Shown here piece by piece: positions 1 to 64,000 of a DNA stretch of 64,000 nt (its first letter is position 1; every line of letters starts with the position of its first letter). The DNA comes from Catenulispora pinistramenti (GTDB lineage Bacteria > Actinomycetota > Actinomycetes > Streptomycetales > Catenulisporaceae): positions 1 to 64,000 of the forward strand of contig NZ_JAAFYZ010000002.1 of NCBI RefSeq assembly GCF_018274385.1. Reading direction: 5' to 3'. The notes under the pieces are model-generated. The model saw only the letters and a list, made by a program, of their open reading frames with translations, was not told the DNA's origin and made no database searches. Position numbers and translations under genes: made by a program.

Positions 1-528
1 GCCGCCCACCTGCACCACCGCAGCGCGCGGACTTTACCCCCGGACACCGGTGCTGTACCCCCCGGGCTGACGACGCGACCGAGGGGAACGGACCGCACCA
101 CCTCAGGGACCGCAGCCGCTGAGACTAGATCGGCCACCCGAGGGAACCGCGCTAGTTTCCCTGAGGTTGCCGAGGCCCGCCGGAGGCCCGGCCCTTCATC
201 ACAGCTTTTGATCTTGCTGTTGATTTTGACTGTGCTCTTGTTCTGACTTGCTGGAGTTGAAGAGGCCTGAGGTGGGGCGGGGTCGTGAACGCGTGAACCG
301 GCAGCCGACAAACACACCCACCACCCCGAACCCCGAACCGGCACAACTATGACCGAAGGCCGTAAAAGGCATTTAAAACCCACAGCCCAACCGCAACCCG
401 GCCCACAAACTCCAGCCCCAGCAAACTCCAGCCCCAGCAAACTCCACCGCCAACGAATCCAGCCCGCCGACCGGCACATCGCGATCCACGTCGCGAAAAC
501 TCCCGGGCAAACGCTGCCTGATGCGGCG
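1..528. other. Left-edge stretch without a supported gene
   Basis: I see no convincing coding sequence here: the open frames lack start context and read as shadows. A weak hairpin (AGGGAA at 141-146 against TTCCCT at 157-162) and two and a half copies of the 16-bp unit AAACTCCAGCCCCAGC (407 to about 446) are the only structures. The stretch at about 195-260 is locally T-rich, unlike the surrounding DNA. Confidence 0.5.
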
Positions 529-1068
529 CTAGTACAGCGAGGTACCGCGCTCGGGGCGGCTCGCCGGCGTCAGGTACTCCGCGGGCATCTGGGCGTCGGG
601 GGCCAGCGGGGGTCCCAGGACGGTCTGGCCCAGGCCCTCGCCGATCTTTGCCAGGCTCTTGATGTCGACGGCCCAGTCCTCCGGCTTCGGCTGCGACAGG
701 TCCCAGCCGGCTGCGCGGAAGAAGTCCTCCATGCCCGAGGGGTTGCAGATGGTGAGGAGTTCGGCCTCCTCGGAGGTGAAGACGTAGCTGTGCGGGAGGC
801 CGCGGGGCAGGAAGGCGGTGTCGCCTGAGGACAGTTCCCAGCGGTTCTCACCGGACCAGAAGGTGCCGGTGCCGGACAGGAGGAAGACGGTCTCGTCCTC
901 CCGCTCGTGGACGTGGACCGGGGAGGCGACGCCGGCGCGCATGGTTGAGCGGAAGGCTGTGAGGCGGCCGTCGGTGGCGTTCGCGTCGAGCACGATGCGG
1001 TGGACGCTGCCGGCGATCCAGGCGATCTGCTGCTCCTGCCCCGCGCGTGTCACGTGCGCCAGAGTCAT
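529..1068 (-). CDS. Cupin-domain protein (quercetinase-like)
   Basis: A 179-residue single-domain protein. The cupin 1 motif is visible at about residues 50-75 (HVHEREDETVFLLSG), giving metal-ligand histidines and a glutamate, and a second cupin strand follows with GDTAFLPRGLPHSYVF at about 82-98. The C-terminal third looks like the helical tail of quercetin 2,3-dioxygenase-like cupins. Such proteins hold a metal in a beta-barrel, and their substrates vary. It is divergent from a TetR regulator with about 80 bp between them, which suggests local control by that regulator. Family confident; substrate unknown. Confidence 0.85.
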   Translation of the reverse strand: MTLAHVTRAGQEQQIAWIAGSVHRIVLDANATDGRLTAFRSTMRAGVASPVHVHEREDETVFLLSGTGTFWSGENRWELSSGDTAFLPRGLPHSYVFTSEEAELLTICNPSGMEDFFRAAGWDLSQPKPEDWAVDIKSLAKIGEGLGQTVLGPPLAPDAQMPAEYLTPASRPERGTSLY

Positions 1069-1130
1069 CGAGCACTCCCTCGTTTGTCGGCACCTGCCGG
1101 TGTGGACGTGAAGTGGGGTGGTCCCCCAGT

Positions 1131-1148
1131 TATCCTAGGACACTAATG
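1131..1148 (+). promoter_or_regulatory. Candidate promoter and operator between cupin and tetR-type gene
   Basis: TATCCT at 1131-1136 fits an actinomycete -10 element (TANNNT) and sits 10 nt before an ATG at 1146, as expected for a leaderless transcript. The palindrome TCCTAGGA (1133-1140) overlaps it and could be part of a TetR operator. This is inference from position and symmetry only. Confidence 0.35.
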
Positions 1149-1802
1149 GCCGACAGATGCGATAGAACCATGACACACGAACCTCTGATTCCCCTGCGCG
1201 CGGACGCCGCCCGAAATCGGGCGGCGATCATCGCGGCTGCCGCGGCGCTGTTCCGCAGGGACGGCGCGGATGCCTCGCTGGAGGAGATCGCGCGGGCGGC
1301 CAAGGTGGGCTCGGCGACCCTGCACCGGCACTTCACCAGCCGGCAGGCGCTCCTGGACGCGGTCTTCATCGGCGTCGTGGATCAGCTGTGCAGGGACGGC
1401 CGCGAGATCCTGGCCTCGGTGCCGCCCTCGCAAGGGCTGTGGACGTGGCTGGAATGGATCGCGATCCACTGTGCGGCGCAGGACGCGCTCGCGCGGTTGA
1501 TCCGGGACGGCGCGGCGAGTCCGGAGTACCAGGCGAAGTCCGTTGAGGTTTTAGAGGAAACCGGCCGCGCGTTGTTGGACAGGGCGGTCGCCGCCGGTGC
1601 CGCGCGCGCCGATGTGTCGGTGACCGACCTGCTGACCGTCGTCAACGCCATCGCCGGGGCGGCGCGGCCCGGGGATGTGCATCGGCTGATGTCGCTCGTG
1701 CGGGACGGCGCCGTGCCGCGGGGTGAGGGTGATGGCGCGAAGACCGAAGCGGCCCCAGATCAGATCACTGATCTGGGGCCGGGGAGGGTCTGTCAACCCT
1801 GA
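1146..1802 (+). CDS. TetR-family transcriptional regulator
   Basis: About 218 residues. The N-terminal helix-turn-helix is clear: RADAARNRAAIIAAAAALF followed by a recognition region containing ASLEEIARAAKVGSATLHRHF, typical of TetR proteins with a C-terminal SBD-like ligand domain. Start choice is ATG 1146 (possible leaderless) or ATG 1170; the open frame runs further upstream but those codons do not resemble the family. It is divergent from the cupin gene, its likely target. The last codons overlap the convergent chitinase gene by 10 bp and contain a perfect terminator hairpin. Confidence 0.88.
   Translation: MADRCDRTMTHEPLIPLRADAARNRAAIIAAAAALFRRDGADASLEEIARAAKVGSATLHRHFTSRQALLDAVFIGVVDQLCRDGREILASVPPSQGLWTWLEWIAIHCAAQDALARLIRDGAASPEYQAKSVEVLEETGRALLDRAVAAGAARADVSVTDLLTVVNAIAGAARPGDVHRLMSLVRDGAVPRGEGDGAKTEAAPDQITDLGPGRVCQP
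1751..1780. terminator. Bidirectional hairpin terminator inside convergent gene ends
   Basis: A perfect 13-bp stem (GGCCCCAGATCAG against CTGATCTGGGGCC) with the 4-nt loop ATCA. It lies within the last codons of the TetR gene and just beyond the GH18 stop at 1793, so it can end transcription from both sides. Confidence 0.75.
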
Positions 1803-3520
1803 TAAGGCGCGATCATCTTCGAGAACTCATACGGCGTCTGCGTGATGTCGGTGCACTTCGACAGCGAACCGGTGCAGGCGTTGCCGTCGCGGGTGACGTC
1901 CCAGAACGCCAGCTCGCCGAGGTGCTGCTGTTCGGCGAAGGTGAGCAGTTGCTGCATGTCGCTCTGGTAGAACACCTCCGAGGAGTCGTCGTTCTGGCCG
2001 ATCATCGGGGTGACGCCGATCATGTTCCAGACCTGCGCCGGGGTGAGCGCCGGGTACAGCGGCGTCAGCTGGTTGTAGAGGGACTGTGCGGTGTCGATGG
2101 CGTATTTGCCCATCTGGCCGCTGGGGTTGGGGGCCTCGATGTCGCCGAAGTCCATGGCCATGCCGTTCACCAGGGCGATCTTGGCGCCGTACTTGACCGC
2201 CGACTGCACCACGTAGAGGCCGTCGGAGGTGAGGCCGGAGGGCAGGATCGGCAGGGTCAAGGTGACGGTCAGCGGTTTGCCGGCGGCTGCGGCGCTCTGC
2301 TGGAGGGCGGCGATGGCCTGGGAGCGGCGGTCGATGGAGGCCGGGTCGGCGACCGCGGAGCCCTCGATGTCGAAGTCGATCTGGGTGAGGTTGTAGGCGG
2401 TGATCGCCGACTGGTAGGCGGCGGTCAGGGACGGCACGTCGGTGCAGGACTGCGCGAGTTCGGTGCCGGCCTCACCGCCGAAGGACGGCTTCACGTCGCC
2501 GCCGATGGCGCGCAGGCTGGCGATGTCGGACTGTTCGAAGCCGGCGGACATGGCGTAGGCGTTGAACCAGCTGGGGCTGCAGGTGGCGGTGCCGTTGACG
2601 ATGAAGCCGAGGGAGAACTGGCGCAGGCCCGTGGTCTCGGCGATCTGCGTCAGGTCCGGGGTGGGCCAGGCGCCGATGTCGACGAACGGCGCCGCGACGC
2701 CGGGCAGGTGCCCGCCGCCGGTGTTCGCCAGTGTGGTGGCGCTGACCGCCGCGCTGGGTGCCGACAGGTTCCCGGCCTCGTCGTAGGCGCGGACGGTGAA
2801 CGAGTACGACGTGGAGGGCGACAGGTTCGTGACGGTCGCCGCGGTGCCCGGGGAGGTGGCGACGATCGTCGAGCCCGAATACACGTTGTAGCCGGCGACC
2901 GTGACGTTGTCGGTGGAGCCGGTCCAGGACAGGGACGCGGCGCTGGAGGTGGTGCTCAGGACCGTCAGCGCGGACGGCGCGGTGGGGGGCTTCTGGTCCG
3001 CACTGCCGTCACAGGGGTCTGAGTTGAGCTGGCAGGCGGAGGGGTCGGCGTAGGTGCCGGAGTAGCTGGCGTCGAAGCCGATGGTGACCGAGGCCCCGGC
3101 CGCGATCGTGGTGTCGAAGGACTGCGCGGCGACGGTGTGGGTGGTGCCGCTGACGGTCTCGGTGCCGCCCCACATGCTGGTGACGCTCTCGGTGGCGGGC
3201 AGGGCGAACTGGAGCGACCAGGTGTTCAGCGGGACGGTCATCGGGTTGGTGATGACGTACTGGCCTTGGAAGCCGCTGCCCCAGTCGGAGATCTTGGAGT
3301 AGACCGCGGTCGGGAGCGGGGTGGCGGCGGCTTTGCCGGCGGCCGGGGCGGTGCTGTGGGCCGCGGCGGTTTCGGCGGCGGCCGACGTGGCGCCGGGGGC
3401 GGCCGTGGCCGCGGGGGTGGCCGAGGCGGTCGGCGTGGCCAGCGCCAGACCGGCCGCCACCAGGGCACCGGCGGCGAGGGCAGCGACCGGCAACGGCCGT
3501 CGTCGCGACGATATGCGCAT
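1793..3520 (-). CDS. Secreted GH18-type chitinase with CBM2 and FN3 domains
   Basis: 575 residues starting at MRISSRRRPLP, behind a strong GGAGGAG ribosome site. Order: signal peptide (about 1-32), an Ala/Thr-rich linker, a carbohydrate-binding module of CBM2 type (about 65-170, with SDWGSGFQGQYVITNP), one fibronectin type III domain (about 175-265), then a catalytic TIM barrel. The barrel carries QIDFDIEG (about residue 390), matching the GH18 DxxDxDxE signature in which the final Glu is the acid. It should act outside the cell on chitin or a similar glycan. An open frame continues upstream to 4039, but that part belongs to the preceding gene in another frame. Confidence 0.88.
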   Translation of the reverse strand: MRISSRRRPLPVAALAAGALVAAGLALATPTASATPAATAAPGATSAAAETAAAHSTAPAAGKAAATPLPTAVYSKISDWGSGFQGQYVITNPMTVPLNTWSLQFALPATESVTSMWGGTETVSGTTHTVAAQSFDTTIAAGASVTIGFDASYSGTYADPSACQLNSDPCDGSADQKPPTAPSALTVLSTTSSAASLSWTGSTDNVTVAGYNVYSGSTIVATSPGTAATVTNLSPSTSYSFTVRAYDEAGNLSAPSAAVSATTLANTGGGHLPGVAAPFVDIGAWPTPDLTQIAETTGLRQFSLGFIVNGTATCSPSWFNAYAMSAGFEQSDIASLRAIGGDVKPSFGGEAGTELAQSCTDVPSLTAAYQSAITAYNLTQIDFDIEGSAVADPASIDRRSQAIAALQQSAAAAGKPLTVTLTLPILPSGLTSDGLYVVQSAVKYGAKIALVNGMAMDFGDIEAPNPSGQMGKYAIDTAQSLYNQLTPLYPALTPAQVWNMIGVTPMIGQNDDSSEVFYQSDMQQLLTFAEQQHLGELAFWDVTRDGNACTGSLSKCTDITQTPYEFSKMIAPYQG

Positions 3521-3534
3521 CAGTTCTCCTCCTC

Positions 3535-4404
3535 CTACCGCGCCGGTGCTGCTGCGGTCGATCCGCTGAACGGGTTGGCGATGATGGTGACGCTGCGGTG
3601 CTGCACGCCCCAGCCGTTCGCCTGGGTGCCGGGGAGCCAGACGTCGACGGTGTCGTTCTGGATCCAGGTGCCGATGTCGGCGGCGTAGCAGGTGCCGTAG
3701 CCCGGGACGGTGAAGTAGGTGCCCCACGGGATCACCCGCGGGTCGACCGCGCACACGCCGAGTTGGGCGTTGTAGCCGGAGGCGGTGCTGCCGCCGTCGT
3801 TGTAGGAGGTGACCATCATGGTGATGGTGCTGCCGACCGGGGTCTGCCAGGGCACCACGGCGCCGTCGGTGTTCAGCACGTAGGGGGCGGACATCTGGCC
3901 CAGCGAGGCGTCCGAACCGCTCTGGTCGCTCATCGCCTCGAAAGAGTAGTAAGCGTTCTGACACGGCGCGGTGTCGACCGCGGTGAGCGCGGGCTGGCCC
4001 CAGTCGGTGACCCAGGCCACGGACTGCCCGTTGCGCCACACCCGGTAGGCCTGCGCGCCGGGCACGCGGTTGAAGGTGATGGTGACCTGGTTGCCGGTCA
4101 GGGTCCCGGTGACCCCGCCGGGCGCGGGCAGCCGGTTGGCGGCGAAGTTGACGGGCTGCGCGGTCTGCAACGGCGGCACCCAGGGCGTGTCGGTGCGCGT
4201 CGGCGGCGTGACGTTCGTCCAGAACGGACAGGTCGGCAGCCCGGAGGTGCCGTCGGCGCGGGCCGGCTGCGCGCCGGCGACCCCGGCCGCGCCGAGCGCG
4301 GTGACGGCCAGGGCCAGGGCGCCGAGCAGCGCCCGGATCCGGCGTCCCGGCCGGCGGTTCGGGGCGTGCTCGGGTATTCGTCGCCTGATGGGGAACGAGC
4401 TCAT
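3535..4404 (-). CDS. Secreted 3D-domain (MltA/RlpA-type barrel) protein
   Basis: 289 residues: a basic N-terminus and hydrophobic signal (to about residue 50, AQPARADG), an FN3-like beta domain (about 95-165), and a C-terminal 3D domain with CAVDPRVIPWGTYFTVPGYG and the Asp residues of CYAADIGTWIQNDTVDVWLPG-type strands. 3D domains are double-psi barrels found in lytic transglycosylases and cell-wall proteins. It lies 14 bp upstream of the GH18 gene in one operon, behind a dre-like site, so it probably acts with the chitinase outside the cell. Catalytic activity is not proven. Confidence 0.8.
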   Translation of the reverse strand: MSSFPIRRRIPEHAPNRRPGRRIRALLGALALAVTALGAAGVAGAQPARADGTSGLPTCPFWTNVTPPTRTDTPWVPPLQTAQPVNFAANRLPAPGGVTGTLTGNQVTITFNRVPGAQAYRVWRNGQSVAWVTDWGQPALTAVDTAPCQNAYYSFEAMSDQSGSDASLGQMSAPYVLNTDGAVVPWQTPVGSTITMMVTSYNDGGSTASGYNAQLGVCAVDPRVIPWGTYFTVPGYGTCYAADIGTWIQNDTVDVWLPGTQANGWGVQHRSVTIIANPFSGSTAAAPAR

Positions 4405-4458
4405 GGTGTGCTCCAGTGACGTCGGATGGCGGGTGGCTCCGGAGCCGCAGGGGTCATA

Positions 4459-4474
4459 ATTGGACTAGACCACA
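4459..4474 (-). promoter_or_regulatory. dre-like site (DasR operator) before the chitinase operon
   Basis: ATTGGACTAGACCACA matches 12 of 16 positions of the known dre consensus ACTGGTCTAGACCAGT used by the GlcNAc-responsive regulator DasR. It lies about 55 bp upstream of the start codon of the 3D-domain/GH18 operon, where chitin-utilisation genes of streptomycetes normally carry it. Confidence 0.65.
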
Positions 4475-4489
4475 GGGCTGTCAAGGGAG

Positions 4490-5836
4490 TCAGGACCCTT
4501 CGGAGGCCACAAGGGTCGGGCAAGGGAAGCGGCGCCGGTCCGCGCGGCGAACCCGGACCACGACCGCGAGTCCGGCCAGCAGCCAGACGGCGCCTTGGGC
4601 GGCCAGGACCGGGATGGTGCCCAGGCGGCTGCTGAGGTAGCCCGCGGCCACGGTGCCGATCAGCACGGCGAGGCCTTGGACGGCGCCGAGCGCGCCGAAC
4701 ACGCGTCCGCGGAACGCGTCTTGGACGCCACGCTGGAGCAGCGTCATCATGCCCGCGGCGGCCAGGGCCGAGGGCAGGCCCACGACGATCATGCCGACGA
4801 CGGCGGGCCACAGCGCCACATAGACGACGGGATACAGGAAGATCGCCAGATCCACGGCGCCGAAGGCCACGGCACCGTAGCCCAGGAGGCGCGAAGCGGA
4901 TATTCGATGGCTGATGGAGGCGGCGAATATGCCCCCTGTGATACCGCCCACGGCTTGGGCCGCGGCGAACAGGCCGAACTGTCGGCTGGTGCCGTGCAGG
5001 GTGTGTTCGACGAACGGCGTGACCAGGGTGGCGAAGACCCCTTCGCCCATGCTGGTCACCAGGCCGAAGAGCATCAGGGCCCGCAGGGTCCGGCTCTTCC
5101 CGACGAGCGCCAGCCCGGCCCGCAGGTCCGTGGCCACGGTCGCCAACCGCGTGCGCGAGGCCGCTTCGCGGGCCACGCGGCCGCTGGTCCGGAGCCCGGC
5201 CAGCAGTGCCGCGGAGACCAGGAAGCTGGCCGCGTCGGCGATGGTGACGGCGGCCAGACCGCCGAGGGCCGCGAGGACCCCGCCGAGGGCCGACCCGGCC
5301 AGCCGCGCCACGTCCCCGACCTGCCCGCTGATCGCGTTGGCGGTCGGCAACCGGTCGTCGGGCACGAGCCTGGGGATCATCGCCCGCTGCGCCGGTGAGA
5401 AGAACTGCTGGACCGCGCCCTCCCACACCAGGACCAGATAGACGATCCACACGTCCCCGCGACCGTGCACGGCCAGCAGCGGCAGCAGCCCGGCGGCCAG
5501 GAGCAGGTCGGCGTAGACCATGGTCTTCTTGCGGTCCCAGCGGTCGGCCAGCGTCCCGGCGACCGGGCCGAGGAGCACCTGGGGCACTCCGGCCGACAGC
5601 ATGGTGAACCCGGAGGCGACGGTCGAGCCGGTCATCGCATAGACCTGATACAGCAGCCCGATCAGCAGGATCCAGTCGCCGGACATCGATATGAGGCCGG
5701 CGGACAGGGCCAGCCGCAGATCGCGGTGTGCGGCCAGGACGCGCCATGTGGTCCGCACCTCAGGCCTCTGATCCTGACGCTGATTCTGGCTCTGCTCCTG
5801 ATTCTGACTCTGACTCTGACTCTGATGAAGACGCAC
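4490..5836 (-). CDS. MFS drug-efflux-type transporter
   Basis: 448 residues with about 12 hydrophobic helices. The loop after helix 2 has GTLADRWDRKKTMV, the MFS motif A, and the overall pattern (GPVAGTLADR, LVPDDRLPTANA) is that of the MFS_3/enterobactin-exporter-like group of multidrug transporters. The N-terminus is a Gln/Ser-rich repeat encoded by CTGACT-type hexamers, and it overlaps the 3' end of the upstream ArsR gene by 77 bp in another frame. A start inside the repeat, or just after it, is also possible. It is most likely an efflux pump controlled by the ArsR gene. Confidence 0.85.
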   Translation of the reverse strand: MRLHQSQSQSQNQEQSQNQRQDQRPEVRTTWRVLAAHRDLRLALSAGLISMSGDWILLIGLLYQVYAMTGSTVASGFTMLSAGVPQVLLGPVAGTLADRWDRKKTMVYADLLLAAGLLPLLAVHGRGDVWIVYLVLVWEGAVQQFFSPAQRAMIPRLVPDDRLPTANAISGQVGDVARLAGSALGGVLAALGGLAAVTIADAASFLVSAALLAGLRTSGRVAREAASRTRLATVATDLRAGLALVGKSRTLRALMLFGLVTSMGEGVFATLVTPFVEHTLHGTSRQFGLFAAAQAVGGITGGIFAASISHRISASRLLGYGAVAFGAVDLAIFLYPVVYVALWPAVVGMIVVGLPSALAAAGMMTLLQRGVQDAFRGRVFGALGAVQGLAVLIGTVAAGYLSSRLGTIPVLAAQGAVWLLAGLAVVVRVRRADRRRFPCPTLVASEGS

Positions 5837-6452
5837 GCGCCGGGGCGGCCGCCGGGGCCGGGGTGGGCACCGCGAAGTAGGCGAGGTCCACCGGCACCGA
5901 GCCGTCGGGCCGGGACGCGGCGTCGCCGATGGGCCGGGCGTCGGTGTGGCGGCGGACCATCGCCTCGAACTCGGCGGTGATGGCCGACAGTTCGTCGGCG
6001 GTCAGGTAGACGGTCGCGGTCGCGACGCCGGAGCCGTCGAGCCATTCCCCGGGCCAGGTGTGCCGGCTGCGCCGCCAGCGCGTGAACCCCTCGATCACCC
6101 GCTCGGCGATCACCTGCTCCAGCACCTCGGTCGCGGCGGTCGCCTCCGGCGTGGGCTGCGCGTCAGGCCACTGGTAGCCGTCTTCGACCGGCCGCCAGGG
6201 GCGCTCGCGCTTGTCCTTGCCCGGGATCTGTTCGATGAAGCCGTACTTGGCCAGCAGCCGCAGGTGGTGCGAGGCCACGCCGTGGACGAGGCCGAGTTCT
6301 CGGGCGACCTCGGCCGTGGTCGCCTGCCCGCGCCGGCCCAGGGCGGCGAGCAGGTCCAGGCGCAGCGGGTGGGCCAGGGCCCGGATGACGACCGGGTCGT
6401 TGAGGAGCCGGCCACGGTGCGGAGGTTGTGCGGGCTCTGATTCCAGGGACAT
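5760..6452 (-). CDS. ArsR-family winged-helix regulator
   Basis: About 230 residues from ATG 6452 (MSLESEPAQP). The winged helix spans about residues 20-95, with NDPVVIRALAHPLRLDLLAAL, TTAEVARELGLVHGVASHHL and the wing QIPGKDKRERPW. The middle region matches the long ArsR-like regulators that sit next to MFS genes. The C-terminus is a low-complexity Ser/Glu tail made by the same DNA repeat that encodes the Gln/Ser N-terminus of the MFS protein. A perfect inverted repeat covers its start codon, suggesting autoregulation and control of the exporter. Confidence 0.87.
   Translation of the reverse strand: MSLESEPAQPPHRGRLLNDPVVIRALAHPLRLDLLAALGRRGQATTAEVARELGLVHGVASHHLRLLAKYGFIEQIPGKDKRERPWRPVEDGYQWPDAQPTPEATAATEVLEQVIAERVIEGFTRWRRSRHTWPGEWLDGSGVATATVYLTADELSAITAEFEAMVRRHTDARPIGDAASRPDGSVPVDLAYFAVPTPAPAAAPARASSSESESESESGAEPESASGSEA
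5765..5826. repeat. Hexanucleotide-type repeat read in two frames
   Basis: Degenerate copies of CTGACT/CTGATT run across the overlap of the ArsR 3' end and the MFS 5' end. In the ArsR frame they give Ser-Glu repeats; in the MFS frame Gln-Ser/Gln-Asn repeats. The last copies at the MFS start are nearly perfect, suggesting recent slippage. Confidence 0.75.
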
Positions 6453-6459
6453 GCCTGGA
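6442..6459 (-). promoter_or_regulatory. Inverted-repeat operator over the ArsR start codon
   Basis: TCCAGG (6442-6447) and CCTGGA (6454-6459) form a perfect 6-bp inverted repeat with a 6-nt spacer, and a third CCTGGA half-site lies at 6495-6500. The spacing and position fit an ArsR-family operator; binding itself is inferred. Confidence 0.5.
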
Positions 6460-6549
6460 TTCTTGAAGCAGCGCCGCGAGATGTCAAGTAAGTGCCTGGA
6501 ATCGAAGTGCCGCGCGGCAGGCTCGATCGGCAGCGAACGACCCGTCGTC

Positions 6550-7701
6550 CTAGCGCCGCACCCCTTGCCGCACCCGTGCGGCCTGCCGCGCGAGGTAGTC
6601 CCGCTCCGGCACGTTGGTGGCCGCGTGTGAGGCCTCCGCATACAGGTCAGCAGCCTGAGACAGGTCGCCGGCGCGTTCGTGGAGGTAGGCGGCCACCGCC
6701 GCGTGGCGCGGGACGTCGGGGGCGACCTCGGCGAGCGCCTTCAGGCCCGCCTGTGCCCCGTCGGCCTCGCCCACGGCGACCGCGCGGTTGAGGCGCACCA
6801 CCGGGCTGTCGGTGAGGGCCAGTAGTTCGTCGTACCACTCCACGATCTGCACCCAGTCGGTCTCAGTGGCCTGGGATGCGTCGGCGTGCAGTGCGGCGAT
6901 GGCCGCCTGGGCCTGGTACTCCCCCAGCCGGTCGCGGGCCAGGGCGGTTTGCAGGATCGCCACGCCTTCGGTGATCAGGGCGGTGTCCCAGCGTGCGCGG
7001 TCCTGTTCGGCCAGCGCGATGAGCTGGCCGCCGGGGCCGGTGCGGGAGTCGCGGCGGGCGTGGTGCAGCAGCATGAGGGCCAGCAGGCCGGCGACTTCGG
7101 GGTCGTTGTCGGTGAGGGCGATGAGTTGGCGGGTCAGGCGGATCGCTTCGGCGGCCAGGTCTACGTCGCCGCCGTAGCCCTCGTTGAAGACCAGATACAG
7201 CACCCGCAGGACGGTGGCCAGGTCGCCGGGCTGGTCCAGCGGCAGTCCTTCGATGCGGCGTTTGGCGCGCACGATGCGCTGCGCCATCGTCGCCTCCGGG
7301 ACCAGGCAGGCCTGCGCGATCTGCCGGGTGGTGAGTCCGCCGACGGCGCGCAGGGTCAGTGCGACGGCTGCGGCTGAGGGCAGGGTCGGGTGCGCACACA
7401 GGAAGTACAGCCGCAGGGTGTCATCGGCGGCCGGGACGGCTCCGGCCGGCGGTTCGGCGTCGATGACCAGCTCGCGCCGCTGGCGGGCGGTCTCGGAGCG
7501 GGCGGCGTCGACGAACTTGTGCCAGGCGGCGGTGACCAGCCAGCCCTTCGGGTCCCGCGGCGGGTCCTCGGGCCAGACCTGGAGCGCGCGGATCAGCGCC
7601 TCCTGGACGGCGTCCTCGGCCGAGGAGAAGTCCGCTCCTCGCCGGACGAGGACGCCGATCACCGCCGGGACCAGTTCCCGCAGCTGCGCGTCGTCGTTCA
7701 C
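6550..7701 (-). CDS. ECF42-type RNA polymerase sigma factor
   Basis: About 383 residues from GTG 7701. Sigma region 2 (about 5-70, with DAVQEALIRALQVWP and GWLVTAAWHKFVDAARS), then region 4 (about 110-165, LTTRQIAQACLVPEATMAQRIVRAK), followed by a roughly 200-residue helical, TPR-like C-terminal domain. That long tail is the mark of the ECF42 group. The start overlaps the stop of the DGPF gene by 4 nt (GTGA), so the two are translationally coupled. Known ECF42 factors act with DGPF proteins instead of a classical anti-sigma factor; the stimulus here is unknown. Confidence 0.9.
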   Translation of the reverse strand: MNDDAQLRELVPAVIGVLVRRGADFSSAEDAVQEALIRALQVWPEDPPRDPKGWLVTAAWHKFVDAARSETARQRRELVIDAEPPAGAVPAADDTLRLYFLCAHPTLPSAAAVALTLRAVGGLTTRQIAQACLVPEATMAQRIVRAKRRIEGLPLDQPGDLATVLRVLYLVFNEGYGGDVDLAAEAIRLTRQLIALTDNDPEVAGLLALMLLHHARRDSRTGPGGQLIALAEQDRARWDTALITEGVAILQTALARDRLGEYQAQAAIAALHADASQATETDWVQIVEWYDELLALTDSPVVRLNRAVAVGEADGAQAGLKALAEVAPDVPRHAAVAAYLHERAGDLSQAADLYAEASHAATNVPERDYLARQAARVRQGVRR

Positions 7702-8108
7702 TCGGCGGTCTTGGGGGCCTCGGCACCCATGAAGGGCCGGACCTCCAGCCACTCATACAGCGGCTCCCCGCCGGGGCCGGGCGCCGCCGACAGCTCGCCG
7801 GCGAGCTCGACGGCGCGGTCCCAGGAGTCGACGTCGATGATGTACCAGCCGGCGATCACGTCCTTGGTCTCGGCGAACGGGCCGTCGGTGATCGGGAGCC
7901 GGCCCTGGCCGCCGTAGCGGATGAAGGCGCCGGCCGGGGACAGGCCCTGCACGTCGACAAACTCGCCGGTCTCCTCCAGCCGGGCGCCGAAGTCGCGCAT
8001 GAACTGCATGTGCGCGTCGATTTCTTCGGGGGTCCACTGGTCCATCGGCGGGTAGTCCACGGCCGGGGTCGGGCCGCCCTGGTAGTGCTTGAGGATCAGG
8101 TACTTCAT
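7698..8108 (-). CDS. YCII-related DGPF-domain protein
   Basis: 136 residues starting MKYLILKHYQGG. The ferredoxin-like YCII fold shows the hallmark ITDGPFAETKDVIAGWYIIDV (about 72-92) that names the DGPF group. It is the first gene of a coupled pair with the ECF42 sigma factor and is expected to modulate it. Its own promoter is preceded by a short tandem repeat array. Confidence 0.9.
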   Translation of the reverse strand: MKYLILKHYQGGPTPAVDYPPMDQWTPEEIDAHMQFMRDFGARLEETGEFVDVQGLSPAGAFIRYGGQGRLPITDGPFAETKDVIAGWYIIDVDSWDRAVELAGELSAAPGPGGEPLYEWLEVRPFMGAEAPKTAE

Positions 8109-8121
8109 GATGCTTCTCCTT

Positions 8122-8161
8122 ATGACTGTGTGTATGGCTGTGTGTTCATGACTGTGTGTTC
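8122..8161. repeat. Three tandem 12-14-bp repeats
   Basis: ATGACTGTGTGT, ATGGCTGTGTGTTC and ATGACTGTGTGTTC follow each other, covering the 3' end of the VOC gene and the short gap to the DGPF gene. It is one of several short tandem arrays at gene boundaries in the first 12 kb. Confidence 0.75.
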
Positions 8162-8586
8162 TCGTCGAGCTCGACGATGATCCCTTCGGGGCCGCGCAGG
8201 AAGCACATGAGGTAGCCCTGGAAGCTCTCGACCGTCCCGACCGTGTCGTAGCCCTTGGCCCGCAGGTCGGCCAGCAGGTCCTGAAGCCCCTCGACCTCGA
8301 AGCAGATGTGGATCAGGCCGAGCCGGTTCGACGCCGGGGCGTGCGGGCCCAGCTCGTCCGGGCAGGCCAGGTGCTTGACCAGTTCGATCTGGCTGTGGCC
8401 GTCGGGGGTGCGGACGAAGACCACGTCGGACATGGGCTCGGCCAGCCCGATGATCCGGCCCACCATCTCCCCGCCGACCTTCGCCTCGCCGACCGGCTCC
8501 ATCCCGAGCGCGAAGAAGAACTCCTTCGCGGCGTCCATGTCCTCGACGTTGATGCTCACGTGGTCCATGCGCCGGATCCTGCCCAT
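8146..8586 (-). CDS. VOC-family (glyoxalase/bleomycin-resistance fold) protein
   Basis: 146 residues from ATG 8586, with AGGAGAG just upstream. Paired beta-alpha-beta-beta-beta modules are visible, with conserved stretches MDHVSINVEDMDAAKEFF (start), HSQIELVKH (middle), LGLIHICFEV and GIIVELDE (end). His and Glu residues at the expected metal positions are present. Such proteins bind or convert small hydrophobic molecules; the substrate cannot be read from sequence. It lies upstream of the DGPF gene on the same strand. Confidence 0.85.
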   Translation of the reverse strand: MGRIRRMDHVSINVEDMDAAKEFFFALGMEPVGEAKVGGEMVGRIIGLAEPMSDVVFVRTPDGHSQIELVKHLACPDELGPHAPASNRLGLIHICFEVEGLQDLLADLRAKGYDTVGTVESFQGYLMCFLRGPEGIIVELDENTQS

Positions 8587-8712
8587 GACAGCTCTCCTCG
8601 GTGTCTCACGCGGCCCTGTGCGGCCGCTCGTGCCCCTGGGACGGAGCCGGCCCGGCGTTCTCGACACCGGGCAGGAACCACTATCCAAGAACCGCCGAGA
8701 CATCTCGCGCGA

Positions 8713-9084
8713 TCACCAGCTGTATGGACCGAAACGTCCCCAGCACAGCACCGCGGCCAGCACGGACAGCACGAGCGTGACCGCCACGCCCTGCGTCTCG
8801 CCGCGCCGCAGGTGCACGCGCGCGCCGAGCAGCATCATGACCCCGAGCCCGAGCGCGGCGGTCGGGGTCAGCGGGGTCGCGACGCCCAGCGCGGCCGGCA
8901 GGATCAGTCCGAGCGCGCCGGCCAGTTCCGCGCCGCCGATGAAACGGATCATCGGCGGCGAGTAGTCGGCAAGTGCCGGGGCTTTGACGATCACCTTGTC
9001 CTTGGGCTGGAAGGCCTTACCGAGGCCGGACAGGGCGAACAGGGCGGCCAGCGCCGCCTGCAGGATCCACAGGAAGATGTTCAC
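8713..9084 (-). CDS. DoxX-family membrane protein
   Basis: 123 residues with four hydrophobic helices and the DoxX-type pattern ALFALSGLGKAFQPKD in helix 1 and MIRFIGGAELAGALGLILP in helix 2. DoxX-like proteins are small inner-membrane proteins linked to redox metabolism. It stands alone, with an 8-copy DNA repeat downstream, between it and the methyltransferase gene. Confidence 0.82.
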   Translation of the reverse strand: MNIFLWILQAALAALFALSGLGKAFQPKDKVIVKAPALADYSPPMIRFIGGAELAGALGLILPAALGVATPLTPTAALGLGVMMLLGARVHLRRGETQGVAVTLVLSVLAAVLCWGRFGPYSW

Positions 9085-9152
9085 GTTCCCCGGGACGAGA
9101 TGGCCCGGCGGATCGTGACACCGCCGGGGATCAGCAGCGCCCCGGCGGCGTC

Positions 9153-9264
9153 TTGAGCCTCAGCGCTTGAGGCTGAGTGCTTGAGGCTGAGCGCTTGAGG
9201 CTGAGTGCTTGAGGCTGAGTGCTTGAGGCTGAGTGCTTGAGGCTCAGTGCTTGGGCCTCAGCGC
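9153..9264. repeat. Eight tandem 14-bp repeats
   Basis: Eight head-to-tail copies of TTGAGGCTGAGTGC from 9153 to 9264. Inner copies are almost identical; the outer ones read TTGAGCCTCAGCGC and TTGGGCCTCAGCGC, so the two ends can pair with inner copies as hairpins. The array runs into the last codons of the methyltransferase gene (stop at 9258) and fills the gap behind it, where it may serve as a terminator. Confidence 0.9.
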
Positions 9265-10091
9265 TTGAACCCGACCCCGCCATCGAGCCAGATCGTCTCC
9301 CAGTCCTCGCGCACCGCCCCGTCCGGCCGCCACAGCGGCAGCTGCACCAGGCCGGGCTCGACGAGCTCGAAATCACCGAACAACGCGGCGATCTCCTCGT
9401 GCTCGCGCACGGTGATCCGCGACTTCGCGTTGTCCCAGCCCTTGCGGGCGGCCGCGGAGACCTCGGGCTGGCCGCCGTCGGTACCGTGCGAGATGACCAG
9501 GGCGCTGCCGGGGACCAGGACGTCGCGGAACGCGGCGGCGATGCCGGCGGCGTCCTCGTCCTCGGCGACGAAGTGCAGCAGCGCGACCATCAGGACCGCC
9601 ACCGGCTGCTCGAAGTCCAGCAGCTCGCGGACCTGCGGGTGCTCCAGGATCGACTTCGGTTCGCGGACGTCAGCGAGCACCACCGTGGTGTGCTGCTCAT
9701 CGCCGGCGAGCAGGGCGCGGGAGTGGACGGCGACGATCGGGTCGTAGTCGACGTAGGCGACCCGGGCCTCGGGCTGGATGGCGCGCGCCACCTCGCCGGT
9801 GTTGCCCGCACCGGGCAGGCCGGTGCCGATGTCCAGGTACTGGGTGATCCCGGCCTCGGCGAGGTGGCGGACGGTGCGGCCGAGGAAGGCGCGGTTCTCC
9901 AGCACCATGGCGCGGGCGGCGGGGTTCCCGCGCATGGCCACCTCGGCGGCCTCGCGGTCAACCTCGAAGTGGTTCTTGCCGCCGAGCATGTAGTCATACA
10001 TCCGGGCGGGGTGGGCCTTGGTCTGGTCGATCTCGGGGGGCAGCCAGTCCGGCAGCAGCGGTCCGGTGGACGGGCCCAGTTCCTCGGTCAT
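9258..10091 (-). CDS. SAM-dependent methyltransferase of the DUF574 type
   Basis: 277 residues. The N-terminus TKAHPARMYDYMLGGKNHFE and then QYLDIGTGLPGAGNTGEVA (SAM-binding glycine loop, about 88-106) and VAYVDYDPIVAVHSRALL are diagnostic of the actinobacterial DUF574/Methyltransf_19 family, many copies of which occur per genome. Substrates are unknown. The tandem 14-bp DNA repeat encodes the last residues, so the C-terminus may vary between strains. Confidence 0.92.
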   Translation of the reverse strand: MTEELGPSTGPLLPDWLPPEIDQTKAHPARMYDYMLGGKNHFEVDREAAEVAMRGNPAARAMVLENRAFLGRTVRHLAEAGITQYLDIGTGLPGAGNTGEVARAIQPEARVAYVDYDPIVAVHSRALLAGDEQHTTVVLADVREPKSILEHPQVRELLDFEQPVAVLMVALLHFVAEDEDAAGIAAAFRDVLVPGSALVISHGTDGGQPEVSAAARKGWDNAKSRITVREHEEIAALFGDFELVEPGLVQLPLWRPDGAVREDWETIWLDGGVGFKR

Positions 10092-10342
10092 GCGGTTGCC
10101 TCGGTCATGCGGTGTGGCCCTCCCAGATCGGTGGCGGTGGGGTGGCGGGTGCCTGTGGTGCGCAAGATTATCCGATGGTCATCGGGTCCTGATACCGCGG
10201 CCTCATCGTCGTCCCGCGGCCCGCGGTGGCAGTGCGAGCAGGGGCGATGTCCAATGGGTGAGGCATGGGACGTTCAATGGAACGCATGTTCGAGTAGAGT
10301 GCGTTCGAGCTGAGGTATCCCGCGAGGTTGAGGAGGAGTCCG

Positions 10343-11014
10343 GTGGACATCGTCTTGTTCGGCGCGACCGGCATGATCGGTTCGCGGATCGCCGCGGAGG
10401 CGGCGGCCCGGGGGCACAACGTGACCGCGGTGTCGCGGTCGGGAGCACAGCCGGACGGCCAGAGCGCGCGCGTCGCCCCGGCCGTCGGCGACGCCGGCGA
10501 CCCGGCCCGGGTGGCCGAGCTGGTCAAGAACGCCGACGTGGTGGCCGCCGCCCTGGTGGGACCGCGTGACGGCACCGACCCGCGCGGGCCCCTCGTGCGG
10601 CTCTACACGGACTTCCTGTCCGGCGTCCGCGACGGCGGCGCACCCCGCACGGTGATCGTCGGCGGCGCCGGCACGCTGCTGGTGGCCCCGGGCACCCGCC
10701 TGGTCGACCTGCCGGACTTCCCGGACACCTACAAGCCCGAGGCCCTGGCCCACGGCGCCGTCCTGGACATGCTGCGCGCCGACCCGGCCCTGCCGACCTG
10801 GACCTACATCTCCCCCGCCCCGGAGATCGGCCCCGGCACGCGCACCGGCGAGTTCCGGCTCGGCGTGGGCGACGATCTCCTGCCCGACGCGGGCCACATC
10901 AGCGCCGAGGACTACGCGATCGCGTTCGTGGACGAACTGGAGTCCGGAGCGCATCCGCGACAGCGGCTGTCGGTCGCTCAGTCAGTCGCCCAGCCGGTCG
11001 CCCAGAAGGCGTAG
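10343..11014 (+). CDS. NAD(P)-binding atypical short-chain reductase
   Basis: About 223 residues from GTG 10343, which has AGGAGG 6 nt upstream. The Rossmann start VDIVLFGATGMIGSRIAAEA carries the GxTGxxG dinucleotide motif; later ARVAELVKNADVVAAALVGP and TVIVGGAGTLLV fit NmrA-like/atypical SDR proteins that lack the usual YxxxK pair. The last 116 bp overlap the convergent MFS gene. Role unknown, probably redox or regulatory. Confidence 0.85.
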   Translation: MDIVLFGATGMIGSRIAAEAAARGHNVTAVSRSGAQPDGQSARVAPAVGDAGDPARVAELVKNADVVAAALVGPRDGTDPRGPLVRLYTDFLSGVRDGGAPRTVIVGGAGTLLVAPGTRLVDLPDFPDTYKPEALAHGAVLDMLRADPALPTWTYISPAPEIGPGTRTGEFRLGVGDDLLPDAGHISAEDYAIAFVDELESGAHPRQRLSVAQSVAQPVAQKA

Positions 11015-12239
11015 AGCGGGAACCGACTACAGCGGCCGCCCCGCACACCAGCGCGCACAGCGCGAAGAACGCTCCGCTGCCCCAGCGCGCAGCCACGACG
11101 CCGACCAGCGGGAACAGCAGCGGGCTCAGCCCCAGCGTGCACAGCGTCGTCACCGACGTGACCCGGCCGAGCAGGTGCGGGGCGGCCACCGTCTGCAGCC
11201 GGGCGTTGGTGACGACCATCGTCACACCGGTGGTGGCGCCGAGAGCGGCGGCGACCGCGATGGCGCCGGGCCGGCCGAGCGTGCCCCAGGCCAGAAGCAG
11301 CACCGCGGTCAGCATCAGCGATCCGGCGATCATGGGGCGCGGCGGGTACCGGCGGTCGGCGCGCGCCGCCAGGATCGCGGCGGCGGCCACACCGCCGACG
11401 CTGAACGCGCCGAGGATCCAGCCGGCGGTGGCGCCGCCCCAGTGCCGCTGGGTGACCAGGATGACGACGGCGACGGCGATCGGTCCGCTGAAGCACAGCT
11501 CGCTCAGTCCGATGACGATGACCAGGCGGCGTAGCTCGGTATGGCGCCGCACGTATCGCAGTCCTTCGCCGAACTGCTGCCACAGGCTTTGTCCGTGATC
11601 GGATAGAGCGGCTGTGCGAGGTATCCGCAGGGTCAGGAGTAGCACCAGAGACGCGCCGAAGAGCAGGCTGGCGGCCAGGAACGACGCGGACGCGCCACCG
11701 ACGCCGAGGACGGCTCCGGCGAGCACCGGCCCGGCCAGGTTGGCGGCGCGCACGGCCAGCACCCGCATCCCCTGCACCCGCGCCAGCAGGTCCGCGTCGA
11801 CGAGCACCGGCGGGAGGGCTCCGACCGCGGGCATGAACAGCGCGTCGACGGCGCCGAAGCCGACGGCCAGCGCCGCCAGCGCCCCTTCGTGGACCCGGCT
11901 GGCGACGGCGAGCGCCGCGCCCAGGACCAGAGCGCAGCGCACCAGGTCGCTGCCGATCAGGACGCGCCAGGGCCCGAAGCGGTCGGCGACCACACCGCCG
12001 CCGAGCATCAACAGCACTCTGGGCACCGCTCCGGCGGCGAGGATCAGGCCTGCGGCGGCCGGGCCGAGGGCGCGCGAGGCGGCCCAGGACAGGGTGATGA
12101 AGTAGACGGAGTCCGCGGTGACCGAGCAGGTGTAGGCCGCGAGCCAGCGCAACACGCTGCCGTTCATTGCCTTGGCCGTGTTCAATGCCTTGGCCGTGTT
12201 CAATGCCTTGGCCGTGTTGATTCCCTTGGCCGTGTTCAT
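10899..12239 (-). CDS. MFS efflux transporter with repeat-expanded N-terminus
   Basis: 446 residues, about 12 membrane helices, MFS motif A-like GGGVVADRFGPWRVLIG after helix 2. The first 25 residues are four copies of a 6-residue unit (NTAKAL) encoded by an 18-bp tandem repeat; the real family start is around MNGSVLRWLAAY, so the repeat has extended the protein. A truncated ArsR gene lies 17 bp upstream, a common ArsR/MFS arrangement, now without a working repressor. The 3' end overlaps the convergent reductase. Confidence 0.85.
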   Translation of the reverse strand: MNTAKGINTAKALNTAKALNTAKAMNGSVLRWLAAYTCSVTADSVYFITLSWAASRALGPAAAGLILAAGAVPRVLLMLGGGVVADRFGPWRVLIGSDLVRCALVLGAALAVASRVHEGALAALAVGFGAVDALFMPAVGALPPVLVDADLLARVQGMRVLAVRAANLAGPVLAGAVLGVGGASASFLAASLLFGASLVLLLTLRIPRTAALSDHGQSLWQQFGEGLRYVRRHTELRRLVIVIGLSELCFSGPIAVAVVILVTQRHWGGATAGWILGAFSVGGVAAAAILAARADRRYPPRPMIAGSLMLTAVLLLAWGTLGRPGAIAVAAALGATTGVTMVVTNARLQTVAAPHLLGRVTSVTTLCTLGLSPLLFPLVGVVAARWGSGAFFALCALVCGAAAVVGSRSTPSGRPAGRLTERPTAAVADALRTPVRPRTRSRSPRR

Positions 12240-12271
12240 CGTCTTGGCCGCGTGTTCATTGTCTTGGGCGC
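12162..12271. repeat. Five to six tandem 18-bp repeats
   Basis: Copies of GTTCAATGCCTTGGCCGT start at 12162, 12180, 12198, 12216 and 12234, with a degraded one to about 12271. They lie at the MFS start and extend into the ArsR/MFS gap. The unit length is a multiple of three, so expansion keeps the reading frame. Confidence 0.85.
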
Positions 12272-12500
12272 GGTTCGGGTGGCAGCTCTGGCGGCGGCAG
12301 CGCGTGGATGTGCAGGGACACCGGCCGCGCGTCGGGTTCTTCCGGCAGGTCGCGGTAGCGGTCGATCACCGCGACGAGGTCCCGTTTGAGCTCGGTGAGC
12401 TGCGCTGGGGTCAGGCGCAGGGAGCGTTCGCTGGACATGGTGACGTTCAGCCAGTCCTGGGACAGGTGCGGGACGTCGGCTGCGTAGCGGCGCAGGGCGT
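12256..12500 (-). pseudogene. ArsR regulator, C-terminal part only
   Basis: Reading towards lower coordinates, the frame gives ALRRYAADVPHLSQDWLNV, then an LRLTPAQLTELKRDL helix and a PVSLHIHALP end, which is the C-terminal domain of ArsR regulators that accompany MFS genes. The winged helix is missing: at about 12,500 the sequence changes into an integrase 3' end on the other strand. A short frame from ATG 12438 remains open but has no DNA-binding domain. The break marks the edge of the accessory island. Confidence 0.65.
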
Positions 12501-12641
12501 CGCCAGGAACTCCTCGGACACGCCCACATCGGCGTCACCGCCGACGTCTACGCCCATGTCCGCCTCCGAATCCAGCACGACGCCGTCAACCGACTGTCCG
12601 ACGCGCTCGGCACCGAACCCAAACCGCCGCCAACCGAGTGA
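12501..12641 (+). pseudogene. Tyrosine recombinase (integrase), C-terminal remnant
   Basis: The plus strand reads RQELLGHAHIGVTADVYAHV and then IQHDAVNRLSDALG to a TGA at 12639-12641. LGHxxI.VT.D.YAHV is the box II end of phage-type integrases, with the final Tyr as nucleophile. Everything upstream of the LLGH segment is gone, replaced by the ArsR fragment. It is too short to be active. A hairpin follows its stop by 2 nt. Confidence 0.75.
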
Positions 12642-12643
12642 CC

Positions 12644-12674
12644 TGACGGCAACCGTCCACCGACGTTGCCGTCA
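12644..12674 (+). terminator. Hairpin after the integrase remnant
   Basis: A perfect 10-bp inverted repeat (TGACGGCAAC against GTTGCCGTCA) with an 11-nt loop starts 2 nt after the integrase stop and is followed by AAAAG. It is probably the original terminator of the integrase gene; a recombination-site role is an alternative. Confidence 0.55.
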
Positions 12675-12693
12675 AAAGTAGCCGTCAAGGCCC

Positions 12694-12736
12694 AAAGCGA
12701 AGCACCACTGAAGCATACTCAGCGGTGCTTCGCTTT
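12694..12736. terminator. Strong bidirectional terminator hairpin
   Basis: AAAGCGAAGCACC (12694-12706) and GGTGCTTCGCTTT (12724-12736) form a perfect 13-bp stem with A-rich and T-rich flanks, so it works in both directions. It separates the integrase remnant from the convergent immunity gene. Confidence 0.85.
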
Positions 12737-12846
12737 ATTGATATGCCAGCAATAGTCGTAGCATTACGAAGGCTCAGAAATCCGTTGGGAAATAGACGCT
12801 GAAATCATATCCCGTGATACTAACGAGCTCACGCAGATATCCGGAT

Positions 12847-13287
12847 TCACCAAACCTCCGGCACCTGCCATTGAACGGACAACGGGCGTTGCCCTCCACT
12901 ATCGACGAACTCCTTAACTGCTTGGCGCACAAGTTCAATCGGAACTTCCGAGCGATCCGGGAACTCTGTCAGCTGACCCATGATCAGGTAAGCTGCCTCG
13001 CTTTGCCCATTCGATGATCCTTGAGTCACCAGATTACCTGAATCTGCATCCATGAACGCAAGAACACCTACCGGACGATCCCTATTTACCCCTATCAGCA
13101 ACTCGTGATCAGGGTATCCGGAAGGAAGAAGCGAGCGCTCCAATGAATGCAGTTGGGCCATATTGTGGTACGCCGGACCCGTAAGGAGCGACTCGATCAG
13201 AGTATCGACATCCTCGCTGGTGGTGAGTATCACCGGCTCCTTGCCATGATCCCGTCGGTACCGCGCCTCTACACGGTGCTGCATCAT
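12847..13287 (-). CDS. Imm1-like immunity protein
   Basis: About 146 residues from ATG 13287 (MMQHRVEARYRR). Its ATGA overlaps the RHS stop codon (TGA at 13286-13284) and its ribosome site GGAGGAG lies in the last RHS codons, so toxin and antidote are translationally coupled. The stretches VILTTSEDVDTLIESLL, GPAYHNMAQLHSLERSLL and VPIELVRQAVKEFVDSGGQ match the Imm1 family of polymorphic-toxin immunity proteins, common beside actinobacterial deaminase-type toxins. It should bind and block the toxin tip inside the producing cell. Confidence 0.82.
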   Translation of the reverse strand: MMQHRVEARYRRDHGKEPVILTTSEDVDTLIESLLTGPAYHNMAQLHSLERSLLPSGYPDHELLIGVNRDRPVGVLAFMDADSGNLVTQGSSNGQSEAAYLIMGQLTEFPDRSEVPIELVRQAVKEFVDSGGQRPLSVQWQVPEVW

Positions 13288-16200
13288 CCGGCTCCTCCAT
13301 AGACCTGTGAATCCCATCCCCCGTTCCCGTCAGGCCAGTGTACGGTAAGCGTCCGATCGCCGAGGATAGTGCCCAGAACATCGTCACAGCCGAGCGTCAC
13401 CGTACAGGGGCCAGCCGGGTTGTTAATCACAAGATTCGCGTTGTCGATCCCATCTCGTATCATGGTCGCCGCAAACTTCTGTTCGACGTCACTGGCGCGA
13501 GCGGAATTCGCCGCCCCCGGCAGCCGTCCCGCTGCACGAAGTCTATCGTTGACTATCTGCAGCAAATCGGAGTCGGCAGCCTTGTTTCCACTCACCAGAT
13601 CATAAGAGGTGCCGTCCGCGGCAACTCCAGTGCCCGATGTGGCGCCACCTGCATATTCCGGAAGTCCAGCACCCACTTCTGCCGAATTAAAGCAGCTGGA
13701 GGAATTGTGAACCAATACCGGCGTAGCGCCCGCGACCACATAGTACGTGTGAAGCCCGTCTATCGTCAGGTCGTACGTGACCATCGAGCTTGTGTAGTTA
13801 CGTACGACCAGTACAGTAACGGTCTCGGCGTCATCCGTTTGGAGGCGATCACCGGGCTTGAGCTGCGCGGCGCTGACGAAAGCCTTCGCAGTCAAGTCGT
13901 AGTACGGGTGGTTCTGGGTACCCGTGATCTTTTTTGGCCCATTGCGGGTACTGACGGTTACGTCGCTGAAGTCCGTGTCGGTCAGCGTCTTGTGTATTTC
14001 GTCGACGCGATGGTGTTCGACCGCACCCCCTGGTTGGGCGTCTTCGATCTCGTCGCCTACCGCAACGTCTTGAATTGGCTTTCTAGCGCCATCGGCCATG
14101 AGTACATCGGTGTTGGCCGCGAACGAGTGCGCCCCCGTTGGGCAGCTGGCGGCGTCTTCACCATCGATGGATTCCTCGAATTGGCGACCGAAGCCCGCCA
14201 CCTCAGCAGCACCTTCGCCGAGCGCGGTACCGGCCTCAAGAGCGCCGGTGAAGCTCATACCACGGTATAGCCCCGAATAGTCCGCTGTGACGCCGGACGC
14301 CGTGGTGTAGATCGTGTTGTCCCCGGTAGCCCCTGCGGAAATGCTGATGGCTGCTGGGCCGACGTTTTTGTTGGTCGGACCGCCGAAATTTGAAAGCGCA
14401 GTTCCTAGATCGTCCTGTTGGCAGGTGCCGTTGAGGGCCGAAGCGCAGGCCTTAGCCCAATCTCCGTTTTCATCGGCCCCGTTGTCACCAGCTGCCGCCT
14501 TAGCCCAAGCGTCGTAATAATCCATGAAATACTTGCTTTGACCGCTAACCCAAACATGCGCCGAAATCTGGTACATCTGTTGGCCGTTAACGACGGGCGT
14601 GGTGCCGCCATCACCGAGGCGGGATACACCCTCTGCGCCGGAGGGATCAGACGCGTTGACCGGGTCGTTGCCCGTATAGGCGTAGCCCCCCATGGCTTGT
14701 GGGCTAGTACCTTGGAAGACAGGGTCTGCGGAGATGAAGCGTCCGGTGTTCGGGTCGTATTTGCGAGCACCAATGTCTACGAGCCCTGTTGTGGTGTCGG
14801 TGGTTTTTCCGAGAAACGTGTGGTCGTCCGGCCATGTGGTTGCGGCCTTGCCCCGGGCTTCTCCGTAGGGCGTGGTGTAACGGCGTGCGACTATCTGGCC
14901 GTTAGCGGCGTTGATGGTGGTGTCGCCGGTGCCTTGGCTGTCGGTGACTTCGTAGGTGATGGCGCCGCTGCTGGAGACGGTCATCGTTGCGGCGTTGGGA
15001 TAGTTGTAGTAGCGGTTTCCGGAGACGGCGCTGCCGGTGAGGTGGATCTCGGCATCGTCCAGGTACAACGTGACGCCGGCATTTGCGCCGCCCGTGTCGC
15101 GGCGGATGAGCTGGCTACCGTCCGCGTCGTACAGGTACGTAGAGGAGTCGTTGGCGCTGGAGTCGGTGACCGTGGCCAGGCGGTCTTCGGCATCCCAGGT
15201 GAGGGTTTCGTTGGGGCCCGCTGCGAGTTGGCGGCTGGTGGTGTTGCCTGAGCCGTCGTAGTTATAGGTGTCGGTACCGGTGGTCGGCCCGGTGCGGGTG
15301 ACTTGGCCGAGCAGGTGAGGGCCGTTGCCGCCAGTGGTGGCTGCCCCTGCGGTGTTGGTGGTTCCGGCGCTTGGGTAGTTGCTGGTGGCTGTGGTGTCGT
15401 TGGTGGTGTTGCCAGCGGGATCGTAGTCGGTCTGGGTGGAGCGGTTGCCGGTTTGCGCGCCGTTGCCAAGGCCCGCGACGCCGGTGGCGTCGAAGGTCCA
15501 GGCCTGCCAGTAGGCGGCGGGGCTGGGCATTTGGCCGGTGGCTGTGCCGGTGATCTGGCCTGCCTGTGCAGTAGCCGCGGTGGGCGGGTTGTTCTGGGTC
15601 GATGATGCGCAGGAGCCGAGGCCGCCGACCGCAGCGGTGGGCTTGGTCGGGTCTGTGGTGGCAGCCGGTGTCTGGTCACCGGCGTCGGTCCAGGCGTTGG
15701 TGAGACGACTTGCGTAGTCGTAGGTGAAGCACTGGTTGTCCCGGGCTTGCACGCCGGGCTTGTAGGAGCCGGTGACGTTCTCGTTCTGCAGGTTAGTTGT
15801 CGAGGTCAGGCGGGCTGCGGCGTCGTAGGTGTAGGAGACGTCGTCGATACCGTATTTGTTGAGCTGGGCGGTGTTGTTCGGGTCCGTCCCGGCGCTGGCG
15901 TCGGTGAAGGTGTTGGTGATGCGGTTGGTGGCCTGGTCGTACAGGTTTTGGGTCACGACCTGGCGCGGGTAGTCGCCGACGGTTCGGGACAGGATCTTGC
16001 CGGTCTGGTCGTATTGCGTGTCTAGGACGTCGTCATTGGTGCCGTTGGCTTGCAGCAGCAGGCCGTCGGTGTTGTAGGCGTTGTAGACGGTGTCCGCCGG
16101 CAGTCCCCCGACGGCAGGCAGATCGAGGTGATCCAGCGCCCCCGTGTTCGGGGTGTAGTACATGTTGGTTTGATAGGTGCCTGCCAGCGCGCCTTCGGCA

Positions 16201-19200
16201 CTCGGGATCACAGTCTTTGTGCCGGTGGGCCGGTAGTCGGTGTCGTACCCGGTGGTCTGCATGATGTAGGCGTTGCCGTTGGCGCCGCCGACGTAGCGGA
16301 TGGACGCGTCGGGCTGGCCCTTGTCCAGACTGTCGAAGGTCCAGGCCGCCAGCTGCGAGCTGGGGTTGGCGATCGCGGTGGTGCGGGCCTGAGCCAAGGT
16401 TGTGCGGTCAGTGATGGTGCCAGCGTCGTATTCGCCGGTTTTACGGTTCAGGTTGTCGTAGGTGTAGGCCAATGCGTGGCCGCGACCGTCGGCGGTCGCG
16501 AGCAGGAGCCCTGCGGGGTCGGACACGGTGGTGGTGGTCCCGGTGTCCGGGTCTGTGGTGGTGACGTTGTGTCCGGCCAGGTCGGTGACGTCGGTGGTCC
16601 AGGTGTTCTTCTTGGTGGCGTCGGTGACCGTTGTGGCAGTGCCCTCATTGCCGCCTGGGTTGTAGGTGAACCCATAGCTGGTGACATCGGCGTGGGCCGA
16701 GTTGCCGTCTGGCGCGATCGGGTTGCCTGCGGCGTCGTGGTAGGTCCACAGCGCGGTGGTGCGGCCGCGGACGTCAGTGAAGGTGGAGGATCCGCCCGCG
16801 GTGGACAGGCCGTTGCCAGCCGGGGAGGTGACGTCGGTGCGATCCATGCCCGGGTAGGCGGTGGTGGTGACGGCGCCGGGTATCGGCTTGCCCATTGACT
16901 GCTGGGTGACCGTCAGCGGCCTGGACATCCCGTCGAAGGTCGTGACGCTCTCGGAGGGCATGGTGTTTTCTGCGAATTGCAGCCACTGTCCGCTGGAGGC
17001 TGGGCCACTGTCCCAGTGCGGATTGTAGGTCTTGTACGCCCGACCGAGGCTGTCGTATTGCTGATCGCTGATGACCGTACCGGCCGAGCCGTCGACCGGG
17101 GTGGACTGGGTCTGCACCGCGTCGCCGAACCCGTCGAGCTCTGAGAACGATTCGCCGTAGGACCCGTTTTCCCGCAGGGCCTCGGTTTGCACGAAACTGT
17201 TCGGCGGCGGGGTCGTCGGCGGGGCGCCGCCGTTGAGCACCGTCGGCGCTACACCGACCAGGCTGTAGGTGAACCGCTTGTTCGGGCTCGAGGCGGTGAG
17301 ATGGTCGGGCAGCCAGACGGAGGTGAGCCTGCCCATTCCGTCGTAGTACTGGTAGGTGGATCTGCTATTGGCGTCGGTGGTTTGCTCGACTACTTGCCGG
17401 CCTTGCTCCATGGTTTGGCTGGTAGCCCAGCCGGCTGGGTTTGTGGTTTGGATACTGGTCGGTAGTTCGTAGTGGTCCGGGGTGTAGGTGGTCTGGGTGG
17501 TGTTGTTGTCCGGATCAGTTGTGGAAGTGACACGGCCGTAGTTGTCGAATGCCGAGCTCGTGGTGATCCATGTCAGGTTGCCGGAGGCGTCGACGTTGCT
17601 TGCCTTCTGCACGCTGGTTGGATCCGCCGGACCGAGGATTACACCGGGGGTGGTCGATCCGTCGAACAGGGTTTGTTGTGCCGAGACGAGGTTCGCCTTG
17701 GTCGGCGCGGTTCCTGTTGTGCATGTTCCGCCAGACGGCACGGTCATCGTGCTCTGCCAGTAGGAGACTGCGGTGTGCTCCAGGTCGCTCTGCTCGGTGG
17801 CGTACTTGGTGGTGGTGCACAGTTCCTGAAGGGTTCCGTCGTTCTTGTCGTCGGTGAGGATCAGGTGGCCGTTGCCACCGACGGTGCCGGTCGTGAAGTT
17901 CGGCAGGCTGTTGTCATAGGTGTAGTCGATCTCTGCACGGCGGGTTCCAGTGCTTACCTGGTCGTACGTGACCTTTTTGGCAGCTTCGTCGAAGTGCGCG
18001 CGTTGTTCAGGCAATCCCGGCGGCCGGGGGTGGTCTGCTGTGACAACGGTCATGGGATCGACTGGCACATTCACCACATCGGAGAGGACAGTCGAGGAGT
18101 TGTCGGCAGCGAACGTCTGGACTTCGACTGGCTGTCCGGCCAGGGCGTTGTCGTCGCGAAGCCCGGGATCCCCCGCCTTGAACACGTCGCCGTGGTTGTC
18201 GTTCACCCACACGTGCCCCGAGGAGTCTTGGAACGGGTAGGAGGCGTTGCCGTCCTGGTCCATGCCGCGGAAGTACGTGGTCAGGATCTTGCTGTTACCA
18301 CCTGCTGACGCAGCACCGGTAACGGTCTGTACTTGGGAGAAGCCTCGGAACTGGTCAAAGGTGCGGTAGGCGGCGTCAGCTTGTTCGGAGTCGTTCGTGT
18401 GCCACACCGGTGTACCAAGGAAGGTGTAGTTGGAGACCCGGTCTGGCGAGATTCCTGTCGTGTCCACAGTCCGGACAGACGTCACGATGTATTTGTTGAA
18501 CCAGTCCAGCGTCGGCGCCGTGGCGTTGGGCTGCGTCCAGTACTCCGGATAACACAAGGTATTGTTCGCAGTCACCGTCGGCGCAACTGAGGTGCCGCAG
18601 TCGAAACTCGTGCCGCCCGGATTTCCCAGCCCATAGGTGACCTCGACAAGCGAACCGAGGGTGTCGCTGATCCGGTCCAGACGTAGTCGCTGGTAAGCCG
18701 TGCCAGCAAGGTAGGGCGAGGCCTTCGCCCGGTTGGGCATGAAGGTGCCATGGGTGTACACCTCTGGATCGGTGGACTTGGCAAGGTATCCGTCGCGATT
18801 CACTACCCACCCGGTGTGGGTGATGCCAGCCAGCCACATAGACGGCCGGTCATCGGTGGAGCCGCCGGTTACGGCGTTGAACTGGTGCGGCAGACCGTAC
18901 TCGTCTACCGGCTGATATTCGCCACTGCTACTGCTGTGCACGTTGGTGGTGATCTGCGACAACTGCTCCGTGTTGAAGAATGTCGGCGTGTAGTCGGTAC
19001 AGGCCGCGCCACCGCTGGTACCGTCCACAGTCCCGGCCGCAGTGCAGTGCTGGTCGAACGGTGTATCCACGAACGCGGCAGCATTCGCCGAAGTGATTCC
19101 GGTGGAAGCAATACCGTCAGCAACGGTCACCGCTGCGGTTGGGCACAAGGAGCTATATCCGGCCTCGCCGCTATCGGAGATACAACGTGCAGCTGGGGTG

Positions 19201-20924
19201 AACACCACGTTCTCAGCTGGTGGGAAGACAGCGATATGCGGCCGCAGGCCTTTGGCAGTTGCGGCTGCGGGGGGCGGCGTCCAGCTGACGTTGCTGGTGT
19301 CCCAGCCGTAGTCGATCTGGGCCAGGTAGCCGCCGGCCTGGTATTCGGTCGGGCTCGCGGTAGTGCCGCGTAGGTAGAAGTTCTCTTCCCGGGCATAGGT
19401 GTAGCGGGTCAGGTTCTCGTGTGAGTCGACGACGAAGTCCAGGTTCCACCGCCAGCCGGTCCGGCACACCGACGGATCCGACTTCGTCGGGTCGGCACAA
19501 GCTGCTCCAGCCGGAGACCCGGCGCCGAAAACCGGCACACCCCAGGCCGAGTAGGTGGGGTCCCCGCCGCCGTCATAGGGCAGCCGATTGGCACCGAAGT
19601 AGTACTGGGTGCCGTCAGTGGTGGTCACCCGCCAGTACTGGCCGCCGTCGCCGGTGTTCCCGTTGCTCGCACCCGACAGCAGCTCCACTCGGGATCCGTC
19701 GTCCCCGGCGATCCGCCAGGCGCCCGTGGTTTGGTCCTTGACCAGTTCCCCGCTGCGGCCACCGAAGGAGATCGTGGCGTTGGGGGTCCCCCAACACTCA
19801 TCGCTCGACGTTGGGAACCCGGCCTTCGAACACGGCTTGTAGGAACGCTCGATGTAGCCGGGGCTGTAGTCCCAGCCATCGCCCACCCATGAGCCTTGCG
19901 CGTTGGACACCGAGGTGCGGCCATCGATACTGGCAGAGTCGTAACTCAACGCGATCGTGGGGGTGGCGCCGCCGAGTGCGGGCGGTACAGCGATCGGATA
20001 GCTGTAAGTGAATGACCCCTCGTTGCCGCCTCCGGACCAGGTGTCCGAATCCTTCAACGGTGTTGCCGAATAGTCGCCGTTGGCTCCACTTGGCCCCGAC
20101 GTCGCGGCCAGCACGATCGGCGCGTTGGTTTTGGAGCCAGCCTGCCCGCTTGCATCGGCTGCACCATCGGCGGGGACGGTAACCGTCGCGACCAGCCTGT
20201 GATGTGCGCGGTCGTTGGTGAACGTGACAGGCGTCTGGGTGCGACAGGCTGGCACCTTCGGAGTGGTCAATGCACAGCTCGGCAGAGCGACCAGCTTCAG
20301 CCGATCAGCGAAGTTGCCGCCGAAGGCATCGGAGAATCCGGAGTAGTCCAGCGCGACCTGCGCTGGTGCCCCGGTCTTCGCGCCATCAGCCCGCACCAGC
20401 GTCATCGCCACAGCGCTGGCCCCGGCACTGGATGCCGTCGAATGATCAGCGATCGCCACTGTGACCTTCGGTGCTGGAGTTGTGGCGGACGAGCGCGCAG
20501 CACCAGGCTGCCCTGCTGGGGCTGCCGCGATACTGACAGGCGTCCCCGGTACGGGAATCAAGGACCCTGTCTGACCGGCTCCCCCAGCCGGGGACCCGGC
20601 ATCAAGGTGGGCCGATGCCGACGACAGATCGACCACGACCGAGGCGGCCTTCGGCCAAACCGTCGGTGGGACCGTGTACCCCGCCATCGGCTGAACCGCG
20701 GCAGCAGAATGAACCGTATTGCGGCTCACAGCAGCGATGGACGGCATCTTCGTCACTGGCCGTGGCTGCCACACCTTCGGGTTGTGCGGCCCGTGGGCCG
20801 CCCCGATCGCTGCTGGGCCGGACACCACAGCCAGTCCCATGGAACCGATCGCTACACACGCTGCGAGATAGCGCAGCCGCCGCTGCACAGCGCGGGAACT
20901 GTTCGACGAACCCCATGCCCCCAC
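13284..20924 (-). CDS. RHS polymorphic toxin with Hint domain and DddA-like deaminase tip
   Basis: About 2,546 residues from GTG 20924 (AGGGGG 8 nt upstream); the frame is open to 21023. Order: signal sequence (RRLRYLAACVAIG region), a long N-terminal beta region, many RHS/YD repeats, the core terminus with TGRFISADPVF and YAYTGNDPVNASDPSG, then a Hint autoprocessing domain (about 2267-2407, ending VHN), then a 139-residue toxin tip. The tip has the SCP1.201/DddA-type pattern LVINNPAGPC, C-x5-C (C2507, C2513) and TLTVHWPDG. The active-site triplet is D-V-E (2479-2481) where HxE is usual. It probably deaminates cytosine or a related base in a neighbour cell. Confidence 0.88.
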   Translation of the reverse strand: MGAWGSSNSSRAVQRRLRYLAACVAIGSMGLAVVSGPAAIGAAHGPHNPKVWQPRPVTKMPSIAAVSRNTVHSAAAVQPMAGYTVPPTVWPKAASVVVDLSSASAHLDAGSPAGGAGQTGSLIPVPGTPVSIAAAPAGQPGAARSSATTPAPKVTVAIADHSTASSAGASAVAMTLVRADGAKTGAPAQVALDYSGFSDAFGGNFADRLKLVALPSCALTTPKVPACRTQTPVTFTNDRAHHRLVATVTVPADGAADASGQAGSKTNAPIVLAATSGPSGANGDYSATPLKDSDTWSGGGNEGSFTYSYPIAVPPALGGATPTIALSYDSASIDGRTSVSNAQGSWVGDGWDYSPGYIERSYKPCSKAGFPTSSDECWGTPNATISFGGRSGELVKDQTTGAWRIAGDDGSRVELLSGASNGNTGDGGQYWRVTTTDGTQYYFGANRLPYDGGGDPTYSAWGVPVFGAGSPAGAACADPTKSDPSVCRTGWRWNLDFVVDSHENLTRYTYAREENFYLRGTTASPTEYQAGGYLAQIDYGWDTSNVSWTPPPAAATAKGLRPHIAVFPPAENVVFTPAARCISDSGEAGYSSLCPTAAVTVADGIASTGITSANAAAFVDTPFDQHCTAAGTVDGTSGGAACTDYTPTFFNTEQLSQITTNVHSSSSGEYQPVDEYGLPHQFNAVTGGSTDDRPSMWLAGITHTGWVVNRDGYLAKSTDPEVYTHGTFMPNRAKASPYLAGTAYQRLRLDRISDTLGSLVEVTYGLGNPGGTSFDCGTSVAPTVTANNTLCYPEYWTQPNATAPTLDWFNKYIVTSVRTVDTTGISPDRVSNYTFLGTPVWHTNDSEQADAAYRTFDQFRGFSQVQTVTGAASAGGNSKILTTYFRGMDQDGNASYPFQDSSGHVWVNDNHGDVFKAGDPGLRDDNALAGQPVEVQTFAADNSSTVLSDVVNVPVDPMTVVTADHPRPPGLPEQRAHFDEAAKKVTYDQVSTGTRRAEIDYTYDNSLPNFTTGTVGGNGHLILTDDKNDGTLQELCTTTKYATEQSDLEHTAVSYWQSTMTVPSGGTCTTGTAPTKANLVSAQQTLFDGSTTPGVILGPADPTSVQKASNVDASGNLTWITTSSAFDNYGRVTSTTDPDNNTTQTTYTPDHYELPTSIQTTNPAGWATSQTMEQGRQVVEQTTDANSRSTYQYYDGMGRLTSVWLPDHLTASSPNKRFTYSLVGVAPTVLNGGAPPTTPPPNSFVQTEALRENGSYGESFSELDGFGDAVQTQSTPVDGSAGTVISDQQYDSLGRAYKTYNPHWDSGPASSGQWLQFAENTMPSESVTTFDGMSRPLTVTQQSMGKPIPGAVTTTAYPGMDRTDVTSPAGNGLSTAGGSSTFTDVRGRTTALWTYHDAAGNPIAPDGNSAHADVTSYGFTYNPGGNEGTATTVTDATKKNTWTTDVTDLAGHNVTTTDPDTGTTTTVSDPAGLLLATADGRGHALAYTYDNLNRKTGEYDAGTITDRTTLAQARTTAIANPSSQLAAWTFDSLDKGQPDASIRYVGGANGNAYIMQTTGYDTDYRPTGTKTVIPSAEGALAGTYQTNMYYTPNTGALDHLDLPAVGGLPADTVYNAYNTDGLLLQANGTNDDVLDTQYDQTGKILSRTVGDYPRQVVTQNLYDQATNRITNTFTDASAGTDPNNTAQLNKYGIDDVSYTYDAAARLTSTTNLQNENVTGSYKPGVQARDNQCFTYDYASRLTNAWTDAGDQTPAATTDPTKPTAAVGGLGSCASSTQNNPPTAATAQAGQITGTATGQMPSPAAYWQAWTFDATGVAGLGNGAQTGNRSTQTDYDPAGNTTNDTTATSNYPSAGTTNTAGAATTGGNGPHLLGQVTRTGPTTGTDTYNYDGSGNTTSRQLAAGPNETLTWDAEDRLATVTDSSANDSSTYLYDADGSQLIRRDTGGANAGVTLYLDDAEIHLTGSAVSGNRYYNYPNAATMTVSSSGAITYEVTDSQGTGDTTINAANGQIVARRYTTPYGEARGKAATTWPDDHTFLGKTTDTTTGLVDIGARKYDPNTGRFISADPVFQGTSPQAMGGYAYTGNDPVNASDPSGAEGVSRLGDGGTTPVVNGQQMYQISAHVWVSGQSKYFMDYYDAWAKAAAGDNGADENGDWAKACASALNGTCQQDDLGTALSNFGGPTNKNVGPAAISISAGATGDNTIYTTASGVTADYSGLYRGMSFTGALEAGTALGEGAAEVAGFGRQFEESIDGEDAASCPTGAHSFAANTDVLMADGARKPIQDVAVGDEIEDAQPGGAVEHHRVDEIHKTLTDTDFSDVTVSTRNGPKKITGTQNHPYYDLTAKAFVSAAQLKPGDRLQTDDAETVTVLVVRNYTSSMVTYDLTIDGLHTYYVVAGATPVLVHNSSSCFNSAEVGAGLPEYAGGATSGTGVAADGTSYDLVSGNKAADSDLLQIVNDRLRAAGRLPGAANSARASDVEQKFAATMIRDGIDNANLVINNPAGPCTVTLGCDDVLGTILGDRTLTVHWPDGNGGWDSQVYGGAG

Positions 20925-21271
20925 CAGGCACCCCCTGAGATGATCAAATCGTGCCAAAGCACCGCCTAAAGCGATCAAGGCGGCGCGAGGGACGATAGCC
21001 AGACTCGAACAGATCGTCCACATACGGACCTTGACTCAACGCCCGTTTATAACGATTCAGCTCAACCATTTGGCTACCTAGCGTCATATCAGTGTTCTGA
21101 TACAGGTCGGTTTCGACTGGTTTAGACCACCGAGATCATCTCGCAGCGTGAATCTGTCACTGTCATCTATAACGATTTCGACAGCGTAGATCGGTTGTCG
21201 ACCCTTGATCCGCCCCGTAGGTTGCGCACGCGCGCACGCTGGCGCGCGTTCAGCGCCGAGGAGGACCGTTG
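20925..21271. promoter_or_regulatory. Divergent promoter region between RHS and lectin genes
   Basis: No gene fits here. Two direct copies of TATAACGATT (near 21048 and 21169) face the two divergent genes, and TTGACT occurs at 21031-21036. The plus-strand gene has AGGAGG at 21259-21264. The shared element suggests joint control of the RHS toxin and the secreted lectin, but no regulator can be named. Confidence 0.35.
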
Positions 21272-24200
21272 ATGGAACCACTGTCACGCACGCGCAGAAG
21301 AGCCAGGAGGCTGACACAACCGGCTTTCATCTGCATCGCTAGCATCAGTCTCTTGTTATCTGCGGCAAGCACGGCCGCGGCCGCCGTCCCCGCCGCAGGC
21401 AGACCCACCCCTGCACCGCCGAAGCACACAGCCAGCGGCCATGTCAAGCAAGGATCAGTAACACCGCACGCCACGGCGACGGGAGCAAACCCGCCCACGT
21501 TTCAGTCCGCTGTCTTCCCTGGGATCGGCCAGCATCTGTCGTCCTATCCGCAGACCGGCACCGCCGGAACCATCACGGTCAGCGCGACCGCGGCGACCAC
21601 GCCGATCGACCATTTCCTCTGGGCACTCAACGCCACCGCCAACGACGCAGGCACCGGAAACTGCACCAACCTCACGGACGCCGCCTGCGGCACCGCCGCA
21701 GCGACCGGCGGCTTGAACGCCACCGCGACGATCAGCCTGGCTACCGGTACCGGCGACGGCGAACGCTGGGGCACCAACACCCTCTACGCAGCCGCCGTCG
21801 ACAGCGCCGGCAACATCTCGCCGTACGCCCGCTATGACTTCTTCCTGGCGCAGGCCTTCACGCCGGTATCCTTCGGCAACGTCACCGGCGACGGCATCCC
21901 CAACCTGATGGGGGTGGACGCCAGCGGCAACCTGGTCGTATACCCAGCCAACCTGGACCCGGCAGGATCCGTCAACGCGATCCAAGCCGCCACGGCCACG
22001 GCCGCCCCCAACGGCAAGAGCTGGGCCAGCGCTCTGTTCACACACCGCGGCTCCGAACGGGTCCAGCCCACCGACGACCTGTTCGCCTGGGACGCCGACA
22101 GCGGCGGAAACGGCCACCTCTACTACTACCTCAACTCCCAGATCGCGTCCGCGACCACTCAGCCCGGCTATCAACCGCCGCTGACTCCCGACCAGTTCAG
22201 CCAGACCCAAAGGGTCACAATCACCCGCCCGACCTGTACCCCCTCCATCCAAACCGGCCTGTGCGCCGGCTACGACTCGACGTGGAACAGCGTCAAGCAA
22301 GTCATCGCACTCGGCCCGACCAACGGCGGCTGCACTATCACCGCCCCCACCACCGCATGTAAAACCAGCCTGATCACGGTAGAGAAGGACGGGACCGACG
22401 CCACCCGAGTCTGGCTGTTCTCCCCCGCAGGCAGCGGACAGCTCCGCAACCCGATCCTGCTATCCACCTCCACCCCAGACTGGGACTGGTCCACCGTCCA
22501 AGTCATCGCACCGGGCAACGCCACCGGACACCCCGGCGGTCCCGGCGGACTATCCGACCTGTGGGCCAAGGCCCCCGACGGCACACTGTGGCAATTCGCC
22601 AACCACTCCGACACCGGCACCCTGGGCTCCGGACTCGCAGACCTCACCGCCCGCCAACAACTCGGCTCCACCGGCGAATTCAGCCACTACACATGGATCT
22701 CCTCAGCCGGCGACCTCAACGGCGACAGCCACCCAGACCTGTGGGCCATGACCCCCGACGGCCAGATCAACGTGATCAACGGCCCCATCGGCACCGCACT
22801 CGGAGCCCAAACCCTGACCAGCGCTACCGCTGTCGGCTGGAACAGCACCTCCGGCACCACCAAACTGCAAGGCCAAGCCGCCAACACGATCGCCGGACAG
22901 GTCCTCTCCAGCATCACCGGCGGCCCCAGCGGACAACGCTGCCTCGACGACCTCCAAGGATCGCTCACCCCGGCGACCGCGGTCATCGAACTGTGGGACT
23001 GCAACGCCACCTGGCCCCAACAATGGTCCTTCGCCGCAGACGGCACCATCCAGCTCATGGGCTCAGCACCCGCCACTCCACCCAACCTGTGCCTGGATAC
23101 CGGCGGCCAGCTGGCACAGGGCACGAAGATCACCCTGAACTCGTGCGGCGGCGCCACTGACGGCTTTCAGACCTGGCGCCTCCTGCCCTCTCCATCCGCC
23201 GCCAGCAAATACTGGATCTTCAACCCGGCCTCGGGGCTCTGCCTGGAGGACACTCAAGCATCCACGACCAACGGCAACCCACTGCAACTCGACCAGTGTC
23301 TCGACAATGCAGCACAGCAATGGGCACTACCCACCGGGACCAACGAAACCCAGACCGCAGAAGCCGAATCGATGACGGGCACGGCAGAAAACGGCACCAT
23401 GCAGATCCAAACCAGCTGCTGCGGCGTCAACTGGTCCAACGGGGCGCAAGAATTCTTCACCAGTACCGTCAGCGACGCGTCCCTGACACTCAACTACTAC
23501 GTTGCCAACGCAGGTGACTACCAAGTCGCTCCAATCTTGACCATGGCCCCGGACTACGGTGAATTCGACCTCGTGGTGGATGGCCAACAGCTAGGGCGCG
23601 AATACGACAGCTTCCAGGCATCCGGAGTATCCGCCAAGGTGGTCGACCTCGGAGCATTCACGCTAGCCGCCGGTACACACACCTTCTTGTTCCACGTCAA
23701 TCTTACGAACCCGGCCTCAACTGGAAATCGATACAACCTCGGTGTGGACGCACTCAACCTCATCCCGATCACAGGCTTCGGCCCGACCGCAGGACTAAGC
23801 CTAAGTCCCACCAGTGGTGTCACACCTTTAACCATAACGGCAGACGCTTCGTCTTCCTATGGCGGTAACGGCAGGCTCGCCAGCTACACCTTCGACTTCG
23901 GCGACGGAACAGCCGCCGTCACAACAACCACCCCGACCGCCACCCACGTCTACGGGACCGCAGGCACCTATAGCGTAAAAGCCACTGCTACCGACTTCGA
24001 AGGTAACCCGGGCAGCACAACAACACTAGTCACGCTCACTGGCGGCCCCACCGGATGGTGGAAACTAGCCGACGGCGCCGGCAGCACCGCCGCAGACTCC
24101 AGCCCACCCGGCAACCACCCAGCCACGCTGTCAACGTCCGGAGTGTCTTGGGGAACCAGCTACGCCACCTTCGCAGGAACCGGCGGAACCATCAGCACCA

Positions 24201-25096
24201 CCGGGCCAGTCCTCGACACCACCAAATCGTTCACGATAGCCGCCTGGGTGAACGCCGCGTCCCTTGGCACAGGCACCCAAACCGTCCTGGTCCAACAGGC
24301 CGGCACCGCCTCCGGCTTCTACCTGGAATACAACGGCTCCACCTGGCAGTTCGCCCGCGCCCTTTCCGACACGACCAACTCCTCCACCGCTAGCATCGCC
24401 GCCGGCTCGCCAGCGGTCGCAGGCGTTTGGGCTCAGCTGATCGGCACCTACGACGCATCGGCTGGCACGATGACGTTCTACGTCAACGGACAACAGGTAG
24501 GTACCGCGACCGATACCAGCCCCATCGCCTCCACCGGGCCACTGGTCATCGGACAAGGCTTCTACAACGGCACCCCTGACAACTTTTTCAGCGGCTCCGT
24601 CGCCGACGTTCGCACCTACCCGAAAGCCTTCGACCAGACCCTGGCAAACTGGCTCTACACCAGCTCTGGATTCACCACTCCGCCGATAGCTGCACTTTCA
24701 ACCCCGGCATCTACGACAGCGGGCGCGAGTATCACTGCCGATGCGTCAAACACAGCACCAGGCGCACCGCCCATCACCGGCTACGTCTTCGACTTCGGCG
24801 ACGGCACAGTCCTGCCATCTCAAACCGCCGCGACAGCTACCCACATCTACAACACCCCCGGCACATACACAATCAAAGTGACCGCAAGCAACGCCACCGG
24901 CTCCTCCACCACAACTAGCAACATCACCGTCACCAACGGACCTGCCAGCCACCGGAAACTCAACGGCAACAACGTGGCAACGGCTCAAAACTCGGCGGGA
25001 GCCAACACAGCCAGCCCCTCCTACGCCGCAGCAACCTGGCCGACATACCACAGCGCCGCGGCATTCAATGAAGGCTCAGGCCTCGGCAATCTCTAG
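21272..25096 (+). CDS. Large secreted multi-domain protein: FG-GAP-like, ricin-B lectin, CBM, PKD, LamG
   Basis: 1,274 residues from ATG 21272 (AGGAGG 7 nt upstream). Signal peptide to about residue 40; beta-propeller/FG-GAP-like segments (FGNVTGDGIPNLMGVDASG; GDLNGDSHPDLWAMTPDG); a ricin-type lectin domain (about 550-680, with RCLDD and QQWSF repeats, LCLDTGG); a CBM6/35-like domain (about 690-830); a PKD domain (FDFGDGTAAV); a LamG/concanavalin domain (SFTIAAWVNAAS, TFYVNGQQVG); a second PKD (FDFGDGTVLP); then the start of a second LamG that stops abruptly after GSGLGNL. It probably binds glycans outside the cell. The premature end suggests 3' truncation. Confidence 0.82.
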   Translation: MEPLSRTRRRARRLTQPAFICIASISLLLSAASTAAAAVPAAGRPTPAPPKHTASGHVKQGSVTPHATATGANPPTFQSAVFPGIGQHLSSYPQTGTAGTITVSATAATTPIDHFLWALNATANDAGTGNCTNLTDAACGTAAATGGLNATATISLATGTGDGERWGTNTLYAAAVDSAGNISPYARYDFFLAQAFTPVSFGNVTGDGIPNLMGVDASGNLVVYPANLDPAGSVNAIQAATATAAPNGKSWASALFTHRGSERVQPTDDLFAWDADSGGNGHLYYYLNSQIASATTQPGYQPPLTPDQFSQTQRVTITRPTCTPSIQTGLCAGYDSTWNSVKQVIALGPTNGGCTITAPTTACKTSLITVEKDGTDATRVWLFSPAGSGQLRNPILLSTSTPDWDWSTVQVIAPGNATGHPGGPGGLSDLWAKAPDGTLWQFANHSDTGTLGSGLADLTARQQLGSTGEFSHYTWISSAGDLNGDSHPDLWAMTPDGQINVINGPIGTALGAQTLTSATAVGWNSTSGTTKLQGQAANTIAGQVLSSITGGPSGQRCLDDLQGSLTPATAVIELWDCNATWPQQWSFAADGTIQLMGSAPATPPNLCLDTGGQLAQGTKITLNSCGGATDGFQTWRLLPSPSAASKYWIFNPASGLCLEDTQASTTNGNPLQLDQCLDNAAQQWALPTGTNETQTAEAESMTGTAENGTMQIQTSCCGVNWSNGAQEFFTSTVSDASLTLNYYVANAGDYQVAPILTMAPDYGEFDLVVDGQQLGREYDSFQASGVSAKVVDLGAFTLAAGTHTFLFHVNLTNPASTGNRYNLGVDALNLIPITGFGPTAGLSLSPTSGVTPLTITADASSSYGGNGRLASYTFDFGDGTAAVTTTTPTATHVYGTAGTYSVKATATDFEGNPGSTTTLVTLTGGPTGWWKLADGAGSTAADSSPPGNHPATLSTSGVSWGTSYATFAGTGGTISTTGPVLDTTKSFTIAAWVNAASLGTGTQTVLVQQAGTASGFYLEYNGSTWQFARALSDTTNSSTASIAAGSPAVAGVWAQLIGTYDASAGTMTFYVNGQQVGTATDTSPIASTGPLVIGQGFYNGTPDNFFSGSVADVRTYPKAFDQTLANWLYTSSGFTTPPIAALSTPASTTAGASITADASNTAPGAPPITGYVFDFGDGTVLPSQTAATATHIYNTPGTYTIKVTASNATGSSTTTSNITVTNGPASHRKLNGNNVATAQNSAGANTASPSYAAATWPTYHSAAAFNEGSGLGNL

Positions 25097-25176
25097 GCCA
25101 ACGCCTCCATCATGATCCCGGACAACACAAGATCTTCTACAGCATCGAGCTGAGCCCGGATCGACCCGAACTCGCC

Positions 25177-25223
25177 CTCCGGCGTTGGCTCCGTCTTCGG
25201 CGAAGACGGAGCCAACGCCGGAG
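25177..25223. terminator. Perfect 23-bp palindromic hairpin
   Basis: Positions 25177-25199 and 25201-25223 are exact reverse complements separated by one base, with CTTCG-G-CGAAG at the tip. No T-run follows. Position 80 bp after the lectin stop suggests a terminator, but a 23-bp perfect stem is longer than most. Confidence 0.6.
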
Positions 25224-25497
25224 CCTTCATAACCGACTACAAACACCGCACGCTCCGCCAGGAGCCTGACCGTGTCCCGAGCCGACGTAGCCAGCGGCGC
25301 CTAGGGACCGACGCCATCCCCCTCAGCCGCGACAAAACCTTGCAAGCCGTGGGCAGCCTCGGGAACCAATCAGCAGATTTCGAGCAAGAAGCTCTTGATC
25401 CGCGGGTTCGGGGTTCGATCTGGAGCAGGTCCGGATACCCGGACCGGGTGTACGCCGACCATAGCGATAACCACGACAAGTACCGGCGCCAGGTCCG

Positions 25498-25690
25498 GCG
25501 CCGCGCTCGGCGCACCAGGCCGCCCAGCGGCCGACAGTTGACGTAGCCGACACGCCGCATTGCGCGGCGACGTCGCCGCGAGTGTGGCCCTGCCCACGTA
25601 GCAGCACCATCCGTGCCCGCGCCGCGATAGCACGGGGCGTGTCGGATGCAGCCGGCAGCGCGCGAAGCTCCGCTTGTTGCTTCGAGGGCT
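25498..25690 (-). pseudogene. IS630-type transposase, N-terminal HTH remnant
   Basis: The minus strand reads SKQQAELRALPAASDTPRAI, ARARMVLLRGQGHTRGDVA and then a GVS..VGRWAAWCAERG segment, the first winged helix of IS630 transposases (usual pattern ERARIVLL..G.S..EIA..LGVS..TV..WR..F.ERG). The DDE domain is absent and the frame breaks at about 25,500. Inactive fragment. Confidence 0.6.
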
Positions 25691-25716
25691 GCTCCACCCC
25701 GCACACTGAAGATCCA

Positions 25717-25806
25717 CCATCCTGAAGTGGCTGTTCAGAGTGCTGGCATGGCGTGGTTTGTGGGTGCTCGTGCTGGTCGTGGGCGGCTGTCCGTGGTCTC
25801 GATCGT
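25717..25806 (+). repeat. Left copy of a ~90-bp imperfect inverted repeat
   Basis: Starts CCATCCTGAA (25717-25726) and contains GCTGGTCGTG and GATCGTT. Its reverse complement recurs at 27411-27498 with roughly 80 percent identity by eye. Together they bracket 1.6 kb holding an accessory gene and a broken IS5-type transposase, so they look like element ends. A small run of CGTTCCGC copies follows at about 25,805. Confidence 0.6.
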
Positions 25807-25872
25807 TCCGCCGTTCCGCCGTTCCGCCGTTTCGGGGTCGCGGGGCGTGGTGCTGTTTCTACGCTCGGTCGT

Positions 25873-26334
25873 ATGACGGATTCCGTGATGCTGGGCCGGA
25901 TCGCCGCTCGGCGTGCCGAGCTGGATCTCCTGGAAGAGGAGCTGGCCAAGCGGCTGGCCGACGTGCGCGTCGAGCGCGACGAACTTGTGGTGGCTGAGCG
26001 CGTCGTGCAGCGGATCAGCGAGCAGGGTTTCGGTGAGTACTTGTCGCCGGCGCCCGCGCCGCCGGAGGCGCAAGTGGGCGGCCGGTCGGTGCTGCTGATC
26101 CCGGCCCGTGTCGGCAGCCTCGACGCCGAGGCGCTGCCGCCGGACTACCAGCGGATCTTGGCTATCGTGCGCGATGCGGCCGGGCCGGTGAAGGTCAAGG
26201 AGGTCGGCGCCAAGCTCGGTCTGCCGGTTCAGGTGCGCGGCAAGTTGGAGCCGCTGCGCGGGAAGATGACCAAGCTCGCCGATCGCGGCTGGCTGCGCAA
26301 ACTCGGTGACGGCCGGTTCACGATCGCCTTCTGA
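25873..26334 (+). CDS. Coiled-coil/winged-helix protein, relative of the ISKra4 accessory ORF
   Basis: 153 residues from ATG 25873 (MTDSVMLGRI). An N-terminal coiled coil (AARRAELDLLEEELAKRL) is followed by a Pro/Ala linker and a C-terminal winged-helix-like region (PDYQRILAIVRDAAGPVKVKEVG, LRGKMTKLADRGWLRKLG). Layout and wording match the 166-residue gene at 45047 that precedes the ISKra4 transposase (PQSYRDVLEAM, MRGKLNRLVERGWCV). Here no ISKra4 transposase follows, so it is an orphan passenger gene. A DNA-binding helper role in transposition is inferred. Confidence 0.6.
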   Translation: MTDSVMLGRIAARRAELDLLEEELAKRLADVRVERDELVVAERVVQRISEQGFGEYLSPAPAPPEAQVGGRSVLLIPARVGSLDAEALPPDYQRILAIVRDAAGPVKVKEVGAKLGLPVQVRGKLEPLRGKMTKLADRGWLRKLGDGRFTIAF

Positions 26335-26564
26335 GCATCCCCTACCGCTATCGGGTCCGCCGTGGACAACGAAACACACACTGACCTGGATAGAAGACGT
26401 GGATACGGCCCGCCAGACATTCATGCCCCGGGCGTCGGAAGGTGCTGGGGCCAGCGGGATGGCGTCCCGCATAGCAGTGATCATGCGGCCTCTGATTTCA
26501 TCCCACAGTGGGACGGCGATCGGAGCCACGGGTAAGGGGCGTCCCCGGTACTCATCGACGTTGT

Positions 26565-27405
26565 GTGACGAACACCAACGAACAGCCCAGGGACGCCGTC
26601 TCCCTTGTCCACTCCTGCCGCCTGTCGCTGTCCACGACGACCTTGAACCACGTCGCCGACCTGCTGCCCGCCCATCTGAAGGCGATCGGCTCCCGCTGGC
26701 GGTCCCTACCGGCAGGCCGGATCGCGCTGCTCGTACTGGCGGTGCTGCGCCACGACCAGCGCGCCGCCGACCTGGCCGGCGGCAACGGCATCTCGGCGAC
26801 CACGATGCGCCGCTGGATCAACGAGGTGATCGGCCTGCTCGCGGCCAGAGCCCCGCGTCTGGACCACGCCCTGGCCAAGATCGCGAAACGCGGCGGCGAG
26901 GTCGTGCTGATCGACGGCACCCTCATCCCCACCCGCCGCCGCACCGGGAAGGCGAACAGACCGAACTACTCGGGCAAGCACCACCGTCACGCCCCTGCAC
27001 TTCCTCGCACTCACCGACGAGAGGGGACGGCTCATCTGGATCTCCGCCGCCAGACCCGGCCGCACCCACGACGCCACCGCCGCCCGCCACGACCACATCG
27101 TCGCCCACCTGAAGGCCGCCGGCCTCGGCGCCCCGGCCGACCTCGGCTTCTACGGCGTGGACAAGCCGGCCGACCCTGACGACCTGGTCATCGTCACCGG
27201 CTACAAGGCCACCCGCTACCGCAAACTCACCACCGGTCAAAAAACCGCCAACAAGGTGATCGCCGCCGGACGCGCCCCCGCCGAGCACGGCTTCACCCAC
27301 CTCAAAAACTGGCGCGTCCTCACGAAACTGCGCACCGATCCCACCCGCGCCACCAGCCTGCTCCGCGCCCTGCTTGTCCTGACGAACCTCGAAGTCGACC
27401 GGTGA
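26565..27405 (+). pseudogene. IS5-type transposase with a frameshift
   Basis: From GTG 26565 the frame gives an HTH-like region (NGISATTMRRWINEVIGLL) and the first DDE block with VVLIDGTLIPT and NYSGKHH; at about 26,975-26,995 the frame shifts, and the sequence continues with LHFLALTDERGRLIWIS, ARPGRTHDATAARHD, then GYKATRYRKL and a C-terminal FTHLKNWRVLTKLRT to a stop at 27405. All parts of a DDE_Tnp_4 transposase are present but not in one frame. Its 3' end is next to the right inverted repeat at 27411. Confidence 0.8.
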
Positions 27406-27410
27406 CGGAC

Positions 27411-27498
27411 GATCAAGACCCCAGACAGCCGCGCACGACCAGCACAAGCACCAACGAACCCTGACACACCAGTATCCCGACCAAGCGATTCAGGATGG
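27411..27498 (-). repeat. Right copy of the ~90-bp imperfect inverted repeat
   Basis: Reverse-complement partner of 25717-25806, ending TTCAGGATGG at 27489-27498. It begins 6 bp after the IS5-type transposase stop, where a terminal inverted repeat would be expected. Confidence 0.6.
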
Positions 27499-27508
27499 CA
27501 GCCTCTCA

Positions 27509-27790
27509 TTGAACGCTGAGCGTCCGCCTACTGCGGACCCGGCGCTGATCCGAGCGCTGCCGATGGAACAGATCAACCTGGCAAAGCTGGATCACGAACT
27601 CCGTTTCAAGCTGTTCAGGCTGTTCCGCCTTGAGGTCCGCTACAACAAGCTCAGCAACCGTGCCCACTGCACGATCACCCAGGGAGCGGCTCGAGGCCAC
27701 TCCGCCACGCCACCTCTGGCAGCCGCCGCCGGAGCCCGACTCGCCCTAACGGTCACGGCCCCGCCCTCCGATCAGGACGAGGCCGCTTAA
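27509..27790 (+). pseudogene. Probable serine-recombinase C-terminal remnant
   Basis: A 93-residue frame with LIRALPMEQINLAKLDHELR followed by FKLFRLFRLEVRYNK, which resembles the C-terminal helical part of large serine recombinases, where a LLDALP...L...LF..F.L.VRY pattern is usual. The catalytic domain and zinc ribbon are missing and the last 40 residues are low complexity. It may instead be a small unrelated gene. Confidence 0.35.
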
Positions 27791-27827
27791 CCGCACAGGT
27801 CGCCGAGCTGCTGCCGCTACTGGAATG

Positions 27828-28124
27828 CTAAGCCCGGAAGCTGCCGCCACCGGTGATATGCGTGCCGCAGCCGGCGGGGAGGACACCGTTACCGCCGATC
27901 GGCAGCGTGACGGGGATGGCGCAGAAGGGGTCAGCGAAGACCTGGATGTCACTACTGGTTTCGTTGTCCAGCACATGCGCGAGCGTGGGCAGTTGCTGGC
28001 AGCCCTGCGGGTTCGTGTAGACCGTCAGCGGCTGGAGCTCGGTCGAGAAGACCACGACGCTGCCAGTGGCAGCCTGGGCGGGTGCGGTGGCAACCCCGAT
28101 GAGGGTGGCGGCCGCGATGAACAC
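27828..28124 (-). CDS. Small secreted protein
   Basis: 98 residues from GTG 28124. A short signal peptide (VFIAAATLIGVATAPAQA) is followed by an 80-residue beta-rich mature part with three Cys (QGCQQLP, DPFCAIPV, LPAGCGTH). No known enzyme motif. Related small exported proteins are common in actinomycetes and have no assigned job. No ribosome site is obvious upstream of the GTG. Confidence 0.55.
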   Translation of the reverse strand: MFIAAATLIGVATAPAQAATGSVVVFSTELQPLTVYTNPQGCQQLPTLAHVLDNETSSDIQVFADPFCAIPVTLPIGGNGVLPAGCGTHITGGGSFRA

Positions 28125-28265
28125 GGTGATGGAGACGCGACGAATAAGGGGATTGATACATAAGGTCGGTTAGCGAATGCAAGCTGCTACCACAAGGATC
28201 AGCCACATGGACCAGGCGCTCCCTGAGGTGGAACCGCGGCAGGCTGCTTGAGCTCCGAGAGCGTA

Positions 28266-28291
28266 CTGCTGACGTCGAACGCCGTCAGCAG
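28266..28291 (-). terminator. Hairpin downstream of the DUF4436-type gene
   Basis: CTGCTGACG (28266-28274) and CGTCAGCAG (28283-28291) form a perfect 9-bp stem with an 8-nt loop, about 90 bp past the stop codon of the gene at 28383. Confidence 0.5.
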
Positions 28292-28382
28292 CGGCCGGGG
28301 CCGGGGCCGACAGCGCGAGGCAGACTTGAACTTCCCGCAGCCGGTGGACAGCCAACGCGTTCGGTCTGAGCAGTCACCTCGT

Positions 28383-29262
28383 CTACTTCTCCGGTGGCTT
28401 CGCCGTAGCCGCGCGCAGCCACGCCAGAGTGGCCGACACCAGGCATAGGCCGACGATCATCAGGGCCCAGAAGAACACCAGGAAGTCGGCCAGGGTGCCG
28501 ACCGGCGGGGTGTTCGGCATGCCGTTGCGGATGCCGGGGATCGCGAACAGTGTGGCGGCCAGTGAGGCCAGGGTGGTGAACTCGACCTTGTGCAGGTGGA
28601 TGGCGCGCACGACCATCGCCACGTTCACCACGACCAGCAGGCCCAGGACGGTCATCAGGCCGAAGGCCATGATGAGCACCGAGGTGGAGCGGCCGGCGTC
28701 GACGTCCAGGATCACGTCGCCCACCGCGGAGGCCGGTGAGAAGCGTGGGACCAGCTTCCAGTCGTCGACCGAGGAGATCCAGGTGGTGGCGATCGGTACG
28801 GGGGCCCCGGCGGTGTCGTAGGCGCGGACGTCGAGGGTGAAGGTGTGGTGGTCCAGCGGGTAGTGCGCGGTCTCGCCGAGGGCGTCCAGGGTGACATCCT
28901 TGGTCGGGATCATCTGTCCCGCGGGGTTCTCCTGGGGCTTGGCGCCGCCGACGTCGTTGGTGACGATCGTGACCGGCCGGGCCAGGGTTCCGCGCGCGGC
29001 GCCGGCCCAGGAGCCTTTTGGGGGTGAATTTCAGGCGGAGCTTGTAGGAGTTCATGACCGGGTCGATGGTCAGCACGTTCACTTCCATCTGCAGCCGGTC
29101 CGCGGCCGCTCCTCCGGCCGGCGGGAACGTCTCCCGCTGTGCCCCGCCGGAGTGCACGAAGCTGGTGATGACGACCACGTACAGCGCGGTCAGCGCCGCC
29201 AGCCCCGCGATCGCGAACGGCAGCCAGCTCCGCGGGGGCTTGCCTGTGTTCTGCTGTTCCAC
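28383..29262 (-). pseudogene. DUF4436-type membrane protein, frameshifted
   Basis: The first frame (from ATG 29262) gives a transmembrane helix (FAIAGLAALTALYVVVITSF) and a beta region to LRLKFTPK; then the frame changes at an AAAAGG/CCCCC homopolymer junction (about 29016-29024). Removing one A restores a continuous protein: RPVTIVTNDVGG, a beta domain with IATTWISSVDDWKLVPRF, and three C-terminal membrane helices. The total would be about 290 residues, normal for the family. Either a real loss or a sequencing error in the homopolymer. Confidence 0.75.
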
Positions 29263-29441
29263 GACCGTCCCGTGTCCGTCGTCTCCGCCAGGAAGCCGCA
29301 GCGCACGGCCATGATCACATTAAGCGGGCGGGTGGAGGTCCACGCGGCGGCGGTTTTGCGGAGTCGGACAGGTTCACCCGATCGAGTGAACGCGTCGCAG
29401 TACCCTTCGTAACCCCCTCACCAGGGGATCGTTGACCGGAC

Positions 29442-29699
29442 ATGAGAACGATCTTGACGCTCGGGGCCCTGTCGACTATCGCCGGGCTCGCGGCCGCCTC
29501 GCCCGCGCAGGCGGACAACGACAGCAACTTCGGCGGAGGCGTGAACGCCGCGAACAACTGGAACTTCACCGCCGCCGCCGTGTGTCTGCAAGAGGTGGCC
29601 GTGGTCCCCGTCCTCGGCGACTACGTCAGCGACCACGTCAACAACTGCTCGAACGGAAACGTGATCGGGCTGGTGAAGACCCTGGAGCAGGCCTCCTAG
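29442..29699 (+). CDS. Small secreted protein, possibly rodlin-like
   Basis: 85 residues from ATG 29442: signal peptide ending SPAQA (about residue 24), then a Gly/Asn-rich start and a segment with two Cys spaced 20 apart (AAVCLQEVAVVPVLG; HVNNCSNGN). The pattern of a small Asn-rich exported protein with a hydrophobic middle recalls rodlins and related surface proteins of sporulating actinomycetes, but the match is weak. Confidence 0.55.
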   Translation: MRTILTLGALSTIAGLAAASPAQADNDSNFGGGVNAANNWNFTAAAVCLQEVAVVPVLGDYVSDHVNNCSNGNVIGLVKTLEQAS

Positions 29700-29905
29700 C
29701 CCGGCACCCCCGCGCCGGCCGGATCCATCACCCGGCGGGCGTGGTCCTCGGCGAAAGTTCCAGCGGCATGATCGGCGCGCCCACTCCTTCCGGTGATCCG
29801 GAAGCGTTCGCCGCATTCGACCGCTATCGGTGAGAAAAGACCGATATGGGTGGGCACGCGACAACGGAGCCCACCACGCCGAGGAACAGCAGCGCGGGAG
29901 GGACC

Positions 29906-30625
29906 ATGCCCAAATTCATGATCGTCGGGGACTCCATCACCGAAGGCAGCACAGGTGACTACACCTGGCGCTACCGCCTGTGGAAGCACCTGAAAGCCAA
30001 CGAAGTCTCCGAGGCACACTTCGTCGGGCCACGCCAAGGGCTCGACGACCTCACCCAGGCCCAGGCGAACGAGGACAGCGAGCAATACGCCGACCCCGAC
30101 TTCGACACCCACCACTTGGCCCTGTGGGGACAACCGTTCACGGCAGTCATGGAAGGCATCGGGAACTACGTCAGCGACTGCGACCCCGACGTCGTGGTCA
30201 CCCTACTGGGGATCAACGACTTCGCCTGGTACGGCGAAACCGCCTTCCAAGTCGAACAGGACGTCCGGATCTACATCGCCGAAGCCCGACGGAAGAAGGC
30301 CAACCTGGGCTTCGTCTTCGGCCGGGTCCTCCCCACCCAGCGCGGCGCCCAGGACGCGGAATTCGCGACCCGGGTCAACGACTTCAACACCCGGCTGGAA
30401 TCCCTCGCCCAGGAACTGAGCCTGCCGTTCTCCCCGGTCGTGGTGGCCCAGGACGACGATGGCTTCGACCCCGCACTCCACACCTGGGACGGCACCCACC
30501 CCAACAGCCACGGCGAGATCCGCATCGCCGCCGCCTTCGCCGATGCCCTGGCCGGCAAATTCGGCCTGGGATCGCCCTACCCCCGACCGCTGCCCGAAGT
30601 CACCGACGTGACGAAGAACATCTGA
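29906..30625 (+). CDS. SGNH/GDSL-family hydrolase
   Basis: 239 residues from ATG 29906 (GGGAGGG upstream). Block I is MIVGDSITEG with the catalytic Ser; block III is TLLGINDFAW; block V is WDGTHPNSHG with catalytic Asp and His. No signal peptide, so probably cytoplasmic. Likely an esterase or carbohydrate deacetylase; the substrate is unknown. It stands alone. Confidence 0.88.
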   Translation: MPKFMIVGDSITEGSTGDYTWRYRLWKHLKANEVSEAHFVGPRQGLDDLTQAQANEDSEQYADPDFDTHHLALWGQPFTAVMEGIGNYVSDCDPDVVVTLLGINDFAWYGETAFQVEQDVRIYIAEARRKKANLGFVFGRVLPTQRGAQDAEFATRVNDFNTRLESLAQELSLPFSPVVVAQDDDGFDPALHTWDGTHPNSHGEIRIAAAFADALAGKFGLGSPYPRPLPEVTDVTKNI

Positions 30626-30799
30626 CCCCGGCACAGCAGATCAAGCACGGACTCGGCCCCCTGCTCAGCCTTGCAGCCACGTCGGCAACCCACGATGAGC
30701 ACGGGGCCGGGTTCAAGCCCCTCAGGAGGGCTGTATCAGTTGTCGTTGATGCTCTCGGAGGTGTGAGACAGCCGAGACGAAGAGGAAGACACATCGGCC

Positions 30800-30890
30800 G
30801 TGGGAGGCCGACGACGGCTATGGAAGCGGATCGAGCCGCTGCTGCCCCAGGTCGAGCGTAATCCCGGATACCCAGGCCGCCCGCACGGTC
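30800..30890 (+). pseudogene. IS5-type transposase, N-terminal scrap
   Basis: A short stretch reads LWKRIEPLLPQVERNPGYPG, the usual start of IS5/IS4-type transposases, then loses similarity. No DDE region follows in the right order. The rest of 30,626-31,121 contains nothing I recognise except possibly a second scrap at 30,890-31,020. Confidence 0.5.
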
Positions 30891-31121
30891 CCCCGCAAAC
30901 GCCTGAACCTGCGCGGCGTCGCCCCGACGGCCCTCGACCAAGAACGCACGGTGGTCGAAGTCACGGTCATAGTAAAGGGCGGCCACCTGTATGGAATGCG
31001 CTACCGCCGGACTTTGTGGCCGGGACGGACTGATCTGGCCCGACACCACGAGATGAAGATCATTATCGGTCACCGATCGGCTACGGTACGTGTGCAAAGC
31101 CCATCTGACAAGGGGAAACAC

Positions 31122-31577
31122 ATGCACCGTACGTTCAAAGCCGCCATCGGCGCACTCGCCTCCGTGGCGATGATCGCACTTACTTCCGCACCGGCGTACG
31201 CCGTCTCGACCGCGCCCGCCAAGGACAGCGCCCCGGCCTACTTCGTCATGACCGACTACACCCGCAATGAGTTCGTGGTGAAGCTGGACAAGCCCGCGGA
31301 CATCGAGCACGCGCGGGAACTGCTGTCAGGCCAGACCACTGACCGGCCACACATTCTCGGGCGTATCAAGCACAACACAGCGTCGTACAACCCTCGTTGG
31401 AGCTACCACCTCGCCCCGGAGACCATCGGATTCTTCGATGTCGCCATCGAGGTCTGCGACGCCACGATTCCCTACGTCGAGGACTACCTCGACGAGGCCG
31501 GCGGCGCCTTCCTTCCCGGGAACGTCTGGTGCGACTGGTCTTCGCGCCTGGTCAGGGAAGTCCCGGCACCTCAGTAG
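31122..31577 (+). CDS. Secreted BP74-like protein
   Basis: 151 residues from ATG 31122 (AAGGGG upstream). Signal peptide to about residue 28 (SAPAYA), then one domain: YFVMTDYTRNEFVVKLDKP, IEHARELLSG, a SYNPRWSYHLAPETIGFFDV strand and IEVCDATIPYVEDYLDE, then GNVWCDWSSRLVREV. These blocks match the N-terminal domain of BP74, a calcium-binding secreted protein known from Dictyostelium and found in many actinomycetes. Two Cys could pair. Function in bacteria is unknown. Confidence 0.78.
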   Translation: MHRTFKAAIGALASVAMIALTSAPAYAVSTAPAKDSAPAYFVMTDYTRNEFVVKLDKPADIEHARELLSGQTTDRPHILGRIKHNTASYNPRWSYHLAPETIGFFDVAIEVCDATIPYVEDYLDEAGGAFLPGNVWCDWSSRLVREVPAPQ

Positions 31578-31597
31578 GAGCCGGCTAAGGACTCGTA

Positions 31598-32145
31598 TCA
31601 AAAATGGGCGTGGAGTCGTCGCCAGCAGATGATGGCGCAGCCCAGGGTGAGGAAGGCCTCGTGGATGCCGTCGCGGATCTCCCAGCGGATGCGCGGGATG
31701 CGCAGGCGTCGGAACCAGTGGAGCAGTGCGATCGTGCCTTCGATGACCCATCGGTACACGCCCACGCCTGAGCCGTGTTCGGTGCCGCGCCGGGCGATGT
31801 GCGGGGTGATCTGCAGGGCACAGACGCGGTCGCGGTCGCGGTAGCTCTCGTGGTCGTAGCCTCGACCGGCATACAGGTGCCGGTGGTGACCACGGCCAGC
31901 GGGAGGCCGTACGCCTCGACGATCAGGTAGTGCTTGCTACCGGTCTTACCCCGGTCCACCCGGGACGGGCCGGTAGCCGGCCCGCCCTTCATGGCCCGCA
32001 GGTGGCTGGAATCGACGGCGGCGCGGGTAAAGTCCAGCAGTCCCGCGCCGCGCAACTCGGTCATCAGCAACTCGTGCAGCCGCTGCCACACCCCGGTCTC
32101 GTTCCAGTCCCGCAGCCTGCGCCGGCAGGTCATTCCCTTTGCGGG
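31598..32145 (-). pseudogene. IS5-type transposase with an internal deletion
   Basis: The minus strand begins with MTCRRRLRDWNETGVWQRL, then AAVDSSHLRAMKGG and GSKHYLIVEAYGLPLAVV. It then jumps, in another frame, to RGYDHESYRDRDR, ITPHIARRGTEHGSGVGVYR, WVIEGTIALLHWFRRLR and a stop at 31598. The stretch holding the second catalytic Asp is lost and the N-terminus is missing, so it is inactive. Confidence 0.8.
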
Positions 32146-32221
32146 GATGGGCGAGGGCTCGTCGCTGACCGGACCTCGAGCACAGGGCTTCCGGTCATTT
32201 GAACGCATAGGGGATTGAGCG

Positions 32222-33119
32222 ATGCTCCTCGACGACTCCGTCCGTCCGGCTGCTGTTCCGTCGGTACCGGTGACGTCGTCCTTGGTCCAGATCTCGCTCG
32301 CGGACGAGCTCACTCCCGCCATCCTGGAAAAGGCTGCCCTGCCGGTCGATTTCGCCGTCGATGACAAGGTGCGCAGGCGGGTTGCCGAATGCCACGAGTA
32401 CACGACCCTGGCGATGGGCGATGGCCGGGCGGTGTACGGCACGACCACCGGCTTCGGACCACTGGTCGCATTCCCGGGTCGTGCCGAGTACGCCGATCAA
32501 TGCGACAACGCGATCAACCATCTGATCGCCGGGCATGGGGAAGACCTGTCACCCGCCGTCGCCCGTGCCGCGCTCACCGCGCGCCTGTGGTCTCTGTGCC
32601 AAGGGCGCTCCGGCGTATCGCCCTAGGTCATCGGCGCCCTGTGCGCCGCTCTGCGTACTTCGTTCGCGCCCGCGATCCCGATGTACGGCTCCGTCGGCGC
32701 AAGCGGTGATCTCATTCCACTGGCTTACGCCGCCCGATCCCTGCGCGGCGTGGGCTATGCCTATCTCAACGGCGAACGGCTCCCCGCCGGCGTAGCCCTC
32801 CAGCGGGCCGGGCTCTCTCCCCCTGAAACTCGACGGGCGGGATGCGCTCGCCCTGGTCAACGGCACCTCGGTCACGGCTGCCGCGGCCGCACTGGCCCTG
32901 GCCCGGCTACGCCGCTCGTATGACAGTGCCCTCACTCTCAGCGCCTGTCTGACCGACCTGCTCGGTGCGGCGCCCGCCTTCCTCGCCCCGCAGCTGCTCG
33001 CGTCCACGACAGTCGAGGCCAAAACCGTGTACATCGGCTCGCAAAACAACCACGGCTCGGGGACCTTCGTCGGTGGCGACAACTACGGCGGCATTCACAC
33101 TGCGGCTGACAAGCCGTGA
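32222..33119 (+). pseudogene. Aromatic amino acid lyase (HAL/PAL type), broken and fused to a short tail
   Basis: The first 134 codons carry VYGTTTGFGPLV, the N-terminal lyase motif. A TAG follows, then in the same frame comes MYGSVGASGDLIPLAYAAR, whose ASG forms the MIO cofactor. A frameshift near 32,820 leads to GRDALALVNGTSVTAAAAAL. The lyase similarity ends after LGAAPAFLAPQLL. The rest (TVEAKTVYIGSQ, NNHGSGTFVGGDNYGG) is foreign and matches the following gene. The C-terminal half of the lyase is lost. The tail frame ends in GTGA, overlapping the next start. Confidence 0.78.
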
Positions 33120-33427
33120 TATCCACGTCCTTCTCCGAGGACGACCCGCCGCCCGAGCAGAACAACCACGGCTCCGGGACGTTCATCGGCCGCGACAATT
33201 ATGGGCCCATCCAGGCGGTCGATGCCAAGACCAAGGAGCTGCTTGCCAAGATTCTCGTTGAGGCTCCCGCACTGGGCAAGCTCCTGGAGCGGGCGCTTCG
33301 TGAGGGGGTGATCTCGCCGGATATAGCATCCGCGATTTCTTATGCGGCCCACAGCATCAACGAGGACGTCGCGGCGTCGCTGTACGTGGCGAGTCGACGC
33401 ATCAACGAGGACGTCGCTGACTCGTAG
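33116..33427 (+). CDS. Small protein with NNHGSGTF motif
   Basis: 103 residues from GTG 33116, overlapping the stop of the preceding frame (GTGA), which implies translational coupling. The N-terminus has QNNHGSGTFIGRDNYGPIQ, nearly the same as the last residues of the frame before it. Similar short Gly-rich beta motifs begin some actinobacterial conflict-system and effector-associated proteins, but I cannot assign a family. The rest is helical, with two copies of an INEDVA unit at the C-terminus. The last 88 bp overlap a gene on the other strand. Confidence 0.5.
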   Translation: MISTSFSEDDPPPEQNNHGSGTFIGRDNYGPIQAVDAKTKELLAKILVEAPALGKLLERALREGVISPDIASAISYAAHSINEDVAASLYVASRRINEDVADS

Positions 33428-33756
33428 TCGAACGGAGCCCTCTCCAGATCGACTCCAAGCTCGTGAAGCGCCGGATCCATAATACCGACGGAGAGAAGAG
33501 CGGACATCACAGGCACGACAAGATCGGGTGCATTATCCGCCATATTGAGCATTCGCTTGTTATGGCGTGCGATTAGCGCGTCGATGACGTGCCGCTTATC
33601 GAGTCGAGCCAGTGCCTCGTACTCCGCGAGAGAGGAACCGTGCCGAAAGGCTCGCTGTTGAGCTCGACGCGCCCCTCGCGCTAGCCTTCGTTCTTCTTCT
33701 TGCTGAGATCCGGGCAACTCACGCAGCTTTCGCCTACGCTGGCTCGCTCTCCCCAT
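33340..33756 (-). CDS. Hypothetical basic protein
   Basis: About 138 residues from ATG 33756, which has AGGAGG 6 nt upstream, the best ribosome site nearby. The N-terminus is very basic (MGRASQRRRKLRELPG, ARGARRAQQRAFRHG); the rest is helical (EYEALARLDKRHVIDALIARH, a LVVPVMSALLSVG helix). No family recognised. Its 3' end is antisense to the INEDVA repeats of the gene at 33116, so only one of the two may be translated over that part. Confidence 0.45.
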   Translation of the reverse strand: MGRASQRRRKLRELPGSQQEEERRLARGARRAQQRAFRHGSSLAEYEALARLDKRHVIDALIARHNKRMLNMADNAPDLVVPVMSALLSVGIMDPALHELGVDLERAPFDYESATSSLMRRLATYSDAATSSLMLWAA

Positions 33757-34346
33757 GCGATTCCTCCTCCGCACTATGGCATCCGTATCATGCCACTGCG
33801 CCGGGCGTCTGGCACCGATTTATTTGCGGGGTCGCAAACTGAGCCGACCAGGGAAAGTACAGCTATATGATCTAGCGTTTTTGCGGATGGGCATACCTTG
33901 GTGATCGGGTTGGGCACCTATCGGCTCCGCCACAGGCCCGCTGGAACCGCCCCAGCAGAGCGGCGGGCCGCTCGGCGGCTACGGGCGCCCGGCCTCGTGA
34001 CGCTGGAAGGGCTGTCCGCGTCATCCGGCCACGACCCAGCGGTAGCCAGCCACGCTCGGCCGAGTGGTCTATCCGGGTTGACTGGACGCGGTGGATTCCT
34101 TCAAAAGCCAACGCACTGACCTGACGACTTATGGAATCGAATCGGCGGCGACACCGGGCAGATGATGACGTTCCTAGCCCGCGTTCAGGCTCGAGCCGAC
34201 TCGACGCATCAGCCTGGCCGGCTAATGAACAGGGGATGGTTCATCCGGGTATGGGCTTATACCTCGGTCCGGCATGGGACAGGATCCTGAGTGCGGTCGG
34301 CGCGGTCATTCCGTCCTTGTCGGGGTTCCGAAAGCGCGAACTTGCC
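33757..34346. other. No gene recognised
   Basis: Several open frames run through here but none has a plausible start, codon pattern or known motif. I take it as decayed DNA between a hypothetical gene and a terminator-bearing segment. Confidence 0.4.
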
Positions 34347-34550
34347 TTACTTGACGAAGGCGAGCAGGCGGTCTGCGAAATGTGAGAGCGGCTCGGGCTG
34401 ACCTTCACGCTGGTAGATCCGGTCGAGCGCAGCTTCTACATTCACGTCGGCGACCCAGCGCTGACAGACTCTACGCGGGTCAGGGCGGCGGTAACCTGCC
34501 GCTCCTTCGCGCCGTGCATCAACGACGATCCGATCCAGAACCGCGCCCAT
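34347..34550 (-). CDS. Possible small hypothetical protein
   Basis: A 67-residue frame from ATG 34550 (MGAVLDRIVVDARREGAAGY) with PDPRRVCQRWVADVNVEAAL and a C-terminal hydrophobic/charged helix. Amino-acid composition is protein-like, but there is no clear ribosome site and no family match. It may be a remnant. Confidence 0.3.
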   Translation of the reverse strand: MGAVLDRIVVDARREGAAGYRRPDPRRVCQRWVADVNVEAALDRIYQREGQPEPLSHFADRLLAFVK

Positions 34551-34667
34551 AGAGCAGGCTGTCGCGAGACAAGCCCTATCCACCGTTCATCCACAGCTCA
34601 TCCACAGACCGAGGCACAGGCTGTCTCGGTCTGTCATACCGTGACTCACCATGGTGGGCATGAAAAT

Positions 34668-34691
34668 GGCCCTTCACACAGGTGAAGGGCC
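34668..34691. terminator. Perfect hairpin, rho-independent type
   Basis: GGCCCTTCAC (34668-34677), loop ACAG, GTGAAGGGCC (34682-34691). Reading on the minus strand the stem is followed by ATTTTC. It sits just downstream of a tRNA-like 3' end on that strand. Confidence 0.8.
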
Positions 34692-34711
34692 TAAAGTGCC
34701 TGTCGAACGTA

Positions 34712-34730
34712 TGTGCCCCCGGAGGGGTTC
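34712..34730 (-). other. tRNA 3'-end-like fragment, possible attachment site
   Basis: On the minus strand this reads GAACCCCTCCGGGGGCACA, like the T-loop 3' side and acceptor end of a tRNA, followed after about 20 nt by a terminator. No other part of the tRNA is present. Such fragments remain as att sites where integrases use a tRNA 3' end. Based on pattern only. Confidence 0.3.
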
Positions 34731-35134
34731 CGTCAGGATGGGCACAGCGTTTACCAGCCATCGAGCTCACAGCTGATGATTACAGGAACGATCCTTCTCT
34801 GACTTCCAAAGCGTTAGCCGAGAGAGGCGGCAATGCCGGTCTGGTCAGCCGCGTTCGTGCGGGTGCCGCCCAGACGAGGCACGCCTTGGACAGACTGGGC
34901 ACCGGACTGGTGACCACGCTCACCGTGAGGAGACGTCCGCGCAATCGACCATCAACCGTTAGTGCCGGTGGCTTGAGCCGTGGCTGCGCAGCCCGCACTG
35001 CGCGATCACCATTCCTATGCCAGCTACCGAATGTCAGTAGTCCTTCCAGCCGAAGCCCTTCTTCTCGCTCTTGCGACCGTGGTAGACCAGCAGCCAGAAG
35101 AACAACCGCGAGCGGCGGCCGGGCCGATAGGGGC
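34731..35134. other. No gene recognised
   Basis: No supported gene. A frame on the plus strand (34682-35188) contains no recognisable motif. Its right edge holds the probable left end of the ISL3 element at about 35,126-35,160. Confidence 0.4.
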
Positions 35135-36475
35135 TCATCGAAGTTGTCCGTGACGACCGCTCGTCCGAGTGCTGAGGTGTCCGCGTGAGCGGCGGGTCGT
35201 GGTGCAACGGGCGCGGAGTCGCTGGTTGGCGGGGTTGCGGTAGCCGAAGGCAGCGCGGGCGTCGGTCTTGATCACCCGGTTAGTGCCCTCCGAGCCGGCG
35301 TTGTTCATGCCGGTCCGGATCGCGGCCTCGATCTGAGGCCACCACGTCTCGACCGTCGTGGCCAGGCGTTCCATCTCGACCAGCCCAGACTCGGCGCAGG
35401 CCGCATAGAACCGGAACAATTTGTCGGCGATGGTCGTGCGATCGGGGTCGGTATGTGTGAGTGAGAGCAAGTCCATGAGGTCTTCCTTGCAGTTCCGGCC
35501 GCAAGGATCGGTGCGCCGATCTTCTGCGGCAGGTTCTCCAGGTCCTCGACCATCGGGTCGAGCTGGTTGGCGTGCATCCGCGCCGCCGAGCGGGTCAGCC
35601 GATTGCACAGTTCCCATTCGCGGTTTCCCTTGCGGCCCCGGCGGCCACGTTGCTGGACGGTGACACGGCGCCGGACCCCGGTGAGCGCTGCATTGGCCAG
35701 CTGCGCGACGTGGAACCGGTCCACCACCAGCGTGGCGTTCGGCAGTGAGGCACGGACAACGGCTTTGAAGATGGTGCACATGTCGATCGCGACGAACGCG
35801 ACCGCGTCGCGCCACGCCGGGCTCTTGGGCGTCGATCCACGCCGAGACGGACGCGGCGGTGCGGCCCTCAACCTGCCCGAGCAGCCCCGCCCCGCCGCGC
35901 AGGTCCACAAAGCCGACGTGCCACCGGTCGGCCACAACCTCCCAGCCGTCTTCTGCCTCGTTCAGCCGGTACTTCGCTCTCCCGCGCCGGGTCTCATCGA
36001 TCCCGAGACACTCCGCCTCCGGCGTCACCTCCGGGAGCACGGCTGCAGCGTGCTCGACGAATGCAGCCTGCACGACCGGCCAGGACACCTCATGGTCACG
36101 CGCGGCCTGAAGTACGGTCCGCCCCGGGTCAGCGACCGCCACCCCAGCTGAAGCGCGCAGCCTGCCCGTCAGGCGGGACCGCGGCGGGATCTGCGGCAAC
36201 GACTCGGTGAACGTCCGCCGCGGGCAACCGGGGTTCTGGCACTTCCACCGCCGCTTGGTCCACGTCAGCGCCGTGCGACGGCCGGCCACTGGCAGATCCC
36301 GGGGCCTGGTGCGTACCCAGCCGTGCGGATTCTCCGACCGGACGCCGCAGCCGGGACAGCAGTTGGCCTGCTCATCGACAGTCACCAGCGCCAGCATCGG
36401 GTTGTCATCCGCATCGAGCTCGACACCGATGACCTCCACCCCTGCCAGCCCGAGCAAGCGCGTCGTATCGTTCAC
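35135..36475 (-). pseudogene. ISL3-family transposase with two compensating frameshifts
   Basis: From GTG 36475 (VNDTTRLLGLAGVEV) come the zinc-binding region (CCPGCGVRS; KCQNPGCPRRTF), an HTH, and AECLGIDETRRGRAKY. At about 35,830 the frame shifts; the next part, AFVAIDMCTIFKAVVR, ATLVVDRFHVAQLAN and RVTVQQRGRRGRKGNREW, is in another frame, and near 35,500 it shifts back to WWPQIEAAIRTGMNNAGSEG, RVIKTDARAAFGYRN and a stop at 35135. All ISL3 domains are there but not in one frame. Ends resemble GGCTCATCGAAGTTGTC (left) and TCATTCGAGTTG (right, minus strand). Confidence 0.85.
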
Positions 36476-36674
36476 CAAGCCCGTGGCCTTCCGTCGATCC
36501 GGCAAGTCTCAGCAACTCGAATGATCACGGAACGTCACGGGCCTCAATCAATCGTCTATACGCTGATCCACGCCTTCGTTGACACCATGATGAAGCCCTC
36601 GGTCCACTCGTCCTGATCTAGGAGCTCACGAGCTGCTTCTTCCGGATCCGTGGCTGCGACTACATACTCGTGCC

Positions 36675-36938
36675 ATGCACATCGGGGGTCACCCACAGAT
36701 CGCGCTCAAAGGTGCCGTTTGGGTTGGCGCGGTGATCACGGCCCCACTGCTACTCGTTGTCGGTGGCCCCGCCTATGAGCACTTCATGCGCTACCTGTGC
36801 CGTGGCGGACGAGGCCCTATCGACAAGCGGGCGGGCTGGGTGCACCCAGCCTACTGGGTGGTGATGAACCCTCTTGTGCGGGTCCTGACATGGCCCACGC
36901 GTAGTGACGGACCCCTTCGGAGCCGAGCCGGCCGTTGA
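36675..36938 (+). CDS. Possible small membrane protein
   Basis: 87 residues from ATG 36675 with one clear hydrophobic helix (AVWVGAVITAPLLLVVGGPA) and a Pro/Trp-containing tail. No strong ribosome site and no family match. It lies between two IS remnants and could be a chance frame. Confidence 0.3.
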   Translation: MHIGGHPQIALKGAVWVGAVITAPLLLVVGGPAYEHFMRYLCRGGRGPIDKRAGWVHPAYWVVMNPLVRVLTWPTRSDGPLRSRAGR

Positions 36939-36979
36939 AGCAGGGGTTGGAGAAGGTCTCTACTTGCTCAAGTACACAG

Positions 36980-37684
36980 TCATGGCGCAACGCTAGTGCC
37001 AACGTCACGACCAAGTTCGATGAGCCCCGATAGGAGGTCGGGCCAGCGTCCTTCCCCCGGCCCGAGCCACGCCCGAAACCCGTGACGATCGGCGTCTGCC
37101 CGCGCCTGCCCCAGGTCTTGGCCTGCGGCGCAGGACGCACCCGGACTCGTCCTCGAAGAGGATCCACGCCCCCGAGGCCACAGCCGTCTTTCCACGTGCG
37201 GCCACACCTCCCCCTACCACAGCTCAATCACCGCCTCGTCGCCTTCAGCAGCGCGGCGAGCCAGAGACTGCCAGGACCAGCCGTTACAGCGCATCACCCC
37301 CACACGCCACGGATCGTGTAGGACGTGTGAAACCCGCGACCGTTCACCGTCTTGACCCTGGCCAACGTCCAGCGCTGGTCGGCCCAGCCGTGCGCGGTCA
37401 GCCCATTCGTAACTCGTCCTCCAGGACCTGGAACTGCGCCGAACCCACCTTCAGCATCGAGGCCGGCCCCTTGGATACAAGCCCTGCTTACCATCGGCTT
37501 CCTAGGCCACGCGCCAACGCTCGATGGACCTCGCCGAGACCCGCGGCATCTTGGCCACAGCCTTGTTATCGTCACCGGTCTCGAAGAAGTCGATCGCGGA
37601 CAGCCGGACCTGCTCGCGTAACTCGCGTTGCTTGGCGGGCAGACCTCCACCTTGCGGACACCTCACGGCCACGACATACCGCAA
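36980..37684 (-). pseudogene. IS630-type transposase, degraded
   Basis: Pieces occur in order on the minus strand but in three frames. First LREQVRLSAIDFFETGDDNK (N-terminal HTH, near 37,600), then VTNGLTAHGWADQRWTLARV (near 37,400), then WILFEDESGCVLRRRP with AKTWGRRGQTPIV in a neighbouring frame (near 37,130), the first catalytic Asp region. The C-terminal catalytic part is not recognisable. Inactive. Confidence 0.7.
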
Positions 37685-37857
37685 GGATCACGACCTGCCG
37701 GTACACGGCATCGCCCATTCAATGTCAGTAGTCGACCGCCAATACGAACGAGACGAATCGTCAAGAACGCCAGCGTGCAAAGTCAAATCAGAATTACCGA
37801 GGCCCAGGGAAATCCACGTCCACGCCGACCCGCAATCCGCCCTGTTAAAAAATAGGG

Positions 37858-38286
37858 CTAGACAACCGATCTCCGGTTTACTCCGTACCGAACAGCATCG
37901 ATGAACTCATCGGGCGGACAGTAACCGTGAGTGTAAATATAGTGAACGATCATTAGCGGACAGCAGTAGTTGCCATCTTTCGAGTAGATGCGAATCTCGC
38001 CATTCCCGAAGGGTGTGAGCCTCGGGTCACCCGCCTTGGACGCCCTCCTCTTGACGGCCCTACGGCAGTACTGGCACTCATGCCAGCCGCGAGTCAGATT
38101 GGCTGGCTTACCCGCAAGAAGCGCCAATTCGTCCGTCACATCAGGAGGGCAGACCCCGATGGACATCCCCGTACGACGTCGACGGTGGATAAATGGCGAT
38201 CCGGAATAGCCGATCCATCCAATATTCTTCATCGGAGACTGAGACCGGCCGTAGGAATACGGCGACAGGTCCACATAGATTGGCAT
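37858..38286 (-). CDS. DUF7919-like putative immunity protein for the second RHS locus
   Basis: About 142 residues from ATG 38286 (MPIYVDLSPYSYGR), with GGAGGT about 8 nt upstream and only 1 nt between the toxin stop and this start. Conserved-looking blocks: NIGWIGYSGSPF, NLTRGWHECQYCRRA, FGNGEIRIYSKDGNY and IVHYIYTHGYCPPDEFIDAV. Small proteins with this pattern often follow polymorphic toxin genes in actinomycetes. Position directly after the Stv-type toxin tip argues for an immunity or accessory role; this is inference. GC is lower here than around it. Confidence 0.6.
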   Translation of the reverse strand: MPIYVDLSPYSYGRSQSPMKNIGWIGYSGSPFIHRRRRTGMSIGVCPPDVTDELALLAGKPANLTRGWHECQYCRRAVKRRASKAGDPRLTPFGNGEIRIYSKDGNYCCPLMIVHYIYTHGYCPPDEFIDAVRYGVNRRSVV

Positions 38287-38287
38287 A

Positions 38288-41200
38288 TCAGTTACCTCCA
38301 CTACGAACCGCGCACGCCGCCCAATGACAGGTCCCCATGTTGGACTGAAGCAGGTCAGACAGCTTGGTCGGGTCGGATACCGTCTTTGATCGCGAAAAAA
38401 TAGTCAGCCCCTCTGGGGGGTAAAGAGTAAAGTTCGGCATCCTATCGCCTGGACCATACATCCTAACAAGCGGCGGCGCATCCGAAGCTCCTGCTTCAAT
38501 CAAGAACGCAGACAGGTCGTCAATCGTCGCACCATTTTCAGTGTATACGGCGACCGAGGTACCATCCGGAACACGCGTCGTAGTATAGCGCCCGAAAATA
38601 TTACTATTCCATGCGCCGTGCCCCGAGAATACAACCTCGCCGTCCGACCTACCGCCCTGGAATACCTCGGTTTGCCGGACGGGCAGCTCCGGGGTCGAGT
38701 CGCTGCGAGGGACCGCTTCAGAGTTCTCGCCACCGGGGGCGCAAATGGTGTCGGTGGCGCAGCCGATGCCTTCGAGCGCTGCCCCCCCCGGCTGCCACGC
38801 AGCCGGGGGTGGCTATCCCGAGGGTAATGCCTTCGCATTCGCTAAAGGCTGCGGCAACCGCAGCTCCGGCGACTGCTGCACTGCCCCACTGAAGCGCAGT
38901 GTCCCACCAGGATTTGTGCTTGGGAGGATCCGATACGCAGGGCGTAAGGGGGTAGGTGAAGTTGCTTGTAGAGCTGGTGGAGCCGCTCGTCGAGCCACCC
39001 GATGAGCCACCGGTGCCATTAGGGACTACCGGCCCCTCGCATCCATCCACACCGAACGTCGTACAAGAGCTCGTAGTCCCACTGGTCGCGGCTTCGTAGC
39101 TCGTCATGTTCCCGAACGAACCGTCATCGGTCGGGATCATCAGCCCAGTTGGGTCGCTGTGGTTGACGGGGTTGTCACCGGCGTAGGTGTAGCCACCCAT
39201 TTGGTTAGGGTCGCTGTCTTCCAGAACGGGGTCGACAGAGACAAATCTGCCGGCTGTGGGGTCGTAGTTTCGGGCTCCCAAGAGATCGAGGCCGGTGCTG
39301 CCGTCAGCAGGTTTGTCGAGGAAGCCGTTCTCGTCGGGCCATGAGCCCGGCGTGGCTCCGCGAGCACGCCCGTAGATGTCATAGAAACGGCGAGTGACGC
39401 TCAGTGTGACCGCGTCGATCGATAGCTCGGCAGTGTTCTGGGGGTCCGCAAACTGGTAGGCGAAGGTATTAGCCGTTTCCGCGACAGTGACTCCGCCGGG
39501 TGCGGTGATGTGCCGGACTCCGGTGGCTGTGCCGCCGACAGGCAGGTGGATTTCCTGGCCGTCCAGGTACAGCACGGTCTCTGTGGCATCCCGTTGGATG
39601 AGCAGCGCCCCGGAGGCGTCGTAGAGGTAGGAGGCCTGTTGCTTGCCGGTGGCGACGTTTTTGACCTGGCTCAGGTGGCCTTCGGCGTCCCATGAGAGTG
39701 ATTGGTTTGCGCCAGTTGCCAGGTGGCGCGTTGTCGTGTTGCCAGCGGCGTCGTAGGAGAAGGTGTCGGTGCCGTTGGTCTTGCCGGACAGGGTGGTGCT
39801 GGTGGACGAGTCAGGACCAGCGCCCGTGCCTCCGTTGTCGGTGCCGGTGTTGACGGTGCCCGACGGCAGGTACCCGTAGGTCCGCGTGGCGTCATTGGTG
39901 GCGTTACCGGTGATGTCGTGGTCGACTTCGGTGTCGCGGTCGCCGGTGACCTTATACGTGTAGCTCTGCCAGTAGGGCGCAGGACCGCCGATCTGGTTCT
40001 TCGCGGTAGCAGCGGTGGGCGCGGGGTTTGCGCATCCGCCGATGCCGGCGACCGTTGGCGACGCGGCCGTCGTCGTGGATCCGGTATCAGTCCACGCAGT
40101 GCTGATACGGCCCGCATAGTCGTAGCCGTAGCACTGCAGGTCGGTGGTAGTCCCGTCCTCAAGGTCCTTGGTCGATGTGATCCGGCCCGCCAGATCGTAG
40201 GTATAGCTGGTGACGTCGACGCTGGTGGAGCCGTTTTCCTTGTCAACCGTGTCGCTCAGCGGCCTGTTGGTCGCCGGGTCATAAGTCATCGTCTGCACGG
40301 TCTGCAGCGGCATGTCGCCCATGGTCACGCGCAGCGGATTGCCGTGGACGTCGTACTGGACGTTGCTGAGGTAGTCGCTGGCACCAGAGATGCGCAGCGG
40401 CTGACCCTGCTCGGTGAAAGCCGTCGTGACCTGCTCGGCTGCCAAGTCGGCGGCTGCTGGGAATTTGGTGGCCAGAGGCAGTTCGGTCGTGGGTGTGTAG
40501 TACAGGTTGGTGGTGTAACTGCCGGCCAGGGAGCCCTCTACACTCGGGATCGTGATGGTCGATCGGGTCGGCTTGTAGTCGGCGGTGTAGCCCGTCACGG
40601 CGCTGGTGTATTGGGCGCCCGCCTGACCGCCAACGTAGCGGGTCGAACCCGTGGGCTGGCCCTTGGCCACCGTGTCATAACTCCACGACGCCTGCAGTTG
40701 TGTCGGGTCTGTGATCGAGGTGCCTGTGTACTCGCCGGTCTTTCGGCCGAGCAAGTCATAGCTGTACGACAGGGCCTGCCCACGGCCATCGGTTGTGGCA
40801 GCCAGCTTGGAGTCAGCGTTGTATGCCTGTGTGCTTACACCGGTGTCGGGGTCTTGCAATTGGATCTGGCGACCACGCAGATCGTAGGTGTAGGCAGTGG
40901 TGTTCTTTCCGGTGGCGTCAGTGACAGTCGCTTTGAGACCGCCGGGTGTGTAAGTGCTGTTGATGACGTCTGCGTCGGCGGCGTTGCCAGTCGCGGTCGG
41001 CGTCTTGTAGCGCCAAGTGGAGACGGTACGACCGCGAGCATCGGTGAACGTGGAGGTCGGCGCGGAAGGCGTCGGCGGGGTGACGTCGGTCCTTTCCACA
41101 CCGGGATAGGCGGTCGTGGTAGTCCACTGTGGGTTCGCGTAAGAGAAGAAAGTTGATGAGGTTGCGCGGCCCTGACCGTCGAAGGCGGTGACGGTCTGTC

Positions 41201-44200
41201 CGGCGATCGCGTTGTCGGCGCCGGCGAACAAAGCCGAAGACGGGGCTGTGGAGTTGTAGTAGGGGCTGGAGGTCTTCACCGTCCACCCGTGCGAGTCGTA
41301 CATGGTGTCGGCGATGAGCCGACCACCTGAACCATCCGGGGAATCGGACTGCGTCTGACGTACCTCGCCAAAGCCGTCCAGGAGTTGATAGGAGTTGCCG
41401 TACGAGCCGTCCTCACGCAGCGTTTGCGTCTGAACCCATGACGACGTGGCGGATCCGCCCAGGCTGTAGATGAACTTCTGGTTCGGGGTGGTGGGGTTGG
41501 CTGCCTGCGTGTGCGTGGCCGACCACTGTGCTGTGGTGCGTCCCAGCGGGTCGTAAGCGACATTTGTGACGGCGCCATTGATGTCCACGACCTGGGTCGG
41601 CTGCTGACGGCCTGGGTCCAGCGTGGTCATGGTGGCCCAACCCATTGGGTTGGTGACGATCGTCACCGCCGGCAGTGACCCGGTCGCAGGATTGTAGGTC
41701 GTGGTTGTGGTCGCCCCCGACGGATGGGCTGCGTCGGTGGCATTGGGATCCGTTATCGATACCGTTCGGCCATAGCTGTCATAGGCGGTGGTTCCAGTCA
41801 GCACGTACTGCGGCACCGGCGGGTTGTCGGTGGTATAGCTGTTCAGAACCATCGTGCCGGTAGCTTCACCGAGCGCCTGGCCGCTGTTGTCCAGTGCCGG
41901 ATCGAGCACCGACGTGTTGTTGTCATAGAGCGTGACCGCGTCTGAAACCGTATTCGCACTCGTCGGGGCGGTTCCACAAGGAGCTGCGATGGTGCGCGTC
42001 TCGGCGGTGTAGTCAAGCATCTGCGGGTTCGCAGCCGAGGACGCGTAAAACACATCGGTGCACAGCTCTGGGGTGGCTGACGTACCGTCGCCCTTGTCGT
42101 CTGTTTCGGTAAGGCGATTGCCGTGGTCGGGGTCATAGGTGGAGTCGACCTCTGCGGTCCGCCAAGTGCCGTTGGATAGGAGATCACGCGACAGAGTTTT
42201 GACCACGGCCTGCAGGCGAGCCCGTTGTTTCGGCAGCGGCGAGATCCTGGTATGCGTGGCAGTGGTCGTCAACGACGGCACACTGATCTTGTCGCTGTCT
42301 ACGGCTCCGCCGGCGCCGGTAAAGACCTGAGTCTCCAACGTGAACCCGGCCAGCGCGTTGTCGTCTGTGTAGACGGCACCCTGGGAGTCACTGACAGTGA
42401 CAGCCGGATCCTGACCTGCGGCGTTCGCGTCCTGGTCCATACCACGCAGGTACGTGGTCTGCGTCTTGGTTATGGGATCTGGGGCGGTGCCTGATTCTGT
42501 AATCACCTGGCCGAACCCTCGCCACTCGTCCCAGGTGCGCCGGGCAGGGTCGGTGAGTTCGGAGTCGTTGGAGTGCCAGGCCGCAGGGCCAAGGTAGGTA
42601 TACGAGACTGTGCGGGTCGGGCTCTGGCCGAAATCGTCGGCGTTGCTGACGCGGGTGGCGACGTACTTGAAAAACCAATCCAGGATGGGGGTCGTCTGCC
42701 CGGTTGGTGTCCAGTATTGGGGAAAGCACAGGACGCCATTGGCGTCCGGTTTCGGCAGACCCCCGGTTGCCGACTGTGAACACGACCCGATGCTTGACGT
42801 TGTTGCGGCGTAGTTCGCAGTGATGGTCGACCCGGTCTCGTCAGCGACGGTCTGCAGGCGCCAGTGGTTCATCGGCGGCAGCCCCTGACCACCGACAGTC
42901 AACCCGGGGACACGGTTCGCCAGCAGTGTCCCGTAGAACACGACGTTAGGGGCATCCAGCGAGCCGCCGTCCAGGCCACGGTGACCTATCGACGCCAGCC
43001 ACAGCGAAGGGGCGGTGCCATCGCCAGGGTCGGGGAACTGGTGGTTCAGTGTGTACAGATCAACCTGCTGGTAGGCCGATCCGACGAGGACTTGGGTCGT
43101 GATCGTGGACAGCATCTTCGTCGACCAGTACGTCGGCGAGTAGTTGGTGCAGTTGCCGCTCGACGTGCAGTTCTGGTCGTAGGGAACGTCCGGCCAGTTC
43201 GATGCGGTGGAGCTCGACAAGTTGGAGAATTGGCAGGTGGTCACGTCCTTGACGCACCGCTCGGTGCTGCCGAACACGATTTGCGCAGCGGGTTTGACGC
43301 CGGCCAACGCGTCAACCGTGCTCCAGCCGTAGGAGATGGTGTTCAACACGCCACCGCGGACGTACGACGTCGCCGTGCCGTTGCCGTTGTTTTGCCCGTA
43401 GCCGCGGTTGTAGTAGTTGGCTTCCGGTGTATACGTAAACTGGGTCAGGTTGCCGCGAGGGTCCACGATGGCGTCGAGGTTGAAACGCCAACCCATTTGG
43501 CACCACGAGCCCTGACCGTCAGAGGCTGTGTGGCAAGGATCGCCCGAGTTCGGCGCGTACACCGGTTCGGTGTACACCGAGTTCGTCGCAGCGTCGGTGT
43601 TGTTCCCACCCGGCAGATGCCCGAGACCGAAGTAGTACTTAGTGCCGTCTGCCGTGGTCACCAGGAACGCCTCGCCGTTGGCAGTGCCGTTGGCAGCGTT
43701 AGAGATTTTGGTGATGGTGCTGCCGTCGTCGCCGGACATCTTCAACGCGCCAGTGGCATCGTCGCGGACGATGTCCCCCGAGTGGCCGCCCAGCGAAAAG
43801 CTCAGAGTGGTGTCGCCACCTGGCCAGCACAAGTCAGCGGAGCCGGTGACTCCGTCCTTAGAGCACGGCTTGTAGGAACGCTCAATGTACCCGGCGTCAT
43901 ATGACCAACCATCACCGATCCAAGACGCCTGCCCGTTGGTTGCAGCTGTCTGGCCGTCGACACTGCCGGAGTCATACGACAACGCCAGCTTGGGCGCCTG
44001 ACCGCCCAGGGCCGGCGGCACGTTGATGGGGTAGGAATAATCAAAGCTACCTGCCGAGCCGCCAGCGCTCCACGCCCCTGAGGCCTTCAGAGACGTCGCG
44101 GTGTAAGTACCGGATGATCCTGCCGGAGCGGCCGTCGCTGCCATGACCACCGCCGCTTGAGCCGTTGTCGCCCCAGCCGCGGCCTCGGTCGTAGCAGTCT

Positions 44201-44711
44201 TGGCTGTGCCGACCGCTGGCGAGGCGGGCAGATCGACATCCGCGCCGACTGTTTTCGTCGCAGAGTCGACAACCGATCCCAGCGGGCTCTGCACCCGGCA
44301 CGCCGGAACCCCGGGAGTGGTCAGCGCACAGGCCGGAAGCTGGATAAGGCGCAACCGGTCGCTGTAGTCGCCGCCGAATGCCGCAGCGAATGATGAGTAG
44401 TCAAGCGCCACCCGCGCCTTCCCACCGCCACTGGTAGCCGTTGCGCTGAACAAGACCCCGTTGACGCCGGCGTTGAGAGCCGAAGCGTGGTCAGCGATCT
44501 GGATGTGCACCTTCGCAGGCACGTCAGAAGTAGGGGTAGCCGACGTTGTCAGCCCAGTTGGTACGCCCTGCTGTCTGGCTCGACCTATCAGAATCGGAAG
44601 CCCGGCCGCCCGCACAAGGTCCGACTGCGAAGCCGCGGACACAGCCTTCACTGACGTTGAAGCAGACGGGACCGTAACGTCAGCACTGCCTGCGACGGGC
44701 CAGACCACAGG
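38288..44711 (-). pseudogene. Second RHS protein: N-terminus cut by an IS, Stv-type tip out of frame
   Basis: A paralogue of the RHS protein at 13284. Its first codons (VVWPVAGSAD) align with about residue 90 of that protein, so the signal peptide is missing, replaced by the ISKra4 end at 44712. RHS repeats and the core terminus (AGRFVSVDPVLE, YTYAGDNPVNHSDPTG) are intact. At 38782-38789 a run of eight G (minus strand) ends the frame at 38718; with seven G it continues as EVVFSGHGAWNSNIFGRYTT, SVAVYTENGATIDDLSAFL, YGPGDRMPNFTLYPPEGLTI and NMGTCHWAACAV, the putative-adhesin (Stv) domain, to a stop at 38288. No Hint domain. Confidence 0.82.
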
Positions 44712-44737
44712 GGGTGCAGATGATGCTCAGGGAGATC
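44712..44737 (+). repeat. Left terminal inverted repeat of the ISKra4 element
   Basis: 26 bp; one mismatch (position 14, G against T) to the reverse complement of 47172-47197. Confidence 0.9.
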
Positions 44738-45046
44738 GAATCGGGGTTGGTTCGTAGTTGGGTTGGCGCTCCTTACCGAACGGCGTTCCGGCCCGCCCGA
44801 TTCGGGCATATATCAGCCTCCGCATAATCTTCCGTATGCGGAAGGCGGTCGCGCGGTGTGGGAGACTTCCGGCCGGTCGCCGGGAGGCCGTCTGGCGGGC
44901 GGCGTCGGCGGCTGCGCCGCAGGTCGGCGATGGCGCCGCGGCCTCGGCGGGGTAAGGGGGCGGCGCGTTCGCCGGTTCGCCCGTTTGAGTCCTGGTTTGT
45001 TCTCTATCCTGGATCTCGTTGGCTGACTCGGGGTGGGGAGGCCGGG

Positions 45047-45547
45047 ATGGGGTCGGTGCTGGAGCGGCTGGCCGCGCGGGAGCAGGCCGCGTCTGGGCGG
45101 ATCGAGGAGATCCGGGAGCAGATCGCGGTGCTGGCCTGCGAGCTGAGCCAGGCCGAGGCCGAGCTGGAACGGCTGCGGATCGGACGCCAGGTGCTGACCG
45201 AGATGCTCGCCGAGGACGTCGAGCCGGCTGGGATCGCACCGCCAGCGCCGGCGGCCCGGGCGTCGAAGCGCGATGGGCGGCGGTGGCAGACGGTGCCGCA
45301 CCGGTCGGACGATCCGGATCTCGCCTCGCTGCCGCAGTCGTATCGGGACGTGCTGGAGGCGATGGAGGACGCCGACCAGTCGCTGCGGTCGGTGGACCTG
45401 TGCCGATCGCTGGGGCTGGGTGTGAAGGCCGCCGCGACCGAGGCGATGCGCGGGAAGCTGAACCGGCTGGTCGAGCGGGGCTGGTGCGTGAGCCCGGAGA
45501 CCGGCCGCTATGCCCTGGCCCCTGGCGTAGCCGGGCGAATGCCCTGA
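45047..45547 (+). CDS. ISKra4 accessory protein (coiled coil plus winged helix)
   Basis: 166 residues from ATG 45047 (GGGGAGG upstream). An N-terminal coiled coil (RIEEIREQIAVLACELSQAE, AELERLRIGRQVL), a Pro/Ala linker, and a C-terminal winged-helix-like part (LPQSYRDVLEAMEDADQSLR, EAMRGKLNRLVERGWCVS). It precedes the transposase by about 75 bp inside the element. A relative without transposase occurs at 25873. It probably binds element DNA or regulates transposition; this is inferred from position and fold. Confidence 0.7.
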   Translation: MGSVLERLAAREQAASGRIEEIREQIAVLACELSQAEAELERLRIGRQVLTEMLAEDVEPAGIAPPAPAARASKRDGRRWQTVPHRSDDPDLASLPQSYRDVLEAMEDADQSLRSVDLCRSLGLGVKAAATEAMRGKLNRLVERGWCVSPETGRYALAPGVAGRMP

Positions 45548-45621
45548 TCAGGCCGCGGCCGACGGGCCCTTCCCTCAGCGTCGAAGGCGAGAACCGTTCG
45601 CGCCGCAAGGAAGAGCCCGCC

Positions 45622-47166
45622 GTGTCAGAGTACGCTTTCGCCCCCGATCCTGAAGCCGCTTTCGCCGCCGCCCGCGCCCGCACCGAGCAGATGATCACCT
45701 CCGCCCGTGAACACGGCTGGTGTGGGGACTGGTCAGCCGACGCCGCCGAGCGGCACGTCGTGGCGGCCGGCCGGGATGTTCAGCTGCACGTGTTGCAGGG
45801 GTTCCACGACGTCCGGGCGCTGGCCGAACAAGCGGCCCACGACGCCGGCGGCCTGGCCGTGCCCGTCGACGCCGCCGGGTGCGAGCATCGTCGGGTGGAG
45901 CCCGGCCACGCCCGCCGGCTGGCCTGCACCGTCGGCACGGTGATCGTGCGCCGTCTGGCGTTTCGCGCTCCGGGCGCCGAGAACCTGTATCCAGCCGACG
46001 CGGCGCTGAACCTTCCGGCAGGGCTGCACTCCCACGAGGTGGCCAAGCTCGCCGCGATCGAGTCCGCCCGCGGCTCGTTCCACGACGCCGCCGAGGCCAT
46101 GGCCCGCACCTGCGGCGCCCCGGTCGCCGCGCCGCAGGCGGTGCGGGCCATGGCGATCGCCGCCGCGGCCGACTTCGCCGCGTTCTACGACCAGGCCGCG
46201 CCGATGATGAGCACGAAGAAGACGCTGCTGGTGCTCACCGTGGACGGCAAGGGCATCGTGATGCGCCCGGAAGACCTGCGCGAGGAAACCCGCAAGAAGG
46301 CCGAGCGCGCGGCCAGGGCCGGCCGCCTGGCCGACGGCGACCGCCCGAATCGCAAGCGGATGGCGACCGTCGGCGCCGTTTACGACGCCGAGCCGGTCGT
46401 CCGCCGTCCGCACGACATCATCACCCTGGCCAAGGCCGGGAAGAAGAAGCGCAAGAAGAAGCCGAAGAAGGACCGCAAGAAGCGCACCGGCCCGAAAGCC
46501 GTGCGCAAGTGGCTCACCGCCTCCATCGCCGACGACGCCGCCGACGTCATCGCCGCGGTGTTCGACCAAGCCGAGGCCCGAGACCCTGGACACCTGCGGA
46601 CCTGGGTCGTACTCGTTGACGGCGCGAACCCGCAGATCGATGCCATCCGCGCCGAGGCCGCCGAACGCGGCATCGACATCCACCTCGTGATCGACTTCAT
46701 CCACGTGCTGCAATACCTCAACACCGCCGCCCGCGTCCTGCACGGCGACGGCGACAAAGCCGCGACCGCTGTCGCCGAACACGCCCTGACGGTGCTGAAC
46801 GGACGATCGAGTGACGTCGCCGACGACCTCGACCAAGCCGCCTGCGACGCCCGGTTCAGCCCCGAGGACCGCAAGAAGATCGGCGAGACCGTCACCTATC
46901 TCCGGAACAAGCACGACTACCTGCGCTACGACGATGCCCTGGCCGCCGGCTGGCCCATCGCCAGCGGTGTGATCGAGGGCGCCTGCAGACACCTGGTCGC
47001 CGACCGCCTGGACATCACCGGAGCCCGCTGGTCCCTAGAAGGCGCCGAAGCCGTCCTGAAACTCCGGGCCCTGCTTGCCAACCACGACTTCGAGGTCTAT
47101 TGGACCTACCACCTCCGGCAGGAACACCAGCGCAACCACAAGTCCCGCTACCACCTCGCAGCTTGA
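45622..47166 (+). CDS. ISKra4-family transposase
   Basis: 514 residues from GTG 45622 (VSEYAFAPDP). Key blocks: EVAKLAAIESARGSFHDAAE, LLVLTVDGKGIVMRPEDLR (first catalytic Asp), a Lys-rich loop (KAGKKKRKKKPKKDRKK), WVVLVDGANPQIDAI (second Asp), LVIDFIHVLQYLNTAA, and C-terminal WPIASGVIEGACRHLVADR with the catalytic Glu. Full length and uninterrupted, so the element may still be mobile. The frame is open upstream to 45019, but that part overlaps the accessory gene. Confidence 0.9.
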   Translation: MSEYAFAPDPEAAFAAARARTEQMITSAREHGWCGDWSADAAERHVVAAGRDVQLHVLQGFHDVRALAEQAAHDAGGLAVPVDAAGCEHRRVEPGHARRLACTVGTVIVRRLAFRAPGAENLYPADAALNLPAGLHSHEVAKLAAIESARGSFHDAAEAMARTCGAPVAAPQAVRAMAIAAAADFAAFYDQAAPMMSTKKTLLVLTVDGKGIVMRPEDLREETRKKAERAARAGRLADGDRPNRKRMATVGAVYDAEPVVRRPHDIITLAKAGKKKRKKKPKKDRKKRTGPKAVRKWLTASIADDAADVIAAVFDQAEARDPGHLRTWVVLVDGANPQIDAIRAEAAERGIDIHLVIDFIHVLQYLNTAARVLHGDGDKAATAVAEHALTVLNGRSSDVADDLDQAACDARFSPEDRKKIGETVTYLRNKHDYLRYDDALAAGWPIASGVIEGACRHLVADRLDITGARWSLEGAEAVLKLRALLANHDFEVYWTYHLRQEHQRNHKSRYHLAA

Positions 47167-47171
47167 CCACT

Positions 47172-47197
47172 GATCTCCCTGAGAATCATCTGCACCC
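47172..47197 (-). repeat. Right terminal inverted repeat of the ISKra4 element
   Basis: 26 bp, reverse complement of 44712-44737 with one mismatch; begins 5 bp after the transposase stop. Confidence 0.9.
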
Positions 47198-48021
47198 TCG
47201 GGAAACGTCCCGCCAGGCCCGGACCCGGTCCAGTCCACGCGCCACACGATCGTCGTCGTGGCGTGGAAGGCTCCGCCGGGCTCGGTTGCGGATGTGCGGC
47301 GGTAAGTATGTCCACAGGTCGGTGACGGTGCCGTCCCATCGCCGTTCGGATGCTCCGGGAATGGGGTACCGGGACCAGCGCAAGTCTCGGTCGTCCCATC
47401 CCCCATGGACCACGCGACCTGCCATGGCGTCGCCACTGCCGTCACTGTCACGCCACCGGCCGTCAGCGTCACCGACTTCGAACTCCACGAACCGGGCTTC
47501 AGCCACAGCCACACTGGCAAGCCCGCCAGTTGCGGCACATCAGCTCTCGGGCTCATCCCTACGTCGGGTTGGGGCATCACCAACGCCTGATACGCGTGCT
47601 GCGCGAGTTGTTGAGCACTGACCGTCGGGACAGCAGGATCCGTTGGGGCGAAGACGAGGGAGGAGTCGACCATGCGCCCGTTTACGGTGCACTCCTGCTG
47701 CGTCATCTTTTCAGGTGCGGATGGGTCGCCGACCGTAACGAGGCGCTGCACCAGCGGGATGAAGACGGGCACCTCCCGGCAGACACGCACGTCCGATGCG
47801 TTCGCCGGTACGGCCTTCGAGGTGCTCGCCGGCTTGGTTGAGGATCTGCCATCGATACTGAAATGGCACTCTGGTGCGTCGGGGTTCGTCGAGCAATCCG
47901 CGCCCACGACCCAATCACCGGCTGCTGGCGCATGGGCTGCGGGCGGAGCCGGAGACGGTGAACCGGAGGGTGCTGCCACTGCGGCGAGTAGGCCGACGAC
48001 GGGAATCGGCAGCCCTCTCAC
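47198..48021 (-). pseudogene. Secreted protein, 3' end removed by the ISKra4 element
   Basis: From GTG 48021, whose GTGA overlaps the stop of the upstream lipoprotein gene. A signal-like N-terminus (LPIPVVGLLAAVAAPSG), then a Cys-containing extracellular region (CREVPVFIPLVQRLVTVG; MTQQECTVNGRM), LAGLPVWLWLKPGSW, and a beta domain with VAWSMGDGTTETCAGPGTP and GGAFHATTTIVWRVDWTG. Similarity ends at GGTFPE exactly where the inverted repeat begins, so only the last few dozen residues are lost. Relatives are often mislabelled as ATP/GTP-binding proteins and sit next to RHS-type genes. Confidence 0.7.
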
Positions 48022-48578
48022 GAGCACGATCCGATCGCAAAAATCGCTAGATCAGTAACCCGCCACACCAGATCGGCCTCTGCCACCCTCGCCCGGATCA
48101 GGCGTCGGCCGCCAGCTGCCGCTCCGGCCGGAGGGCGGCCGGTCCTCGGATCGATCTCAGGAGCCGTCGAGGTGTCCGCACAGTCCTCGATCATGGCCGC
48201 CGTGGGCGCTGCGCTTGGAGAGACTTGAGTCACCTGGGGATGTGTCACCGGGGCACCGCCGGAGACCAGCCCTTGGGCCTGCTCCCGATACAGAATCCTT
48301 ACAAGCTCGGCCAGCGCCTGGTCAGTGGCATGGTGAGTGAGAACCGAGTCCTTCCAATCCGCCGTCCGACCCGCAACCGCCGCGTCAGCCCACATGCCGG
48401 CGTAGGCGCTCAGGGCGGCATTGCGTGCCTGGTCGGTCGGGGTGGACACAGCTGAAGCCTGCGAACTGCCAGGTCCTGTGGTCGCCCTCACCGCCGGCTT
48501 CGACCCGGATTCCGAGCACCCGGCAGTCATCAAAGCGATTGCGATTGCGCAGGACGCAACGAGTCTCGACGAGACCAA
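48018..48578 (-). CDS. Putative lipoprotein
   Basis: About 186 residues from TTG 48578, with AAGGAG 9 nt upstream; an in-frame GTG at 48596 is directly on the SD and less likely. The signal ends in a lipobox (ALMTAGC), then a Ser/Thr-rich stretch and a helical region (ALSAYAGMWADAAVAGRTAD, ALAELVRILYREQAQGL). The C-terminus has ADLVWRVTDLAIFAIGSCS. Such lipoproteins commonly precede the truncated secreted gene that follows, with which it is translationally coupled. Role unknown. Confidence 0.7.
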   Translation of the reverse strand: MVSSRLVASCAIAIALMTAGCSESGSKPAVRATTGPGSSQASAVSTPTDQARNAALSAYAGMWADAAVAGRTADWKDSVLTHHATDQALAELVRILYREQAQGLVSGGAPVTHPQVTQVSPSAAPTAAMIEDCADTSTAPEIDPRTGRPPAGAAAGGRRLIRARVAEADLVWRVTDLAIFAIGSCS

Positions 48579-48767
48579 GCCGGGACGCTCCTTCACCTCC
48601 TGTATCCGCGATCAACGGATACGCTCTCACCTCGCGGAGATCTAGACTTTCTATAGCGATCCATGAAGTAAAGGATGGACGCGACAGAAAGGTCAAGATC
48701 ACTCGATCGAGTGATGAGGAGATTTTGATTGCCGCGACTACGCCGTCAGCTGCGCGACGTGACCAGA

Positions 48768-49496
48768 CTACGGATTGCCGCTCCGATGCCTGTGCAAGGA
48801 GAGCGCTGGTATAGCTGCGATTTGATCGTCGCGAAGGTCCCTCCACACGAGGCCCGTAGGTCGGCGCGGCTCTTCGCAGCGAATCACTTCATCAGGCGTC
48901 ACGATCAAGTCCACACGAAAGTCATGCGAGGTCTCGGGGATCGGCTCGTCGATGACCTGGAGAGCGTGAACGGGCGCCACAATCACCGTCTCGGCTGTCA
49001 CCAGTCCGGCCTCGGTAAGCAGGGCCACTTCAAGATCTGAGTAGCCGGCTCCCTTGCCGATCCGGGCTCCGGACCGGTTCACAGCCACGCTGCCGCAGAT
49101 CACCACGTCGATGTGCTGCATGGCGTTCGTACCGATGTGGGGGGCGAGCTGCGCGGTCTGTCGCTTCTCGGCCGCTTCTCGCGCCGAGACGCTCAATGTC
49201 TGAGGATCGAGGAGATAGAAGGGCTCAGCGGTCGCCATCTTCGGCACTGCCATGTAGAGCAACTTGCCATCTTCGAGCGCGCGCGTTCGAACGGCGATTT
49301 GAGCCCGGTCAGGGTTGGCTTTGACCACCTGCGCTGCTTGCCACTCTGGCGTCTCCGCAAGACGCTCAGCTGTACATTCGCTGCCGTAAAAGCCCGGGAT
49401 CTTGCCGTAAGAGTCGGCAGGCACAGCCGACGCGTCGATGAGCATGCGCCAGACTCGCTCGCGAACGGCTTGCTTGGCTCCAAGAATGTCGGTCAT
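48768..49496 (-). CDS. 5-formyltetrahydrofolate cyclo-ligase-family protein
   Basis: 242 residues. The N-terminal KQAVRERVWRMLIDASAVP and QAAQVVKANPDRAQIAVRTR match the start of the 5-FCL fold, and GKLLYMAVPKM, VAVNRSGARIGKGAGYSDLE (the nucleotide-binding loop) and a V.VHALQVID segment are typical. Classic enzymes convert 5-formyl-THF to methenyl-THF with ATP; this longer version belongs to a group paired with XRE regulators. It lies 13 bp downstream of such a regulator in one operon. Confidence 0.85.
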   Translation of the reverse strand: MTDILGAKQAVRERVWRMLIDASAVPADSYGKIPGFYGSECTAERLAETPEWQAAQVVKANPDRAQIAVRTRALEDGKLLYMAVPKMATAEPFYLLDPQTLSVSAREAAEKRQTAQLAPHIGTNAMQHIDVVICGSVAVNRSGARIGKGAGYSDLEVALLTEAGLVTAETVIVAPVHALQVIDEPIPETSHDFRVDLIVTPDEVIRCEEPRRPTGLVWRDLRDDQIAAIPALSLHRHRSGNP

Positions 49497-49509
49497 CGTC
49501 CACCACTAC

Positions 49510-50694
49510 CTAGATGGCAGCCATCAACGCAAGCAGCCGATCGTTAATCTCCTGTACCCAGGGTTCGCTGCGCCAGGGACGCAGCTCGCGGCCAGCCTGG
49601 AAGACGATGTTCAGGCCACCACCGCCGCGGGTCAGCTCGACGGCATCGATCGTGTGGTGCATCGCGGCTTGAGCCTCGTCCCGTTTCCCCTGTCGGATGA
49701 GGCTCAGCGTCAGGTTGCCGAAGGCGATCGACTGGCTCTTCTTCTTCGTCAGGAGCGCCGATACCGTCCTGCGGAGCAGTGGTTCAGCGAGATTGGGCAG
49801 GCCTAGGGACAGGAAGCACGACCCGGCGAGCCGGTTGAACTCATTGGGGCCGAAGTTGTCGGCGGCTGCATCGTCCGGCGTGACACGATCAAACTGGGCT
49901 TCAGCCTTCCCAAGGACAGCCTCGGTCTCCTTACGGTCGCCGGCCATCGCGCAGCCTTCCGCGACGTGCAGCAGGCTGAGCCCGGTGAGCGCGGGACTGC
50001 ACAGGCTCGCCACCTCGGCGGCTTCGTCGGCGAGCGCCAGTCCTTTGGCGGGGTCCTTGTCTCCGTAGAGCGCTACGAAGCTCTTCCGCAGTACCGCGTA
50101 CGACTCGGTCAACGGGTCGCGGACTTGGCGCGCGGCGTTCACTGCCTGGTCAAAGTATTTGATCGGCCCATCGTGATCACGTCGCTGGCTGACGTCCCAC
50201 ACCAGCTGGCCCATGAAGGTCGCGGATTCGGCCTCGACCTCCCCGAGTGCCCTCCGGACTCGGCCGCCCGTGGCACCCTGGCGGAGATATGTGATCTGTC
50301 CGTGAACGTGGCCGGCTACTCCGACAAGTGCGGTCGACGTCGCGGTGTCGTACGACTCATCGAGTTGGCGGATCCGCTCGTGAAGGTGCGCCACGGCTAC
50401 CAGATCGACGCTCGATGGGTGCTGCAGCACGTAGGCCAGTCGCTCGCCGGGTTCGCTCTGGATGACCGCGATGTCGTCCAAGAGGGCTTGCAACTCATCA
50501 GCGGACACCCGTAGCGCGCGAGCGAGTTTGGGGCGGAGCCAAGCCTGCGGTTCGTTCTCAGCCGACTCCCATCGGACGACGGTCGAACGCTCGACGCCCA
50601 GGTACAGCGCCAGCTGCTCTTGGGTGAATCCGGCGGCCTTCCGCCGCTTCGCGAACTTGACCCGCTTGCCGGCCACCTCGATCACCTCACTCAT
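49510..50694 (-). CDS. XRE-family regulator with TPR-like C-terminus
   Basis: 394 residues from ATG 50694. A helix-turn-helix spans about 8-70 (VKFAKRRKAAGFTQEQLALY, ERSTVVRWESAENEPQAW), followed by a roughly 300-residue helical repeat region. Actinomycete proteins of this layout often sense a small peptide or metabolite. It forms an operon with the 5-FCL-like gene. The start and helix-turn-helix are clear; the target is unknown. Confidence 0.85.
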   Translation of the reverse strand: MSEVIEVAGKRVKFAKRRKAAGFTQEQLALYLGVERSTVVRWESAENEPQAWLRPKLARALRVSADELQALLDDIAVIQSEPGERLAYVLQHPSSVDLVAVAHLHERIRQLDESYDTATSTALVGVAGHVHGQITYLRQGATGGRVRRALGEVEAESATFMGQLVWDVSQRRDHDGPIKYFDQAVNAARQVRDPLTESYAVLRKSFVALYGDKDPAKGLALADEAAEVASLCSPALTGLSLLHVAEGCAMAGDRKETEAVLGKAEAQFDRVTPDDAAADNFGPNEFNRLAGSCFLSLGLPNLAEPLLRRTVSALLTKKKSQSIAFGNLTLSLIRQGKRDEAQAAMHHTIDAVELTRGGGGLNIVFQAGRELRPWRSEPWVQEINDRLLALMAAI

Positions 50695-50909
50695 CCGGAC
50701 CCTTCCGTAGCGTAGTCACCCCGTTGCGTAACCGCTGGTCAAACCGAAGGTTGCCTCAAAAACGCCTCAGGAGTGCCGCATGGCTGCTGTGGGACACCGC
50801 CGATCAGAGGGCTTTGCTGAGTATTAGCCGGGTCGACAGCTCACCAAATCCCGCGGGGAACGTCGACCCGGCCGCCACCAATCACCGTCAGCGATGACAA
50901 GGGGCAGCC

Positions 50910-51233
50910 ATGGCCTTACCCATCTACGGCTACATGCGGATCGCAGCGGACACTGACTGTCCGGCTGAGACCGCACGCGTCACAGCAGAGCTGGAGACGT
51001 TCGCGCGGCAGGAGGGGTTCTCGCTGGAGGACGTGTTCATAGAGCACCTCGGAGCGAAGAACCCGGCGTTCGATGGTCTGGTCGAACGGCTCAAGAGGTC
51101 TGAGACCAGGAACGTACTCGTTCCGTCTCTGTGGCATTTCGCCCGGCTTCCCGGGCTCCAAGAGGCCATGCAGCAGCACATCCAAAGTGAGACCGGCGCC
51201 CAGGTCTGGGTCATCCAGGGAAGGCCGCGGTGA
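50910..51233 (+). CDS. Small resolvase-like N-terminal-domain protein
   Basis: 107 residues from ATG 50910 (AGGGGCAGCC upstream). The fold resembles the catalytic domain of serine recombinases: IYGYMRIAADTDCPAETARV, a VTAELETFARQEGF helix, FDGLVERLKRSETRNVLVPS and HFARLPGLQEAM. But the usual Ser nucleophile and the DNA-binding tail are not seen, and such short proteins in actinomycetes are probably not recombinases. It heads a three-gene plus-strand cluster. Confidence 0.65.
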   Translation: MALPIYGYMRIAADTDCPAETARVTAELETFARQEGFSLEDVFIEHLGAKNPAFDGLVERLKRSETRNVLVPSLWHFARLPGLQEAMQQHIQSETGAQVWVIQGRPR

Positions 51234-51237
51234 CGTC

Positions 51238-51546
51238 ATGAACGAGCAGATCGAAGGTGCGTCGATGGCGTTCCGGGGCTCGGAGCGGCAGATCCTTGAA
51301 CGTCTGGACGTATTCCGCCTCCGCGGCGTCCATCCAGAAACGATCAACGCGGCTGTGGGACAGGTCAAGGCAGGTCACAGCCACATCGAGTGCGCCGGTG
51401 ATCGCTTCGAAGTCGCTGCGCCGGACTGGTCGATCGTCCAGGACGTCTACGGCTGCGACAAAGGGCGGGACTGCCGGGACGTCTCTAAGGCACAGCGCGA
51501 GGGCTTCGAAGCCATAGTTCGCGCTCGAACGAACGCAGCGCGGTGA
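51238..51546 (+). CDS. Hypothetical protein
   Basis: 102 residues from ATG 51238, 4 bp after the preceding stop. The sequence (MNEQIEGASMAFRGSERQIL, RGVHPETINAAVGQV) is compact and helical, with HSHIECAGDRFEVAAPDWSI and three Cys. I recognise no family. Its place between a resolvase-like gene and an HATPase gene suggests a shared operon. Confidence 0.6.
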   Translation: MNEQIEGASMAFRGSERQILERLDVFRLRGVHPETINAAVGQVKAGHSHIECAGDRFEVAAPDWSIVQDVYGCDKGRDCRDVSKAQREGFEAIVRARTNAAR

Positions 51547-51549
51547 GCC

Positions 51550-52005
51550 GTGTCCCACCACTCCATCACGCTCCCAGGCAGCACAGAGTGCATTCACGAG
51601 GCGCGCACGTGGGTCCGTGACACGCTTGGCGAGAATCAGGGCGTCGATGACGCGGTGCTGGTCGCGTCCGAACTCGCCACGAACGCCATCCGGCACTCTG
51701 CCAGCGGCCGGCCCGGTGGCACCTTCACACTGCACGTTGCCGCCTTCACCGATCGCTGGCACGTGCGCGTGGACGACGCTGGCGGGCTCAGCGTGCCCCG
51801 GATCCAAACAGTTGACGACGACCATGACGAAGCTGGCAGAGGGTTGGCCATGGTCGCCAGCTTGTCGTTGAGGTGGGGTGTCTTCGGCGACTACCGCGCA
51901 CGCGGTGTGTGGGCCGAGGTCCCGATTCCTGACAGCGTCAGCCCCGACGACGAGAGCGAGGCGTACTTCCCACTGCTGAATTACCTGGAGAGCCGCTGTC
52001 CCTGA
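51550..52005 (+). CDS. Anti-sigma-type HATPase (RsbW-like)
   Basis: 151 residues from GTG 51550, 3 bp after the preceding stop. The GHKL ATP-binding fold shows the N-box VLVASELATNAIRHSASG, the G1-like WHVRVDDAGG, and GRGLAMVASLSLRWG with the glycine lid. Standalone proteins like this bind sigma or anti-anti-sigma factors in actinomycetes. No partner is encoded next to it. Third gene of a three-gene run. Confidence 0.85.
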   Translation: MSHHSITLPGSTECIHEARTWVRDTLGENQGVDDAVLVASELATNAIRHSASGRPGGTFTLHVAAFTDRWHVRVDDAGGLSVPRIQTVDDDHDEAGRGLAMVASLSLRWGVFGDYRARGVWAEVPIPDSVSPDDESEAYFPLLNYLESRCP

Positions 52006-52051
52006 CAAGCGGTTCCCCACTTCATTCGTCTCTAGAGCCAGCCGAGCCATC

Positions 52052-52094
52052 GTGCCCTGCTGATCGCCGACGCAGCGAACGCCGCTCAGGGCAC
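52052..52094. terminator. Weak long-loop inverted repeat
   Basis: GTGCCCTG (52052-52059) and CAGGGCAC (52087-52094) pair over 8 bp with a 27-nt loop, between the convergent HATPase and methyltransferase genes. Plausible but weak as a terminator. Confidence 0.3.
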
Positions 52095-52916
52095 ATCGTT
52101 TGCTGCTCTACCCACGGCCAGCAGGTGGCTTGCCGCAGCCAGCAATTCGGGATGACCGTCGGCGAGCCGGGCGGCGGCCAGCACCGAGGCGAACAGCGGA
52201 TCATCGACCTCGCCGATGGCCACGCCCCGGGCCTCGGCGGCCCGCAGCATCCCCCAGGCCGGGCCTTCCACGCCGAACACCTGCACGTCGGCGATGCCGG
52301 CGGCGGCCATCTCGTCGGCCAGCAGCGCCGGGGGGTGGAAGAACGCGGTGGTGAACCGGCCCGGCGGCGGCTTGATCAGCTCGCCGGAGGCCATGATGCC
52401 GGCGACCGAGGCATGCACGCCGGGCCGGGCCAGGATCCCGAGGCCGGCATTCTCGAACAGGGACGCGAAGCGTCCGATCGCGGCGGCGGCGACTACGGCA
52501 CCGGGGCGGGCGACCCGAACCGCCTCAGAAAGCACCAGAGCCCGATCCTTGGGATCGGGGAGGTGATACAGCGGCCCCATCAGCAGTACCGCGTCGAAGG
52601 ACGCCGATTCGGCCGGCAGGTCGCGCGCGTCGCCGAGCTCAGCGGGCAGGCCAGCGTCCCGGGCCGCGGCCACGTGCTTGGGCATCGGGTCGATAAGCAG
52701 GCAGCGGTGACCGTCGTCGGTCAGCCAGGACGAGTGGACGCCGGTCCCTCCGCCGACGTCCAGGACGTCGAAGCCCCCCTCTGGCAGGAAGCGACGCAGG
52801 ATCTCCTGGGTGCGCAGCAGTTCCAGCCGCCCATCCGCCGCGTCTAGCAGGCGCCTGGCCTCGTCCTTGCCGCCGTAGTAGTCCGCGATCTCGGGAGCTA
52901 GTGAGAGTCCGTCCAT
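52086..52916 (-). CDS. Class I SAM-dependent methyltransferase
   Basis: 276 residues from ATG 52916 (MDGLSLAPEIADYYGG). Motif I is VLDVGGGTGVHSSWLTDDGH; LLIDPMPKHV is the acidic strand-2 end, and FDAVLLMGPLYHLPD fits motif IV. The substrate is not evident. It is divergent from the GntR gene and shares its operator region (palindrome at 52944), so it may be a tailoring enzyme of the nearby peptide pathway or a bystander under the same regulator. Confidence 0.85.
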   Translation of the reverse strand: MDGLSLAPEIADYYGGKDEARRLLDAADGRLELLRTQEILRRFLPEGGFDVLDVGGGTGVHSSWLTDDGHRCLLIDPMPKHVAAARDAGLPAELGDARDLPAESASFDAVLLMGPLYHLPDPKDRALVLSEAVRVARPGAVVAAAAIGRFASLFENAGLGILARPGVHASVAGIMASGELIKPPPGRFTTAFFHPPALLADEMAAAGIADVQVFGVEGPAWGMLRAAEARGVAIGEVDDPLFASVLAAARLADGHPELLAAASHLLAVGRAANDVP

Positions 52917-52943
52917 GGGATGGATTCTGCCCGCTAAAGTGGG

Positions 52944-52959
52944 GGTGGACCAGTCCACC
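52944..52959. promoter_or_regulatory. GntR operator 1 (GGTGGACCAGTCCACC)
   Basis: A perfect 16-bp palindrome (7-bp arms, CA centre) between the divergent methyltransferase and GntR genes, 28 bp before the methyltransferase start and 16 bp before the GntR start. A near-identical site lies at 53762. Confidence 0.75.
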
Positions 52960-52974
52960 ATGTCAGGAGATTCG

Positions 52975-53706
52975 ATGGCGCCGACCCTGCACGAGCAGAT
53001 CACGGGACAGCTGCGCGAGCAGATGGAGGACGGGACGCTGCCGCCAGGCGCGCCAGTTCCCTCCAGTCGGGCTCTGGCTGACCAGTGGGGCTGCTCGCGG
53101 GTGACCGCCTCGGACGCGCTGCGGGCACTGGCCCGCGACGGGCAGATCCTCGATCGCAAGGGGCTGGGGTTCTTCGTCACTGACACCCCGGTTGCACGTC
53201 CAGCCGGGCGACGCGCGGCTGGCACAGCCCGCGTCGACGGGGCGCTGCCGTTCAAGATCCTTGGCCGACCCGGCTACCGGGTCCCGCCGCCGCATGTCGC
53301 CGCCGCCCTGGGCATCGCCGAGGACGAAGAAGCCCTGGCCCGCATCAGGTTGCTGCACCTGCCCGGCGGCGAGCCGGTGTCGGTGGTCACGGCCTGGTTC
53401 GCCCGGAGCGTCGCCGAGCGTTGCGAACTGCTGCATCGCACCGCACCGATTCCGGGCGGCACCACCAGGCACATCACCGCCCGCACCGGCTTGCGCCCGG
53501 TGCTCGGCCGCGACGTGACCACTCCGACCGTCGCTGCCGACTTGGCCGCCGACGTCCGCACGGCGCTGGGCCTGGCCGCCGAGGCGGCGGTGCTGGTGGT
53601 GCTGCACATCGCCCAAACCGCCGACGACACTGCGGTGGTGGTCGAGGAGGGCTTCACCGGCGGTGGATTCGCCGAGCGCGTCGACGAGTACCCGATGGAC
53701 GTCTGA
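52975..53706 (+). CDS. GntR-family regulator (UTRA type)
   Basis: 243 residues from ATG 52975, with AGGAGA 6 nt upstream. The N-terminal winged helix has LHEQITGQLREQMEDGTLPP, VPSSRALADQWGCSRVTASD and LRALARDGQILDRKGLGFFV. The C-terminal UTRA ligand domain carries ARIRLLHLPGGEPVSVVTAW. It lies between two copies of the same palindrome, so it probably represses itself, the divergent methyltransferase and the peptide genes, released by a small ligand. Confidence 0.9.
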   Translation: MAPTLHEQITGQLREQMEDGTLPPGAPVPSSRALADQWGCSRVTASDALRALARDGQILDRKGLGFFVTDTPVARPAGRRAAGTARVDGALPFKILGRPGYRVPPPHVAAALGIAEDEEALARIRLLHLPGGEPVSVVTAWFARSVAERCELLHRTAPIPGGTTRHITARTGLRPVLGRDVTTPTVAADLAADVRTALGLAAEAAVLVVLHIAQTADDTAVVVEEGFTGGGFAERVDEYPMDV

Positions 53707-53761
53707 CAGCGCCTGAATCACCCTCGATGGCGGCGAAGCCGCATAAGGCCTTGACTGGACT

Positions 53762-53777
53762 GGTGGACTGGTCCACC
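53762..53777 (+). promoter_or_regulatory. GntR operator 2 (GGTGGACTGGTCCACC)
   Basis: Same 16-bp palindrome as at 52944 with only the two centre bases changed (TG for CA). It lies 50 bp before the first RiPP-locus gene, where it would cover the promoter. Confidence 0.75.
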
Positions 53778-53826
53778 TTAGTTAGTGCTCTGACATACGC
53801 GACCCTTCTGAGAGCGCGAGGCGACC

Positions 53827-54237
53827 ATGAGCACTGACACAGCGCGCACCGACGCGCCCATCACACGCCCTGAAGCAACAGACCACCTGTTGGCGATCCC
53901 CGACCTGCCAACAGTGACCTGCGAGGCCTTCCCCCCACCGCGCGACCTGGAGCAGTTTCGAGCCGCCTCGGCCGCCGCAGAAGGCGACCCGGTCGAGGAG
54001 ATCGACGCCTGCCTGGTCCGGAGCGACATGACCATCTGGTTTCCCGACCCGACACCGGGCCGTTGGCGGCCGGTGAGGAAGGGCAACGTCGCCGGGCCCA
54101 AGACGGTGATCGAGTTCGCCGTCCCGCCTCCGTATTCGTCCTCTTGGACACTCGCCTCCGACCGGCCTGTCTGCCGACGGATCACCTCCCAGGAGACCCG
54201 TCTATCATCGCCCGACGCCGAGTCCAGCCACGTCTGA
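53827..54237 (+). CDS. Unknown protein, first gene of the RiPP operon
   Basis: 136 residues from ATG 53827 (GAGGCGACC upstream). No recognised domain. Visible features: an acidic N-terminal half (TCEAFPPPRDLEQFRAASA, DPVEEIDACLVRSDMTIWFP), a WRPVRKGN segment, and a Ser-rich end. No signal peptide or membrane helix. It directly follows the GntR operator and precedes the radical SAM gene by 19 bp, so it belongs to that operon; it could help peptide recognition, but nothing in the sequence proves it. Confidence 0.6.
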   Translation: MSTDTARTDAPITRPEATDHLLAIPDLPTVTCEAFPPPRDLEQFRAASAAAEGDPVEEIDACLVRSDMTIWFPDPTPGRWRPVRKGNVAGPKTVIEFAVPPPYSSSWTLASDRPVCRRITSQETRLSSPDAESSHV

Positions 54238-54256
54238 GCTGGGAGGAGAACGCGTC

Positions 54257-55426
54257 ATGAGCATCGCCCCCACGGCCGAACTCGCTACTGCCGCCGTCTT
54301 CGCTCGCTGGATCGCTCCGCGACCGTCGTTGGTGGTCATGCAGCCGGACACCTTCTGCAACATGGACTGCGCCGCCTACTGCTACCTGCCGCAGCGCAAG
54401 AGGCGGAACCGGATGCCGGTCGCAGTCGCGCAAGCAGTCGCGGCGTCCCTGACCAGCCTTGGCCCGGACGAGTTTGGTCAGCGGCAGATTGTCGAGGTCT
54501 GCTGGCACGGCGGGGAGCCCCTGGCAGTCGGCGTTGAGGCGATGACCGAGTTGCTGGCCCCGTTCGAGCCGCTGCGGGCCGCCGGGCTGATCCACCACTC
54601 CGTCCAGACCAACGCCACGCTGATCAACGACGACTGGTGCGACCTGTTCCAGCACTACAGCTTCAGCGTCGGGGTCAGCATCGACGGCCCGGCCGACCTG
54701 AACGCCCGCCGGACCGACCGGGCCGGACGGCCCGCGCACGACCGGATCATGGGCGGGATCGGCAGGCTGCGCCAGCGCGGCATCGAGTTCTCGGTGATCG
54801 CCGTGGTCGGCACCGACGGCATCGGCCGAGCTGAGGACCTGCTGGACTTTCTGGCAGGCCTGGGCGCGACCCAGATCGGCTTCAACATCGAGGAGTTCGA
54901 GGGCAGCAACGCCGGCGACCAGCCCAGGCCGGCCGAAGCCCGCGGATTCTGGACCGCGGCGATCGCCTGGTCCACCGCACACCCGGGCGTCAGAATCCGG
55001 GAGCTGGACCGGCTGGGCGGCTACTTGGGCACGATCCGGGCCGGAGAGCGCGCGGTCTGGGAGGCTCACAGCTTCGACCCGCTGCCCACCATCGCCTTCA
55101 ACGGCGACGTCATCCTGCTCTCCCCAGAACTGGCCGGGATCCGTGACGAGCACTACGGCGACTTCGTCGCCGGCAACGTCCTGGAGCAGGACCTCGGGTC
55201 GATCGTGGCCCGCGCCTGGCAGCTGCCCTACGTCACCGAGTTCATCGACGGCTTGGCGGCCTGCCGTGCCACCTGCGGCTTCTTCGACTTCTGTCGCGGC
55301 GCGACAGCCGGGAACCGCTACTTCGAGAACGGCACCTTCGCCTCCACCGAAACCAACTACTGCCGGGTCTCCCGACAAGAGCTCGTCAACGCCCTCATCG
55401 ACACAACCCGCAAGGAGGAACCGTGA
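54257..55426 (+). CDS. Radical SAM/SPASM peptide maturase
   Basis: 389 residues from ATG 54257 (GGGAGGAG upstream). The cluster motif is FCNMDCAAYCYLP (C34, C38, C42): C-x3-C-x3-C, one residue longer than the normal C-x3-C-x2-C. Then come EVCWHGGEPL, HHSVQTNATLINDDW, SVGVSIDGPADLNARR and IGFNIEEFEG, all typical of the GrrM/FxsB/XyeB-like maturases. The C-terminal SPASM-like region has CRATCGFFDFC and a final NYC. Family members form three-residue cyclophane crosslinks between an aromatic ring and the beta carbon two residues on. Its stop overlaps the precursor start (GTGA). Confidence 0.85.
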   Translation: MSIAPTAELATAAVFARWIAPRPSLVVMQPDTFCNMDCAAYCYLPQRKRRNRMPVAVAQAVAASLTSLGPDEFGQRQIVEVCWHGGEPLAVGVEAMTELLAPFEPLRAAGLIHHSVQTNATLINDDWCDLFQHYSFSVGVSIDGPADLNARRTDRAGRPAHDRIMGGIGRLRQRGIEFSVIAVVGTDGIGRAEDLLDFLAGLGATQIGFNIEEFEGSNAGDQPRPAEARGFWTAAIAWSTAHPGVRIRELDRLGGYLGTIRAGERAVWEAHSFDPLPTIAFNGDVILLSPELAGIRDEHYGDFVAGNVLEQDLGSIVARAWQLPYVTEFIDGLAACRATCGFFDFCRGATAGNRYFENGTFASTETNYCRVSRQELVNALIDTTRKEEP

Positions 55427-55590
55427 ACCCACTGGCAACACTCATCGAATCCGAACACCCCGCCGTCCTGGCCCTGGCCGACGCCACGGCCCCGACAGCA
55501 GGCAAGTGGGACAACCGCGCCAGCTGGGACAACAACACTCCCGCCTTCGACAACCGCCCCACCTGGGATAACTGGGACAAGAAGAAGTGA
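55423..55590 (+). CDS. RiPP precursor peptide with WDN/FDN repeats
   Basis: 55 residues from GTG 55423, overlapping the maturase stop; its ribosome site AAGGAGG lies in the end of the maturase gene. Residues 1-27 look like a leader (PLATLIESEHPAVLALADAT). The C-terminal core has W29-D30-N31, W35-D36-N37, F42-D43-N44 and W48-D49-N50, then W51-D52 and a K-K-K end. Aromatic-x-Asn triplets are the substrate pattern of three-residue cyclophane (triceptide) formation, so up to four rings are expected. No protease or exporter is seen nearby. Confidence 0.8.
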   Translation: MNPLATLIESEHPAVLALADATAPTAGKWDNRASWDNNTPAFDNRPTWDNWDKKK

Positions 55591-55672
55591 CCCATGATCT
55601 GCGCGGCTCGGTCCGCCAGGCCGGGCCGCGCGTTACGCGGGACGGTCAGCGCCGACACCTAGGGTGAGGAAC

Positions 55673-56344
55673 ATGCAGCAGCTTGAGATCCGGGCCACCC
55701 GCGCGGCCCTGCCGAACCTGGACGACGCCGGCCTGGAGGACGTCGACACCCTGGTCAACCGGCTCGGCGCTTTGACCGAGTTTCGCCTGGCCGACGCCGA
55801 GGTGCGGTCTCTGGAAGTCTCCGACCAGCGCTTAACCACCGGCCGCGTCGAGGGTCTGCGGGTCGAACGGGCCAAGCTGCACGAGGTTCGCATGGACTCA
55901 GTCGAGTTCACCGGCTGCGACCTGTCGGGAGCCGCCTTCACCGGCGGACGATGGTCACGCGTCCGCTTCGCCAACTGCAAGATCCTCTCCGGGCAGTTCG
56001 ACGGCCTCGCCTTCGAAGACGTCATCTTCGACCGCTGCAAACTGGACTACGCGGTCTTCGGCAACGTCACCGCGAAAGGCCCGGTCATCTTCCGGGACTG
56101 CTCGCTGGAGGAGGCCGAGTTCTCCGGCTGCGACCTGTCAAAGGCTGCGTTCGACGACTGCCGCATGGACCTGACCACCTTCGAACGCACCACAGCCCGG
56201 GGCCTGGACCTGCGCGGCAACGACCTGTCCGGCATCCGCGGCATCGCCTCACTCAAGCACGCCGTCATCGAACCGGCCCAGACCATGCAACTGGGCCGCG
56301 CCCTGGTCGGCGACCTGGAGCTGAGCCTGCCCGACGACGACTGA
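55673..56344 (+). CDS. Pentapeptide-repeat protein, possible self-resistance
   Basis: 223 residues from ATG 55673 (an in-frame GTG at 55664 is possible). About residues 85-195 form a right-handed quadrilateral helix: repeating A(D/N)LxX-type units such as FTGCDLSGAAFTGGRWSRVR, FDRCKLDYAVFG and FSGCDLSKAAFDDCRMDLTT, with Phe or Leu at the centre of each turn. Pentapeptide-repeat proteins in peptide-antibiotic loci (for example McbG, AlbG) often protect DNA gyrase. Position after the precursor suggests that role here; it is inference. Confidence 0.75.
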   Translation: MQQLEIRATRAALPNLDDAGLEDVDTLVNRLGALTEFRLADAEVRSLEVSDQRLTTGRVEGLRVERAKLHEVRMDSVEFTGCDLSGAAFTGGRWSRVRFANCKILSGQFDGLAFEDVIFDRCKLDYAVFGNVTAKGPVIFRDCSLEEAEFSGCDLSKAAFDDCRMDLTTFERTTARGLDLRGNDLSGIRGIASLKHAVIEPAQTMQLGRALVGDLELSLPDDD

Positions 56345-56368
56345 CACCCCACGAGGGGGAAGATCACT

Positions 56369-57106
56369 TTGAGTGTCCGCATCGCTTTCACCGACCCGCA
56401 CGCTCTGATCGAACGCTGCGACACCACCGAAGTCCGCATCGCGGCCGGGCTGGACGATGTCGAGGACAGCGCCGTCATCCCCACCGACGACTGGCGTCCG
56501 CTCACTCCGGTACAGGCCCAACGCCTCCGCGCCACCGCTAGCGACAACCCGAGCACCGTGACCGAGATCGTCAGCGTCCTGGCCGACTGGTCGGTCGCCG
56601 CCCCCGGCCGGCCACTGATTGAGCACGTCGCTGGCTTCGACCCCTTCGCCGGCCGCTACGGCGCCGACTTCCTGGCTGCGGTCGACGAGCAACCCGGCCA
56701 GCCCACGACCACCATCGACCCAGGTGTCGGCCTGCGCCTCGGCATCCACCTGGACAACCACGACAAGCTGCCACTGGCCGAGCGCACCGCCAGCAGGCGC
56801 CGCGTCGGCCTCAATCTCGGCCCCGGACACCGCTACCTGCTGCTCGGAACCACCGATGTCCTCGACATCTGCGCCGCCAACGGCGCCGACCGGCGGTACT
56901 ACCCACATACCAACGACATCCGCCGCCACGTCGCCGCCGGAGGGCTACTGCGCCTGTTGCGCATCCGCCTGGATCCCGGGGACGCGTACATCACGCCCAC
57001 AGAGCTCGTTCCACACGACGGCTCCACCCTGATCGCGAAGGACCCCTCTCGCATCGCTTTCTGGCTCGGGCACTGGCCGACAGGGACATTAGAGTCCCTG
57101 ATCTGA
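56369..57106 (+). CDS. Possible Fe(II)/2-oxoglutarate-type oxygenase of the RiPP locus
   Basis: 245 residues from TTG 56369 (GAGGGGGA 8 nt upstream), 24 bp after the pentapeptide-repeat gene. A beta-rich middle part has RLGIHLDNHDKLPLAE (an HxD pair), LNLGPGHRYLLLG, a YYPHTNDIRRHV segment and LRIRLDPGDAYITPTE, then SRIAFWLGHW. Two His and an Asp in this arrangement with a jelly-roll-like pattern suggest a cupin-type oxygenase, maybe hydroxylating the peptide. The family is not certain; an unknown beta-barrel protein is the alternative. Confidence 0.5.
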   Translation: MSVRIAFTDPHALIERCDTTEVRIAAGLDDVEDSAVIPTDDWRPLTPVQAQRLRATASDNPSTVTEIVSVLADWSVAAPGRPLIEHVAGFDPFAGRYGADFLAAVDEQPGQPTTTIDPGVGLRLGIHLDNHDKLPLAERTASRRRVGLNLGPGHRYLLLGTTDVLDICAANGADRRYYPHTNDIRRHVAAGGLLRLLRIRLDPGDAYITPTELVPHDGSTLIAKDPSRIAFWLGHWPTGTLESLI

Positions 57107-57519
57107 TCGCCAGAGACTGCAACTGCGACACCCAGGCGCTCTCCTTGACACTGCGGCTTCCTCAGCTGACCAGAGCCGCCGTGCCCGCCATGAACATGCG
57201 CTCCACCGGACGAACTTGCGGCCCTCGCGCGCCGCCTTGTCCACCGCCCACCAGGCGATCAGCCATCCCAGCTTGACATGCGGCCACGTCGGATCTGTGC
57301 AGGTCGTGAAGGGGTACAGGCAGTCCTGCGCCGCCTCGTCACGCCTGCACGCCATCCAGGAACAGCCCGAGCGCACATTCGAACACAGCTGCCAAACGAC
57401 GCGGCCGACCTGTCGGGAGGCGTCCGCGATCGACCGGAGTGCGGCCGTCTGCCGCGAGCGCTGTCAGCGCCGACCCGTGTCCAGCGCCCGGACCGCCTGG
57501 CGCCGAAGCCCGGCAGCCT
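57107..57519. other. Gap with a possible acetyltransferase scrap
   Basis: No intact gene. On the minus strand near 57,200-57,300 a stretch reads WPHVKLGWLIAWWAVDKAAR then EGRKFVRW, like the C-terminal part of some GNAT-type proteins, but it continues into random-looking sequence. It is probably a decayed gene end. Confidence 0.3.
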
Positions 57520-58269
57520 TCAGATGCTCTGCCGGCGCATCGCACTAGCGAGCACGACGAACACCTGGAAGTTCGGGATCGCCGCTGCTGGCTGGTCGAA
57601 CAGGGAGAAGAACTTCCCCTGCTTCTTAATCACCACAGACCCGTTCTTCACTTGCAGCTCGCTGAGGTCCTGCCACGGCACCATCCCTTTCCCGGTATCG
57701 ACGCCGGCCATCGAGATCGAGGCCTTACCGAAGGACAGGGTTCCGCCCGCCTCAAGCGCACGCATCGCCGCGGGCAGCTGCACCTGGGCGACCCGCTCAC
57801 ACGCGATCTGTCCGGCATCCGCGTACTGCTGCTCGTCATGGGAGTTGAACAAGTTGCCCGACTTCTCCTTATTGAACTTCGTCGGGTCGTGGAAGACTCC
57901 TTCTCCCACGCGAAGTTCGACTCCGCCCGGCTTGATGAACCGGTACTGGTACCTAGTCCCGTCGTACCTGTAGTGCCGCTCAGGCCTCTGCCTGTGGTAC
58001 CTGATCTCCCGCAACTGGTAGGTGGTCTCGATCTGGTCCCACCGGAAGACCTCCGGCGCCGTCCCGTCTGCGGCGCTGTGCCGGATCAGCCCGTTCCGGA
58101 ACAGGCAGAGCCGATTCCCGACATCTTTCACCCCGCCGCCCTTGAGCAGGGTGGACAGTTTGATCTTGATTGGTATCTCAGCGAAGGCCTGCTCAAGCTC
58201 GCCTAATCCGTGGCGCTGGGCGGCCTCACGGGCCTCGGCGGAGATGTCTGTCACTGAGACGATCTTCAT
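57520..58269 (-). CDS. DUF6585-like protein
   Basis: 249 residues from ATG 58269 (MKIVSVTDISAEAREAAQRH). Mostly beta strands: RLCLFRNGLIRHSAADG, VFRWDQIETTYQ, then TLSFGKASISMAGVDTG, KGMVPWQDLSELQVKNGSVV and a short C-terminal hydrophobic stretch. The two halves look like paired PH-like domains, as in DUF6585 proteins of actinomycetes. No enzyme motif and no signal peptide. Alone on this strand; role unknown. Confidence 0.65.
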   Translation of the reverse strand: MKIVSVTDISAEAREAAQRHGLGELEQAFAEIPIKIKLSTLLKGGGVKDVGNRLCLFRNGLIRHSAADGTAPEVFRWDQIETTYQLREIRYHRQRPERHYRYDGTRYQYRFIKPGGVELRVGEGVFHDPTKFNKEKSGNLFNSHDEQQYADAGQIACERVAQVQLPAAMRALEAGGTLSFGKASISMAGVDTGKGMVPWQDLSELQVKNGSVVIKKQGKFFSLFDQPAAAIPNFQVFVVLASAMRRQSI

Positions 58270-58355
58270 GGGCCCCGAGTCTAGAATTATCGCTCCAGGA
58301 CCGGTCCTCACCCCGCCCACGCGAACTGCGGGAGCGCTGAAACGGCAAGAAGGAC

Positions 58356-58931
58356 CTAGGCTGCGTCAGCACTCGTGATCGATGCAGCCTCTGCATGCAC
58401 TACGCCGGGTAGGCGCTCTATCCAGGGCCGCTTGGCCTGCTCCTGTCCTGGGCGGACGACAAAGCCGAGCGATGCGTAGTACTCGGCGGCCAGCCGTCGG
58501 TTGGCGGCGTTCAGCAGCAACGTGGTCCCGGTCGCGTCCGCTGCGGCCAAGACCGCGGTGATGACATCGAGCCCGCGTCCACGGCCGGTCGGCCAGGCCC
58601 AGAAGCTCGTGATCTTCCAGGCGGGCTCATCGCCGGCCGTCACGATGCGGAGGTCGAGCCCTGCGTGCCGATCGGCGTGAAGGACCGCGGCGACCTTAGA
58701 CGAGCGTTCTTCCCACAGCAGCGCTCCGTAGCCGCCCAGCAGGCACGACACGAAGAGGAACACCCTCCAGCTAATCTCGCCCTGTTCCGGGAAACGGATC
58801 GGCGTCACGAGCATGTTCACCCACCGACGCAGTCGGACTCGGAGGCCACATGACCCGAGGCGAAGCACATCCGTGGCGGCAAGCTCCTGCAAGAACCCGT
58901 CGCCAGGATCGACACGGTATTTCGCGTTCAT
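58356..58931 (-). CDS. GNAT-like protein with a membrane segment
   Basis: 191 residues from ATG 58931 (MNAKYRVDPGDGFLQELAAT). After about 50 residues there is one hydrophobic segment (ISWRVFLFVSCLLGGYGALL), then a GNAT-like half: LRIVTAGDEPAWKITSFWAW, a PTGRGRGLDVITAVLAAA loop and TLLLNAANRRLAAEYYASLG. The last block fits the C-terminal GNAT beta-bulge with the N-x-x-a-x-x-x-Y pattern. Substrate unknown. Confidence 0.6.
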   Translation of the reverse strand: MNAKYRVDPGDGFLQELAATDVLRLGSCGLRVRLRRWVNMLVTPIRFPEQGEISWRVFLFVSCLLGGYGALLWEERSSKVAAVLHADRHAGLDLRIVTAGDEPAWKITSFWAWPTGRGRGLDVITAVLAAADATGTTLLLNAANRRLAAEYYASLGFVVRPGQEQAKRPWIERLPGVVHAEAASITSADAA

Positions 58932-59188
58932 CACCTTTGAAAGGCTAGAGCGCGGGGAGCCGCAGATCGGGCTACCGCGCCGTATGCGACTACGTGCGGG
59001 GCGGCTCGCGAGCTGTACACCGAGTCTCCATGGGCAACTCTCCACCGTCGCGCCTAGAGAGCTCTGAGATCAACAGCTTGTCACTCTCCGGCCGGTAGTT
59101 ATCCACAGATAGCTCGTCGAGCTGGGATCGCGGCCACCTCGATGTGCGCGGATGAGAGCACCTGTCCGAACGACGAAAGGTGCGCTCC

Positions 59189-59722
59189 GTGCCCAGCATT
59201 CGCAAAACCAAAGCGGTTCCGCAGCTCTCAGCCAGTGAGCGTGCGCTGTTGGTCGCGCTCGTCCAACGTCCCAGGGTCAGCGCGGCCGGCCTGGCCGGGG
59301 CAACGCAGCTGTCGCTGGCCACGACGCGACAGGCGCTGCGCCGACTCGAATCGCTTGGCGCGGTCGTCTGTGTCAGTGGGACCAGCCTCGATGGACGTTC
59401 TGTTCGTTCTCTCTGGTTTGCGTCAGCGACCGTTCTCGATCTGCTGGCACGCTCTGGTGCGCTGCCTATGGCCCGGGCGCTCCTCGCGCCCTGTGCACGC
59501 GACAAGGTTCTGACTGCTCTCGCGCTCCGGCCGAAGCTGCCGATCGGAGATATTGCGTGGGCTACCGCTCTATCCCGCACGAGTGTCACACAGATGCTGG
59601 GCGCTCTGGAGAAGCAAGGGTTGGCCCATCGAGTGGAGAGGAGAGGCCCGGGCGGGGACAGGGTCGCCGATGGCTGGATGCTGACGCTGGACGCCGTCGC
59701 CATCCCGCTCTTCAAGCTCTGA
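59189..59722 (+). CDS. Regulator with two MarR-like winged helices
   Basis: 177 residues from GTG 59189 (AAAGG 8 nt upstream; an in-frame GTG at 59180 is possible). Two winged-helix units are visible: LVALVQRPRVSAAGLAGATQ with LATTRQALRRLESLGAVV, and VLTALALRPKLPIGDIAWAT with TSVTQMLGALEKQGLAHRVE. Tandem HTH proteins of this kind act as DNA-binding switches. It faces away from the GNAT-like gene, and a single DnaA-box-like TTATCCACA lies at 59099-59107 upstream. Confidence 0.7.
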   Translation: MPSIRKTKAVPQLSASERALLVALVQRPRVSAAGLAGATQLSLATTRQALRRLESLGAVVCVSGTSLDGRSVRSLWFASATVLDLLARSGALPMARALLAPCARDKVLTALALRPKLPIGDIAWATALSRTSVTQMLGALEKQGLAHRVERRGPGGDRVADGWMLTLDAVAIPLFKL

Positions 59723-59785
59723 CGCAACGATGCTCCCCCAAGGCGAACAGCGAATCCCGCCAATTCCGATCGCTGGCCGCTACGT

Positions 59786-59815
59786 CCCACCGGCACGCAT
59801 TCGCGTGCCGGTGGG
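59786..59815. terminator. Strong bidirectional hairpin terminator
   Basis: CCCACCGGCACGC (59786-59798), loop ATTC, GCGTGCCGGTGGG (59803-59815): a perfect 13-bp stem between the convergent regulator gene and the DUF2637 gene. Confidence 0.85.
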
Positions 59816-59898
59816 CTCGCAGATGGTCAAAGGCGCGGCCCCACAGCGGCACCGTCAGCGCGGCCGGCACTGCCGCGAATCGACGTGGTCACGGCTGA

Positions 59899-60750
59899 TC
59901 ACTGCGGTTCTGGGGATTCGTCGCTGGTCGCTGCCTGCTCATCGGGCGGGTGGCGGGACTCGACGAGGGCCCGGATCCGCTTGGCAGTGGACAGTGAGAC
60001 TCCGTTGCCGAGGATCAGCGCGGGGTCCGGCTGGTCGTCCAGGCCCGCGTCATCGTCGGTCTGGACGGTCAGTCTTTGAGCCAGGGCTTGGTGGAAGGCC
60101 TTTTCCTTCGGGCGTCGGCCGTGCAGTTCCAGCAGTTCCTGGTAGACCGGAGCGCCGATCTTGAGCCATGCCTCTTCACGCGCGGTCAGGACGTCCTGCT
60201 CACCGGCCGCGTCGTCCATAGAAGCGTCCGGTTCCTGGACAGGTTCGGCTGCATCAGTCGGCGTCCGGCGTTGCCGGTGGGCAGTAACGGCGACCAACAG
60301 GTGAAGTTCGCGGTCCGCGACCAGCTGCGGCAGCGAAGCGACGGCCACCAGGACCAGGTCACGAATGATCACGGGAAGCAGGAAGCCGGCCAGCGCCAGG
60401 ACGTGGTCCAGGACGTTGCAGCAGACGGTCAGCGCGAGGGCGGAGCGCGCGGTGCGTTTCGCCTGTTCGCGTGCGGGGTGGCCGCCCGGGAGTCGATAGG
60501 CGGCGTAGAGGGTCGAGGCCGCGAACGCGTCCACGGCGATTGGGAAGAGCTCAGCCAGCTGGTGCAGGCCAGCTTTGCGGCCGAGATCGGTCAGGACGTC
60601 GAAGCTGATCACGGCGATCGCGATCAACGACACGGTCCCGCCGAGTCGCAGAGCGATCACGACCGAGCGCGGCGTCTCGGCCGGTTCCGATTCGGTCGGT
60701 AAGGATGCCGGTACTGCTGTAAGACGTGTAAGGAGAACGAGAGGGTTCAC
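59899..60750 (-). CDS. DUF2637-domain membrane protein (mobile-element type)
   Basis: 283 residues from GTG 60750 (GGAGGAACCC upstream). Four membrane helices occupy about residues 25-150 (RLGGTVSLIAIAVISFDVLT, ELFPIAVDAFAASTLYAAYR, a LTVCCNVLDHVLALAGFLLP helix), followed by a Glu/Asp-rich region and a C-terminal helix-turn-helix-like part (GNGVSLSTAKRIRALVESRH). This is the layout of DUF2637 proteins, often found in actinomycete integrative elements and plasmids near transfer genes. It is the last gene of a minus-strand series. Confidence 0.75.
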   Translation of the reverse strand: MNPLVLLTRLTAVPASLPTESEPAETPRSVVIALRLGGTVSLIAIAVISFDVLTDLGRKAGLHQLAELFPIAVDAFAASTLYAAYRLPGGHPAREQAKRTARSALALTVCCNVLDHVLALAGFLLPVIIRDLVLVAVASLPQLVADRELHLLVAVTAHRQRRTPTDAAEPVQEPDASMDDAAGEQDVLTAREEAWLKIGAPVYQELLELHGRRPKEKAFHQALAQRLTVQTDDDAGLDDQPDPALILGNGVSLSTAKRIRALVESRHPPDEQAATSDESPEPQ

Positions 60751-60839
60751 GGGTTCCTCCGGCCATTGGTCGTTCTGGACGGTCAGGCGGTTGGGGTCGG
60801 TGGGCCCGACCGGTCTGGTCGGGCCCACTGAGGGTGCCG

Positions 60840-61151
60840 CTATGCCTTCATCCGTTCGGCCAGTGCGGTGAGGAAGTCCCCGATGACGCTGCCCGCGAAC
60901 AGCGCGTCCTGCCACGACAGCGCCGTTGGCACGTTCATGAGCAGGGTGCCGCCTCCCGGCAGGGTGAAGTTCAGACAGCTCTCCGGCACGACGCGGACAG
61001 GTGGTCCGGCGGTCGTGAGGAGCGCCTGCGGAACGGTGCCAGGACCCGGAACCTTGTCGGCGGCTGGCTGCTGGCGGACCTCTTCGCGGGTCGGCATCGT
61101 GTGTACCGCGCCGAACGCCGTCCGCTTCGCCGCTCTCTGCTCAGCGTTCAT
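60840..61151 (-). CDS. Hypothetical protein
   Basis: 103 residues from ATG 61151, overlapping the end of the upstream gene by 11 bp. Basic N-terminus (MNAEQRAAKRTAFGAVHTMP), then VRVVPESCLNFTLPGGGTLL and a hydrophobic helix-like end (LFAGSVIGDFLTALAERMKA). No family recognised. Tight packing suggests one operon running from about 63,442 to 59,899. Confidence 0.55.
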   Translation of the reverse strand: MNAEQRAAKRTAFGAVHTMPTREEVRQQPAADKVPGPGTVPQALLTTAGPPVRVVPESCLNFTLPGGGTLLMNVPTALSWQDALFAGSVIGDFLTALAERMKA

Positions 61152-61419
61152 CGTGACCCTCCTCCGCGTGAGCTGCACTGCTCACTTCGCACATGCGGTG
61201 GTTCAAGAACAGGAACGCGCACGCGATCTCCGCGCGGTCGTCCTTCGGAACTCCCGCGTCAGCCAGCGCCGCCAATAGGCGCGTATTTGCGGTGGTGAGC
61301 GCGTCCTGTGTTGCGCGGAAGCGTGCGGCAGCGCCACACAGCGCGGCCGCAGCTCGCACCACGTCGGGCTCGCCGTCGAGGTACTTCAGCAGGGCGAGAT
61401 CAGTCGAGTCCGGGCCCAT
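61141..61419 (-). CDS. Hypothetical helical protein
   Basis: 92 residues from ATG 61419, which shares one base with the stop of the gene upstream (TGATG), so translation is coupled. All-helical composition: LALLKYLDGEPDVVRAAAAL, RATQDALTTANTRLLAALAD, RAEIACAFLFLNHRMCEVS. No domain recognised. Confidence 0.55.
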   Translation of the reverse strand: MGPDSTDLALLKYLDGEPDVVRAAAALCGAAARFRATQDALTTANTRLLAALADAGVPKDDRAEIACAFLFLNHRMCEVSSAAHAEEGHDER

Positions 61420-62009
61420 CAGGCGACGTCCTTTCCGTTGTCGCGCTGGCCGCTGGCGACGGCTTCGGCCAAGCTGACGACGACCGCGACGGGGGTGGTC
61501 GGCGCGATCGAGACCCGCGCATCGGGGCCGGTGAGTACGGCCGACCGGGCGCGGTATCCGGACTGAACTGACACGGTGAGCCGGTAGGTCCCGTCTGGGG
61601 TCGTCCACTGCGTAGTCGTTCCGAAGAGCGCACGAAGACAGCTAGTAGCGCGCTTCCAACCGACATCGCGCAGGCGTCGGTGCAGGCGTCGCCGCGACCA
61701 GGCCACAGGTTCGTCGTCGGAAGCAGTCTCGGCGACCCGCGCCATCGCCAGGATCATTTCGGCCGACGCGAAACGTGCGCGGACCTGCCAGTTCGGCACG
61801 ATACGGCCGGAGTAGGGCGCTGTGCTGGACGCTAGGTGCGCGCCTGTGCCGAACAGGTCGTTGATCATCACGAGACGGCCCCGCATCTGAGGGCCGACAA
61901 GGATCCACTTCGAGCTGGGGTGGCCTGGGCGGGCCATTTCACGGGCCTGCCAGCGATCGGCCATCAAGGATTCGCTGATGCGCCGCTGTACATCCGGGTT
62001 GAGTTCCAT
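61419..62009 (-). CDS. Hypothetical protein
   Basis: 196 residues from ATG 62009 (MELNPDVQRRISESLMADRW). Mixed alpha/beta, with SKWILVGPQMRGRLVMINDL, an ARFASAEMILAMARVAETA helix, RRLHRRLRDVGWKRATSCLR and a beta C-terminus (TYRLTVSVQSGYRARSAVLT). It has no signal peptide or known motif. Coupled to the next gene by TGATG. Confidence 0.55.
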   Translation of the reverse strand: MELNPDVQRRISESLMADRWQAREMARPGHPSSKWILVGPQMRGRLVMINDLFGTGAHLASSTAPYSGRIVPNWQVRARFASAEMILAMARVAETASDDEPVAWSRRRLHRRLRDVGWKRATSCLRALFGTTTQWTTPDGTYRLTVSVQSGYRARSAVLTGPDARVSIAPTTPVAVVVSLAEAVASGQRDNGKDVA

Positions 62010-62070
62010 TTCAGGGTGGCTCCCATACGTTCAGGGGCCGCCGAGCGCTCCTGCGCCCGGCGGCAGGAGG

Positions 62071-62661
62071 TCAGCTGGTGAGAAGGCGCTCCGCGAACTC
62101 GCGGATGACGGGTCCGGGTGTGTGGCCGGTGGCGTCCGCGTAGCAGACCGGGCCGTAGATCAGCCAGGCGCCGCACTCCCCGGGGACGTCCGGGTAGACG
62201 TAGGAAGCAGCCACCTGTCCGGTGGGGTGGACGAAAGTCGTCGAGGCCAGATGACCGCTGGCGGTGTGGGTGGAGCAGGCCTCCCACCCCTCGTGGGTGG
62301 CGGTGTTGAAAGTCGGCCCGCGCTCAGCGGTGATCGCGACACGCGAGGCCGCGAGGATCGCCGAGGCGGGAGCGTCGAAGATGCTCATGCGCCAGAAGGG
62401 GTGTGCGCTGCTGCTCCCTTTGCCGGTGCCGCGCATCGGCTCGTAGATGAATTCCGCGAGTCTGGCGCCGCCGTTCGGCTCGGTGACGATCGCGAGCTTT
62501 ACCGGGACAGCCCCGCTCGGAGGCGTGAGAAGCGCTGCCTGCGACACGTCGGCGTCGTCGCGGACTGGATGCTGATTCACGGTCCAGCCGCGTGTGATGA
62601 ACTCCTCGACGAGCATGACGGACTGCGCCACGGCCGTCTTTGCAGTGCGTGCTGAGGTCAT
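62071..62661 (-). CDS. Hypothetical protein
   Basis: 196 residues from ATG 62661 (MTSARTAKTAVAQSVMLVEE). Strands and helices alternate (VKLAIVTEPNGGARLAEFIY; PASAILAASRVAITAERG; HLASTTFVHPTGQVAASYVY). Three Cys (EACSTHTA; GECGAWLIYGPVCYADA). No family recognised. Same operon and spacing as its neighbours. Confidence 0.55.
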   Translation of the reverse strand: MTSARTAKTAVAQSVMLVEEFITRGWTVNQHPVRDDADVSQAALLTPPSGAVPVKLAIVTEPNGGARLAEFIYEPMRGTGKGSSSAHPFWRMSIFDAPASAILAASRVAITAERGPTFNTATHEGWEACSTHTASGHLASTTFVHPTGQVAASYVYPDVPGECGAWLIYGPVCYADATGHTPGPVIREFAERLLTS

Positions 62662-62679
62662 GAGTGTTCGCCCCTTCCC

Positions 62680-63057
62680 TCAGTACCGCTTGGTCCGGCG
62701 CGGGACGCTCACGGTCAGCGCGGCGATGGTGGCAGCGCCGATCACGGAGACCGGCGTACGCGGTTCGAACGGGACCGCGAAGAACCTGGCATGGGCACGC
62801 TCTACGGGAGGCGCAGTGGCCACCCGCAGATCGGTCAGCTCGGGGTAGACGGCGAGTTCCGTCACCTTGACGTCTCCCGCCGGGCGCTGGACGACGTACT
62901 CCAGAAGCACCACGAGGTGATCCGGGGCTTGGTAGAACATGCGCATCGGCGCTTGCGTACGCGCACCGGTTCGCGCAGGCACCTGGCGTTGCTGGAAACC
63001 AGCCGCGCGCAGCAGAGGCCAAACGTCCGGCTGCTGCTCAGGGGTGAAAACAGGCAT
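62680..63057 (-). CDS. Hypothetical protein
   Basis: 125 residues from ATG 63057 (MPVFTPEQQPDVWPLLRAAG). A small mixed fold with PMRMFYQAPDHLVVLLEYVV and VKVTELAVYPELTDLRVATA, and a hydrophobic end (VSVIGAATIAALTVSVP) before a basic tail. No family recognised. The gap to the gene downstream is 18 bp. Confidence 0.55.
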   Translation of the reverse strand: MPVFTPEQQPDVWPLLRAAGFQQRQVPARTGARTQAPMRMFYQAPDHLVVLLEYVVQRPAGDVKVTELAVYPELTDLRVATAPPVERAHARFFAVPFEPRTPVSVIGAATIAALTVSVPRRTKRY

Positions 63058-63211
63058 GACGAAGCTCCGTTCCGGGGGGGCGCGCCGGCCGTTTTCGGGC
63101 ATGGCTGCGCCGCCGCACGTGAAGTGGTGGGGAGGGCGGCCGCCGGGCTCTAGGGGGAAGGGGTCGGCCCGGCGGCCGGTCTGAAGGGCGCGGCGTCAGG
63201 CCGCGCGGGGA

Positions 63212-63442
63212 TCAGCGTTTGGTGCGCTGTGCCGGGATCAGCGGGGTGGCCCAGTCGGTCGGGTAGATGCCGCCGTGGGAAAGCGATTCGTCGAGCTCCA
63301 GGAACCGCGCGGCCATCGTCTCGGCGCGGTACCTGTGTTGGCAGTCAGGGGGCTGACAGCTGCCGGAGGACGGCTCGGCTTTCTTCAGCATGGCGTGCGC
63401 GGAAAGCTCGCGCAGCTGCGAGAGAATGTGGTCAGGGTTCAT
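63212..63442 (-). CDS. Hypothetical small protein
   Basis: 76 residues from ATG 63442 (GCAAGGAGCAGCC upstream). A helical N-terminus (MNPDHILSQLRELSAHAMLK) and a Cys/His cluster (SSGSCQPPDCQHRYRAETMA) that could bind zinc, though only two Cys and one His are close together. First gene of the minus-strand series; its promoter should lie in 63,443-63,700. Confidence 0.55.
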   Translation of the reverse strand: MNPDHILSQLRELSAHAMLKKAEPSSGSCQPPDCQHRYRAETMAARFLELDESLSHGGIYPTDWATPLIPAQRTKR

Positions 63443-64000
63443 GGCTGCTCCTTGCTGGGCGTTTGACGGCGTACTGGTGGAGCGGTCAGGGAGCCCGTCG
63501 CTCGGTGAGCGCGTTGGAGCGCGCTTGCCGAGCCCTTTCGGGATTCGACGTTCTCCCGTTCCCCTCACTTCTTGATATACCCATCATTCACCATCGAAAT
63601 CCCCCAAGCAAGCGCAAATCGCCCCATTCTTCACCCATTCGGAGCACGAGTTTTTGACTTCCGGGCGGGGAATTGAGAAACTCCGCACCCTGCTCGAAGA
63701 AGAAGCGAATTACAATTCGGAGAGATCGAGAGTAATGTCGGACGCGAGCAGCGGGAGGGGCGTCGCGACGGCAGGCCGGAGGGCGGCAGGGCCTAGCCGG
63801 CGAGCCGAGGCTGAAGAGACTCCCATCGGGAAGCCACAATCGGTCCGCTTTACGCGGACGGCGTCAAATGGGCTGCCCACCTGGTGTTTCATGGGGGCGA
63901 TAGGCGGTCCGATCTAAGCGGACCCCTAAGGCCAGGGCATGGGACCAGCCATCGGACCACGTGAAACGCCGATCAGGACTCTCGCCGCGCGCCGGCGTAG
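63443..64000. other. Right-edge stretch; lower-GC promoter region
   Basis: No supported gene. 63,560-63,720 is clearly AT-richer than its surroundings and probably holds the promoter of the minus-strand operon. Two related short hairpins occur, GGTCCGCTTTACGCGGAC (63,841-63,858) and GGTCCG-N7-CGGACC (63,905-63,923), possibly protein-binding sites. Confidence 0.4.

What the first reader, a model, noticed from the sequence alone, without database searches (positions are those of the whole stretch)
52944..57106. Candidate new triceptide-type RiPP system with repeated WDN/FDN core
Seen: a 55-residue precursor with four aromatic-Asp-Asn triplets (WDN, WDN, FDN, WDN) starts on the stop codon of a radical SAM/SPASM maturase, followed by a pentapeptide-repeat protein and a possible oxygenase. 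Known: GrrM, XyeB and FxsB-like enzymes make cyclophanes on aromatic-x-Asn (or similar) triplets. Inferred: the product carries up to four cyclophane rings, with aspartate at each middle position. I know of no named family with this exact core.
Basis: partly seen in the sequence, partly recalled or inferred. Interest (0 to 1): 0.93.

Follow-up and report, generated by a model that had tools for sequence, protein, structure and literature searches.

The report
Multi-ring peptide cassette with odd maturase
A soil actinomycete carries a peptide-making cassette of the already named AmcA/AmcB family, whose enzyme is predicted to tie small rings into a short peptide; it matters because a pentapeptide-repeat gene, likely for self-protection, lies near this type of peptide gene in all relatives examined, and because this lineage's enzyme has an extra residue in its usually fixed iron-sulphur motif.

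Summary
The maturase (54257-55426) and the 55-residue peptide (55423-55590) exceed the NCBIfam cut-offs for AmcB (502 vs 425 bits) and AmcA (67 vs 40), "multiple cyclophane-containing RiPP". Of 54 amcA-bearing public loci, 52 have a pentapeptide-repeat protein (PRP) gene on the same strand beside amcA and two a weak PRP match on the other strand; 37 also have the last gene, a remote homologue of the oxygenase MicC. AmcB-family loci with other cores lack the PRP (L051, G095, G196), so the PRP goes with the WDN/FDN core. No exporter or protease recurs as widely. Special to Catenulispora: AmcB has CX3CX3C instead of CX3CX2C (13 of 120 listed homologues, one clade, dN/dS 0.2-0.4), and a GntR gene lies between two copies of a 16-base palindrome found nowhere else in the 11.46-Mb genome. 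Most likely AmcB ties up to four aromatic-Asp-Asn rings, the oxygenase hydroxylates the product, and the PRP protects the producer. Chemistry is inferred by homology, the PRP role is a hypothesis; nothing was measured.

The parts
52944..52959 (.). 16-base palindrome GGTGGACCAGTCCACC, predicted GntR operator 1 (in front of gntR)
   Evidence: only two exact copies in the 11,463,658-base genome; same relative place in L007 and L045
52975..53706 (+). GntR/UTRA-type regulator; likely start ATG 52975 behind AGGAG (in-frame ATGs also at 52915 and 52960)
   Evidence: Pfam GntR E 2.9e-12, UTRA 1.4e-8; close homologue beside amc only in L007 and L045 of 70 loci
53762..53777 (.). 16-base palindrome GGTGGACTGGTCCACC (reverse complement of site 1), predicted operator 2, in front of the amc transcript
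53827..54237 (+). 136-aa protein of unknown function, first gene after operator 2
   Evidence: no Pfam or NCBIfam match above cut-off; homologues only in L007 and L045 of 70 loci
54257..55426 (+). amcB: radical SAM/SPASM cyclophane maturase, with CX3CX3C at residues 34, 38, 42
   Evidence: NF041718 502.4 bits, cut-off 425; Cys motif
55423..55590 (+). amcA: 55-aa precursor; WDN 29-31, WDN 35-37, FDN 42-44, WDN 48-50, then WDK 51-53
   Evidence: NF041721 67.2 bits, cut-off 40
55664..56344 (+). pentapeptide-repeat protein (start likely ATG 55673)
   Evidence: Pfam Pentapeptide_4 E 3.6e-19; homologue on the same strand in 52 of 54 amcA-bearing loci, weak and on the other strand in 2
56369..57106 (+). 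MicC-like Fe(II)/alpha-ketoglutarate oxygenase, 245 aa; putative metal triad H127, D129, H216
   Evidence: profile A2 to PDB 9vkm MicC E 3.1e-15 with the triad aligned; triad invariant in the 27 proteins aligned

Best explanation
This is a Catenulispora member of the AmcA/AmcB family, in which the radical SAM enzyme AmcB likely joins the aromatic residue to the Asn of each of the four aromatic-Asp-Asn triplets of AmcA, the neighbouring MicC-like oxygenase likely hydroxylates the ringed core, and the pentapeptide-repeat protein, a neighbour of this core type in all relatives examined, would protect the producing cell from the product. Shown by sequence: family membership, overlap of amcB and amcA, the PRP as partner of WDN/FDN-type cores, the oxygenase as frequent partner with a conserved HxD...H triad, the CX3CX3C motif, and the GntR gene with its two private palindromes. 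Inferred from relatives: the rings (OscB, of the second-best family, joins Trp C7 to C-beta of Asn or Asp, and XncB or OscB joins Phe C4 to C-beta of Asn; PMC11002830, passages read) and hydroxylation (ChlH hydroxylates Asp and His on a peptide that already carries a cyclophane; PMC12636437, passages read). Hypothesis only: PRP as self-protection, perhaps of DNA gyrase, by analogy with PRPs in other antibiotic clusters (PMC9231227, passages read). No exporter or protease is a widely shared neighbour, so export and leader removal would be done elsewhere, or the product stays in the cell.
For: Both family models over cut-off. 45 of 47 complete precursors have four triplets, with Asp in the middle of 172 of 188. 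PRP within 1.5 kb in 54 of 54 amcA-bearing loci (52 same strand), oxygenase within 3 kb in 37 of 54. In a sample of 394 genomes of the class 8 have AmcB over cut-off: the 6 with a WDN-type core have the PRP, the 2 with another core have none within about 7 kb. In 14 genomes of the host's family the six strong PRP hits (190-491 bits) lie directly after the six AmcB genes over cut-off; the best PRP elsewhere scores 53 bits (two of these genomes are the C. pinisilvae and C. rubra already counted). Pairwise distances of AmcB and PRP correlate at r 0.94 over 47 loci, AmcB and oxygenase at 0.95 over 34. The oxygenase profile finds MicC at E 3e-15 with the triad aligned, and similar genes lie beside maturases in two cyanobacteria (L063, a GrrM/OscB at 549 bits, and L067, not family-tested).
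Confidence: 0.6

Rival explanations
1. The PRP is not an immunity protein but a dedicated intracellular partner (carrier, scaffold or target) of the modified peptide, and the product acts inside the cell.
For: The smallest conserved unit is amcB-amcA-PRP with no widely shared exporter or protease; the PRP stays where the oxygenase is missing (17 of 54 loci); it is absent where the core is of another type (L051, G095, G196), as expected of a protein that recognises this core.
Against: PRPs in other biosynthetic clusters are known as gyrase/topoisomerase protectors (PMC9231227, passages); absence with other cores fits immunity as well; exporters and proteases can be encoded elsewhere.
Confidence: 0.3
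2. A new, unnamed triceptide family.
For: The host clade has a changed Cys motif and its own regulator.
Against: Precursor and maturase are over the curated cut-offs of NF041721 and NF041718.
Confidence: 0.04
3. The Catenulispora AmcB has lost or changed its radical chemistry because of the inserted residue in the cluster motif, and the cassette is decaying or does something else.
For: CX3CX3C in the 13 best-scoring proteins, the window's own included; lower model confidence at the motif.
Against: dN/dS 0.20-0.40 among four Catenulispora copies, and one clade of 12 inserted sequences in the tree; precursor, PRP and oxygenase stay intact beside it in L007, L008 and L045.
Confidence: 0.12

Closest known systems
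AmcA/AmcB (NCBIfam NF041721 / NF041718), multiple cyclophane-containing RiPP and its maturase
   Same: precursor and maturase over cut-off; same order; four aromatic-Asp-Asn triplets in two pairs
   Different: CX3CX3C instead of CX3CX2C; own GntR gene with two palindromes; PRP and oxygenase are not part of these two models
GrrM/OscB (TIGR04261), cyclophane-forming maturase
   Same: second-best family (256 bits); OscB joins Trp to C-beta of Asn/Asp (PMC11002830, passages)
   Different: below cut-off 310; the four cyanobacterial loci fetched (L063-L065, L067; only L063 family-tested) had no PRP
MicC, PDB 9vkm, alpha-ketoglutarate-dependent non-heme iron oxygenase
   Same: remote homologue of the 245-aa protein, HxD...HDGST aligned
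   Different: the profile match covers 156 of 244 positions; I saw no paper on MicC, so its substrate is unknown to me
Pentapeptide-repeat proteins of the Qnr/MfpA type
   Same: repeat family; QnrB1, MfpA and 'McbG-like' proteins among the solved sequence relatives
   Different: no Qnr or MfpA model reached its cut-off; gyrase protection untested
ChlB/ChlH (fused radical SAM and aKG-HExxH)
   Same: cyclophane then hydroxylation in one pathway (PMC12636437, passages); ChlB is the best solved sequence relative of AmcB
   Different: ChlH is an HExxH enzyme, not an HxD...H one; separate genes here

Membership tests
AmcB (NF041718) | maturase over curated cut-off (425 bits) | tested here: met
   502.4 bits, E 6.7e-151
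AmcA (NF041721) | precursor over curated cut-off (40 bits) | tested here: met
   67.2 bits
AmcA/AmcB | several three-residue cyclophanes in the product | not testable with these tools
   needs co-expression, MS and NMR
Triceptides | aromatic-X-Asn/Asp-type triplets beside a radical SAM/SPASM maturase | tested here: met
Radical SAM superfamily | Pfam Radical_SAM over cut-off | tested here: met
   49.2 bits, cut-off 29.5
Radical SAM superfamily | usual cluster motif CX3CX2C | tested here: not met
   C34-X3-C38-X3-C42; same in 13 of the 120 listed homologues, own included
GrrM/OscB (TIGR04261) | over cut-off 310 bits | tested here: not met
   256.5 bits
FxsB (TIGR04269) | over cut-off 370 bits | tested here: not met
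   78.8 bits
XyeB (TIGR04496) | over cut-off 450 bits | tested here: not met
   53.7 bits
Fe(II)/alpha-ketoglutarate oxygenases (MicC-like) | HxD...H metal triad in a homologous sequence | tested here: met
   invariant in 27 of 27 aligned proteins, aligned to MicC; of 56 hit ORFs in loci 39 hold both HxDN and HDGST letter for letter, the other 17 being cut or split frames or real changes
Fe(II)/alpha-ketoglutarate oxygenases (MicC-like) | double-stranded beta-helix fold | tested here: inconclusive
Pentapeptide-repeat proteins | Pfam pentapeptide models over cut-off | tested here: met
   PF13599 69.1 bits, cut-off 38
Qnr / MfpA gyrase-protecting PRPs | over NCBIfam cut-offs | tested here: not met
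   43.8 vs 240 and 26.2 vs 360 bits
Qnr / MfpA gyrase-protecting PRPs | binds and protects DNA gyrase | not testable with these tools
   needs a supercoiling assay

The most novel reading that the evidence does not exclude
The AMC cassette makes a gyrase- or topoisomerase-directed multi-cyclophane peptide, guarded by its own pentapeptide-repeat protein, a triceptide with an inbuilt target read-out; and in Catenulispora it is built by a working radical SAM enzyme whose cluster is held by CX3CX3C.
Probability: 0.15. Interest if true: 0.8.

Novelty: new variant of a known kind. Interest (0 to 1): 0.45.

Why it matters
The function of AmcA products was not stated in anything I read. A PRP that goes with the WDN/FDN core, and not with AmcB-family loci of other cores, gives a direct, testable hint at target or partner. 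The natural CX3CX3C enzymes would test how strictly radical SAM chemistry needs the CX3CX2C spacing. The private GntR palindromes offer a handle for switching the cluster on.

Tried and rejected
Rejected: a new unnamed family. GrrM, FxsB and XyeB as the family of this maturase (all under cut-off). HExxH-type hydroxylase for the 245-aa protein: the invariant residues are HxD...H and the homologue is MicC. A pathway-wide exporter or protease: (ORFs of 80 aa or more, GC3 at least 0.8 unless a core gene, the 23 widest families printed) the families outside AmcB, PRP and oxygenase that reach more than 3 of 15 genera are antisense frames of AmcB or PRP by their position; among the rest a transporter-like family (judged by eye) is in 5 loci of 3 genera. 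Short genes and AmcA itself are outside that count, and genus labels were set by me from record titles. AmcA-PRP fusion: one case (L071, one open frame through both), but its amcB frame is broken, so I give it no weight.

Led nowhere: no paper on AmcA/AmcB was found, but both asked for two terms together, so a paper naming AmcB alone would be missed. [quoted passage not shown] that it covers AMC is my guess. No paper on the oxygenase MicC was among the 15 of 76 listed. 'Pentapeptide repeat' with 'cyclophane': 0 papers. CX3CX3C or CxxxCxxxC with radical SAM: 2 papers; one uses CX3CX3C once for NifB, which it calls CX3CX2C elsewhere (passages), the other for a core peptide (passages). All these searches cover open PubMed Central papers only. 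The AmcB model does not settle the state of the motif: no coordinates are given and confidence there is moderate. VIA and Foldseek rows shown for the oxygenase are all weak, and MicC is not among them.

Rows dropped before counts: the triplet count uses 47 of 56 precursors (nine dropped as partial, fused or extended: L026, L029, L037, L054, L056, L058, L061, L071, L075). The synteny count uses the 70 loci, of which 54 were classed amcA-bearing (four, L058, L061, L068 and L075, put in by hand as partial or more distant); of the other 16, L037 has PRP and oxygenase but no clear precursor, two cyanobacterial ones have only an oxygenase, 13 have neither. Three of the 17 loci without oxygenase hold under 2 kb downstream (L031, L046, L056), so absence there is not shown. 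The distance correlation uses 47 and 34 loci after dropping partial ones. In the dN/dS run two of the four genes began a few codons too early, a small error. In one search the L013 peptide was given one base out of frame, so its lack of a hit means nothing. In some searches only 4 and 7 candidates a genome were scored in the class sample. Two class-sample loci below the AmcB cut-off (L084, L086) have PRP matches only on the other strand, 56 and 78 bits.
Full report
WHAT IS THERE. The window is from a Catenulispora-like genome (contig G000:C112; nearest named copies are C. pinisilvae and C. rubra). On the + strand, in order: a GntR/UTRA regulator, a 136-aa protein of unknown function, amcB, amcA, a pentapeptide-repeat protein (PRP) and a 245-aa protein. 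The amcA start overlaps the amcB stop. In 38 of 47 complete precursors (the window's own counted) the start lies at the same -1 offset, which points to translational coupling.

FAMILY. The maturase scores 502 bits against NF041718 (AmcB, cut-off 425) and the peptide 67 bits against NF041721 (AmcA, cut-off 40), both equivalog models; GrrM/OscB is second at 256 of 310 bits. About 66 of the 120 homologues listed already carry the name AmcB (counted by eye; 1882 were found). In a sample of 394 genomes of the class, 8 have AmcB over cut-off.

CORE PEPTIDE. Across 47 complete precursors there are 188 triplets: WDN 121, FDN 51, FNN 8, WNN 4, WGN 2, WSN 2; 45 of 47 have four. The usual layout is two pairs, such as FDNRPTWDN. 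Of 71 WDNW stretches 68 go on to W-x-K. In darobactin a Lys and a Trp are joined by a carbon-carbon bond (abstract of PMC9055067, seen), so this K deserves a look as a further crosslink; some precursors (L013, L016, L017) have no W after WDN at all, so it cannot be essential. AmcB-family enzymes also serve other cores: L051, G095 and G196.

PARTNERS. One search gave 70 loci; 54 have an amcA. A PRP match lies within 1.5 kb in 54 of 54: 52 on the same strand, and in L052 and L068 a weak one (57 and 53 bits) on the other strand. The 245-aa gene lies within 3 kb in 37 of 54. In a comparison of neighbours only AmcB and PRP (15 genera, 54 loci each) and the oxygenase (8 genera, 37 loci) recur widely. 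In 14 genomes of the host's family the strong PRP hits (six, 190-491 bits) lie directly after the AmcB genes over cut-off (six), the next PRP being at 53 bits. Of the 8 class-sample genomes over the AmcB cut-off, the 6 with a WDN-type core (one of them, G354, with a single FDN/WDN pair) have the PRP next to it, and the 2 with another core (G095, G196, one genus) show no PRP within about 7 kb. So the PRP goes with the core rather than with the enzyme. The oxygenase profile finds, in 394 class genomes, two genes (one of them split), both in AmcB genomes, and two fragments of 33 residues or fewer. Distances of AmcB, PRP and oxygenase correlate at 0.92-0.95, as co-inheritance predicts, though shared descent alone would do the same.

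OXYGENASE. No Pfam or NCBIfam model matches. The profile of 27 homologues finds one solved protein at E under 0.001, MicC (9vkm), at E 3e-15, with H127, D129 and H216 aligned; with the single sequence E is 0.0013. The fold search gives only weak matches; most rows shown are iron/2-oxoglutarate enzymes (JmjC, WelO5, AlkB, KdoO, FtmOx1), with a few others such as acireductone dioxygenase and a sugar epimerase. Similar genes lie beside maturases in two cyanobacteria, L063 (GrrM/OscB, 549 bits) and L067. I infer a tailoring hydroxylase of cyclophane peptides; ChlH is a published case of Asp/His hydroxylation that depends on a preinstalled cyclophane (PMC12636437, passages read), but by a different enzyme type.

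PRP. Pfam places it firmly among pentapeptide-repeat proteins. Solved sequence relatives include 2w7z, QnrB1, MfpA and McbG-like proteins, but it reaches no Qnr or MfpA cut-off. PRPs guard gyrase in the cystobactamid producer and have served as beacons for topoisomerase inhibitors (PMC9231227, passages read). Self-protection is therefore my lead hypothesis, an intracellular partner role the main rival; neither is tested.

THE CYS MOTIF. The 13 best-scoring proteins, the window's own included, have C-X3-C-X3-C; 106 of the 120 listed have C-X3-C-X2-C and one has lost a Cys. In a tree of 72 maturases the 12 inserted ones form one group (support 97/94, one change). Among four Catenulispora copies dN is 0.034-0.098 and dS 0.086-0.47, so the gene is under constraint. 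In the open papers searched I found no radical SAM maturase described with this spacing; the review seen says the motif is usually CX3CX2C (passages). The AlphaFold model is moderately sure at the motif (78 and 74), which decides nothing.

REGULATION. The palindrome GGTGGACYRGTCCACC occurs at 52944-52959 and 53762-53777 and, without mismatch, nowhere else in 11.46 Mb. Both sites recur at the same relative places in C. pinisilvae (L007) and C. rubra (L045), where the GntR gene and the 136-aa gene also recur, but not at the second C. pinisilvae copy (L008). I infer an autoregulated GntR switch private to this copy.

VERDICT. A known family, here with a PRP partner that goes with its core type, a MicC-like oxygenase, and a lineage-specific change in the radical SAM motif. 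Chemistry and function remain to be measured.

Noticed in passing
L051:9072-9368: An Acidobacteriota maturase over the AmcB cut-off (447.6 bits) is followed by a small ORF with two W-R-G-N-F repeats and no WDN; possibly a different core for the same enzyme family.
   Followed up: partly
L115:7115-7531 (-) and L116:7098-7514 (-): Two genomes of one genus have an AmcB-type maturase beside a frame ending WNHFENIPTFYNWNNRPR, with no PRP within about 7 kb: another core type served by the AmcB family.
   Followed up: partly
window 55573-55581 (amcA residues 51-53): W-x-K follows WDN in 68 of 71 WDNW stretches of homologous precursors; a possible further crosslink site.
   Followed up: partly
window 13287-21035, strand -: A single open frame of 2583 residues that also holds three [WFY]DN triplets; from its start it looks like a large secreted repeat protein, not examined.
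   Followed up: no
window 51550-52005, strand +, and L008 upstream of amcB: An anti-sigma-factor-like ATPase (HATPase_c_2) lies before the window's cluster; a similar-looking frame seems to lie right before amcB in the second C. pinisilvae copy (by eye).
   Followed up: no
window 52089-52919, strand -: A methyltransferase gene diverges from the GntR gene across operator 1 (family matches all below cut-off); it may share the operator.
   Followed up: no
L043:7850-8575: Oxygenase homologue of Rhizohabitans with Tyr at the place of the distal His (PYDGST), so perhaps inactive or differently liganded.
   Followed up: no
L071:8246-9085: In Streptomyces radicis amcA and the PRP read as one open frame, beside a broken amcB frame.
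   Followed up: partly
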